Shown: one piece after another, positions 1-38,650 of the stretch
How positions within the stretch are numbered: the first letter of the stretch is position 1
Layout of the letters: each line of letters opens with the position of its first letter
Source of the DNA: Pseudomonadota bacterium
GTDB lineage: Bacteria; Desulfobacterota; Desulfobulbia; Desulfobulbales; SURF-16
Direction: 5' to 3'
Assembly: GCA_018897105.1 (NCBI GenBank)
Contig: JAHILF010000023.1
Coordinates: 1 to 38,650 of the forward strand
Length of the DNA stretch: 38,650 bases
The notes under the pieces: model-generated
Database searches by the model: none
Told to the model about the DNA's origin: nothing
Seen by the model: only the letters and a program-made list of their open reading frames with translations
Position numbers and translations under genes: made by a program

Positions 1-22
1 AGAAAAACCTGACTACCCTCGT

Positions 23-93
23 CGTCACCCCGGCGAAGGCCGGGGTCCAGAATTGTCGTAACTACCTGGATTCCGGCCTTCGCCGGAATGACG
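23..93. repeat. BIME-like pair of palindromic REP units
   Basis: Two palindromic units lie head to head. The first has arms CCCCGGC/GCCGGGG around GAAG (28-45). The second has arms ATTCCGGC/GCCGGAAT around CTTC (70-89). They sit in mirrored context: CGTCA before the first, TGACG after the second, CCAG/CTGG between. This is the layout of REP/BIME intergenic repeats common in proteobacteria. A related unit occurs at 33134-33170. The remaining sequence up to about 270 shows no gene I can support, apart from a C8 run near 252-260. Confidence 0.6.
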
Positions 94-271
94 AACCTGG
101 GCTCAGGCAACCGGCGAAAAGGCTTAAGTTAATGACATTGTCTTGCACTCTAAAAAAATTTGCCAAGTCGTTTATATCACGTCTCCATCGTTTTGCTTGC
201 CTATCATTTTTAAATTCGAAGAATCAAGGAATTATTATCCCTATCAGCAACACCCCCCCCATGGCAATTCT

Positions 272-288
272 TTGGCATCAGAATTGCT
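272..288 (+). promoter_or_regulatory. sigma54 (-24/-12) promoter candidate
   Basis: TTGGCA at 272-277 and TTGCT at 284-288 place GG and GC exactly 12 nt apart. This matches the RpoN consensus TTGGCACG-N4-TTGCW except at its two least conserved positions. Counting 12 nt from the -12 C (287) puts transcription start near 299, about 14 nt before the riboswitch aptamer. That is where a riboswitch-led transcript should begin. I saw no good sigma70 -35/-10 pair here. Confidence 0.55.
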
Positions 289-312
289 ACAATAGCCATG
301 TAATGTAATTCA

Positions 313-409
313 ATCCACGATAATAGCAAACCATCTCAAAAGAGTGGGACGCAAAGCCTCCGGCCTAAATTGCCAAATTTGGGAATATGGTAGCGGGGTT
401 GCCGAACGG
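313..409 (+). ncRNA. Cyclic di-GMP-I riboswitch (GEMM-I)
   Basis: The aptamer core is nearly identical to the GEMM-I consensus. GCAAACC at 326-332 is followed by a short hairpin (CTC/GAG with an A-rich loop), then GTGGGACGCAAAG at 344-356, CCTCCGGCCTAAA at 357-369, a variable stem, and the closing GGTAGCGGGGTTGCCG at 389-404. The GACGCAAAG stretch and the GG(T)AGC...GGTTGCC tetraloop-receptor side are diagnostic for this class. It lies on the coding strand about 50 nt before the adhesin start and is followed by a terminator-like hairpin. The adhesin is therefore probably controlled by c-di-GMP at transcription elongation. Whether ligand turns expression on or off cannot be read from sequence alone. 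Confidence 0.93.
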
Positions 410-437
410 ACAGCATTTTCAGGTGTTGCCCGTTTTT
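407..437 (+). terminator. Riboswitch expression platform (intrinsic terminator)
   Basis: CGGACAGCA (407-415) pairs with TGTTGCCCG (424-432) with one mismatch and one wobble, around an 8-nt loop, and is followed by TTTTT (433-437). The 5' arm starts at the aptamer's closing CGG, so aptamer closure and terminator formation share bases. That is typical of a transcription-attenuating GEMM riboswitch. Confidence 0.7.
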
Positions 438-457
438 AAAAACCTGGAGATGCTCCT

Positions 458-3226
458 ATGCAGCGAAAAACGATTTCCATTTTACTGGGCGTTGTAACAT
501 CACTATTATTTCCATTGGCAACACCCCTCCATGCCTTACAAGAGGCCAGCTTCAGCTGGTCACCCAATACGGAAACAAATTTAGCCGGCTACAAAATACA
601 CTATGGGACCACCAGCGCCCAATATGACCATGCGGTCGACATGGGAAATCCAACCCCCACAAATGGTGTAGTGGCGGGAAACGTTAACGGGCTCATTGAC
701 GGCACCACCTATTATTTTACGGCGACCGCTTATGATACTGATGGTTTTGAAAGTGACTTTTCCCAGGAGGTAGTCTGGACAGCCCCCTCAGAACCTCCAG
801 TAGTACCACCATCCTTACCTGTTGCCCAAGACATGACACTCTCCGTCGATGAAGATACAACCGTCCTTAATCAACTGGAGGGACACAGCCCGGACGACCT
901 CCCTCTTACCTACCAGATTGTTACAAACGGTATTAAGGGGACTGCAACAATTAGCAACGCAGAAACTGGAAATTTTTCATACCAACCCAATGCAGAAATC
1001 AATGGCATTGATACATTCACCTATCGAGTAAATGACGCAAACGGAGCTTCAGAAATAGCAACAGTTACGATGGCCATTAACTCGGTAAATGATTTACCAG
1101 TGGCTGATAGTGCCATCCTGGTAATTCAGGAAGATAATGCAGTTTCAGGTATACTGGCAGGGAGTGATATTGACAGTCAAAACCTGACCCGCCGAATTGT
1201 CACGAACGGATTACTCGGTACAGCCGTCATCACCGATCCTGCCAGCGGAGTATACACATATACCCCCAACCAGGGAGTTTTTGGTAACGATGTCTTTCAA
1301 TTTGTCATAAACGACGGATATGGTGATTCAAATGTTGCAACAGTTTCTGTTACCATTGAACAGACTCCCCCTGAATTTACCATGGAAACAGGTGAAGTTA
1401 CCGCCAGTGGCAACTGGATGCCGGTTGTTTTCAGCGAGACCTTCAGAGATCCGGTGGTTGTTGCCATGCCGGCAAGCTTTGCTGATCCCGCCCCGTGCAC
1501 CATCAGAATTCGCAATGTCACTGCCACAAGCTTTGAGATGCGACTGCAGCAGTATGACTATCTTGACCAGGAGCATGGCCAGGAGAAAGTGGGATATATC
1601 GCCATGGAACGGGGCAGCTTCACCTTGGACAATGGAAGCCAAGTGGAAGCAGGCACCTTTGATCACCAGTCAGGCGGTTATCCCATGACGGTCTCCTTTG
1701 CCGGGGAGTTTCCTATCCCTCCTGTAGTGGCCACCGCCGTAGTCACCAATCAGGAAATCGATGCGGTAGTGGGCAGGGTAAGCAATGTCACGGCATTCGG
1801 ATTTGACTATGAAATGCAAGAGCAGGAGGCAAATCTTCCGGAACACGGCGTTGAAAAAATTGCGTATATTGCCTGGGAACCTTCATCCGGCATGGTAGGC
1901 GAGTATGCTTATGAAGTTGCCGAAAATACTGATGAAATAGACAGTGGGTGGCGGAAAATTTCGTTCCAGGAAGGATTTACCGATCCCCCGGTTTTTATTG
2001 CCGACATACAGAGCATTAACGATGGTGACACAGCCAACCTGCGCTTGACCGAGCTCTCCGCAACCGGGGTACTTGTAAAGGTAGCCGAAGAGCAGTCCTA
2101 TGATACTGAAACTGATCATGATCCGGAATCCATCGGCTTTATGGCCATCTCCTGGATAAATCTTGATGGCGATGCCGATGATGATACCTTGCTGACCCGA
2201 GATGAAAGAGAGCTGTACGACACCAGTCCGGCTTTGCCTGACACGGATGCTGACGGCCTGGATGACGGCGCCGAGGTCAGCTACTGGGGAAGCGAATGGC
2301 ATACGGATATTGATGGCGACGGAATCATCAACCTTCTCGACGCGGACAGCGACAACGACGGGTTTCTGGACGGCGAGGAAATAACCCAAGGATCCGATCC
2401 CGGGGACAGCAACTCAACCCCCGGCAGCAACGAAGAAATAGCGGGTCCGGTGATGGAATACGGCACAGCCAGTGTCTCCACCCCTTGGCAACGTATTTCA
2501 TTCAATAAGTCATTTGTTAACCCCGTTGTCATCGCAAAAATTGTCAGCTTGGTTGACAAAAGCCCCTGTTTTGCGCGGATAACAAACGTTGACACCACAG
2601 GGTTTGACCTGCGCTTACAGGAATGGGATTACCTTAACGACAAACACAGCGTTGAAAGTGTAAGCTATCTTGTCATGGAGCAGGGAAGCTATGTTCTTGC
2701 CGATGGCACGAAAATAGAGGCCGGCATGTTTTCCACCAATATGACAACATATGCCCCAATACAATTCGCTCAGCAGTTTACGGTGGTTCCCGTGGTGACA
2801 GCTTCTGTCACCAGCATCAATGAGACTGACGGGGTTATTGGCCGGGCAAATAACATTTCCACCTCCAGCATGGACTTCAAGCTACAGGAACAGGAAGGCA
2901 ACCCCCAGATTCATGCCACGGAAACCGTGTCTTACATCGCCTGGGAGCCTTCCACCGGCATCCTTAACGGCATGGTCTATAACATTGCCAACGCACCAAA
3001 TGCCGTCACCGACAAACTTGCAACCGTGAATTTCAACACCCTCTTGAGCAACGTTCCGACGATCGTCACGGATATGCAAAGCGCGCAAGAAAACGATACG
3101 GCAACTGTCCGCTGCAAAACAGTATCAGCAGGCAGCGTAGAACTCTGGCTCGAAGAGGAGAAATCAAAAGACAAAGAGATATCCCATAGCCCAGAACAAG
3201 TCAGCTACATGGCTTTCGGCCTGTAA
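458..3226 (+). CDS. Secreted multidomain H-type-lectin adhesin under c-di-GMP riboswitch control
   Basis: A 922-residue exported protein. Residues 1-26 form a Sec signal peptide ending in LHA. Domain order: fibronectin-III-like (about 30-110); two cadherin-like/VCBS-type repeats (about 120-305, each with DEDT or QEDN near its start and a TFTYRVND-type end); three H-type-lectin-like repeats (about 310-565, ending in GYIAME, AYIAWEP and GFMAIS); an Asp-rich thrombospondin-3-like calcium module (about 567-650, DTDADGLDDG and DIDGDG); then three more lectin-like repeats (about 662-922, with SYLVME, SYIAWEP and SYMAFGL). No transmembrane anchor or sorting motif is visible at the C terminus. The ATG has GGAG about 9 nt upstream (CTGGAGATGCTCCTATG). 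The domain set fits a large surface or matrix adhesin; sugar specificity is unknown. Confidence 0.85.
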   Translation: MQRKTISILLGVVTSLLFPLATPLHALQEASFSWSPNTETNLAGYKIHYGTTSAQYDHAVDMGNPTPTNGVVAGNVNGLIDGTTYYFTATAYDTDGFESDFSQEVVWTAPSEPPVVPPSLPVAQDMTLSVDEDTTVLNQLEGHSPDDLPLTYQIVTNGIKGTATISNAETGNFSYQPNAEINGIDTFTYRVNDANGASEIATVTMAINSVNDLPVADSAILVIQEDNAVSGILAGSDIDSQNLTRRIVTNGLLGTAVITDPASGVYTYTPNQGVFGNDVFQFVINDGYGDSNVATVSVTIEQTPPEFTMETGEVTASGNWMPVVFSETFRDPVVVAMPASFADPAPCTIRIRNVTATSFEMRLQQYDYLDQEHGQEKVGYIAMERGSFTLDNGSQVEAGTFDHQSGGYPMTVSFAGEFPIPPVVATAVVTNQEIDAVVGRVSNVTAFGFDYEMQEQEANLPEHGVEKIAYIAWEPSSGMVGEYAYEVAENTDEIDSGWRKISFQEGFTDPPVFIADIQSINDGDTANLRLTELSATGVLVKVAEEQSYDTETDHDPESIGFMAISWINLDGDADDDTLLTRDERELYDTSPALPDTDADGLDDGAEVSYWGSEWHTDIDGDGIINLLDADSDNDGFLDGEEITQGSDPGDSNSTPGSNEEIAGPVMEYGTASVSTPWQRISFNKSFVNPVVIAKIVSLVDKSPCFARITNVDTTGFDLRLQEWDYLNDKHSVESVSYLVMEQGSYVLADGTKIEAGMFSTNMTTYAPIQFAQQFTVVPVVTASVTSINETDGVIGRANNISTSSMDFKLQEQEGNPQIHATETVSYIAWEPSTGILNGMVYNIANAPNAVTDKLATVNFNTLLSNVPTIVTDMQSAQENDTATVRCKTVSAGSVELWLEEEKSKDKEISHSPEQVSYMAFGL

Positions 3227-3250
3227 TAGTTAACTGAAAAATCACCTCCA

Positions 3251-3291
3251 CGAACCAATAAAGCTCTCCTGGCGGGAGCTTTATTGGTTCG
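3251..3291 (+). terminator. Long terminator-like hairpin after the adhesin gene
   Basis: A perfect 18-bp stem (3251-3268 with 3274-3291; outer arm CGAACCAATAAAGC) closes a 5-nt loop, 24 nt after the adhesin stop. No T-run follows directly, although the descending arm is T-rich. It probably separates the adhesin transcript from the HD-GYP gene. Confidence 0.65.
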
Positions 3292-3404
3292 TCCCATCAC
3301 CTCCCCCTTTTGCCCCGTTGCACAAAATAGCTCCCTAAAAAGTTATTATCCCACGCTTTTCTAGATTTTCATAAAATTTTAAGTTATGCTCATTTTTATT
3401 ATAA

Positions 3405-5222
3405 ATGTTCTGCGTAATTCTTCATCTCCATTGCAAAATGAACAATATCAAACCAGAATACAGTGCCATATATCATCAGGAGCAGCAGGACCTGCTTCAC
3501 CAACGGGCCAACGTTACTCTCTGGACAGTGGCTATATTGATTCCACTCTTTTCAATTCTGGATTATGTAGCCGTCCGTCATTTTTTCAGCAAATTTCTTG
3601 TCTGGCGGCTATCCGCCGCTCTCTTCTGCCTTTTCGTTCTTCTGCTCAACTACAGGGACATAAATAAACGATACCCCTTCATCTTCGGAACCAGTGCCTA
3701 TTTCGTCTCAGCCCTTACCATTTCACCCATGATTGTCCAGACAGGGGGATTCTCCTCGTTTTATTACGTAGGGCTCATCCTGGTTCTGGTCATTTTCGCC
3801 GCCATCTTCCCGCTGACCATGCCACAAACCGCGACACTTGGCGGAATCCTGTTTGGCATCTATGCTGGACCAATTTTTATCTTCAATCCACTGACAATTT
3901 CCGCCTTTCACGACTTTCTCGTCAATTCTTTCTTTTTTATAACCTTCATTATTATCGTTGCCGTACAAAGTAATGCGGAACGCAAAGCACGAATAAACGA
4001 ATTTAATCTGCGCATGAGAGAAAGGGCAATAGGGAAAAAATTAAGTTTTTATGCCGGAAAGCTGGAGGATGATGTTAAGACGAGAACCAATGAGCTGAAA
4101 GAATTCGAAAGCCGCTATCGAGATCTGTACGAAAACATCATAGACGACGTTATCCTTGTTGACCTGGAAAACAAGATTCTCTTGGCAAATCCCCGGTTCT
4201 ATAAAAATTTACATCTGCAGGAAACTGATCCGGACATTGATTTTCTTAACCTGGTTCATCAAGCAGATGTTTCTCGCGTTCAGTCTCAGCTGCTGCGCAA
4301 ACTCCGGCAGGGAGAGAATGTCACAGGCTGCCAGTTCAGACTGATCGGCCAAGGCAACAATCTCTTCAATGTGGAATGCAATGCCACCGGTATCAGAAAG
4401 GAGGGAATCCTGGTAGGTTTCCAGATGCTCATCAGGGATATATCCACCCGTCTCAAAATGGATAACGAATTGCTGCAGTCATTGAATACAGTGCAGGAAA
4501 CAAGAACCGCCACCATTCTCGGCCTGGCCAAGCTGTCCGAGTACCGGGATATGCATACCGGCAAACATCTGGAAAGGATACGGGAATATAGCCAAGTCAT
4601 TGCCAGAGAACTGGCCACCCGGGATGAATATAAAGAATATATCAACAATCAGTATATCGAAGATCTCTACCATTCCTCTATCCTCCACGATATCGGCAAA
4701 GTAAGCATACCCGACGAAATACTTCTCAAACTGACCAAGTTCACGCCTGAAGAAAACGAGGCCATTAAACAGCATACTACTTACGGCGGCAATATACTCA
4801 AAGCGGTGGATGACCATACCTTGGAGCAGTCCTTTTTATCCATGGCGAAAACAATTGCCTATTTCCACCATGAAAAGTGGGATGGCACCGGATATCCCTA
4901 TGGTCTCCGGGAAGAAGAAATCCCACTGGCCGCGCGTATTGTTGCCTTGGCCGATGTCTATGATGCACTGACCACCGTGCGGAAATACCGCTCAGCCTGC
5001 CCCCACGAGGAGGCTATGGAAATAATTGCCCAGGAAAAAGGTCGTCACTTTGCCCCGGATATTGTCGATGCATTCATGGTTTGCAACACGACCTTTAATC
5101 AAATCAGGCAAGGATATGCAACCGAGGAAGACGCGGCCCCCTCATTTACCAAATCGGATTGTTATAAACCTAGAAAAATCCCACCTGCAGAGTATTCTCC
5201 CGACTTCTCCCTAAGCAGATAG
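3405..5222 (+). CDS. Membrane-bound PAS/HD-GYP cyclic-di-GMP phosphodiesterase
   Basis: HD-GYP enzymes hydrolyse c-di-GMP to pGpG or GMP. The first ~200 residues contain about six hydrophobic helices (a membrane sensor of no family I recognise). A basic, probably coiled segment (about 195-235) follows, then a PAS-like domain (about 236-355). The catalytic domain occupies about 360-580, with HDIGK at 428-432 and HHEKWDGTGYP at 488-498, so both the HD metal motif and the GYP signature are intact. The gene starts 114 nt after the adhesin terminator hairpin and is probably its own unit. ATG 3405 is the longest start; ATG 3438 (MNNIKPEY) is equally possible, and neither has a convincing ribosome site. 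Next to a c-di-GMP riboswitch-controlled adhesin, it could lower local c-di-GMP. Confidence 0.9.
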   Translation: MFCVILHLHCKMNNIKPEYSAIYHQEQQDLLHQRANVTLWTVAILIPLFSILDYVAVRHFFSKFLVWRLSAALFCLFVLLLNYRDINKRYPFIFGTSAYFVSALTISPMIVQTGGFSSFYYVGLILVLVIFAAIFPLTMPQTATLGGILFGIYAGPIFIFNPLTISAFHDFLVNSFFFITFIIIVAVQSNAERKARINEFNLRMRERAIGKKLSFYAGKLEDDVKTRTNELKEFESRYRDLYENIIDDVILVDLENKILLANPRFYKNLHLQETDPDIDFLNLVHQADVSRVQSQLLRKLRQGENVTGCQFRLIGQGNNLFNVECNATGIRKEGILVGFQMLIRDISTRLKMDNELLQSLNTVQETRTATILGLAKLSEYRDMHTGKHLERIREYSQVIARELATRDEYKEYINNQYIEDLYHSSILHDIGKVSIPDEILLKLTKFTPEENEAIKQHTTYGGNILKAVDDHTLEQSFLSMAKTIAYFHHEKWDGTGYPYGLREEEIPLAARIVALADVYDALTTVRKYRSACPHEEAMEIIAQEKGRHFAPDIVDAFMVCNTTFNQIRQGYATEEDAAPSFTKSDCYKPRKIPPAEYSPDFSLSR

Positions 5223-5250
5223 AGGATTAGTAACTCCGAGGAAAACATCC

Positions 5251-5271
5251 CCTGCTCATCCAAGCAGGTTT
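5251..5271 (+). terminator. Short hairpin between HD-GYP and DUF294 genes
   Basis: CCTGCT (5251-5256) pairs with AGCAGG (5263-5268) across a 6-nt loop and is followed by TTT. It is a weak intrinsic terminator at best and may only attenuate read-through. Confidence 0.35.
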
Positions 5272-5291
5272 AACAATGGAAACCGCTCTCA

Positions 5292-7223
5292 ATGCCACAT
5301 AAAAATGATGTTCATGCAATATCGCCGGAAATCGTACTCGAATTCCTGAAAAAGACCTTGCCCTTTAACGAACTTGACAATGATACTCTTAAGAGACTGT
5401 CTCGTCAGTGCATCATTGATTTTTACCCGAAGAACACCCTTGTTTTCAAACAGGACACGACTGAAGTTACCCATTTCCACCTTATCCAGAAGGGAGGCGT
5501 CAAGACTTACCTGAAAGACGAGCAAGGTCAGGTTACCTTGAAAGACTTCCGCGGTGAAGGTGAATACTTCGGCGCCCTGCCCATTATTCAGAATACAACG
5601 GCCAACCTCAATGTGGAGACGGTGGAGGACACCTTCTGCTTCCTTTTTCACAAGGAGGCATTCATGGACCTGTTGCATTCAGTGCCCAAGGTAACCGCCT
5701 ACTTTCTGCGCAGCATGACCGAAAAACTGGTGAGAACCGCATATAAGGAATTGCGGCAGCATCGTGTCTCAACCAGGACGGAAGGTTCACTCTATCTCTT
5801 CAGCGCCCAGGTAGGAGCCGTGGTCAAGGGCGAACCGCAAACCATCGCCGCGGATGATACCGTACAGAATGCCGCCATCTGCATGGCCCAGCTGCATATC
5901 GGCTCACTGCTGGTGAAAGACAGCGCCGGCGAGATCATCGGCATTATCACAGATAAGGATCTGCGCACCAAGGTTGTCGCCCAGGGGCTTGACTACCAGA
6001 CCATGGTCAAATGGATTATGGCCAAACCAGTGCAGACCATTGAGTCCCATGCCGTCTGCTTCGATGCCCTGCTGAAAATGATGGGCAACCGTATCCACCA
6101 TCTGGCCATTAAGAAGCAGGGGAAAATTACCGGCGTGATTACCACCCATGATATCATGGTTCTGCAGGGAACTTCCCCCCTCTATCTTTTCCGGGAAATT
6201 CTTGCCCAGCGCAGGGCGGAAGATCTCTACCAATTGTCCATGAAGGTTCCGCTGGTGGTCAGATCACTGATCGAAGAGGGCGCCAAGGCCAACAATATCA
6301 CCAGAATGATAACCATCTTAAACGATCAGATCCTTGATCGCCTGCTGACCCTCATGATTGAAAAAATGGGGGCTCCGCCTGTCAAGTTCTGCTGGATGCT
6401 CATGGGCAGCGAAGGACGACGTGAGCAGACATTCCGGACGGATCAGGACAATGCCCTTATCTTCGAAATGCCGCAGGACGAAACCAGGAAACGAAACACC
6501 TTAGAATATTTCAGAATTTTCTCGGAAGAGGTTATTGAACATCTCGTGCACTGCGGCTATCCGCGCTGCCCCGGCAATATCATGGCTTCCAACATTGACC
6601 TGCGTAAAAATCTCGATGGCTGGATCAAGACATTTGACAAATGGATGATCACGCCGGATCCCCAGGAGGTATTAAACACCACCATTTTTTTTGATTTCAG
6701 ATCAGGCTACGGCGATGAAAGCCTGGCCAGAAATTTAAGAAAGCATCTGTGCACCATAGCGCCGAAGCAGGAAATATTCTTGACCCATCTGGCCAAATTC
6801 TGTCTCACATCGCGGCCCCCTCTTTCCTTTTTCAAAAATTTCATCGTGGAAAAAAACGGCGATCATAAAAACAGATTAAACCTCAAGGAAAGCGGGCTGG
6901 TGCCTTTTGTTGATTTTGCCAGAATCATGGCGTTGAAATACGGTATTGCCGAAACCAACACTCTGGGCCGCCTGCAGCTGCTTTACGAACGTCGTCATAT
7001 TTCCCAGGAACTCTACAACGAAACGGTGGAAGCTTATGAATTTCTCATGCAGTTGCGGCTGATTCACCAGTTGCACCTGCTGGAAGAGGGCATACAGCCG
7101 CATAATTATATCAACCCTGCCGACCTCTCTGATCTTGAGAAAAAAACGCTGAAAGAGGCCTTTGAGGTAATCAGGCGGATTCAGTCGAGCCTGAATCAGC
7201 AATTCCATTTACGCGATATTTAA
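5292..7223 (+). CDS. Cyclic-nucleotide-binding / CBS / DUF294 putative nucleotidyltransferase
   Basis: A 643-residue soluble regulator with the standard four-part layout of its family. A cNMP-binding (CAP_ED-like) domain spans about 15-135. Two CBS motifs lie at about 170-290 (GSLLVKDSAGEIIGIITDKD, then IHHLAIKKQGKITGVITTHD). The DUF294 nucleotidyltransferase core, with GSEGRREQTFRTDQDNALI, spans about 375-395, and a DUF294 C-terminal helical domain (PPLSFFKNF) covers about 500-640. The GSxGRxEQ...DxD pattern resembles the GlnD/KNTase catalytic motif, so catalysis is plausible; the target is unknown. ATG 5292 follows a weak AATGGA. A DnaQ-like exonuclease follows 20 nt later, and that pairing recurs in proteobacteria, often linked to cation or acetate uptake genes that are absent here. 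Confidence 0.87.
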   Translation: MPHKNDVHAISPEIVLEFLKKTLPFNELDNDTLKRLSRQCIIDFYPKNTLVFKQDTTEVTHFHLIQKGGVKTYLKDEQGQVTLKDFRGEGEYFGALPIIQNTTANLNVETVEDTFCFLFHKEAFMDLLHSVPKVTAYFLRSMTEKLVRTAYKELRQHRVSTRTEGSLYLFSAQVGAVVKGEPQTIAADDTVQNAAICMAQLHIGSLLVKDSAGEIIGIITDKDLRTKVVAQGLDYQTMVKWIMAKPVQTIESHAVCFDALLKMMGNRIHHLAIKKQGKITGVITTHDIMVLQGTSPLYLFREILAQRRAEDLYQLSMKVPLVVRSLIEEGAKANNITRMITILNDQILDRLLTLMIEKMGAPPVKFCWMLMGSEGRREQTFRTDQDNALIFEMPQDETRKRNTLEYFRIFSEEVIEHLVHCGYPRCPGNIMASNIDLRKNLDGWIKTFDKWMITPDPQEVLNTTIFFDFRSGYGDESLARNLRKHLCTIAPKQEIFLTHLAKFCLTSRPPLSFFKNFIVEKNGDHKNRLNLKESGLVPFVDFARIMALKYGIAETNTLGRLQLLYERRHISQELYNETVEAYEFLMQLRLIHQLHLLEEGIQPHNYINPADLSDLEKKTLKEAFEVIRRIQSSLNQQFHLRDI

Positions 7224-7243
7224 TAGGGACGAACTTGGGAATC

Positions 7244-7957
7244 ATGCATCTGTGGCCTTTTTCCGGCAGGAAAGAGAAAAATGGACATCCTGCTTTTACG
7301 CAAAATCACAGCTGGTTCAAGGATATTGACCAGAACCAGCCGCTTGAGTGTTATAATTTTGTCGTTTTCGATACCGAACTGACAGGTCTGAGCAGCAAAG
7401 ATGAAATCGTCTCCATTGGCGCCGTACATGTCAGGGACCTGAAGATTGTTGCCGGGGAAACCTTTTATTCCTTAATCAGACCGCATAAGATTACCGCCGC
7501 TACAGACAGCACCCTGCTCCATCGCCTTACCCCTGAGCAACTTGCCCAAGCCCCGACCTTGAAGGACATCCTGCCGAAGTTCATCGAATTCTGCGGCCCT
7601 TCCCTGCTGGTTGGCCATTACGTCAGTCTTGATGTGGGATTTATCAATCAGGCGGCAAAAAAGATTTTCCGCTCCACCATCAAAAATCCCTGTATGGATA
7701 CCATGCGCCTGGCCCAGGTCTATACCGAAACCTGCTGGGAGAATTACCACGACCAGTTTAATCTGCAGGTTTCCTATAACCTGGCGGACCTGAGCAATGC
7801 TTATGGACTGCCCCCCTTTTCCCAACATGATGCCCTGCAGGATTCCCTGCAGACGGCCTATCTCTTTATCTATCTGGCCAAGAAATTGAAGGTCCAGGGG
7901 CTGGTCACCCTGAAGGATCTGTTTAACGCCGGGCAGAGCTGGAAAAGAATCTTCTGA
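7244..7957 (+). CDS. DnaQ-like DEDDh 3'-5' exonuclease
   Basis: A 237-residue RNase T/DnaQ-fold exonuclease. The catalytic acids are visible: D43 and E45 in VVFDTELTG, the next Asp in HYVSLDVGFI, and His/Asp in SQHDALQDSLQTA, which makes it the DEDDh type. It lacks the polymerase-clamp tail of true Pol III epsilon and is about the size of the stand-alone exonucleases paired with DUF294 proteins. I chose ATG 7244 (GGGA just upstream); an in-frame TTG lies at 7235. It is probably co-transcribed with the preceding gene (20-nt gap). The next gene is convergent. Its role may be RNA or DNA end trimming; the physiological substrate is not evident. Confidence 0.85.
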   Translation: MHLWPFSGRKEKNGHPAFTQNHSWFKDIDQNQPLECYNFVVFDTELTGLSSKDEIVSIGAVHVRDLKIVAGETFYSLIRPHKITAATDSTLLHRLTPEQLAQAPTLKDILPKFIEFCGPSLLVGHYVSLDVGFINQAAKKIFRSTIKNPCMDTMRLAQVYTETCWENYHDQFNLQVSYNLADLSNAYGLPPFSQHDALQDSLQTAYLFIYLAKKLKVQGLVTLKDLFNAGQSWKRIF

Positions 7958-7996
7958 AAAAACGGCGGGGAAACCCTCTGGGTAGCAGATACGGAT

Positions 7997-8995
7997 CTAC
8001 GGCAAAAGCCTGAATTCGACCCTCCTGTTCAACATGCGGTTCTTTCTGCTGGTATTGAGAAATGCCGGCCTCTCCTGCCCATAATAGACCACGGTAAGCC
8101 GGTCAGGGGCAACTCCACAGTGTTCAACCAGATAATCCTTGACCCCCATTGCCCGTATCTTGGAAAAGTACATATTCATTTCCGGGGTACCACTGTTATC
8201 GGTATGTCCCGCCACCTCAAAGCGGCGACCCTGCAGTTCCGGGCTCTGCAATGCCTTGCACACCACGCTGTCAAGCGTTTCCTTGGCCTCTTCAGTCAGC
8301 TCTCCGGAGGATATCTCAAACTGAATCTGCATGCTGAGCACATGCCCCTGATCCCCGCTGTCCTGCTGTCCCGTATCACTTGTCATACTCTGCACAAAAC
8401 CCTCGGCTGTCATCGACGCAGACGCATCTTCATCTGCAGGTGGCTTGGCCTGAACCGGAACTACCGGAACTTCCTCTTTGTCGGCAATGGGCTTCTCTTG
8501 CATTTCTTCCGGGGATTTCACCTCCCGGCCAGTCTCATCATGCCGCCCAGGAGCCCCGTCTTTGTCTTGCTGTAGGGCCTTTTGATAGGAGCGCTGAGCC
8601 CAGACGTTATCCGGATCGAGGCTCAACCCCTTCTTGAATGAATCAATGGCAGTCTTATTCTTGCCCAGGGCCAGATACACATCTCCCATGCCGAAATAAC
8701 CCTTGGCAAAGTCGGGCTGCAATTTTATTGTCGCCTCATAATAATGCAGGGCCTGCTCATACCGTCGCAACCTCTCCAGATGATAGGCATAGTAGTAGTT
8801 GACCTGATAATCATCCGGGCACTCCTTGATGGCCGGGGTGAGCAGTTCCTGCCTCTGCATCATCCCTTTGAGCCGGCTGAGATCATGCAGAAGCAAAGCA
8901 CAGTCAGCGGCCTGAGCAACCGGACTGCAAGCCGTGCCGAGGCAACCGGTGCACAACAGTCCCAAAAAAATTTTCCGCAGGTTAATCACGGCCAT
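7997..8995 (-). CDS. TPR-OmpA envelope protein
   Basis: A 332-residue exported protein. The N-terminal hydrophobic segment (residues 8-29) is a signal peptide. Cys residues near its end (CTGCLGTAC) do not fit a lipobox cleanly, so lipoprotein status is uncertain. About 2-3 TPR units lie at residues 45-150 (YFGMGDVYLALGKNKTAIDS). A Glu/Lys/Asp/Pro-rich linker follows (about 155-220), then an OmpA-like peptidoglycan-binding domain at about 222-332 (VAGHTDNSGTPEMN and NRMLNRRVEF). Its start overlaps the stop of the upstream DUF3365 gene by 14 nt, implying translational coupling. It probably anchors a TPR scaffold to the peptidoglycan. Confidence 0.87.
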   Translation of the reverse strand: MAVINLRKIFLGLLCTGCLGTACSPVAQAADCALLLHDLSRLKGMMQRQELLTPAIKECPDDYQVNYYYAYHLERLRRYEQALHYYEATIKLQPDFAKGYFGMGDVYLALGKNKTAIDSFKKGLSLDPDNVWAQRSYQKALQQDKDGAPGRHDETGREVKSPEEMQEKPIADKEEVPVVPVQAKPPADEDASASMTAEGFVQSMTSDTGQQDSGDQGHVLSMQIQFEISSGELTEEAKETLDSVVCKALQSPELQGRRFEVAGHTDNSGTPEMNMYFSKIRAMGVKDYLVEHCGVAPDRLTVVYYGQERPAFLNTSRKNRMLNRRVEFRLLP

Positions 8996-9869
8996 GTTCC
9001 TTTCCTTTATGGGTTCTGATCATGTTCAGACGCAGATGATCAATGGCCCGCGCCAGAATGCCGATTTCGTCATCACCTTCATGACTGAGGCCTTCCTGCA
9101 AATTTTTCCCCTGGCTGATTTCCTCAATACGGTCACTGAGATATTCAATGGGCTGGATAACGCTGCGGTCGAGAAAGAAGGCCATGGCCAACAGGGCCAG
9201 GAAAAAACAGCCGATGCCGACCAGAAAGAGCATGCCGGCCATCTGCTTGGCAGACGCCAGCGCCTCCTGAATCGAGACATAAATGACATAGGCGGAGACC
9301 GTATCACCAAACTGCCAGTGATAACCGTTTTCCGTGCCGTAAATCTCGATCTGGTCCCTGGGGGCATTGGCGGGATCGCCGTGACAACGGAGGCAATCCT
9401 GGGCGTCAACCTTGATAGGATAGGCCAGATAAAAGTACTTCTCGCCGCCCTTGTCGATCACTCCTTCCATCATCTGCAGATCCGGACTTGCACGGAAGGT
9501 GTCAATCATCAATATTTCATCACTGTCCGCCTTATTCGGCTGATAAAGCGGATCAAGGGTGGCCTGCTTGAAATCATACCCCTTGTTTTTTTCTTTAAAG
9601 ACATCCCAGATGCCTCGGGTCACGACAAAACCGGACATCAATTCAGGATAAAAGCGATCTTCATCGACAAGCTCCATGATCAGAGCCCGTTGCTGGGTTT
9701 TAAAATACTGGCGGTAGGCGAGGATATAATGAAACAGCAACTGCCCCTTGTTCTTCGCCTCGATGATCGCACTGCGCTCGGTCAGCTTATAGCTTGCCGC
9801 ACCGATGATCAGCGTGGCGATGAGGCTGAAAATTCCCATGATCAAGATAATACGTGGCCGTATTCCCAT
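8982..9869 (-). CDS. DUF3365 (Tll0287-like) haem-binding membrane sensor with HAMP domain
   Basis: A 295-residue membrane protein. One helix lies at about 8-28 and a second at about 208-230, enclosing a periplasmic domain. That domain contains CLRCHGDP, a c-type haem CXXCH site, in the place typical of the DUF3365/Tll0287-like family. After the second helix comes a HAMP-like segment (about 232-285), and then the protein ends with no kinase, cyclase or methyl-accepting output. It therefore probably signals through a partner. AAGGAG lies 8 nt before ATG 9869. It precedes and overlaps the TPR-OmpA gene. Redox or gas sensing is inferred from family behaviour, not shown here. Confidence 0.82.
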   Translation of the reverse strand: MGIRPRIILIMGIFSLIATLIIGAASYKLTERSAIIEAKNKGQLLFHYILAYRQYFKTQQRALIMELVDEDRFYPELMSGFVVTRGIWDVFKEKNKGYDFKQATLDPLYQPNKADSDEILMIDTFRASPDLQMMEGVIDKGGEKYFYLAYPIKVDAQDCLRCHGDPANAPRDQIEIYGTENGYHWQFGDTVSAYVIYVSIQEALASAKQMAGMLFLVGIGCFFLALLAMAFFLDRSVIQPIEYLSDRIEEISQGKNLQEGLSHEGDDEIGILARAIDHLRLNMIRTHKGKEHGRD

Positions 9870-9891
9870 TCCTGTTCTCCTTCGAGAGGGA

Positions 9892-9935
9892 AACGTTCAA
9901 GCGTTTCAGCATTGGAACGTTTGAACGTTGGAACG
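9892..9935. repeat. 8-bp tandem repeat inside an inverted repeat
   Basis: Three adjacent octamers, TTGGAACG, TTTGAACG and TTGGAACG (9912-9935), are preceded by AACGTTCAA (9892-9900), which is the inverse of TTGAACGTT (9921-9929). The block fills most of the 68-bp gap between the ATPase and DUF3365 genes. It may be a repetitive intergenic unit or a weak hairpin; function unknown. Confidence 0.55.
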
Positions 9936-9937
9936 CT

Positions 9938-11008
9938 TTAATAAGGCAGATAAAAAAAGTAGGCGCACAGAGCACCTATGAGCAGAATAAGCGTGAAATA
10001 GATGAAAAATATGCCCCACATGCCGCTCTTTTTCTTCCTGACACCGATCAGATCAAGCTGCAGTATATGCTCAAGTTCGCTTCTTACCGCAGCAGGCGGA
10101 ACCGCGGGTGCCGTTGTCGTTTTATCTTTTTCCGGTGCCCCTTGCTCAGCAGATACTTCGGCAACCGCCGGCTCTTTCTTCTTCGGCTTGTCATCATCGT
10201 CATAGGGAGAAATCTGCAACTCTGCCGCACATTCAATGATCATGGCAGCATCGATTTTCTTTTTGCTTTCGACAAAACCCGTGAGCAGGGCCCGGTCGCA
10301 TATGATGTTGATCAGGCGGGGAGCCCCTCCGGAAAATTTAAAAACCTCGCCTGCGGCATCAGCACTGAAAATCTCCGCGGACGCTCCGGCCACCTGCAGT
10401 CGATGGCGGATATATTCGCCTGTCTCCTGCTCGTTGAGCGCTCCCAGGGTATAGTGGATGGTAATTCTCTGCCTGATCGCCCTGTTTCTTTTTTCCAGCA
10501 GAATATTATTGAACTCTACCTGGCCGACAAAAAAGATATTGAGCAGCTTGACATGTTCCTTTTCAATATTGGAGAGATGCCTGATATCCTCCAGCAACTC
10601 CGGGCTCAGACGCTGGGCCTCGTCGGCAATGAGCACCACCTGCTTGCCGGCTGTATAGGCCCTCTCCAGGAATTCCGTGAAGAGCAGCAGAAATTCGCCC
10701 TTGGTGTTGAATGGTTTTTTAATGGAAAACTGATTGGCGAGAAGTCGGTAAAAATCCATTTCATCCAGTTTCGGATCAGGGATTTTTGCCAGGATGACCT
10801 TGGAGTTGAGGCTGTTGATCAAGGCATTGATCAGCGTTGTTTTACCCGTGCCCACATCACCGGTGAGCAGCAGAAAGCCCTTATCATCCAGGATGCCGTA
10901 CTTTAAAGTGGCAAAGGCCTCTTTATGTTTTTCGCCGAGCCAGAGAAAACGGGAGTCAGTTGTTATCTGAAAAGGTTTTTCCTTTAAGTTATAGAAAGCG
11001 CGATACAT
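9938..11008 (-). CDS. ExeA/GspA-like AAA ATPase with C-terminal membrane anchor
   Basis: A 356-residue protein. It begins with the MYRAFYNLKEKPF...D motif typical of ExeA/GspA-type secretion-associated ATPases. It carries a Walker A (GDVGTGKTT, about 50-58), a Walker B (VVLIADEAQ, about 124-132) and an AAA lid. A Pro/Ala/Glu-rich linker (about 275-310) leads to one transmembrane helix at about 332-352. Relatives act with type II secretion (ExeAB) or exopolysaccharide export, remodelling or sensing peptidoglycan. Here it precedes a haem sensor and a peptidoglycan-binding OmpA protein, so an envelope role is plausible. It starts 20 nt after the glycogen phosphorylase stop on the same strand. 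The ATG has only a weak ribosome site. Confidence 0.82.
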   Translation of the reverse strand: MYRAFYNLKEKPFQITTDSRFLWLGEKHKEAFATLKYGILDDKGFLLLTGDVGTGKTTLINALINSLNSKVILAKIPDPKLDEMDFYRLLANQFSIKKPFNTKGEFLLLFTEFLERAYTAGKQVVLIADEAQRLSPELLEDIRHLSNIEKEHVKLLNIFFVGQVEFNNILLEKRNRAIRQRITIHYTLGALNEQETGEYIRHRLQVAGASAEIFSADAAGEVFKFSGGAPRLINIICDRALLTGFVESKKKIDAAMIIECAAELQISPYDDDDKPKKKEPAVAEVSAEQGAPEKDKTTTAPAVPPAAVRSELEHILQLDLIGVRKKKSGMWGIFFIYFTLILLIGALCAYFFYLPY

Positions 11009-11028
11009 ATGATTTCGGGATTATCTCC

Positions 11029-13518
11029 TTACACATCTTTTATGCCCCAGATATCCCTGGCATACTCCCTGATAGTCCTGTCACTGGAGAATTTTCCCAT
11101 GCGGGACACATTCAGAATCGATTTTTCCGTCCATGTTTTTTTATCACGGAAGGCGCAGTCGATTTTCTCCTGGCAGTCGAGATAGGATTCCAGATCAAGC
11201 AGAAGCAGATAAGGGTCATTTTCATTTAATAGATCATCTACCAAAGGCCGGAAAATCTCCCGGTCGCCATAACTGAACACACCATCCCGAATGCTGTCAA
11301 CAATTCGTTTCACCACCACGTTTCTTTCATAAACGACTGCAGGCGTGCGGCTCTTATGCTGCTTCTCATATTCGGCTTCGCTTGCGGTAAGCCCGAAAAT
11401 AAAAATATTTTCCTTGCCCACCTCTTCCAGAATCTCAATATTGGCGCCGTCAAGGGTTCCAACAGTCAGGGCGCCGTTAAGAGAAAACTTCATGTTGCCG
11501 GTGCCCGAGGCCTCGGTGCCGGCGGTGGAGATCTGTTCGGAAAGATCTGCTGCCGGAATGATTTTTTCGGCAAGCGACACATTGTAATTCGGGATGAACA
11601 CCACCTTCAGTTTTTCCCCAACCCGCGGATCATTATTGACCACTTCGCCGATGGAGTTGATCAGTTTGATGATGAGCTTTGCCTTGCGATAGGACGGCGC
11701 CGCCTTGCCGGCAAAAATAATGGTGCGCGGCGTCACAGACTGCCCAGGCGCACTGATAAGGCGGTGGTAAAGAGCGATCACATGCAGGGCGTTCAGCAGC
11801 TGGCGTTTGTACTCGTGGATCCTTTTTACCTGCACATCAAACATGGTATCGGGATTGACATTGACGCCGCAGACTTCCGAGATGATACGGGCAAGACGTT
11901 TCTTGTTTTCCAGCTTTACCATCCGCCATTTTTTCTGAAAAGCCGGGTCCTTGGCAAACTCTTCCAGCTTGCGCAGCTCGTCCAGATCGGTGATCCAGTC
12001 ATGGCCGATTTTCCCGGAGATCAGGGCAGCAAGGGCGGCATTGCATTTCAACAGCCAGCGGCGCGGGGTGATACCGTTGGTCTTGTTATTGAATTTCCCC
12101 GGGTAAAGCTCATGAAAATCACTGAAAATTCTTGTCTTAAGCAGATGCGTGTGCAATTCAGCCACGCCATTGACCGAATGGCTGCCGACTATGGCCAGAT
12201 GCGCCATGCGCACCCTCTTGGTCTCCCCTTCGGCAATGATGGACATATGCTGCAGTTTGCCGGTATCACCGGGATACTTCTGGGTAAGCTGATCCAGAAA
12301 ACGTTGATTGATCTCATAAATGATCTGCAGATGGCGGGGCAATACCCGGCCGATCAAATCCACCGCCCAGGTTTCCAGGGCCTCGGGCATCAGGGTATGA
12401 TTGGTGTAGGCAAATGTCTTGGTGCTGATATCCCAGGCCTTTTCCCAGCTCAACCCCTCATTATCGAGAAAAATACGCATCAGCTCCGGAATGGCGATGG
12501 CCGGATGGGTATCGTTGAGCTGGACGGCGATCTGATTGCTGAACTGATCAAAAGAGATATTCTTTTTCTTATAGCGCCGCAGAATGTCCTGAAAGGTGGC
12601 GGCGACAAAGAAATACTGCTGCTTGAGCCGCAGCTCCTGCCCTTCCCTGATTTCATCGGAGGGATAGAGCACCTTGGCAATGGTTTCCGAGGTGACCTTG
12701 CCATGCACCGCCTGGATGTAATCGCCGGCATTGAAAATGCTGAGATCAAGTTCACGGGAGGCCCTGGCGGTCCAGAGCCGCATGTTGATCACATGGCCGT
12801 TATTAAAGCCGGGCACCAGAATGTCGCAGGCCATGGCCATGACATCCTCCGTATCTACCCATTCCGAGCGGTAATTGCCGCTTTTGTCCAGATAATTGTA
12901 GACCTTGCCGTAAAAATGGACCGGAAAAAGATAAGTGGACCGCTCAAACTCCCAGGGCGTTCCGTAACGCAGCCAGTTGTCCGGTGTTTCCACCTGATAG
13001 CCGTTGATCAGCTTCTGATAAAAAAGGCCATACTCATAACGGATGCCATAGCCGTAGGCCGGAATTTTCAGGGTGGCGACCGAATCCATGAAACAGGCGG
13101 CAAGTCTGCCCAGGCCGCCATTGCCCAAGGCGGCGTCCTCCTCCACCTCCCTGATCTCCTCCAGGTCATAGCCGAGCTGTTCCAGGGCCTTGGAGACCTC
13201 CCCCATCAGACCTGTATTGATCAGCGTGTTGCCCAGGGTCCGGCCCACCAGAAACTCCAGGGACAGATAATAGACCCTTTTGCTCTTCTTGGCATAAAAG
13301 TTCTTCTGGGTTTCAATCCATTTTTCCACCAGCACATCCCGCAGAGCATAGGAGAGCGCCTTGTAAACGTCTCTCGGTCCCGCCCGCATGGGATCGCGCC
13401 CCTGGAAGCTCATCAGATGATGCTTGATCCTCTCCTTGAACTGCTCAGCTGTTTTAGCGCTGAAAACTGTCGAATACGTCTGATTTTGCGTGGTACCGTT
13501 TTCCGCATCATTCTTCAT
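11029..13518 (-). CDS. glgP: Glycogen/starch phosphorylase (GT35)
   Basis: An 829-residue enzyme, the usual length for the GlgP/MalP family. It releases glucose-1-phosphate from alpha-1,4-glucans using pyridoxal phosphate. The PLP region TEASGTGNMKFSLNGALT is intact, with the Schiff-base lysine at residue 677. The N-terminal GGLGRLAACFMDS signature and a substrate-loop segment (DTHPAIAIPEL) are also present. The start is ATG 13518, preceded by GGAATAAAGAC. It heads the run glgP, ATPase, DUF3365, TPR-OmpA, though whether these share a transcript is unclear. A second phosphorylase of a different subfamily lies at 26947-29094. Confidence 0.95.
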   Translation of the reverse strand: MKNDAENGTTQNQTYSTVFSAKTAEQFKERIKHHLMSFQGRDPMRAGPRDVYKALSYALRDVLVEKWIETQKNFYAKKSKRVYYLSLEFLVGRTLGNTLINTGLMGEVSKALEQLGYDLEEIREVEEDAALGNGGLGRLAACFMDSVATLKIPAYGYGIRYEYGLFYQKLINGYQVETPDNWLRYGTPWEFERSTYLFPVHFYGKVYNYLDKSGNYRSEWVDTEDVMAMACDILVPGFNNGHVINMRLWTARASRELDLSIFNAGDYIQAVHGKVTSETIAKVLYPSDEIREGQELRLKQQYFFVAATFQDILRRYKKKNISFDQFSNQIAVQLNDTHPAIAIPELMRIFLDNEGLSWEKAWDISTKTFAYTNHTLMPEALETWAVDLIGRVLPRHLQIIYEINQRFLDQLTQKYPGDTGKLQHMSIIAEGETKRVRMAHLAIVGSHSVNGVAELHTHLLKTRIFSDFHELYPGKFNNKTNGITPRRWLLKCNAALAALISGKIGHDWITDLDELRKLEEFAKDPAFQKKWRMVKLENKKRLARIISEVCGVNVNPDTMFDVQVKRIHEYKRQLLNALHVIALYHRLISAPGQSVTPRTIIFAGKAAPSYRKAKLIIKLINSIGEVVNNDPRVGEKLKVVFIPNYNVSLAEKIIPAADLSEQISTAGTEASGTGNMKFSLNGALTVGTLDGANIEILEEVGKENIFIFGLTASEAEYEKQHKSRTPAVVYERNVVVKRIVDSIRDGVFSYGDREIFRPLVDDLLNENDPYLLLLDLESYLDCQEKIDCAFRDKKTWTEKSILNVSRMGKFSSDRTIREYARDIWGIKDV

Positions 13519-13613
13519 GTCTTTATTCCATTTTCATTGGCTTTATCAGTAATGATTCAAAGAGCTGCAATCTAATCAGCCTACAACGTCAGGAACAAAA
13601 AAATCAAATGAAA

Positions 13614-15050
13614 TCAATGAAAAGACAAAAAATGGCGGACCCAGGCAAGGGCCTGCTCCCGGTTGTTGAACTTCCCTTCCACCTGGGCCTTTTCCACCTC
13701 GCCCAGGATATCCTTGAAAGCAGGTCCTGGTTCAAGCCCCAACTCAAGCAAATCACTGCCGGTCACCAGACGCGGGCCGGTCAGCACAGGCTCCACCTGG
13801 GTTATGCAAACCTCGAGCACCTGATTGTAGAGCGCGACAAGTTCCTCTTCCATGCCTTCAGGCTTTCCTGCTCCCTGGCCGGCCAGGCTGTCCGCCATTG
13901 CCAGCAGAAAAAGTCCGGGCAGATCCTCACCGGCCGCCTTGTAGATTTTCAGGCAGGCCCTGGCCGTCACCCCTTTTTTCCTGCGCACATTGCTCAAATG
14001 AAAAGGCCACATGTGCAGGGCAATCAAGCGGCTGACCCGATCGGACTTCTCCCGGCTCCAGCGCAGCCTCTTGGCAAGTGCTGCCACAAGTTCTACACCG
14101 ATGCGGTCATGGTTATGAAAGGTGATGCGCTGATCAATCAGGCGCAGGGCGGCGGGCTTGCCCAGATCATGAAAAAGCGCTGCCCATTTGAGCCAGATAA
14201 TTCTCTTGCCCCCGGCAAGATACTTCGCCAGGGCCTCCCCCTGGGTCGGATAAAAATCAGCCGGCCGATGGATAATCCGTTCCATCCAGCGCAGGGCCTC
14301 CAGGTTATGGGCACGCACATCGAGATGATGGCTGGCAGGCTGGGTGATTCCCGCACCCATACCCAATTCGGGAAACAAAACAGCAAGAACTTCGGCCCGG
14401 TCAAGCAGCACTGTTGCGGCAAAGGCCCGGTGGCTTGCCATGATGCAGTCAAGCTCATAGGATATGCGCTCCGGCGAGACAGCGGCAAGAAGCTGCCGGT
14501 AATCAATAATCCATTGCCAGGTGTGGGGTTCTATGCCGAATCCGGATTCGGCAAAAAAACGGAAGGCGCGCAGCAGCCGCAGGGGATCATCGGTTAGTGC
14601 TTCGGGCGCCAGCAGGCGGATGATCTCACCCTGCAGATCAGTCAAGCCGTCGGCCGGATCGATGATCAACCGCCTGTCCGCCGCGGCGGAGGTCATATAC
14701 ACTGAAAAAGGCAGGGCCAGGGCATTCATGGTAAAATCCCTTTTCAGCAGATCCTGCCTGATATCAAGGGCGCCCCCCCTGAAACCGGCGACATCCACCA
14801 CATAATCACCCCAGACCACCCGCGCAGTTTGTTCCTCTTCATCAAGCAGCACAAAGGCCGCCTGCAGTTCGCGGGCCAGCGCCTCAGCAAAATCAAGGGC
14901 TGAGCGGGAAACGGCCAGATCAAGATCCCGGGCGGCAACGCCCCTCAGCCAGTCCCTCACTGTGCCGCCGACAACAAAGACATCCGCCCCATAGCGAGCA
15001 GCCAGGGCCTGTATGGCCTGACAGAGACGGTCAGGATATTTTTTTTGCAT
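13614..15050 (-). CDS. CCA-adding / poly(A)-polymerase-family tRNA nucleotidyltransferase with HD domain
   Basis: A 478-residue enzyme of the class II nucleotidyltransferase family that adds or repairs tRNA 3' CCA (some members add A tails). FVVGGTVRDWLRG followed by DLDLAV gives the active-site GG and DxD motifs at about 25-45. LLKRDFTMNALAL and DDPLRLLRAFRF are family hallmarks. An HD phosphohydrolase-like part follows (WAALFHDLGKP, then FHNHDRIG). I chose ATG 15050 because GGAG lies 7 nt upstream and 20 nt separates it from folE2; a longer frame to 15125 would overlap folE2. The CCA-versus-poly(A) distinction cannot be made from sequence alone. Confidence 0.88.
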   Translation of the reverse strand: MQKKYPDRLCQAIQALAARYGADVFVVGGTVRDWLRGVAARDLDLAVSRSALDFAEALARELQAAFVLLDEEEQTARVVWGDYVVDVAGFRGGALDIRQDLLKRDFTMNALALPFSVYMTSAAADRRLIIDPADGLTDLQGEIIRLLAPEALTDDPLRLLRAFRFFAESGFGIEPHTWQWIIDYRQLLAAVSPERISYELDCIMASHRAFAATVLLDRAEVLAVLFPELGMGAGITQPASHHLDVRAHNLEALRWMERIIHRPADFYPTQGEALAKYLAGGKRIIWLKWAALFHDLGKPAALRLIDQRITFHNHDRIGVELVAALAKRLRWSREKSDRVSRLIALHMWPFHLSNVRRKKGVTARACLKIYKAAGEDLPGLFLLAMADSLAGQGAGKPEGMEEELVALYNQVLEVCITQVEPVLTGPRLVTGSDLLELGLEPGPAFKDILGEVEKAQVEGKFNNREQALAWVRHFLSFH

Positions 15051-15069
15051 ACGGTTCTCCGGACATGGT

Positions 15070-15984
15070 TCAGAGAAGGGAACAGATAGCCCCAAGGGAT
15101 GTCTCCAGGCGGCAGCAGACATCATGAATATGAATACTCTCTAGGCTGAGGGACTCGATGATGACACCGGTGTCACTCGGCAATACAGCGCCGAATATGC
15201 GGCCGACCTCACGTGCCGTCTCCCGCACCACATCTTCGGCAAACTGGGGATGGATGTGTGATTTCAATACAATCTCCGCCTCATCCGGCCTTTTCAGCAG
15301 ATCCTGGGTCAGATGCAGGGAATTCTCCAGACAGGTAAGCAGCTCCTCATAAGCCGGGACCTCACCTGCGCAACGCAGATGAAGCCATGTCTGGGAACGT
15401 TGGGAATGGGTGGGCATGGGACAGTTGCCGCGCTCAGTGAAGACATCGAGATTATAGACCTGGGTGCAGGGGCAGGAGGTGATATGGCTGACACCGATGC
15501 CGTTTGTCACGGTGATCCCCTCGGGGTCATCTCTGTTGATCATGGCCTCCACCTTCACCAGCAGCGGATCAACAGAAACCTGCCGGCTGATTTTCGCTTG
15601 GCGCAGCAGCGGGCGTTTACCGGTAAGGCTCACTCGCGCCGTACGACCCCTTTGCCGCTCAACCACCTTTTCCACCAGAGCCCGGGCATAATGGCTCAGC
15701 CGGGCAAAAGGCCGCTCATGCAACTCGGCCACGGCCTGTTCCAGGCGGGACATATGGATGCCGCGGGTCTGCCCCGGCAGATCCACGGTGATGGACGCGG
15801 TAAAGGGAAGCCGCCCCTCGGGCAGCAGAACCCACAGCGTTTTCCCGGCAATGCCCACCTCATCAAGATGGATGGCAAAGGAAGGGGCCTGCTCCGGCAC
15901 ATCATTGCCTGATGCAAGCACCTTTTCATGGGTTTCTCTGTCAATCAGAGATGGTTCCCCGTCAATACGTATTACCCTTGGCAA
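15070..15984 (-). CDS. folE2: GTP cyclohydrolase IB (FolE2 type)
   Basis: FolE2 converts GTP to 7,8-dihydroneopterin triphosphate for folate or queuosine precursors. The about 305-residue protein carries hallmark motifs: GIHMSRLEQAV, VSHITSCPCTQVYN with the metal/active-site cysteine, the PMPTHSQRSQ region, and a C-terminal ESIHIHDVCC. The start is a TTG. TTG 15984 has GGGAGAA 6 nt upstream and is preferred over TTG 15999, which lacks a site. It follows the PP-loop gene and precedes the CCA-type enzyme, all on the minus strand with gaps of 20-35 nt. Confidence 0.93.
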   Translation of the reverse strand: MPRVIRIDGEPSLIDRETHEKVLASGNDVPEQAPSFAIHLDEVGIAGKTLWVLLPEGRLPFTASITVDLPGQTRGIHMSRLEQAVAELHERPFARLSHYARALVEKVVERQRGRTARVSLTGKRPLLRQAKISRQVSVDPLLVKVEAMINRDDPEGITVTNGIGVSHITSCPCTQVYNLDVFTERGNCPMPTHSQRSQTWLHLRCAGEVPAYEELLTCLENSLHLTQDLLKRPDEAEIVLKSHIHPQFAEDVVRETAREVGRIFGAVLPSDTGVIIESLSLESIHIHDVCCRLETSLGAICSLL

Positions 15985-16019
15985 ATTATTTTCTCCCAAA
16001 TTCTCTTGCTCTCTTTATT

Positions 16020-16772
16020 TTAATGGTTTTCATGGCCAGGAGGAAAGCAGGCAGCCGCTTCCTTGATCCTGCCGTCCTGGACGCATTCGATGTATTCCTG
16101 GGCCCGGGGCAGCATGTCGTCAAGATATGCCCCTATTTCCCTGACCGTGGCGGTGGTGAGAGTCTGGCTGAACAGACATTTTCTTTCCCCACCGCCGGTG
16201 GAAGGCAGGCCGAAATCCTCCAACAGATGGCGGGTGGTCATCACCTCCTCAAAGTCATCATAAACCGGGAAGCGGACGGAGAGGCCGAACTGGGCGGAGA
16301 ATCTGGCAATCTGCTCCATGAACACCGGGGTCTGCTCCGGATAATGACTCTGTTTTTTGGTATAGCCGGCAACAGCCGTTGGAATCAGATGCTCGTTGCA
16401 ATAGAGGATCGCCCTGATATGCATGGCAAGCTTACAGGCAACACAGACCAGATTTTTCCCCCCGTAATGGGGCATGAACTCTTCATAGCGATCAAGCCAC
16501 AACCCCTGAAACAGGCGGCCCATATCGAGTTCCACCAGCCGTGCCTCCGGCATGTCCTCCGGCAAGGGGAACCGTCTGGCCAGGATATTCTTGGCCGTCT
16601 CAAAACGGTTGCGGGTAAAATCTGGGAAGCGGCCCATGCCGTTCAACATGTTGAGCAGATGAATACGTCTCGGCCGAGGCAGATCGGGGTGATGGCCGGC
16701 CGTGGCCAGGGCATAGAGGGCCAGGGAATCCGTGCCGCCCGAAAAAAGTATGGCAATTTCCTGTTTATGCAT
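16020..16772 (-). CDS. PP-loop ATP pyrophosphatase of unknown substrate
   Basis: A 250-residue AANH/PP-loop protein. ILFSGGTDSLALYAL at residues 8-22 is the ATP-binding SGGxDS loop. Further Cys residues occur in CVACK (mid-protein) and GERKC (about residue 200), reminiscent of enzymes that adenylate a carbonyl and transfer sulfur or nitrogen. The QueC C-terminal zinc-Cys cluster is absent and the layout differs from TtcA, MnmA and ThiI, so I do not name it. The start ATG 16772 has a perfect GGAGG site. It overlaps the RibD-like stop by 8 nt and precedes folE2, which suggests a pterin- or tRNA-modification-linked role. A longer upstream frame inside the RibD gene is not a credible start. Confidence 0.8.
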   Translation of the reverse strand: MHKQEIAILFSGGTDSLALYALATAGHHPDLPRPRRIHLLNMLNGMGRFPDFTRNRFETAKNILARRFPLPEDMPEARLVELDMGRLFQGLWLDRYEEFMPHYGGKNLVCVACKLAMHIRAILYCNEHLIPTAVAGYTKKQSHYPEQTPVFMEQIARFSAQFGLSVRFPVYDDFEEVMTTRHLLEDFGLPSTGGGERKCLFSQTLTTATVREIGAYLDDMLPRAQEYIECVQDGRIKEAAACFPPGHENH

Positions 16773-17412
16773 TTTCCTCCTCGTAACAGACTTGGTAATG
16801 AACAAAAATCTCACCGCTTGGCTGCGGCCGGCAGGAGAGAAGCGCAAGCGACAGCAGGGGGCTGCCCAGCGCCGCCGGACCAGCGACCAGGCTTGCCGCC
16901 TGTGCATCGCCGGAGAGCTTTGGGGTGAGAGTCACCATCAGTTCATCCACCACCCGCTGCTGCAGGGCAGAGTAATTGAGGATCGCCCCGCCTTCAATAA
17001 GCACCGAGCGGGCTCCCCGGCGTTCAAACTCGGCGATTGCCGCGGCAAGGGACAAGCCGCCTGGTCCCGCGGGAAGTGCGACAACCTCGCCCCTGCCTGC
17101 CAGCCGCTGCAAGAGATCCTGCCGGCGCTCCAGGGCGGTAAAAACCAGCGGCGCCGGGCCGCGGGCAAAAACCTTTTTCCCCTCCAGAGGAATATCCCCG
17201 GAGCAGGTGATGAAGGCGCGCAGCCGCTGCTGCAGATTTCCGCCCGTGCCCCGCATTTCCGGATCAGCCTGTCGCAAGGTGCCGCTGCCCATCAGGCTGG
17301 CATCGGTTTCATCCCGCATCTGCTCAAGAAAGCGGCGATCCAGCTCGCTGCCCAGCGGTGCGGGACTGATACGGCCGCAGAGGGTGGTAGCGGCAATCAT
17401 GATGACCTTCAT
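16765..17412 (-). CDS. RibD-C / dihydrofolate-reductase-fold NADPH reductase
   Basis: A 215-residue stand-alone RibD C-terminal-type reductase without the deaminase domain. Visible features: MKVIMIAATTLCGRI (start strand), DASLMGSGTLRQ near 38-49, SVLIEGGAILNYSAL near 135-149 (NADPH-side glycines) and DELMVTLTPKLSGD (about 154-167). Relatives reduce ribosylaminopyrimidines in riboflavin/deazaflavin synthesis or act as alternative pterin reductases. Placed ahead of a PP-loop gene and folE2, a dihydropterin- or pyrimidine-type substrate is likely; no riboflavin gene is nearby. AAGAAAGG precedes ATG 17412. It is the first gene of the minus-strand operon, divergent from the ParB-like gene. Confidence 0.82.
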   Translation of the reverse strand: MKVIMIAATTLCGRISPAPLGSELDRRFLEQMRDETDASLMGSGTLRQADPEMRGTGGNLQQRLRAFITCSGDIPLEGKKVFARGPAPLVFTALERRQDLLQRLAGRGEVVALPAGPGGLSLAAAIAEFERRGARSVLIEGGAILNYSALQQRVVDELMVTLTPKLSGDAQAASLVAGPAALGSPLLSLALLSCRPQPSGEIFVHYQVCYEEENA

Positions 17413-17544
17413 AAGCCTTTCTTATTAATAATTATTTCCCTGTAAAACCAGAAACAGGCCAGGTTATTAAAAATTATCTTTATGAGATTGTCCTTTTTCA
17501 GTATATAAACATGTTAAAAAAGCGCAACGCCAAAGAGGAGTTTC
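17413..17544. promoter_or_regulatory. AT-rich divergent promoter region
   Basis: A 132-bp AT-rich gap between divergent operons. On the plus strand, TTATGA (17480-17485) and TATATA (17502-17507) are 16 nt apart and could form a weak sigma70 promoter for the ParB-like gene. AGAGGAG just before ATG 17545 is a clear ribosome site. I saw no operator palindrome. Confidence 0.4.
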
Positions 17545-18510
17545 ATGCACATATCACGCATCAATATCAATCATATCGATTTCGACGATGACAGTTTTTC
17601 CCTGGTGCCGCCTTTCATTGCCAGCCAGACTCCAGCTTCTCTGGTCGAATCAATCAGACGTTGCGGCATCCTCCATCCACCCGTTGTCAAAGAAAAATCA
17701 GCGTCCTCGTTTACCATCGTCGCCGGCCGCAAAAGATTACTGGCCGCCATAGAGGCCACTGGCGCGGCCACCTATGACTGTCACAAGCTGACTGAAAAAA
17801 CCGAGGCAATTGACATACTGGCAATATGCCTGGAAGACGCCCTGCTTTCCCGCCCCCTGACCCCTGTTGAACGGGCGGTTTTCTGCAAAAAGGCATTGGC
17901 TCTGATCGATGAGAACGAGCTGGCCTCCCGCTTCCTGCCGCTGATGGGCCTTACCCAATCCGTTTATCATATCCAGCGGGATCTCAGACTGCTGGAACTT
18001 GAGGAACCGCTGCTCATCGCCATGCACGAAGGATTTCTGGATGACAAGGTGGCCCTGGAGCTGGGGAAATTTTCTTTCAGCGACCGAGTGGCCCTGTTTG
18101 AGGTGATCAATACCCTGCATCTCTCAGTCGGTAACCAGAAAAAGCTGGCCATCACCTGCAGGGAACTGGCGGCCCGCAACAATACCACCATCTCCGCCCT
18201 GCTGCACAGCCCGGAGGTGGACAGCATCATCAACCATGGAGAGGCAAACTCCCCGCAGAAAACATCCAACCTGATGAAATGGCTTACATGCGAGCGATTC
18301 CCCCGCTTGAGCCAGGCGGAAAAGGAATTCCAACATTTTATCGCCGGCCTTGCCCTGCCCGACCAGGCCCGAGTTGAACATAGCCCATCCTTTGAAAAAG
18401 ACGAGCTTGTCTTGACCCTGTCCTGCGCCAACCGAAAAGATTTTCTGGCAATCTGGCAACAAATCAGGGATCATTTCCCTCCAGCACAAGAAAGGAAAAC
18501 CACTCCATGA
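17545..18510 (+). CDS. ParB/Spo0J-like N-terminal domain protein (not chromosomal ParB)
   Basis: A 321-residue protein with an N-terminal ParB nuclease/CTPase-like fold. IRRCGILHPPVVKE (about 37-50) and the phosphate-binding-type FTIVAGRKRLLAAIEA (about 56-71) are visible. A helical middle section follows (LTPVERAVFCKKAL, then LGLTQ-like GLTQSVYHIQRDL), resembling the ParB HTH zone. No ParA gene, parS-like repeat or canonical CTPase GERRxRA box is nearby, and the C-terminal third looks novel. Its stop overlaps the next gene's start in ATGA, so the pair is co-translated. It is probably a local regulator rather than a segregation factor. Confidence 0.75.
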   Translation: MHISRININHIDFDDDSFSLVPPFIASQTPASLVESIRRCGILHPPVVKEKSASSFTIVAGRKRLLAAIEATGAATYDCHKLTEKTEAIDILAICLEDALLSRPLTPVERAVFCKKALALIDENELASRFLPLMGLTQSVYHIQRDLRLLELEEPLLIAMHEGFLDDKVALELGKFSFSDRVALFEVINTLHLSVGNQKKLAITCRELAARNNTTISALLHSPEVDSIINHGEANSPQKTSNLMKWLTCERFPRLSQAEKEFQHFIAGLALPDQARVEHSPSFEKDELVLTLSCANRKDFLAIWQQIRDHFPPAQERKTTP

Positions 18511-19286
18511 ATCTCTTCATCAGCAGACTCAGCGTCCTCGTTGCTATCGTTTCTTTTTTTCTCGCCCCTCACATGGCTCAGGCCGGAGAGGTGGTGCTTT
18601 TTGACCAGTCCCATGGCCAGCAGTTCCTGGTGGAGGCAAACCGCCCCCTGGACCTGTCCGGTCTGGCCGGGGTCTTTGCCGAGCAGGGCGCCGAGATCAG
18701 AACATCCATCTTCCCCATCAGCGATACGGTGCTGCAGGGTGTTAATGTGCTCATTATCTCCGGACCTTTTGCCCCCATCACCCCGCCCGAGGTGCTGTCC
18801 ATTATGAAATTCGTCTACCACGGCGGCAAACTTGCCGTCATGGCCCACATCTCCCAGCCGCTGCTGGGGCTGCTGCCCCAGCTGGGAATCGCCATGTCCA
18901 GTCTTGCTGTTTCCGAGCAGGAAAATATTCTTGGTACCAATACCAAGGAATTCATGGTTAAGGACCTCACTCCCCATCCGCTAACCGTGGGACTGGAAAG
19001 CTTCAACATCTATGGCGGCTGGGCCCTGCTCGAAAAGAAGAAAGACATCACTGTCATTGCCCGTACCACCCATAAGGCATGGGTTGACCTGGACCAGAAC
19101 GGCCAGCTCGGTGACAAGGACGCGGTGCAGGCCTTTGCCATGGTGCTGGCCGGCAAAAACGGCTCCGGCTCTTTCGCCGTCTTCGGCGATGATGCCATTT
19201 TCCAGAACCAATTTCTCAAAGACGGCAACCTTATTCTGGCCAGAAACCTGGCAAAATGGTTCTGCGTCAAGGAAAAATCAATTTAA
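18507..19286 (+). CDS. Exported DUF4350/GATase1-like protein
   Basis: A 259-residue protein with a signal peptide (1-26, ending AQA). The mature part resembles the DUF4350/flavodoxin-like GATase1-type fold: EVVLFDQSHGQQF at its start, LAGVFAEQGAEIRT, NVLIISGPFAPITPPEVLSI, YHGGKLAVMAHI, and GSFAVFGDDAIFQN with NLARN-type ends. The catalytic Cys of glutaminases is not evident, so a structural or ligand-binding role is more likely. It starts in ATGA overlap with the ParB-like gene and is followed by a clear terminator, which closes the two-gene operon. The partnership of a cytoplasmic ParB-like protein with a periplasmic protein is unexplained. Confidence 0.72.
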   Translation: MNLFISRLSVLVAIVSFFLAPHMAQAGEVVLFDQSHGQQFLVEANRPLDLSGLAGVFAEQGAEIRTSIFPISDTVLQGVNVLIISGPFAPITPPEVLSIMKFVYHGGKLAVMAHISQPLLGLLPQLGIAMSSLAVSEQENILGTNTKEFMVKDLTPHPLTVGLESFNIYGGWALLEKKKDITVIARTTHKAWVDLDQNGQLGDKDAVQAFAMVLAGKNGSGSFAVFGDDAIFQNQFLKDGNLILARNLAKWFCVKEKSI

Positions 19287-19320
19287 GCTCTTCTATCCCT
19301 TTCCGCCATCCCCTACTCTT

Positions 19321-19355
19321 GCTCCACCAAGGCGTTCTCGCCTGGTGGGGCTTTT
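19321..19355 (+). terminator. Intrinsic terminator of the ParB-like/DUF4350 operon
   Basis: CCACCA-A-GGCG (19324-19334) pairs with CGCC-TGGTGG (19339-19348), leaving one bulged A and a TTCT loop. It is followed by GGCTTTTG with a TTTT run at 19352-19355. Confidence 0.8.
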
Positions 19356-19447
19356 GTCCCGATTACCAGATAAACTCAAACAACAACCGTCAATCACCAC
19401 ACCTGCGGGCCTGTAATCCTGATAAAAAATTGATGCGATCATTTGAC

Positions 19448-19467
19448 TAATTCATTCGATTGAATTA
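19448..19467 (+). promoter_or_regulatory. Palindromic operator candidate for the TetR regulator
   Basis: TAATTCA (19448-19454) and TGAATTA (19461-19467) form a perfect 7-bp inverted repeat around TTCGAT, 35 bp before the regulator's start. Size and position suit a TetR-family autoregulatory operator. The site is AT-rich and may overlap the promoter. GAAGGAG, about 7 nt before ATG 19502, is the ribosome site. Confidence 0.6.
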
Positions 19468-19501
19468 TTCTATCATCATGAGTTAATGAAGGAGACAGTC
19501 C

Positions 19502-20197
19502 ATGGATCAAACGACACAAACAAAATCAGCGCCCGCCACCGGCACCACCCGCAGCCGCCTCATCGAAGCCGGTCTGGATATCTTCGGGGAATGCGGTTAC
19601 ACCGGAGCCACCACCAGGATGATCGCCGACCAAGGAGGAGTGAACCTTGCCGCCATCCCCTATCATTTCGGCGGCAAGGAAGGACTGTATGGCGCGGTCA
19701 TCGACCATATCGTTACCTCTGTACGCGGCCAGCTCGACCCGATCCTGCATGAGATCGAGGACCGCCTCGGACAGGGGAGACCGGAGCCAGACGAGGCCCA
19801 GGAACTGCTGGAGAAATTCCTGGGCCGGCTGGTCGATTTTGTTGTCGGATCAAAAGAGGCGCCTCGTTTCAGCCGCATCATTCTGCGGGAGCAGATGTCA
19901 CCGAGCAGTGCCTATGACAATATTTATGAGGGTATCATGCGGCCCATATTAGTTATGGTGGCAGCATTGCTGGCCATCATTACGGGGCGGAAAGCCGGGG
20001 CTGACCGGGAGACCCGTCTGCGTGCCTTTTGTCTGATCGGCCAGATCATGGCCTTTCGCTTTGCCCGGGAAACCCTGGTCCGCAATCTTGGCCTGCAGGG
20101 GTACAGCCCAGATGAAACAGCCGAAATCCATCGGATTGTGATGGAGCAGACCCGGGCCGCGCTTTTCGGCCTGAAAAATCAGGCCGGGGCAAAATGA
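19502..20197 (+). CDS. cecR: TetR-family regulator, CecR/YbiH type
   Basis: A 231-residue TetR repressor. The HTH covers about 17-60 (TRSRLIEAGLDIFGECGY, then TTRMIADQGGVNLAAIPYHF). The C-terminal domain (about 95-220) fits the DUF1956/CecR family, for example FSRIILREQMSPSSAY. It is followed by hlyD-like, double-ABC-ATPase and two permease genes in exactly the order of the enterobacterial cecR-ybhGFSR operon. It therefore probably represses its own exporter in response to a toxic compound. The ligand is not inferable. Confidence 0.85.
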   Translation: MDQTTQTKSAPATGTTRSRLIEAGLDIFGECGYTGATTRMIADQGGVNLAAIPYHFGGKEGLYGAVIDHIVTSVRGQLDPILHEIEDRLGQGRPEPDEAQELLEKFLGRLVDFVVGSKEAPRFSRIILREQMSPSSAYDNIYEGIMRPILVMVAALLAIITGRKAGADRETRLRAFCLIGQIMAFRFARETLVRNLGLQGYSPDETAEIHRIVMEQTRAALFGLKNQAGAK

Positions 20198-20234
20198 TGC
20201 ATGACAAATGTCGTTAACTTAAGAACGAGTTGCA

Positions 20235-20318
20235 GAGGGGACTGCTTTTATTTTTCCTTTGCCAAAGACGGGAACAGAATGATTTTCGCCAAACCCGCGA
20301 AAAAAATTCAGTCCCCTC
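20235..20318. repeat. REP/MITE-like element with 10-bp terminal inverted repeats
   Basis: GAGGGGACTG (20235-20244) and CAGTCCCCTC (20309-20318) are perfect inverted ends of an 84-bp unit. The interior is not coding. It lies between the cecR-like and ybhG-like genes, inside an apparent operon. GGGGACTG-type ends recall REP elements mobilised by RAYT transposases, but no transposase is nearby. It could act as an mRNA stem or attenuator between regulator and exporter. Confidence 0.6.
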
Positions 20319-20369
20319 GGTCTGGAGGAAAAATTAAATCTGTCTCCCGGCCTTCGAAAGGGATCGAAT

Positions 20370-21377
20370 ATGAAGAAAAAACTGATTCTCCTCCTGGTGA
20401 TACTGATTGCCGTGGCAGGCGGGTTCGCCTACCGCACCCTGTATAATGAGGAAAGCGCGGCAGGACAGTTAACCCTGTACGGCAACGTGGACATCCGCAA
20501 GGCGGATCTCGGCTTCCGGGTGGGCGGCCGTATCGCCGAGGTCCTGGTCGAAGAAGGCGACCGGGTGCAACCAGGCCAGCTTCTCGCCCGGCTGGACAAA
20601 ACTCCTTACCAGGATGAGCTGAACCTTGCCCAGGCCCAGCTGGAGCAGGCGGCCGCGAGGCTGAAAAAAATGGAGGCCGGCACCCGGCCCCAGGAAATCG
20701 CCCAGGCTGCCGCCCTGGTGCGGGAGCGCCAGGCCTCGGTAAAAAATCTGCAAACCGATTATCAGCGGCAAAAAGACCTCATTGAAACCGGGGCGGTTTC
20801 CCAGCAGTCCTTTGACAACACAACTGCCGCCCTGGCCGAGGCCGAAGCGCGGCTGGCCACGGCCAGGGAGGGGCTGAATCTTGCCAGGGAAGGTTTCCGC
20901 AGCGAGGACATCGAGGCGGCCCGGGCTGATCTGCAAGCGTCCAAGGCGCGGCTGGCCGGAGCCAACACCAGGCTGGCCGACACCGAGATCAAGGCCCCCC
21001 AGGCGGGGATCATCCTGACCAGGGTGGAGGAACCCGGCGCCATTGTCGCCAGCGGCCAGATTGTGCTGACCCTGGCCCTGGACACTCCGCTGTGGATCCG
21101 GGCCTATGTCGCGGAACCGGACCTGGGCCGGGTCTATCCGGGCATGCCGGCCAAGGTTTATACCGATTCCGCCCCTGACCGGCCCTATAAGGGACAGGTG
21201 GGCTTCATCTCTCCGGAAGCGGAGTTCACTCCGAAATCGGTGCAGACCGAGGAACTGCGCACCCGGCTGGTTTATCAGCTGCGCATCGTTGCCGACAACC
21301 CCGATCACGGCCTGCGCCAAGGCATGCCGGTAACGGTCCGGCTCATGGAAAAAGAGCGGCAGGCCCGCCCGGAGTAA
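20370..21377 (+). CDS. ybhG: HlyD-type membrane-fusion protein, YbhG-like
   Basis: A 335-residue periplasmic adaptor with an N-terminal membrane anchor (about 4-22). A lipoyl/biotinyl-like half (GNVDIRKADLGFRVGGRI, then VEEGDRVQPGQLLARLD) is followed by a long Ala/Glu/Arg-rich coiled-coil hairpin (about 75-200). The returning half has TEIKAPQAGIIL, and a beta-barrel continues to about 325. It would link the inner-membrane ABC permeases to an outer-membrane TolC-like channel. The gene ends 5 nt before ybhF. Confidence 0.88.
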   Translation: MKKKLILLLVILIAVAGGFAYRTLYNEESAAGQLTLYGNVDIRKADLGFRVGGRIAEVLVEEGDRVQPGQLLARLDKTPYQDELNLAQAQLEQAAARLKKMEAGTRPQEIAQAAALVRERQASVKNLQTDYQRQKDLIETGAVSQQSFDNTTAALAEAEARLATAREGLNLAREGFRSEDIEAARADLQASKARLAGANTRLADTEIKAPQAGIILTRVEEPGAIVASGQIVLTLALDTPLWIRAYVAEPDLGRVYPGMPAKVYTDSAPDRPYKGQVGFISPEAEFTPKSVQTEELRTRLVYQLRIVADNPDHGLRQGMPVTVRLMEKERQARPE

Positions 21378-21382
21378 ATCTC

Positions 21383-23119
21383 ATGGAGCATGCACCCGTT
21401 GCTATCCAGGGGCTGAGCTACACCTTCGGCAATAACCAGCCGCCGGCCCTCGACAACTTGAGCGCCGTCATCCGCCCCGGTGCGGTGACCGGTCTGGTGG
21501 GGCCGGACGGGGCGGGCAAGACCACTCTCATCCGTCTCATGGCCGGCCTGTTCCTCCCCGGTGGCGGCACCCTCAACATATTCGGTCTTGACACCCGCAC
21601 GGAAACGACCAGGCTGCACCGGATTATCGGCTACATGCCGCAAAAATTCGGGCTGTACGAGGATCTGTCCGTCATGCAGAACCTGCGCCTGTATGCTGAT
21701 CTGCAGGGGGTAACCGGTGCAGCACGACAGCAGGTCTTCCAGCGACTGCTTTCCTTCACGGGACTTGCGCCTTTTCAGAACCGCCTGGCCGGGCGACTCT
21801 CCGGCGGCATGAAGCAGAAACTCGGCCTGGCCTGCGCCCTGATCCGCAAACCCCGACTGCTGCTGCTTGACGAGCCCAGCGTCGGCGTGGACCCGGTGAG
21901 CCGCCGGGAACTGTGGCGCATGGTGCAGGAACTGGTGAACGAGGAGATGGCGGTAATCTGGTCCACGGCCTATCTGGACGAGGCGGAGCAGTGCGATGAG
22001 GTGCTGCTGCTTAACGAGGGCAAGCTGATGTTTGCAGGTCCGCCCAGGGAGCTGACCCAACGGGTTACCGGCCGCTGTTTCCAGATCCGCAACATTGCCG
22101 GCAACCGGCGCCGGGTCCTGGCCAACGCCCTGCAGCGGGAGGAGGTGCAGGATGGCATCATCCAGGGCGCGAATGTACGTATCGTCTTGCGGGTCGATCG
22201 ATCCCAGCCGGACCTGGCGGCTCTCAGCGCCGGTCCCGAGGCCCGGCTTGTCCCGGTAGCCCCGCGCTTTGAGGATGCCTTTGTGGATATCCTGGGCGGC
22301 GGACCCGGCGGCATCTCGGTGCTGGCCGCCTCCATGTCGCAGATCGAGGATTACGGACAGATAACGGTGGAGGCCCAAGGATTGACCAAGCGCTTCGGCG
22401 ATTTCACCGCTGCCCAGGATATCACCTTTGCCATCCGGCGGGGCGAGATCTTCGGTCTGCTCGGCCCCAACGGCGCCGGGAAATCCACCACCTTCAAGAT
22501 GATGTGCGGCCTGTTGCGCCCGTCAGCCGGAATCGGCAAGGTGGTGGGGCTGGACCTGCAGAAGGCCCCCGGCCAGGCCCGCTCCCGGCTGGGCTACATG
22601 GCCCAGAAATTCTCCCTCTACGGCGATCTCTCCGCCCGCCAGAACCTGGAATTCTTTTCCGGGGTTTATGGCCTGGCCGGTGCCAGACAGAAAGAAATCG
22701 TAGGCCGCATGATTGACATCTTCAATCTTACGCCCCATCTGAAAGTCGCGGCCAAGGAGCTGCCCCTGGGTTTCAAGCAGCGCCTGGCGCTCAGCTGCGC
22801 GGTGATGCATGAACCGGCCGTGCTCTTTCTGGACGAGCCCACCTCCGGGGTCGATCCCCTGACCCGCCGCGAATTCTGGACCCACATCAACGGCCTGGTG
22901 GAGCGCGGGGTGACGGTGATGGTGACCACCCATTTCATGGACGAGGCCGAGTACTGCGACCGCATCGGCCTCATTTACCGCGGCCAGATGATCGCCACCG
23001 GCACTCCCGACGAATTAAAAGGCCGGACCGAATCGGACCGGCTCCCCGATCCCACCCTGGAGGATGCCTTTATCGAGCTGCTCCACCAGTGGGATGACAA
23101 AACCCGGGAGGCCGCATGA
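21383..23119 (+). CDS. ybhF: Tandem ABC-transporter ATPase, YbhF-like
   Basis: A 578-residue fusion of two nucleotide-binding domains. Domain 1 has Walker A GPDGAGKTT (about 38-46), signature LSGGMKQKLGLA and Walker B LLLLDEPSVGVDP. Domain 2 has GPNGAGKST (about 361-369), a degenerate signature LPLGFKQRLAL and VLFLDEPTSGVDP. Both have a switch His (STAYLDEAEQ replaces it in domain 1; TTHFMDEAE in domain 2), so domain 1 may be catalytically weaker. The stop overlaps ybhS in ATGA. It powers the YbhS/YbhR export permeases. Confidence 0.92.
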   Translation: MEHAPVAIQGLSYTFGNNQPPALDNLSAVIRPGAVTGLVGPDGAGKTTLIRLMAGLFLPGGGTLNIFGLDTRTETTRLHRIIGYMPQKFGLYEDLSVMQNLRLYADLQGVTGAARQQVFQRLLSFTGLAPFQNRLAGRLSGGMKQKLGLACALIRKPRLLLLDEPSVGVDPVSRRELWRMVQELVNEEMAVIWSTAYLDEAEQCDEVLLLNEGKLMFAGPPRELTQRVTGRCFQIRNIAGNRRRVLANALQREEVQDGIIQGANVRIVLRVDRSQPDLAALSAGPEARLVPVAPRFEDAFVDILGGGPGGISVLAASMSQIEDYGQITVEAQGLTKRFGDFTAAQDITFAIRRGEIFGLLGPNGAGKSTTFKMMCGLLRPSAGIGKVVGLDLQKAPGQARSRLGYMAQKFSLYGDLSARQNLEFFSGVYGLAGARQKEIVGRMIDIFNLTPHLKVAAKELPLGFKQRLALSCAVMHEPAVLFLDEPTSGVDPLTRREFWTHINGLVERGVTVMVTTHFMDEAEYCDRIGLIYRGQMIATGTPDELKGRTESDRLPDPTLEDAFIELLHQWDDKTREAA

Positions 23120-24240
23120 AAGACCAGCTGCGCCGCATGAAGGCCCTGATCAGCAAAGAGTTCGTGCAGGTGATGCGCGACCCGAGCAGTCTGCTCATTG
23201 CCTTTGTCCTGCCCATGATTCTGCTCTTTCTGTTCGGCTACGGCGTTTCCCTGGACGCCAAACGGTTGAAGATCGGTGTTGCCGTGGAGGACAGCGGCGC
23301 GGAGGCAGCCTCTCTTGCCTCCTCCTTTCTTGCCAGCCCCTATTTCGAGGCCCGCATCAGCCGCGACGCGCGGGTTCTGGAGGCGGATCTGCTGGCAGGC
23401 CGCTCCCGCGGCATCGTGGTCATTGCCAACGATTTCTCCCGCCGACTCCACTCGGCCGGCACAGCGGCTACAATCCAGGTCATTACCGACGGCAGCGAAA
23501 CCAACACGGCAAACTATGTGCAGAATTACGCCCAGGGGGTTGTCTCCACCTGGACAACCATCGAGAGGATGAAACAGGGCAACGCCAGCCAGACCGGGGC
23601 GCGGCTGGTGCCGCGCATCTGGTTCAACCCGGAGCTGGAGAGCCGCGATTCCCTGGTCCCCGGAGCCATCGCCATCATCATGGCCATCATCGGTACCCTG
23701 CTGACCGCACTTGTCGTGTCCCGAGAGTGGGAACGGGGCACCATGGAGGCAATGATGGCCACTCCGGTGGGCATCGGGGAAGTCATCATCGGCAAACTCA
23801 TCCCCTATTTTCTACTGGGCATGGTGGCCATGCTGGGCAGCGTAGCCATTGCCGTCTTCCTGTTCAAGGTTCCTTTCCACGGCTCCCTTCCCGCCCTGCT
23901 TCTCACCTCGGTGGCCTTTCTGCTGGCCGCCCTGGGCCAGGGACTGCTGATCTCAACAGTTGCCAAAAACCAGTTTGTCGCGGCCCAGGTGGCCATGGTC
24001 ACCGGCTTTCTGCCGGCCTTTTTGCTGTCCGGCTTTATTTTCGAGATCGCCTCCATGCCCCTGCCGATCCGCGTCCTGACCCACATCATTCCGGCGCGTT
24101 ATCTGGTGACCAACCTGCAGACCCTTTTTCTGGTGGGGGACGTCTGGCCCCTGCTGCTGCCCAATGTGCTTATCCTGCTGGGGCTTGCCGCGGTGCTGTT
24201 CTTCATTACCGCCCGCAAGACAGCCAAACGTCTGAGGTGA
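23116..24240 (+). CDS. ybhS: ABC-2 type permease, YbhS-like
   Basis: A 374-residue ABC-2 family permease. An N-terminal helix (about 29-47) is followed by a large periplasmic loop, then five membrane helices from about 190 to 370, with the conserved SREWERGTMEAMMATPV cytoplasmic coupling segment near 197-213. It is translationally coupled to ybhF by ATGA overlap and 3 nt from ybhR, so YbhS/YbhR probably form the heterodimeric channel. Confidence 0.9.
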   Translation: MKDQLRRMKALISKEFVQVMRDPSSLLIAFVLPMILLFLFGYGVSLDAKRLKIGVAVEDSGAEAASLASSFLASPYFEARISRDARVLEADLLAGRSRGIVVIANDFSRRLHSAGTAATIQVITDGSETNTANYVQNYAQGVVSTWTTIERMKQGNASQTGARLVPRIWFNPELESRDSLVPGAIAIIMAIIGTLLTALVVSREWERGTMEAMMATPVGIGEVIIGKLIPYFLLGMVAMLGSVAIAVFLFKVPFHGSLPALLLTSVAFLLAALGQGLLISTVAKNQFVAAQVAMVTGFLPAFLLSGFIFEIASMPLPIRVLTHIIPARYLVTNLQTLFLVGDVWPLLLPNVLILLGLAAVLFFITARKTAKRLR

Positions 24241-24243
24241 ACC

Positions 24244-25347
24244 ATGTTCAGCCGCATCCGCGCCCTCATCGTCAAGGAACTGCTGGCCATCCTGCGGGAT
24301 AAGAAGAGCCGTTTTGTGCTCATCGTCCCGCCCCTGATCCAGCTGTTCGTCTTCTCCTTTGCCGCCACCCAGGAGGCCAAGAACCAGACCCTGGCCGTGC
24401 TGAACCTGGACGAGGGCAAACCGGCCCTGACCCTGGAGCAGAATTTTGCCGCCGCAGCCACCTTCAGCAAGGTCCTGCACCTGCGCGGTGCCGCCGAAGT
24501 GAAACCGGTCATCGACGAGCAGCAGGCCATTGCCGTACTGTGGATTCCCGAGGACTTTTCCCGCAATATCGAACACGGCCGGCCGGCCGAGGTAGGCTTT
24601 ATCCTGGACGGCCGCAAGACCAATACGGCGGGGATCGTGCAGGGTTATGCCCAACGCATCGTCAATAATTACCAGGCCAGTCTGGCAGCCGGTGGCCAAT
24701 CGACCGGAGCCCAGCTTGTGGTGCGCAACTGGTTCAACCCCAATCTCGATTTTAAATGGTATACGGTGCCGAGCCTGGTCTGCATCCTCACCACCCTGAT
24801 CAGCCTCTTGGTCACCAGCCTGTCCGTGGCCCGGGAGCGGGAAATGGGCACCTTTGACCAGCTGCTGGTCTCACCCCTGCACCCGCTGGAGATCCTGGTG
24901 GGTAAGGCCGTGCCGGCCCTCATTATCGCCATGATCGAAGGGACCTTCATGGTGCTGGCCGCCGTGTTTCTCATGCGGGTGCCGTTGAACGGCTCCCTGC
25001 CGCTCCTCTACGCCAGCATGGCGGTATTTCTGCTGGCCATCATCGGCGTCGGGCTGTTTATCTCCTCGCTTTCCATGACCCAGCAACAGGCCATCCTGGG
25101 TGCCTTCGTCTTCATGGTGCCGGCCATCATCCTGTCCGGGTTCGCCAGCCCCATCGAGAACATGCCCCCGTGGCTGCAGACCATCACCCTGGGCAATCCC
25201 CTGCGCTACTTCATGACCATTGTCCGGGGCATCTTTCTCAAGGACATCGGCGCCGTCCTGGTCTGGCGTCAGACCTGGCCCATGGCCATCATCGCCGCAG
25301 TCACTCTCTCCACCGCCACCTGGCTTTTTAAGAAACGTATGGAATAA
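24244..25347 (+). CDS. ybhR: ABC-2 type permease, YbhR-like
   Basis: A 367-residue paralogue of the preceding permease with the same topology: helix at about 24-41, periplasmic loop, and helices from about 178 on. The coupling segment VAREREMGTFDQLLVSPL lies at about 196-213, and IILSGFASPIENMPPWLQ near 297-314 is a family hallmark. It is the last gene of the exporter operon. No intrinsic terminator was found in the following 280 bp. Confidence 0.9.
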   Translation: MFSRIRALIVKELLAILRDKKSRFVLIVPPLIQLFVFSFAATQEAKNQTLAVLNLDEGKPALTLEQNFAAAATFSKVLHLRGAAEVKPVIDEQQAIAVLWIPEDFSRNIEHGRPAEVGFILDGRKTNTAGIVQGYAQRIVNNYQASLAAGGQSTGAQLVVRNWFNPNLDFKWYTVPSLVCILTTLISLLVTSLSVAREREMGTFDQLLVSPLHPLEILVGKAVPALIIAMIEGTFMVLAAVFLMRVPLNGSLPLLYASMAVFLLAIIGVGLFISSLSMTQQQAILGAFVFMVPAIILSGFASPIENMPPWLQTITLGNPLRYFMTIVRGIFLKDIGAVLVWRQTWPMAIIAAVTLSTATWLFKKRME

Positions 25348-25631
25348 AGTACCGGCAGCAGCGGGGAAAACTGTGGACAGCCCGGTCTGCTTCCCGGATA
25401 TTGCCGCCAGAAACTGACCGGCAAAAGATCAGATTCTGGGCCATTTCACCTCATCATCGGGCAAAAACCCAACCACCCCATTGCTCCGCACAAATCTCTT
25501 CAGGCTAACTTACTAAAATGAAAAGAAAAAAATTAAAAACCACATCGTGGTACTACAATTGCTACATAACAAAGCAGATGAGAAAAAAAACCGTGAAAGG
25601 AAATAATTGACACCAGCAAAGAGGCCCTATC
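25348..25631. other. Non-coding gap after the exporter operon
   Basis: A 284-bp stretch with no gene I can support. The first half is GC-rich and the second (about 25500-25610) AT-rich, consistent with a promoter for the small gene at 25632. GAGG about 8 nt before ATG 25632 is the only clear signal. Confidence 0.5.
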
Positions 25632-25982
25632 ATGAAAGCATCACATCCGGAGTTGTTCAGCGGCAATGGCGACAGGCAATTCAGGATAAAAGACCGCACC
25701 CTGGCCATTTTAGACCTGGCCATCCCTTTTCATATCATTGCGATCAACAAGACCGGCCTTGTTTTCCGTTATATCGGCAACGAGCAGTGGTTCAAAGACC
25801 CGGGCAAATTGGATGTGTCCTATGAGGGTTTCAGCCTGAGAAATCTCCCCGTACAATCTGTTGCTGATTACCGCATCCCAACCGATATGGTCCAGACAAG
25901 ATATCACTGTGTCACATTCAAAACCCTTTCCCCTGACCAGACAAAGCAGCTTGACCAATTCATCAGCCTCTGCGTCCAATAA
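25632..25982 (+). CDS. Small PilZ-like domain protein
   Basis: A 116-residue soluble protein. The end, YHCVTFKTLSPDQTKQLDQF, resembles the closing strand and helix of PilZ domains. FRIKDRTLAILDLAIPFHII and GFSLRNLPVQSVADYRIPTD would be the beta barrel. The c-di-GMP-binding RxxxR and D/NxSxxG boxes of true receptors are not both present, so c-di-GMP binding is doubtful. GAGG precedes the ATG. I cannot assign a function, though a link with the c-di-GMP genes at the window start is tempting. Confidence 0.55.
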   Translation: MKASHPELFSGNGDRQFRIKDRTLAILDLAIPFHIIAINKTGLVFRYIGNEQWFKDPGKLDVSYEGFSLRNLPVQSVADYRIPTDMVQTRYHCVTFKTLSPDQTKQLDQFISLCVQ

Positions 25983-25986
25983 TGCA

Positions 25987-26010
25987 AGGGGCGGTTCGCG
26001 AACCGCCCCT
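25987..26010. repeat. 24-bp perfect palindrome
   Basis: AGGGGCGGTT and AACCGCCCCT flank CGCG directly after the PilZ-like stop. The GC-rich hairpin lacks a T-run on either strand. It looks like a common intergenic palindromic repeat and may stabilise the mRNA end. Confidence 0.6.
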
Positions 26011-26292
26011 ACGCCGGTGCAGCCTCCTGGCAACGAGTCTCCCATAAAACCCACTCGTTTTTTCAGCGATATAATTATCGAATTTTTATCCTATTAATGC
26101 TAATAAGGGAATCCTGGAGATAGGCTTCCATCACCGGCATCAGGATATAAAAATTCCATACGAGCCTCTTGCAAAAGTGAAAGCTGCGGCAGATCCGTCA
26201 TCATGCAGCACAGCTTTGAGACATTTCGGGCTGCAGGAAGCAGCGAAACAGGATAAACTTAAAAAAATTCGTATTACCCTCCAAGGCAACCT
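26011..26292. other. Non-coding leader before the carbonic anhydrase gene
   Basis: A 282-bp gap with no supportable gene; the short frame at 26177-26374 has no ribosome site and runs into the carbonic anhydrase. AAGG about 6 nt before ATG 26293 is the likely ribosome site. No clear promoter was identified. Confidence 0.4.
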
Positions 26293-26922
26293 ATGCGCAA
26301 GCTATTACATCTTTTTGAAAACAATAAAAAATGGGCGGCAAAGACTACGGAGTCCGCCCCTGATTTCTTCCTGAGACTGTCAAAGCAACAGAGTCCCAAG
26401 TATTTATGGATCGGCTGTGCCGACAGCCGCGTGCCGGCAAATCAGATTGTCGGCCTGCTGCCGGGAGAGATCTTTGTTCACCGCAATATTGCCAATGTGG
26501 TGGTCCATACCGACCTGAACTGCCTGTCGGTCATTCAATATGCCGTTGAGGTGCTGAAAATCGAACATATTATTGTCTGCGGCCATTATGGCTGTGGCGG
26601 CATCAAGGCAGCCCTGGAGAGCAGGGAACATGGCCTGATTGATAACTGGCTGCGGCACATCAAGGATGTTTACCGTTTTCACCAGGAAAAAATCGATGCA
26701 TTGGAGAATGAGACGGACAGATTCAGACTTCTCTGTGAACTGAATGTGGTTGAACAGGTGGCCAACGTCTGCCACACAACCATTGTCCAGAACGCCTGGA
26801 AAGCCGGGCAGGAACTGGCTGTCCATGGCTGGGTCTATGGCCTGGAGGACGGGATCATCAAAGATATGGATGTCTGCATCACCGGACCCGACGAAATTTC
26901 CGCGATTCACCGCCTGAAATAA
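26293..26922 (+). CDS. can: Beta-class carbonic anhydrase
   Basis: A 209-residue enzyme interconverting CO2 and bicarbonate. The zinc ligands C42, D44, H98 and C101 (in CADSR and GHYGC) fall at the same numbering as in E. coli Can. The D44/R46 dyad, VHRNIAN and SVIQYAVEVL are also conserved. It is a single gene, convergent with the glucan phosphorylase 24 bp away. Bicarbonate supply for anaerobic carboxylation is the likely role. Confidence 0.95.
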   Translation: MRKLLHLFENNKKWAAKTTESAPDFFLRLSKQQSPKYLWIGCADSRVPANQIVGLLPGEIFVHRNIANVVVHTDLNCLSVIQYAVEVLKIEHIIVCGHYGCGGIKAALESREHGLIDNWLRHIKDVYRFHQEKIDALENETDRFRLLCELNVVEQVANVCHTTIVQNAWKAGQELAVHGWVYGLEDGIIKDMDVCITGPDEISAIHRLK

Positions 26923-26946
26923 GCATACGGCACACAGTCTCCTGTT

Positions 26947-29094
26947 TTATGCCACCTCGGTGGTAAAACGGGCGGCTTTGCTGTAAAATTTCTCCACATA
27001 TTCCCGCACCATCCGTCTGGCTGAGAACTGGGCCGCCGTGCTTTTGATGGCATGCTTCATGACTCGCACCCAGCCGGACGGGATACCATACTCATCCACC
27101 TGGTAGTAGAGAGGGATAATTTTTTCCTCCAGCACCTGATACAGCAAGTCAGCATCGATTTTATCACGGGAACCTTCTGTATGCCCGCCGTCAAACGACC
27201 AGCCGTTCTCACCGTTATAGGCCTCAAGCCACCACCCGTCAGGGATGCTGCACTGCGGCACCCCGTTGAGCGAGGCCTTCATGCCGCTGGTGCCGCAGGC
27301 CTCCATTGGTGAAAGGGGGTTGTTCAGCCAGACATCGACCCCATGCACCAGGTACTGGGCAATCTGCTCCCCGTAATCCTCCACAAAAGCGATCCTGCCG
27401 TTAAAATCCGGGTTACGGGCGGCGTTGAAGATTTTCTGCAGCATGATTTTGCCTGGATCATCCGCCGGATGGGCCTTGCCGGCAAAGACAATCTGGATCG
27501 GCTGGTTCTGGCGGCCGAGGAGTTTTCCCAGCCGCTCTGCATCCTGCAGAATCAGATCGGCCCGTTTGTAGGTGGCAAACCTCCGGGCAAAGCCGATGGT
27601 CAACACAGAGGGGTCAAGCAGAGTACCGCAGGCCAGGGCCACTGACGGATGAGAGCGGTCATTGGTCCACCGCTGCCGGGCTCTCTCCCGGATAACATTA
27701 AAGAGCTTTATTTTCAGCCAGATGTGGGTTTTCCACAGCTCTTCATCCGGAATTTCATCGATCAGTTCCCACAGATAGGGGTTATCATGATCCGCCTGCC
27801 AGTCCGGCCCCAGATATTTGTTGAAAAGGAGCTCCATTTTCGGCTCAATCCAGGTGGGAACATGCACGCCGTTGGTCACAAAGTCAATTGTATCACCTTC
27901 TTTTTCCTCCCCTGCCCACAGCCCCTGCCACATCCGGTTGGCAACCTCACCGTGCTTTTTGCTGACGCCGTTGCGATAGCCGGACAGGCGCAGGGCAAAC
28001 GCCGTCATATTAAAACCTTTATTCGGCTCATCAGGATGAACCCCCAGATTGAGGAAGGTATCGCGATCCATTTGCAGAGAGGGCCAGAAGTCACGGAAGT
28101 ATTTGTCCATCAAGGGAAAAGGGAAAACGTCATGGCCGGCGGGAACCGGCGTATGGGTGGTAAAAACCGTGGTCTGCCGCACGTTGGTGAAGGCCTCCTC
28201 CTGGGAGAAGCCGTTCTGCAGGCGGTCCCGTAGTCTCTCAAGAAGGGCAAAGGCGGCATGCCCCTCATTGAGATGGACAATGGAGTGCTTGACATGCAGG
28301 GCCTCCAGCACCTCCATGCCCCCGATGCCCAGGACAATCTCCTGCCGCAGCCGCTGTTCCAGATCGCCGATATAGAGCCTGGCGGAAATCCCCCGGTTCC
28401 AGGGATCATTTTCTTCGATGTCCGTATCGAGAAGATAGAGAGGCACCCGGCCCACATCAACTTTCCATACCGCCACATAAATCGGCGGGTCAACCACCGG
28501 CACCTGAACGATAAGATGGTTGCCGTTGCCGTCGAAAACCTTTGAAATCGCAGCCTGATTGCGGTCGAGCTGGATGCTGATATTTTCCTGCCAGCCCGAT
28601 TCACTGATCCGCTGGTTGACATACCCTTCCGGATACATGAACCCCACGGCAATGAGCGGCACACTCAGATCGCTGCATTCCTTGATGAAATCACCGGCAA
28701 GAAAGCCCAGGCCACCCGCATAAAAAGGCAGTGAGCGATGCAGGCCGTATTCGGCGCTGAAATAGGCTATGGTCACCTGGGAAGGATTGTCGGCGTCAGG
28801 GAAAAGTGAACAGAGCCTGTTGGCCATATATTTACGATAGCGGGACATGACCAGATCATAATAGCGAATATAATCAGTCTTTTTCGCCGCGGCCTCCAGC
28901 ACCTCCCGGGGCAGATCCCGCAGCATTTTGTCAGGATTGTGCACACTTGCCTTCCAGGCCTGCCGGTCAATCATTTTAAAAAGCATGCGGGCGGCAGGGT
29001 TCCAGCTCCACCAGAGATTCTCGGCCAGATCGGCAAGCCCGCCCAGCCGGGCGGGCAGATTAGGAAACTCCACGGACACATTATGATTATTCAC
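26947..29094 (-). CDS. Alpha-glucan phosphorylase, archaeal/bacterial short type (GT35)
   Basis: A 715-residue phosphorylase of the alpha-glucan-phosphorylase branch (TIGR02094-like), clearly distinct from the 829-residue GlgP upstream. NLWWSWNPAARMLF at the N terminus, AYFSAEYGLHRSLPFYAGGLG and VHLNEGHAAFALLE are typical. The PLP site reads ACGTSGMKASLNG with lysine near residue 606. I prefer GTG 29094 (MNNHNVSVEFP) because homologues begin there; GTG 29151 is the longest frame and neither has a strong ribosome site. It probably acts on glycogen or maltodextrin, complementing GlgP. Confidence 0.92.
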   Translation of the reverse strand: MNNHNVSVEFPNLPARLGGLADLAENLWWSWNPAARMLFKMIDRQAWKASVHNPDKMLRDLPREVLEAAAKKTDYIRYYDLVMSRYRKYMANRLCSLFPDADNPSQVTIAYFSAEYGLHRSLPFYAGGLGFLAGDFIKECSDLSVPLIAVGFMYPEGYVNQRISESGWQENISIQLDRNQAAISKVFDGNGNHLIVQVPVVDPPIYVAVWKVDVGRVPLYLLDTDIEENDPWNRGISARLYIGDLEQRLRQEIVLGIGGMEVLEALHVKHSIVHLNEGHAAFALLERLRDRLQNGFSQEEAFTNVRQTTVFTTHTPVPAGHDVFPFPLMDKYFRDFWPSLQMDRDTFLNLGVHPDEPNKGFNMTAFALRLSGYRNGVSKKHGEVANRMWQGLWAGEEKEGDTIDFVTNGVHVPTWIEPKMELLFNKYLGPDWQADHDNPYLWELIDEIPDEELWKTHIWLKIKLFNVIRERARQRWTNDRSHPSVALACGTLLDPSVLTIGFARRFATYKRADLILQDAERLGKLLGRQNQPIQIVFAGKAHPADDPGKIMLQKIFNAARNPDFNGRIAFVEDYGEQIAQYLVHGVDVWLNNPLSPMEACGTSGMKASLNGVPQCSIPDGWWLEAYNGENGWSFDGGHTEGSRDKIDADLLYQVLEEKIIPLYYQVDEYGIPSGWVRVMKHAIKSTAAQFSARRMVREYVEKFYSKAARFTTEVA

Positions 29095-29275
29095 GGCAGG
29101 CAATCCTTTATTCCTCAAAAACTTCAGGCGAATGTCTGACAATCTCCGCACTGATCAGATAAATGACATCCTTAGTATCTTCAATTTTCCCCTGCACTAC
29201 TCAGAAACCGGCCTATCCTGCGATCAACCCCAGACTCCCGGGCTCTCCCCCGGCAAAAACCGAAAAAACAAAACA

Positions 29276-29593
29276 TCATCCCATGCGGCGCCGGAGTTCC
29301 TCCAGTTCCTCAAGCAGATCAATGATCAGGGCAGCACCCGGCAGATTGACCCGGAGATCCTGCTGCAGGCGCAAGGCCACCTGCACCCGCCGGACCTCAT
29401 AGCATCTGAAACGCCATTCCGTAGGCCTCCTGCCCTGGGGCTCAAGCAGTCCTTCCTCGATCATCGCCAAAATCGCTTCCCCACTGATATCGCAGATTTC
29501 ACACAATTCTTCGAAAGAAAGCCTGGCCTGATCGTCAAGGATCATGCCGGTCAGCGGCTGAAACAGATAATTTTGGTCTCTTTTATTTGCCAT
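29276..29593 (-). CDS. cbpM: CbpM-like modulator of the DnaJ-type co-chaperone CbpA
   Basis: A 105-residue protein with a MerR-like helical start (LSFEELCEICDISGEAILAM at about 26-45, then EGLLEP) and a C-terminal coiled helix (DLLEELEELRRRMG). It sits 3 nt after the cbpA-like gene, the standard arrangement in which CbpM restrains CbpA. It is short and has no further DNA-binding elements. Confidence 0.82.
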   Translation of the reverse strand: MANKRDQNYLFQPLTGMILDDQARLSFEELCEICDISGEAILAMIEEGLLEPQGRRPTEWRFRCYEVRRVQVALRLQQDLRVNLPGAALIIDLLEELEELRRRMG

Positions 29594-29596
29594 ATC

Positions 29597-30544
29597 TCAG
29601 ACTCCAAGAGCGCTGCGCGGATTCATCGGCATGACGGCCGCCATCTTTTCATAGATTTCCTTTGCTGCCTCCGAGTCAGCCCTGGGCACAACCACCTTCA
29701 GGACCACGAACTGGTCACCGGCGGTTGTGCCGGGCAACCCCTTGTTTTTCAGACGCAGCTTCTGCCCTGACTGGGAACCGGCTGGAATTTTCATCTCAAC
29801 CCGGCCGCCCAGGGTCGGGACCGGGACCGTTGCGCCAAGTGCCGCCTCCCATGGGGTTATCGGCAGTTCCAGATAAATGTCCTTTTTATCGGTCCGGAAC
29901 AGACGATGGGGATGAAAGGCGACTTCTATATAAAGATCTCCCCGGGGACCGCCGCCGAAGCCCTGGCCTCCCTGCTGGGCCAGACGGATGGACTGGCCTT
30001 CCATGATCCCCTTGGGAATGCGCACGTTCAATGTATGCGGCCGCACAACTATCCGGCCCGTCTCGTCCACTTCGGTAAGCTGCAGCGTAATGATCTGCAC
30101 CGAACCGGTAAAGGAATCCTCAAGATTGATCATGATCTTGGCATGGTGATCCTCGCCTTTGGCTCGTATGCCGCCACGACGCCCATGAAAGCTCCGTCCC
30201 ATGCCGGCCCCTCCGAACAGCTCCTCAAAAAAATCGCTGTAATTTCCCGAGGCATCGCTAAAACCACCTCCACGGAACTCAAAGCCGGCATTCCAGTCAG
30301 GCGGCGGCCGAAACTCCTGCCCCTCCTGCCAGCTGCTGCCGATGTGGTCATAGGCCGTTCTTTTTTCCGGATCCTTCAATACCTCATAGGCCTCGCCGAT
30401 TTCCTTGAAATATTTTTCCGCATCCGCATCCTTGTTGACATCCGGGTGAAATTTGCGGGCCAGTTTCCTGTAGGCCCTTTTGATTTCATCCTGGCCGGCG
30501 TCCCTTTCAACGCCAAGGGTCTTATAATAATCCTTGTATTCCAT
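29597..30544 (-). CDS. cbpA: CbpA-type DnaJ co-chaperone (zinc-finger-less)
   Basis: A 315-residue Hsp40. The J-domain (about 1-70) carries HPD at residues 33-35 and stimulates DnaK. A Gly/Phe-rich linker (about 75-125, FRGGGFSDASGNYSDFFEEL) leads to two DnaJ C-terminal substrate-binding beta domains (about 130-300, GQSIRLAQQGGQGFGGGPRG and GQKLRLKNKGLPG). The Cys-rich zinc finger of DnaJ is missing, as in CbpA. It starts 16 nt after the acyl-CoA synthetase beta subunit and is followed by cbpM. Confidence 0.92.
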   Translation of the reverse strand: MEYKDYYKTLGVERDAGQDEIKRAYRKLARKFHPDVNKDADAEKYFKEIGEAYEVLKDPEKRTAYDHIGSSWQEGQEFRPPPDWNAGFEFRGGGFSDASGNYSDFFEELFGGAGMGRSFHGRRGGIRAKGEDHHAKIMINLEDSFTGSVQIITLQLTEVDETGRIVVRPHTLNVRIPKGIMEGQSIRLAQQGGQGFGGGPRGDLYIEVAFHPHRLFRTDKKDIYLELPITPWEAALGATVPVPTLGGRVEMKIPAGSQSGQKLRLKNKGLPGTTAGDQFVVLKVVVPRADSEAAKEIYEKMAAVMPMNPRSALGV

Positions 30545-30560
30545 CCGGTCCTCGTATCCT

Positions 30561-31289
30561 CTATCCGGTAACAGACGGATCAGCCTCGCCTGTTTTCAGA
30601 AAAACATCGCCGAGCATGATACGGGCATCGGCAATGACGCAGCCCTCCCCGGAACAGAGCAGGGGGTTCAGATCAATCGACTCAATATAGGGGGCCATGT
30701 CCTGCACCAACTCGGCGAAATCAACCAGCACCCGGACCAGCTTCTCTTTATTGACTGCCTCCCTGCCGCGGTAACCGGACAGCAGTTGCCCGCCCTTCAG
30801 CTCATGCAGCATGGAGTGAACATCCGATGCGGTCAGGGGCGCCATCCTGATGGCCACGTCACCATAGATCTCCACACTGGTGCCGCCGATGCCGAGCAGA
30901 ATAATCAGCCCGAACTGGTAGTCCATCTTGGCCCCCACGATCAACTCAATGCCGGTTACCATTTCTTCCAGCAGCAGTCCGACAAAACCGGGTAACCCGC
31001 TGACCTTTTCATAAAACTGTTGCAGTTGGCGGTCGTCTTTAATGCCCACCGCCACACCGCCCACCTCCGACTTATGGATCACCTCGGGAGAAACGACCTT
31101 TGCCACCAGGGGATAGCCGATTGACGCGGCACTTTGCAGACTTTCCTGCAGATCCAGAGCCCAGGCAAAGCGGGGCACCGGCAGAGCGGCTGAGGCGAAA
31201 AGCCCCTTGGCTTCAGGCTCCAGCAGCCAGCCGTTCTCCCTGCCACGGTGCAGCATATCCATCATCGCTTTGGTCAACACAGCCGGCAT
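30561..31289 (-). CDS. acdB: ADP-forming acyl-CoA (acetyl-CoA) synthetase beta subunit, ATP-grasp
   Basis: A 242-residue ATP-grasp subunit that pairs with the alpha subunit to make ATP from acyl-CoA, ADP and phosphate (reversible). IGYPLVAKVVSPEVIHKSEVGGVAVG (shown in part), LLEEMVTGIELIVGAKMDYQFG and DLNPLLCSGEGCVIADARI are typical of the ATP-grasp_5 family, including the E/DLNPL metal loop. It overlaps the alpha-subunit gene by 16 nt and precedes cbpA by 16 nt. It is about the size of archaeal-type beta subunits. Confidence 0.9.
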   Translation of the reverse strand: MPAVLTKAMMDMLHRGRENGWLLEPEAKGLFASAALPVPRFAWALDLQESLQSAASIGYPLVAKVVSPEVIHKSEVGGVAVGIKDDRQLQQFYEKVSGLPGFVGLLLEEMVTGIELIVGAKMDYQFGLIILLGIGGTSVEIYGDVAIRMAPLTASDVHSMLHELKGGQLLSGYRGREAVNKEKLVRVLVDFAELVQDMAPYIESIDLNPLLCSGEGCVIADARIMLGDVFLKTGEADPSVTG

Positions 31290-32644
31290 CTCCTGAGTAC
31301 AGAGGTCATATGAACAGCGCTTTCAATCGAGGATGCCACCGGGACCCGGTTAAGTTCAAAGCCCTCGATGAGCATCCGGTACTTTTCAACATGGGGCACA
31401 TAGGCGATCAGGGGCTTGCCGTGGCGCCGGTATACCTTGCTGAGCCGCGCCCCGAGATCAGCGCTGATGCCGGGCAGATAAGGCAGCATGAGCAGCAGGA
31501 TGCTGTCGATGTCAGCGATCTCGCAGAAGGCCTCCACCGCGGCGATAAAGTCGTTCTCCACCGCGCTGCCGGTCAGGTCAACGGGATTGGCCACCGAGGC
31601 GATGGTGCGTATGCTCTCGGACAGACTGTTGCGCAGTGACTGCTGCACGGCTTCGGTAAAACGCGGCACGGCGAGCCCGCCGCCCACGCAGGCGTCCACC
31701 GCCATGGCCCCGTGGCCGCCGCTGCCGCTGATAATACCCACCCGTCCCTTGATCACGGTATCGGGATAGCAGCTCAAGGCCTCACAGAAGGAAACAAGTT
31801 CCAATTCATTGCGCGCCTCAATGATGCCGTACTGGGCGAGGACGGAGGCAAACACCCGGTAATCGCCGGCCAGGGAGGCGGTATGGCTTGACACGGCCGC
31901 ACTTCCCTCGCTGGTCTTGCCGGCCTTGAGAACAATAACCGGCTTGCGGCATTTTGCCGCCCGCTGGACAAAGGCTCGGCCCTCATTCTTGGCAAAACCC
32001 TCCACATAGAAAACGATGACCCCGGTGCGTGGATCGTCATCAAGGAATTCCAGCAACTGCAGTTCGCGGATATAGGCCTTGTTGCCGATGCTGATGGCGC
32101 TTGATATGCCGACACCCTCCCGGGCAAATTTAACCAGCAGATCAACGAGGATACCGCCGCTCTGACTGACCACGGCCACATCACCGGCGACAGGCTGCAC
32201 CATGCGCTCCGTCGGCAGAAAGAATGTATCCACCACCCCGGGGGAGTAGATACCCAGACAGTTGGGGCCGACAAAGGGGAAACCGGCCCCGGCGGCAATG
32301 CTGACCAGGCGGGCCTGCAGATCATCCTGACCCACCTCGGAAAAACCGCCGGAGATGACAATGGCGCTTTTGACAGCCGCGCCGATGCATTCCTCAAGCA
32401 CGGCAGGCACATATTCGGCGCGCACCGCTATCACCGCCAGATCGATGCTGCCCGGAATGGCGCTCACGGAAGGAAAGACCTGCTCGCCGTCGATTGCGCC
32501 GCCCTTGACATTCACCGCATAGGTCTTGACCGGATAACGCAGCAGATTCTTGAAAAAGATGACATTGGCTGGATGCCGGTCATTACTGGCCGACACCCCG
32601 ATGACCGCCACCGATTGCGGGGTAAACAGAGGGGAAAGGTTCAT
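31274..32644 (-). CDS. acdA: ADP-forming acyl-CoA (acetyl-CoA) synthetase alpha subunit, CoA-binding
   Basis: A 456-residue CoA-binding/ligase subunit. The N-terminal Rossmann-like CoA-binding domain (PQSVAVIGVSASNDRHPANV, about 9-28) is followed by ligase-CoA domains (VAVVSQSGGILVDLLVKFA and the catalytic-His region SSHTASLAGD near 255). With the beta subunit it forms acyl phosphate, phospho-His and ATP. Substrate may be acetate, propionate or aryl acids. The start overlaps the lapA stop in ATGA. Confidence 0.9.
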   Translation of the reverse strand: MNLSPLFTPQSVAVIGVSASNDRHPANVIFFKNLLRYPVKTYAVNVKGGAIDGEQVFPSVSAIPGSIDLAVIAVRAEYVPAVLEECIGAAVKSAIVISGGFSEVGQDDLQARLVSIAAGAGFPFVGPNCLGIYSPGVVDTFFLPTERMVQPVAGDVAVVSQSGGILVDLLVKFAREGVGISSAISIGNKAYIRELQLLEFLDDDPRTGVIVFYVEGFAKNEGRAFVQRAAKCRKPVIVLKAGKTSEGSAAVSSHTASLAGDYRVFASVLAQYGIIEARNELELVSFCEALSCYPDTVIKGRVGIISGSGGHGAMAVDACVGGGLAVPRFTEAVQQSLRNSLSESIRTIASVANPVDLTGSAVENDFIAAVEAFCEIADIDSILLLMLPYLPGISADLGARLSKVYRRHGKPLIAYVPHVEKYRMLIEGFELNRVPVASSIESAVHMTSVLRRCRLC

Positions 32645-32889
32645 GCATCCCTCCCGGTATCATCTTTCCATTGCGAAAAGTCGGCATCATTAGTGAGGGC
32701 GTTTCTGCGGTAGGAGCCGAGCAGGAAACCGAGGAGAATGCCGATGCCCAGGACAAGAAACAGCATGAGCGCCCGGGACAGCGAAAACTGCCAGAACAAA
32801 AAACGGATACTTATCATTTCCGTATTCTGCAGGGTAAAAATAATCACCCCCAGCAAAAGCGCCATTGCCAGGCCGAGCTTCTTCTTCAT
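32641..32889 (-). CDS. lapA: LapA-like two-helix inner-membrane protein (DUF1049)
   Basis: An 82-residue protein with helices at about 4-22 and 38-60 and an Arg-containing C-terminal tail (SYRRNALTNDADF). This is typical of LapA, which assists LPS assembly with LapB and FtsH. I chose ATG 32889 because GGGGGG lies 5 nt upstream; the longer frame has no site. It is translationally coupled by ATGA overlap to acdA, an unusual partner, and no lapB is in view. Confidence 0.78.
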   Translation of the reverse strand: MKKKLGLAMALLLGVIIFTLQNTEMISIRFLFWQFSLSRALMLFLVLGIGILLGFLLGSYRRNALTNDADFSQWKDDTGRDA

Positions 32890-33258
32890 AATCCCCCCTG
32901 GATCAATCTCGGGAGAGGCGCTGCCCTCCACGGAGAAAAACCATGTCCTGCTGTTTGTCATTTGGAAACTTCCTATCACTATAACAAATGCATTCGACAG
33001 AAGAAAACAAATGTTAAAAAAAATACTGTTTTTAAGCGATGTTGCGTGATAAGTAGAAATTGAACCTTGCCCGGATCAGCACGGCACAGCGCAGTCAGGC
33101 AGGTTGCAGCCTGCTTCGAACAGGCAACCAAGACGTCATTCCGGGCAAGCGAAGCGCGACCCGGAATCCATGGCATCCCGCTGGAGTTTATCCCCCCGAG
33201 GGGGGCGGCGGGAATGGCATGATGGCAACATCTTGATTGCAAACTGGAATAAGGAGAA
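32890..33258. other. Divergent intergenic region with repeats
   Basis: A 369-bp gap between lapA (minus) and yjbQ (plus) with no supportable gene. It holds the REP-like hairpin at 33134-33170 and, at 33039-33054, ATGTTGCGTGATAAGT, which matches the left-end box of the RIT element in 14 of 16 positions. The stretch near 33000-33040 is AT-rich and could carry promoters. Confidence 0.45.
33134..33170. repeat. REP-like palindromic unit
   Basis: ATTCCGGG (33138-33145) and CCCGGAAT (33160-33167), in a CGTC...CCATGG context, match the unit at 66-93 in this window and common proteobacterial intergenic repeats. Confidence 0.6.
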
Positions 33259-33684
33259 ATGATCAAAATGAAAAGCTTTCACAAGGAACTCTGGTTTGAG
33301 GTGCCCACCCGCCGGGCTTTTATCAATATCACCCCCCAGGTGGAAAAATGCCTGTCGGAAAGCGGCATCAAAGAGGGTCTGCTGCTGTGCAACGCCATGC
33401 ACATCACCGCCTCGGTCTTTATCAACGACGACGAGTCCGGTCTGCACCATGATTACGATGTCTGGCTGGAAAAGCTTGCCCCCCATGAACCTGTTTCCCA
33501 GTATCGCCATAACGGTTACGAGGATAATGCCGATGCCCACCTGAAAAGGCAGGTGATGGGGCGCGAGGTCGTTGTGGCGGTGACCGAAGGCAAACTCCAC
33601 TTCGGCACCTGGGAGCAGATTTTTTATGGCGAATTTGACGGCCGCCGCAGAAAAAGGGTTCTGGTGAAGATCATCGGCGAGTAG
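33259..33684 (+). CDS. yjbQ: YjbQ/UPF0047 family protein
   Basis: A 141-residue UPF0047 protein. [20 protein letters not shown] (about 40-59), [28 protein letters not shown] and [20 protein letters not shown] are the family's conserved blocks, with three His probably binding metal. Weak thiamin-phosphate synthase activity has been reported for the family; its true role is unclear. ATG 33259 is only 2 nt after AAGGAG, so ATG 33268 is also possible. The RIT element inserted about 40 bp downstream without touching it. Confidence 0.92.
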
Positions 33685-33720
33685 CAGATGGGGTAAAAGG
33701 GGGAACGTTTGACCTGACAG

Positions 33721-33750
33721 TAGTTATGTTGCGCGATTAGTTATGTTGTG
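33721..33750 (+). repeat. Left-end recombinase-site boxes (direct repeats)
   Basis: TAGTTATGTTG occurs twice, at 33721-33731 and 33738-33748, period 17. The outer copy contributes the terminal inverted repeat. The inner copy continues TGTC instead of CGCG. Paired boxes fit binding by more than one recombinase subunit. Confidence 0.65.
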
Positions 33751-33857
33751 TCTTTTTCTTCTCTGTTTGCTTTTCTTTTTCCCTTCCGTAGTTCTTTTTT
33801 TTTATCTCTTCTTCATCCTTTTTCTTTGCATCTTGTTCCTTTTCTTTCTTTTCTTGA
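33751..33857. other. Pyrimidine tract at the element's left end
   Basis: About 100 nt of almost pure C/T on the plus strand (TTTTTC, TTCTTT and TTTTTTTT runs). On the opposite strand it would encode a Lys/Glu-rich peptide (33737-33952), which I do not call as a gene. It may be a spacer, an unwinding region or part of an antisense transcript. Confidence 0.6.
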
Positions 33858-33864
33858 ATAATCA

Positions 33865-33997
33865 GTACTTGGAAAGTACCCATAACGAACGAAAGGCCCG
33901 AAGCAGCCACTTCGAGCCTTTCTACGGACATCCCGTAAATACGGAAGCCCAACCAGCACCTTCATAATAACCACGGCTTCCGTTTTTGCGCAAGTAC
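33865..33997 (+). ncRNA. Candidate structured RNA or leader of the RIT element
   Basis: Potential stems: GTACTTG (33865-33871) with CAAGTAC (33991-33997) as a closing helix; GAAAGGC-C-CGAAG (33891-33903) with CTTCG-A-GCCTTTC (33910-33922) as a 12-bp arm with one mismatch and a 6-nt loop; ACGGAAGCC (33941-33949) with GGCTTCCGT (33975-33983), 9 bp, followed by TTTTT. GTACTT can alternatively pair locally with AAGTAC (33874-33879), so two folds compete. The zinc-ribbon ATG follows 7 nt after the closing arm. It could be a regulatory leader, an attenuator or a separate element RNA. Nothing known matches. Confidence 0.45.
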
Positions 33998-34003
33998 GCA
34001 AGA

Positions 34004-34168
34004 ATGGAAATCACTTTACTGAAGGCTGTTTCGTGCCGGCGGTGTGCCAGGATTTTTTATATCTGCCGGAGCTGTTGGCGGGGGCAGGCCTACTGTTGTG
34101 ATGCTTGTCGGCAGACTTCCCAGCGCGAAGCACACCGCGAGCGCAGAAAAAATATCGCCAGACACTGA
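34004..34168 (+). CDS. Zinc-ribbon element protein, short (0-frame) product
   Basis: A 54-codon frame rich in paired Cys: SCRRCARIFYICRSCWRG then YCCDACRQ, giving three CxxC knuckles likely to bind zinc, then a basic tail (QREAHRERRKN). It stops at TGA 34166. The natural continuation (YRQTLKGREAHRQAERRRR, then a further CHFCG and FPRRGYGRR) lies in the -1 frame, so this is either the truncated product of programmed frameshifting or a decayed gene. ATG 34004 is 7 nt past a structured leader; TTG 33986 is a longer alternative. Ribosome site weak. I recall related ORFs before RIT recombinases in Desulfobacterota, but did not check. Confidence 0.6.
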   Translation: MEITLLKAVSCRRCARIFYICRSCWRGQAYCCDACRQTSQREAHRERRKNIARH

Positions 34169-34183
34169 AGGGCCGAGAGGCCC
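34147..34183 (+). promoter_or_regulatory. Candidate -1 programmed ribosomal frameshift site
   Basis: A_AAA_AAT (34147-34153) is an X_XXY_YYZ heptamer in the zinc-ribbon frame, 12 nt before its stop. A -1 slip leads into a frame open to 34827. A 5-bp GC stem, GGGCC-GAGA-GGCCC with a GNRA loop (34170-34183), lies 16 nt downstream, farther than the usual 5-9 nt, and no upstream Shine-Dalgarno-like stimulator is obvious. The signal is therefore partial. Confidence 0.45.
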
Positions 34184-34419
34184 ACCGGCAAGCAGAAAGA
34201 AGGCGAAGAAGGCACGATCCGCAAAAAACCGTGGCTGATGCATCTTCAACACCCGCTTTTCCGCATGATAAGCTCCCTCACGATGTCCCGTTTAGCATTG
34301 CCTGCTGCCATTTTTGCGGTGAAGGCGGTGTGGTTGTGGCGCATTTTCCACGGCGGGGCTATGGGAGAAGATATTTACAGCGATCAGTATCAAGCCATCT
34401 TGTCATGTTGGAGGAGCAC
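34154..34419 (+). other. Frame -1 continuation of the zinc-ribbon protein
   Basis: In this frame the sequence keeps protein-like features that complete the zinc-ribbon protein: YRQTLKGREAHRQAERRRRR, HDPQKTVADASSTP, a CCHFCG knuckle and HFPRRGYGRRYLQR. It has no start of its own that fits (the TTG at 34105 is inside the zinc-ribbon) and no stop before the HTH-like gene. Either ribosomes enter by -1 slippage and make a roughly 275-residue fusion, or an indel removed the reading frame. Confidence 0.5.
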
Positions 34420-34827
34420 ATGGTCAATAAAGAACCCCTTGTCAGCCAGCGCATCAGGAAGATAGAAGGCAGTTTTGCCTGGATCAGTCACCGTTTTCTG
34501 AGAAGCGGTTTCTTTGCCAGCCTCAGCCCGCATGAATTACTCTTGTACTTTTTCCTGTTGCTTGCGGCCGACCGCCAGGGACTTTCCTATTACCACTATG
34601 ACAAGATCTGCTCTTTGCTCCGTTTCTCTGTGGAAGACTATATCGTTGCCCGTGACCAGTTGATAGAAAAAGACCTGATTGCCTTTGACGGCACCTTTTT
34701 TCAGGTCCTCTCCTTGCCGCGGGTTCCTGTGGTCCAACCCCCCAGGTTGCTCAAAACCAGGGAAGCAATGGCAGCGGCCGATCCCGCCACCATCGGGCAA
34801 ATCATTCGCCGGCAACTTGAGCCGTGA
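34420..34827 (+). CDS. HTH-like accessory protein of the RIT element
   Basis: A 135-residue protein. ATG 34420 has GGAGGAG 5-10 nt upstream, so it is translated by itself as well as possibly by fusion to the zinc-ribbon protein. SFAWISHRFLRSGFFASLSPHELLLYFFLLLAADRQGLSYYHYDKI and the following SLLRFSVEDYIVARDQLIEK look like a winged-helix/replication-initiator-type helical fold (long run described, not quoted in full). No enzymatic motif is seen. The GTGA overlap with the first recombinase gene couples their translation. Probably a DNA-binding regulator of transposition. Confidence 0.62.
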   Translation: MVNKEPLVSQRIRKIEGSFAWISHRFLRSGFFASLSPHELLLYFFLLLAADRQGLSYYHYDKICSLLRFSVEDYIVARDQLIEKDLIAFDGTFFQVLSLPRVPVVQPPRLLKTREAMAAADPATIGQIIRRQLEP

Positions 34828-36011
34828 CCATGAATCATAAGGATTCACCCAAACTCGCGCAGACAGTTGAGCAATATCTCCTGCAGCTCATCGAACAGGG
34901 ATATCCGGATACATACATCAACGCTCGGAGGAAGGCTCTTCAGGATTTCCGCCTTTTTGTGGAACGGCAGCCGAAAAAATGGGACGAAATCTTTACCTTT
35001 GAAACATTGAAAGAATTTATGCAGCAGGACGACGGTAAAAAAGGACGATCCGCGGTTCGAGGGCTGGCAAGATTTCTTTATCAACAAAAGCAAATCTCTC
35101 AGCCCATCCCATTAAAATCAAGACAAAAACTGCCCGGCATTTTTGAGGACTATCTGCATTATTGCGCCACGGCCCGTTATGATACTGAACAAACGGTGCA
35201 GCATACACGTCGGGTTCTCGAGGCTTTCCAGCGCTATCTCAAGCGGCACACTATCAATCTTTCGGCCATAACAATCGAGCAGGTAGATGCCTTTGAACGC
35301 CAATACAATGCAGCTTATGCCCGGCACAGCCAGAAATTTAACCGGAGTTGCTTCAAAATTTTCCTGAAATACCTGTATCATGAGCGTCGTGAACTTACAC
35401 GAGACATTGCCGCTTTGCTCAAAGTGCCGCGAATATTTCATCGGACAAAACCACCCTGCTTCTTGCGCACTGACGAAATTCAACAACTCTTTGACAGCAT
35501 GAGCCTGTCAACCCCTGCGGATTTGCGAACCAACGCCATGATTCATATCGCGTATACCATGGGACTGCGTCCTCAGGAAATTTGTCGGCTCACCCTGGAT
35601 GATATTGAGTTCAGCAAGGCAGAGATGCGCATAAAAGATCGTAAGGCCGGCTCACCTATCACGCTGCCAATCCCGCCAAAGACACTCAAGGCTATTGTCG
35701 CCTATGTGGTCGAAGGCCGTCCGGAGAATAAATATCGCGAGCTTTTCCTGCGATGCCAACGGCCCAACGACCCTATCAGCCAACCGAATGTGTCCTATGC
35801 CATAAAGGCATGTATGCGAAAGGCCGGCTTGCCTGAAGAGGCTACCCCTTACTGGCTGCGTCACACCTATGCCCAGCACCTGTTGGAGGCCGGGGTCTCG
35901 GTCTTTGAGATCAAGGAAATGCTCGGGCATGACGACATCGATGCCACCAGAAGATACCTCCATATTCACATCAAACTCATGAGGAGGGTTGTTCTTGGCG
36001 AAATCGTTTGA
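34824..36011 (+). CDS. ritA: Tyrosine recombinase 1 of the RIT trio (RitA-like)
   Basis: A 395-residue tyrosine recombinase. An N-terminal SAM-like binding domain precedes a catalytic domain with R249 (GLRPQE), R346 in YWLRHTYAQHLL, H369 (MLGHDD) and nucleophile Y378 (TRRYLHIH). The first His of HxxR is Tyr343, a natural but unusual variant, so activity may be altered. It starts at GTG 34824 overlapping the previous stop (ATG 34830 is possible). It overlaps ritB by 17 nt. The three recombinases probably act as a mixed complex at the TTATGTTG boxes. Confidence 0.87.
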   Translation: MTMNHKDSPKLAQTVEQYLLQLIEQGYPDTYINARRKALQDFRLFVERQPKKWDEIFTFETLKEFMQQDDGKKGRSAVRGLARFLYQQKQISQPIPLKSRQKLPGIFEDYLHYCATARYDTEQTVQHTRRVLEAFQRYLKRHTINLSAITIEQVDAFERQYNAAYARHSQKFNRSCFKIFLKYLYHERRELTRDIAALLKVPRIFHRTKPPCFLRTDEIQQLFDSMSLSTPADLRTNAMIHIAYTMGLRPQEICRLTLDDIEFSKAEMRIKDRKAGSPITLPIPPKTLKAIVAYVVEGRPENKYRELFLRCQRPNDPISQPNVSYAIKACMRKAGLPEEATPYWLRHTYAQHLLEAGVSVFEIKEMLGHDDIDATRRYLHIHIKLMRRVVLGEIV

Positions 36012-36978
36012 AAGCTTCCTCGCGCCACAGATGGAAAAGTATCTCGAGTATCGCGGCAGCCTTGGTTACTCCGGAAAAGCAATGGACGGTCTGAGACTCT
36101 TAGATCGTTACCTGGTGACGAAAAACGTTACCACGCTCAAGATGCTGACACCTTTGTTCTTCCTGCGGATGCGGACTGATCTTGCGATAAATCAGAACAC
36201 GATAAATGGAGTAATCTATGCCTTGCGCGGCTTTTTTCACTACCTCGTACGCATTGAGTTCTGTCAGCATAATCCGCTTGCCGGGATTCCCCGTTTCAAG
36301 GAAAATAACATTATCCCCTTTATTTTCTCCGAGCAGGAGACGAAACATCTGCTCGAAGCGGCCTGGCGACAAGTCCGGAGAGAAAATCAGAATTTTTTCC
36401 TCAAGGACATGGGGTGTTGTCTGGCTCTGCAGCTCCTGGCCCGTTGCGGCTTGCGGATCTCTGAGCCTCTGCGGCTAAAACTCAGGGATTTCAGGGCTGA
36501 TGAAAGAACAATCTCTATCAGAGAGACAAAGTTCCGCAAGGATCGCTTGATTCCCATCCCTGTTGACGTGGCAAGACACCTGGCGGATTATCTATGCCTT
36601 CGCAGCGCCTTGCTGCCTGCGGATAATCATAATCCGTACCTTCTGGTCAGCGGTCCCGGAAAGGGGTTGTATAATGCGCAGGTTCGCAATTTTTTCCACC
36701 AGGCAGTCAGAGAAATCGGACTTGCCCAACCTAAACGGATCATCGGCAACACCAACATCAGTGCACCAACCCCGCACAGTCTGCGGCATTCCTTTGCAGT
36801 CAACACCCTCAGACGGATAAAAAAACGGGGTGATTCACCACAGAATGCGCTGCCGGTTCTTGCGGTATACATGGGCCACAAAAAATACATCTATACCATC
36901 TATTACCTCAAACTGATCGATGCCGACCAGCGCCGGAATCTCGTTGATTTTATAACTTCGTACCCATCGAGACTATGA
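35995..36978 (+). CDS. ritB: Tyrosine recombinase 2 of the RIT trio (RitB-like)
   Basis: A 327-residue tyrosine recombinase with complete catalytic residues: R154 (GLRISEPLRL), H261 and R264 in HSLRHSF, His in MGHKK and nucleophile Y304 in YYLKLI. The N-terminal domain (MAKSFESFLAPQMEKYLEY) is the usual SAM-like fold. TTG 35995 is chosen because GAGGAGG lies 8 nt upstream; TTG 35989 is too close to it. It overlaps ritC in ATGA. Confidence 0.87.
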   Translation: MAKSFESFLAPQMEKYLEYRGSLGYSGKAMDGLRLLDRYLVTKNVTTLKMLTPLFFLRMRTDLAINQNTINGVIYALRGFFHYLVRIEFCQHNPLAGIPRFKENNIIPFIFSEQETKHLLEAAWRQVRRENQNFFLKDMGCCLALQLLARCGLRISEPLRLKLRDFRADERTISIRETKFRKDRLIPIPVDVARHLADYLCLRSALLPADNHNPYLLVSGPGKGLYNAQVRNFFHQAVREIGLAQPKRIIGNTNISAPTPHSLRHSFAVNTLRRIKKRGDSPQNALPVLAVYMGHKKYIYTIYYLKLIDADQRRNLVDFITSYPSRL

Positions 36979-37994
36979 AACTTTCAAGCTGCATTCACCA
37001 ATTCTTCGGGCAGTATCTCCCCCGGATCAAAGGGTGCGGGTCCAATACGATCAAAGCCTACCGTGATGCTTTCTCTCTCTTTCTGCCCTTTGCCAGGGAC
37101 GCACTTGGTACCCCCATCGACTCTTTGCAGGTTGAGCAACTCACTCCGGAACTGATTGTGAAATTTCTTGGTTGTCTCGAAGAAGAGCGGGGCAATGTTG
37201 CCAGAACCAGAAATCACCGGCTGGCAGCCATAAAATCTCTGGCCAAGATGATTCTTTTTATGCATCCGGACATGCGGGATGTTGCGGCAAGGATATTGGC
37301 TATTCCCAAGAAGCGCTCCCACAGAAAGATAATCGGCTTTCTGCATCAAGATGGAATTCTGGCTGTCCTCGGTTCCGTTGATCTCCGCTCAGCACAAGGC
37401 TTCAGGGACTACACCCTGCTGAGTCTGCTTTTCGACTCCGGCGCCAGGGCCGGCGAAGTGGCCGCGCTTGATCTCGACTTCTTTGATCCGCAGAAAAAAA
37501 CGCTGGCCATTCTCGGCAAAGGTGGGCGCTTCAGAATGATAAACCTCTGGCCCAAAACGACGGATCTCCTTTGCCGGTATATCGAAAAATACCGGATTGC
37601 ACCACATCCTCTCTACAGTAATCGCTTATTTCTCAATCAGCGGGGAAAGGAACTCACCCGGCACGGGATATATCGGCTCTGCCGTAAATATCTGGAAAAA
37701 GTCCTGCCGGCGAAACGGCTGAAAGATCTCAACCCTGCCCACAGCTTCAGGCATTCCTGCGCGGTGAATATGCTCCTGGCCGGGCACCCCATATCCGACA
37801 TAAAAAACCGTCTCGGTCATGACAGCGTGCAATCGACCACGGTCTATCTGCACCTTGATTTAGGGCACCGGCAGCAGATCCAGAAAAAATTCATCACCTA
37901 CACACAGTCACTGCTGAATCAGGATGACAAGATAGATGAATTGATCGACTGGGAGAACAGGGAGGAAATTTTAAATTGGCTTGATAGCCTTTAG
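36975..37994 (+). CDS. ritC: Tyrosine recombinase 3 of the RIT trio (RitC-like)
   Basis: A 339-residue recombinase with R158 (GARAGEVAAL), H256 and R259 in HSFRHSCAVN, His in RLGHDSVQS and nucleophile Y291 (TTVYLHLD), so the full catalytic set is present. The N-terminal core-binding domain spans about 1-110. It has an acidic C-terminal tail (DDKIDELIDWENREE) not seen in the other two. It is the last gene; the 187-bp right end follows without a strong terminator. Confidence 0.87.
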   Translation: MKLSSCIHQFFGQYLPRIKGCGSNTIKAYRDAFSLFLPFARDALGTPIDSLQVEQLTPELIVKFLGCLEEERGNVARTRNHRLAAIKSLAKMILFMHPDMRDVAARILAIPKKRSHRKIIGFLHQDGILAVLGSVDLRSAQGFRDYTLLSLLFDSGARAGEVAALDLDFFDPQKKTLAILGKGGRFRMINLWPKTTDLLCRYIEKYRIAPHPLYSNRLFLNQRGKELTRHGIYRLCRKYLEKVLPAKRLKDLNPAHSFRHSCAVNMLLAGHPISDIKNRLGHDSVQSTTVYLHLDLGHRQQIQKKFITYTQSLLNQDDKIDELIDWENREEILNWLDSL

Positions 37995-38181
37995 GGGCTC
38001 TTTGATCCCCGATAAGGTTGACGGACAAGTAGGAAAAATTCAGATAAGTTATGTTGCATGAAAAAGGAGAATGACTTCTGAAAACAGCAAAACCGTCTGA
38101 AATGAAAAGAAAAATGCTACTATCGATAGCGCATCAAGAAAATCTTTTTATTTCAATTAGATAGGTCAACTCGCAACATAA
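37995..38181. repeat. Non-coding right end of the RIT element
   Basis: A 187-bp AT-rich stretch. TTATGTTGC occurs at 38049-38057 in the same orientation as the left boxes, and GCAACATAA at 38173-38181 inverted, so the right end carries a facing pair 115 bp apart. A 10-bp palindrome, CTATCGATAG, lies at 38120-38129. These are probably recombinase binding sites. Confidence 0.6.
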
Positions 38182-38650
38182 CAGTAGACATCGCAATCTG
38201 GGGATAATTTAGCATACTCTGATGTTGGATTTGGCAACCTCAAAGGCTGAACGATTTACTACACCAGCCAGCACAGGTGAACAGAAGAGGATAGCAAAAA
38301 ATAATTTCTTGGGGTCAATGTTCAGCGATCACAACCACCACCACCTCCTTGTTATGGAGGTTGTAATGCCCAAGGGAGTGACGAACAAGAAGGCGGTTAA
38401 TTGGGGCGCTTGCTTTTTAATAATCAAGTTGCACGTACCTTGAATTCAAGCAAATTTATTTGTCGGTGAATTTTCATCTATGTGAGACCGTTCACGGTAA
38501 TTGATGGATGGTTCGTCACATTGTTTGAGGGATGATCCGCAAATGGTAGCCGGACAATTCCTTCCACCTGGGGCTCTGCCCCAGACCCCGAGGTTTTTAA
38601 GGCATAAAGGCTCCTCGGAAATATCGAAAAGGCTCAAAAAAAAATGGGGA
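38182..38650. other. Downstream region without a recognisable gene
   Basis: After the element there is no convincing coding sequence. A 73-codon frame (38222-38443) shows no domain and no ribosome site. CTGGGGC-TCT-GCCCCAG (38568-38584) is a perfect 7-bp hairpin followed by ACCCCG, of a type repeated in proteobacterial intergenic regions. Confidence 0.5.

Follow-up and report, generated by a model that had tools for sequence, protein, structure and literature searches.

Background

RIT elements, such as those of Cupriavidus metallidurans CH34 and of Rhizobium plasmids, carry an overlapping trio of tyrosine recombinase genes in the order A-B-C between inverted ends. They are described as about 3500 bp long (PMC3414803), with terminal inverted repeats of 34 bp (PMC10214605), a RitA protein with two core-binding domains and a RitC protein with an extra C-terminal helix (PMC8138268). 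A 2012 survey reports no convincing RIT repeats apart from the inverted repeat and an overlapping palindrome (PMC3414803), and in a 2023 comparison of tyrosine-recombinase transposons RITs are entered as untested for target specificity, empty site and movement (PMC10214605).

Other systems resemble RITs in part. SE elements and Tn554 also have inverted terminal motifs; a 6-bp spacer is exchanged between donor and target in SE, where the six bases of the left flank become the new right flank, and Tn554 has a 6-bp footprint (PMC10214605). GInts likewise have three recombinase-like genes and imperfect flanking direct repeats of element and target bases, but differ from RITs in having four essential genes (ginABCD), a cargo that varies in size and can reach 70 kb, and repeats of 10-17 nt (PMC5385486). 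Published dif sites consist of two 11-mers with a central hexanucleotide between them (PMC2731167). Among the matches listed by our literature search, none dealt with crossover sites of RITs or with miniature elements derived from them, apart from these papers (PMC10214605, PMC3414803, PMC8138268, PMC5385486 and PMC2731167).

Anatomy of the element and its ends

The window, that is the whole stretch of DNA analyzed here, comprises 38,650 nt of contig JAHILF010000023.1 (GCA_018897105.1) from a Pseudomonadota bacterium of the lineage Desulfobulbales; SURF-16. The original prediction placed in it, with exact ends, a RIT element of 4458 bp with a 10-bp inverted repeat, CAGTAG just outside both ends and three intact overlapping recombinase genes, all of which was borne out. 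The element occupies 33724..38181 on the plus strand, and its outer repeats are perfect, with TTATGTTGCG at 33724-33733 and the reverse complement, i.e. TTATGTTGCG on the minus strand, at 38172-38181. CAGTAG directly adjoins them at 33718-33723 and 38182-38187; for two ends whose position the inverted repeat already sets, the probability that the hexamers next to them agree by chance is about 1 in 4096. Homologous copies give the same boundaries: alignments to relatives that reach an end start at query 18-19 (window 33717-33718) or end at 4485-4488 (window 38184-38187), and in two copies with another hexamer (L030 and L036) the matches start at query 24, the latter ending at 4483, which is the inner hexamer border within one base. 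Other copies therefore share these ends; ends at another place were what the original prediction had named as contradicting it. In the genome itself TTATGTTGCG occurs 15 times, compared with two occurrences of a reversed control pattern.

Two features of the ends had been overlooked. The left end (33724..33750, plus strand) contains, after the outer arm TTATGTTGCG, a second copy of the end motif, TTATGTTGTG, at 33741, 17 bp further in; this motif is clear at the left end and weak at the right. Distant RITs look similar: all 13 that have a palindrome (see below) carry at +17 an octamer resembling the second motif (NNATG...), which is AGATGTGG in four of them. An inward copy of the end motif at 38049 turns the last 133 bp (38049..38181, plus strand) into a module armed on either side (TTATGTTGCATG ... 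CTCGCAACATAA), and a 133-bp relative was found alone in genomes G173 (L134) and G004 (L047). Folding of the dispersed repeat gave a z of -1.77.

Beyond the hexamers lie target arms with a consensus over copies, a weak one, (A)GATRWA, on the left (33711..33717, plus strand; GACCTGA in the window) and NAATCTNAANTT on the right (38188..38199, plus strand; ACATCGCAATCT in the window).

Genes of the unit

All three recombinase genes lie on the plus strand, are open, adjacent and overlapping in the order A-B-C, match PF00589 and have the corresponding Rit protein as the best match in six of six distant trios: ritA (34830..36011, with ATG at 34830 and GTG at 34824 also possible; 1e-32), ritB (35989..36978, with a TTG start at 35989 or 35995; 5e-18) and ritC (36975..37994; 2e-21). 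Invariant residues in seven-row alignments include R247, K272, R344, H345, H367 and Y376 of RitA, R152, R262, H263, H293 and Y302 of RitB, and R158, K182, H256, R259, H282 and Y291 of RitC. We assigned the catalytic ones from the usual tyrosine recombinase motif, and by this assignment the presumed catalytic residues are present in all three proteins. RitA is 395 aa long from the GTG, and a SAM-like match, below the Pfam cut-off, was found only at 108-187, preceded by about 100 aa; RitC extends 48 aa beyond the presumed catalytic Tyr.

Unlike known RITs, the element has two passenger ORFs upstream of ritA. The two extra ORFs of the original prediction hold in part: the second (34420..34827, plus strand), which encodes a small protein, HTH-like by eye, and ends just 5' of ritA, is intact, while the first (34003..34427, plus strand), cysteine-rich and Zn-finger-like by eye, is frameshifted in the window. 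The latter is uninterrupted in three related copies (L034, L035 and L149), so that a programmed frameshift was rejected; a truncated match (L050) is open for its whole length. The second passenger protein matched nothing in Pfam or NCBIfam at E 0.001, nor did tblastn against plasmids give a match at 1e-5.

A DDE transposase domain was found in none of the four proteins scanned (RitA, RitB, RitC and the intact passenger), which sets the unit apart from DDE-type insertion sequences, and tyrosine recombinases are its only recombination enzymes found. Mobile elements that exploit Xer lack a recombinase of their own and insert at dif, whereas this one has its own trio and is inserted elsewhere than at the dif-like site.

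Flanking hexamers in related copies

Thirteen related insertions, the one in the window included, could be read at both ends. In nine of them the two hexamers are identical, with six different hexamers represented (permutation mean 2.8, p 0.00015), and in the other four they differ by one or two bases; genome G002 has two copies with unequal hexamers in opposite order, CAGTAG/CAGGAA and CAGGAA/CAGTAG. CAG-type hexamers adjoin 32 of 49 left ends and 28 of 49 distinct right ends, neither search pattern including the hexamer. Two hexamers dominate among the CAG-type copies, and equality alone is therefore weak evidence there. The outer flanks of the copies differ and yet have a common target consensus. 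Insertion into transposase genes in the lineage of the window was assessed by frame length only, and most flanks have no long reading frame reaching the junction.

These data bear on the original prediction that the repeat is a flanking duplication of a kind unusual for tyrosine recombinases. The six equal bases around nine of 13 copies and the single hexamer in unoccupied sites would suit a random target cut with a 6-bp stagger and repaired at the gaps, in the style of a DDE transposase; we nevertheless regard such a target-site duplication as very improbable, with hexamers that are not random, unequal flanks in four copies including the CAGTAG/CAGGAA pairs, and tyrosine recombinases as the only recombination enzymes found in the unit. 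The unequal flanks, the near-constant hexamers at unrelated sites and the arm-6 bp-arm symmetry all fit a crossover spacer instead, and the CAGTAG repeat is probably not a duplication of the transposition type.

The hexamers could also be fixed parts of the element ends, the element then being 4470 bp long with no target bases repeated. Matches to other copies mostly include CAGTAG or most of it, many copies having it in common, and in a distant RIT without a palindrome (L285) the hexamers adjoining the arms, TGCCGT and ACGGCA, are reverse complements rather than direct repeats, as if lying within the inverted repeat. However, other copies have quite different, mutually equal hexamers (CTTTGG, GGCAAG, GGGTCA, GATGAG), and unoccupied sites hold one copy, including CAGTAG itself in empty sites of CAGTAG copies (L260 and L261), which leaves fixed ends hardly credible.

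Unoccupied sites

The original prediction had expected empty sites with a single CAGTAG; homologous unoccupied sites of related copies do hold one hexamer, but it is not always CAGTAG, and an empty site of the window's own copy was not found, as conservation of the left flank ceases where yjbQ ends and the right flank is cut off by the end of the contig. The site of L199 is unoccupied, with one hexamer, in three genomes: G204 and G214 are homologous on either side of it, and G213 matches for 9 bp past the junction. The clearest comparison is a transporter gene split by a RIT in G134 (probable Desulfogranum marinum), with intact orthologues in the congeners G133 and G138: keeping one hexamer gives 0 gaps, and keeping none or two gives 2 gap positions. 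Five left ends with different flanks were found in G134.

The comparisons for L149, L126 and L217 involve paralogous repeats at 71-76% identity or a mainly one-sided match; that for L126 (G134:C44) was set aside, its homology being almost only on the right side. Contig ends coinciding with the end motif (G000:C58, G138:C157 and G042:C10) resembled a hot inner joint but were left out, since their distance into the repeat, 139-141 bp and for G134 about 126-127 bp, is that expected from assembly k-mers.

Distant RITs on plasmids

Of 18 distant plasmid RITs, 13 have an adjacent palindrome of 20 bp as part of the unit, where the window has its 133-bp armed module, and the layout is arm-N6-arm. Their outer hexamers are identical in seven cases, have one mismatch in four and are different in two (L271 and L272, at 4-5 positions). 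Five loci have no readable palindrome unit: besides L285, they include L277, with TCTGCC/ATCAAG adjoining the arms, which are not direct repeats, L280, with CGGATC/GAGCCG, and L282 and L286, in which element ends were looked for and not found. Some distant RITs sit in transposase genes. With one hexamer kept, a reading frame runs on through the interrupted gene in seven loci (L270, L271, L278, L279, L281, L283 and L284); in L269 and L272 the homologous frame does not continue on joining. Since a six-base repeat preserves the frame with 0, 1 or 2 copies kept (shown for L270), the reading frame alone is no proof of one copy. Three insertion pairs, at an IS66-like, an IS21-like and an enterobacterial plasmid site, show both orientations of the RIT with the palindrome on the same side.

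As in SE and Tn554, RIT sequences both of the window lineage and of distant plasmids have inverted terminal motifs separated by a 6-bp spacer. This common arm-6-arm layout, together with the SE precedent and the existence of copies with unequal hexamers, would also suit a strand-biased copy-out/copy-in with the same spacer, in the manner of SE and Tn554, in which the circle carries the hexamer of one flank only and this hexamer always lands on one defined side. We consider this unlikely, if less so than the two alternatives above. The unequal hexamers of G002 occur in both orders, and in R. leguminosarum L269, L270 and L272 have the hexamer seen at the inner joint in sister copies next to the palindrome, whereas L271 has it next to the RIT; both observations are no more than suggestive. 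A strict strand bias is not indicated for RIT copies here, and the gene sets described for SE (IntA-Tfp-IntB-Srap) and Tn554 (TnpABC) are not that of the unit, whose proteins match RitA, RitB and RitC, with two passengers.

The hexamer as a probable crossover spacer

Tyrosine recombinases normally leave the crossover spacer in attL and attR. Very probably, RitABC use a dif-like att site in which CAGTAG forms the 6-bp crossover spacer and is not a staggered-cut duplication, with the left hexamer (33718..33723, plus strand) as the proposed spacer in attL and the right one (38182..38187, plus strand) as that in attR. In a circle, whether excised or copied, the joint would read CGCAACATAA-CAGTAG-TTATGTTGCG, with six base pairs between two inverted arms that recombinases would bind. 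It is laid out like the dif-like site of the host, with which it shares CATAA-N6-TTATGTT. The target paired with this joint by RitABC would be degenerate and similarly laid out, about GATRTA-CAGKAR-NAATCTNAA, and strand exchange across the six bases would bring one spacer copy to each side of the insertion. A target that agrees with the circle would leave equal copies, and one that does not, unequal copies. The circle itself, as well as the cleavage positions, the assignment of Rit proteins to arms and the excision route, we infer.

The pattern CATAA-N6-TTATGTTAA with at most one mismatch has three matches, compared with one for the control, and one of them is a dif-like intergenic site. Unlike dif, the RIT joint has symmetrical arms ending in GCG, is served by its own recombinases and has a target that is not dif.

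Tentatively, and with somewhat less than even confidence, we suggest that RITs move as twin-joint circles composed of the recombinase trio and a minimal module of two back-to-back arms. The module would be the 20-bp palindrome, perfect or imperfect, in the distant RITs and the 133-bp module in the lineage of the window, and the twin joints would carry the spacer h and, in less altered cases, its reverse complement. Both joints would then have the same polarity and either could attack a target; hence a RIT could face both ways with the palindrome on a fixed target side, and armed modules could spread alone as small non-autonomous elements.

Knowing the joint sequence, the spacer expected in it, the consensus of the target and short copies that are candidates for non-autonomous elements provides a rule for annotating exact RIT ends and makes circle-joint PCR, reporter excision assays and target mapping feasible. 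The spacer model offers a concrete, testable picture of insertion for the poorly understood RIT family.

Ends and genes of the element

As originally predicted, the inverted ends TTATGTTGCG and CGCAACATAA delimit the recombinase-in-trio (RIT) element at 33724-38181, with the hexamer CAGTAG directly adjoining each end (33718-33723 and 38182-38187), and the overlapping recombinase trio is made up of three tyrosine recombinase genes (ritA, ritB and ritC) read in one direction. RitA, RitB and RitC each match their own counterpart at 24-37% identity in all six distant trios compared, which are found on plasmids of Rhizobium (two), Paraburkholderia, Enterobacter, Thiodictyon and Streptomyces and belong to the 18 distant loci analyzed below. 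No variation was seen in this comparison at most positions of the usual catalytic motif; the first motif histidine varies in RitB and also in RitA, where the window has tyrosine. Judged by its genes and ends, the element is a RIT. Part of the anatomy described here may already be in print in the main paper on RIT organisation.

Two passenger ORFs lie 5' of ritA, the second stopping just before it; the first is frameshifted in the window and open in relatives. A similar pair, a cysteine-rich and a small ORF, both open, was found in another genome (L049, G003:C67, 3957-4812) upstream of a ParB-like gene and an IS21-like gene pair (read by eye), and therefore the passengers look like exchangeable cargo. 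The right flank of the element (window 38343-38650) includes sequence that recurs in the same genome as the window (contigs C156, C3 and C117) and in genome G018.

The terminal 10-mer occurs 15 times in the 177 contigs of the host genome (G000), versus two occurrences of the reversed pattern. A full RIT was found there only once; the rest of the matches are fragments of ends, small derivatives or sequences with no apparent relation. On contig C69 of this genome, two left-type ends that face outward are separated by 125 bp (28822-28966; L014 and L043) and have the hexamers CAGGAA and CAGTAG; the stretch separating them is hairpin-like, and a tRNA-Arg gene lies approximately 140 bp off. The 18 kb read there contained no right end that matches them with one mismatch or none.

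Hexamers flanking related copies

Alignment of the element to 97 genomes yielded matches in ten, the host included. Other copies end alike: where a match reaches an end, its limit is the outer border of the hexamer, and at L030 and L036, which have a different hexamer, the alignment boundary is at about its inner border. Among 257 genomes of the order, the right-end pattern ACTCGCAACATAA, which excludes the hexamer itself, had 54 matches in 25 genomes (13 for the reversed control), and the left-end pattern 53 matches in 26 genomes (one for the control). After exclusion of duplicates and of right ends with less than 30 bases of flank, 28 of 49 distinct right flanks start with CAG, a set that is not free of chance matches and also contains a second subfamily, mainly from G100, whose hexamers are different; a CAG hexamer was observed in 32 of 49 distinct left flanks. 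The outer consensus of the CAG subset is clear on the right (NAATCTNAANTT) and weak on the left ((A)GATRWA). Eleven right-type matches were found in G100 (L118-L125); after four of them comes TAATGA with the common flank CGCATTGGGCGTACTA, and the repeats bearing these ends appear to be a further subfamily.

Both ends could be read in 13 copies. The hexamers are equal in nine: CAGTAG (the window, L199 and L134), CAGGAA (L126 and L191), CTTTGG (L149), GGCAAG (L153), GGGTCA (L217) and GATGAG (L220). They are unequal in four: CAGTAG/CAGGAA (L044), CAGGAA/CAGTAG (L045), CTGGAA/CAGGAA (L151) and TAGTAG/CAGTAG (L047). Shuffling the right hexamers among the 13 copies gave a mean of 2.8 equal pairs, and at least nine at p 0.00015. 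Equality inside the CAG group alone is weak evidence, since two hexamers dominate it; most of the weight comes from the four other hexamers. Three of the two-ended copies are long, the window element and L149 being RITs and the third being L153 (3914 bp). The other ten (133-461 bp) have no room for a recombinase trio, L134 and L047 being relatives of the 133-bp right-end module of the window (38049-38181, with an inverted terminal motif, or arm, at each end) on its own. These short armed copies are candidate non-autonomous elements, putatively moved in trans.

Unoccupied sites

The predicted empty sites with a single CAGTAG were recovered in part: homologous unoccupied loci carry one hexamer, but its sequence is not always CAGTAG. 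The clearest case comes from G134 (probably Desulfogranum marinum): a transporter gene is cut off at the end of the left flank on contig C176 and continues in the right flank on C169, the two contigs appearing to flank a single RIT copy. Rejoined with one CAGGAA, the gene aligns without gaps to its intact counterparts in G133 and G138, orthologues that have CAGGTT and CAGGCT at the site; with zero or two hexamers, each alignment has two gap positions and a score lower by 4-7 bits.

For L199, a single CAGTAG is present at three unoccupied loci: homology extends to either side of it at L260 and L261 (71-72% identity) but ends 9 bp past the junction at L259. At L262 and L263, where CAGTAG is also read, the match is limited to the left side. 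All five loci, L259-L263 (in G213, G204, G214 and G210), represent a dispersed repeat that contains the CAGTAG site; L259 and L260 additionally have, close to it, a CTTTGG site oriented the other way. The 388-bp armed element L220 (2892-3279, G189:C265) has GATGAG on each side and is situated inside a hairpin, which we take to resemble domain V of a group II intron. Unoccupied L253, L254 and the better match in L264 have TATGAG once, one base off GATGAG, and the poorer match in L264 is more different. A single AAGTCA was found at L251 (compared with L217), and a single CTTTGG in the comparison for L149, with homology almost solely on the right. The empty site of the window element itself was not found.

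RITs on distant plasmids

The 18 plasmid loci include close relatives (four from R. leguminosarum, which form one family with L285) and hence are not 18 independent cases. In 13, a 6-bp spacer separates the element arm on one side from a 20-bp palindrome whose arms are similar, with a further hexamer beyond it; the palindrome is perfect in seven and deviates at 2-6 of 20 positions in six. If the palindrome is treated as belonging to the RIT, seven loci have identical outer hexamers (L274, L276, L278, L279, L281, L283 and L284), four have one mismatch between them (L269, L270, L273 and L275), and two have four or five (L271 and L272). The inner hexamer is the exact reverse complement of the outer left one in four of the 13 (L275, L279, L281 and L284), with one mismatch in three (L276, L278 and L283), two in two (L273 and L274), and three or four in the four R. 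leguminosarum loci. At 17 bp inward of the left arm all 13 have an octamer NNATG..., as does the window, with AGATGTGG in four.

Five loci, as read, are off this scheme. Arms without the palindrome were seen at L285 (hexamers TGCCGT/ACGGCA, reverse complements) and L277 (TCTGCC/ATCAAG); L280 has the candidate pair CGGATC/GAGCCG, and no element ends were found at L282 and L286.

Interrupted genes can be read through with one hexamer at L270, L271, L278, L279, L281, L283 and L284, while the homologous frame fails to continue at L269 and L272. Annotation places IS66 genes near L270, L271 and L281, and IS21 istA at L273 and L278; istB and tnpC at the junctions are putative assignments, based on our reading of the translations and, for L273/L274, of flank similarity. 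In three pairs (L269/L270, L273/L274 and L275/L276, by eye) the RITs face opposite ways, with the palindrome on the same target side. This is the starting point for a possible, though less likely than not, model in which the trio and the two-arm module would move as a circle with two joints, either of which could attack the target.

Probable exchange of a crossover spacer

In core sites of tyrosine recombinases two inverted arms surround six bases, and the RIT joint would have the same layout. Of three pattern matches in the host genome (control, one), one is an intergenic dif-like sequence, CATAA-TGTATA-TTATGTTTA, at L289 1500-1525 (G000:C136:77291; CATAATGTATATTATGTTTA), possibly the chromosomal dif. 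Proteobacterial dif sites are described in PMC2731167 as having a central hexanucleotide between 11-mers.

The circle could arise by conservative recombination, in which both strands are exchanged, or by the strand-biased copy-out that PMC10214605 describes for SE elements. Assemblies would be compatible with either route; that the unequal hexamers occur in mixed order leans against a strict strand bias. In spacer exchange, strand exchange across the six bases would leave the insertion with a spacer copy at either side; identical circle and target spacers would give a direct repeat, and differing ones unequal flanks. This single assumption accounts for both the equal hexamers of the window and the unequal hexamers of other copies.
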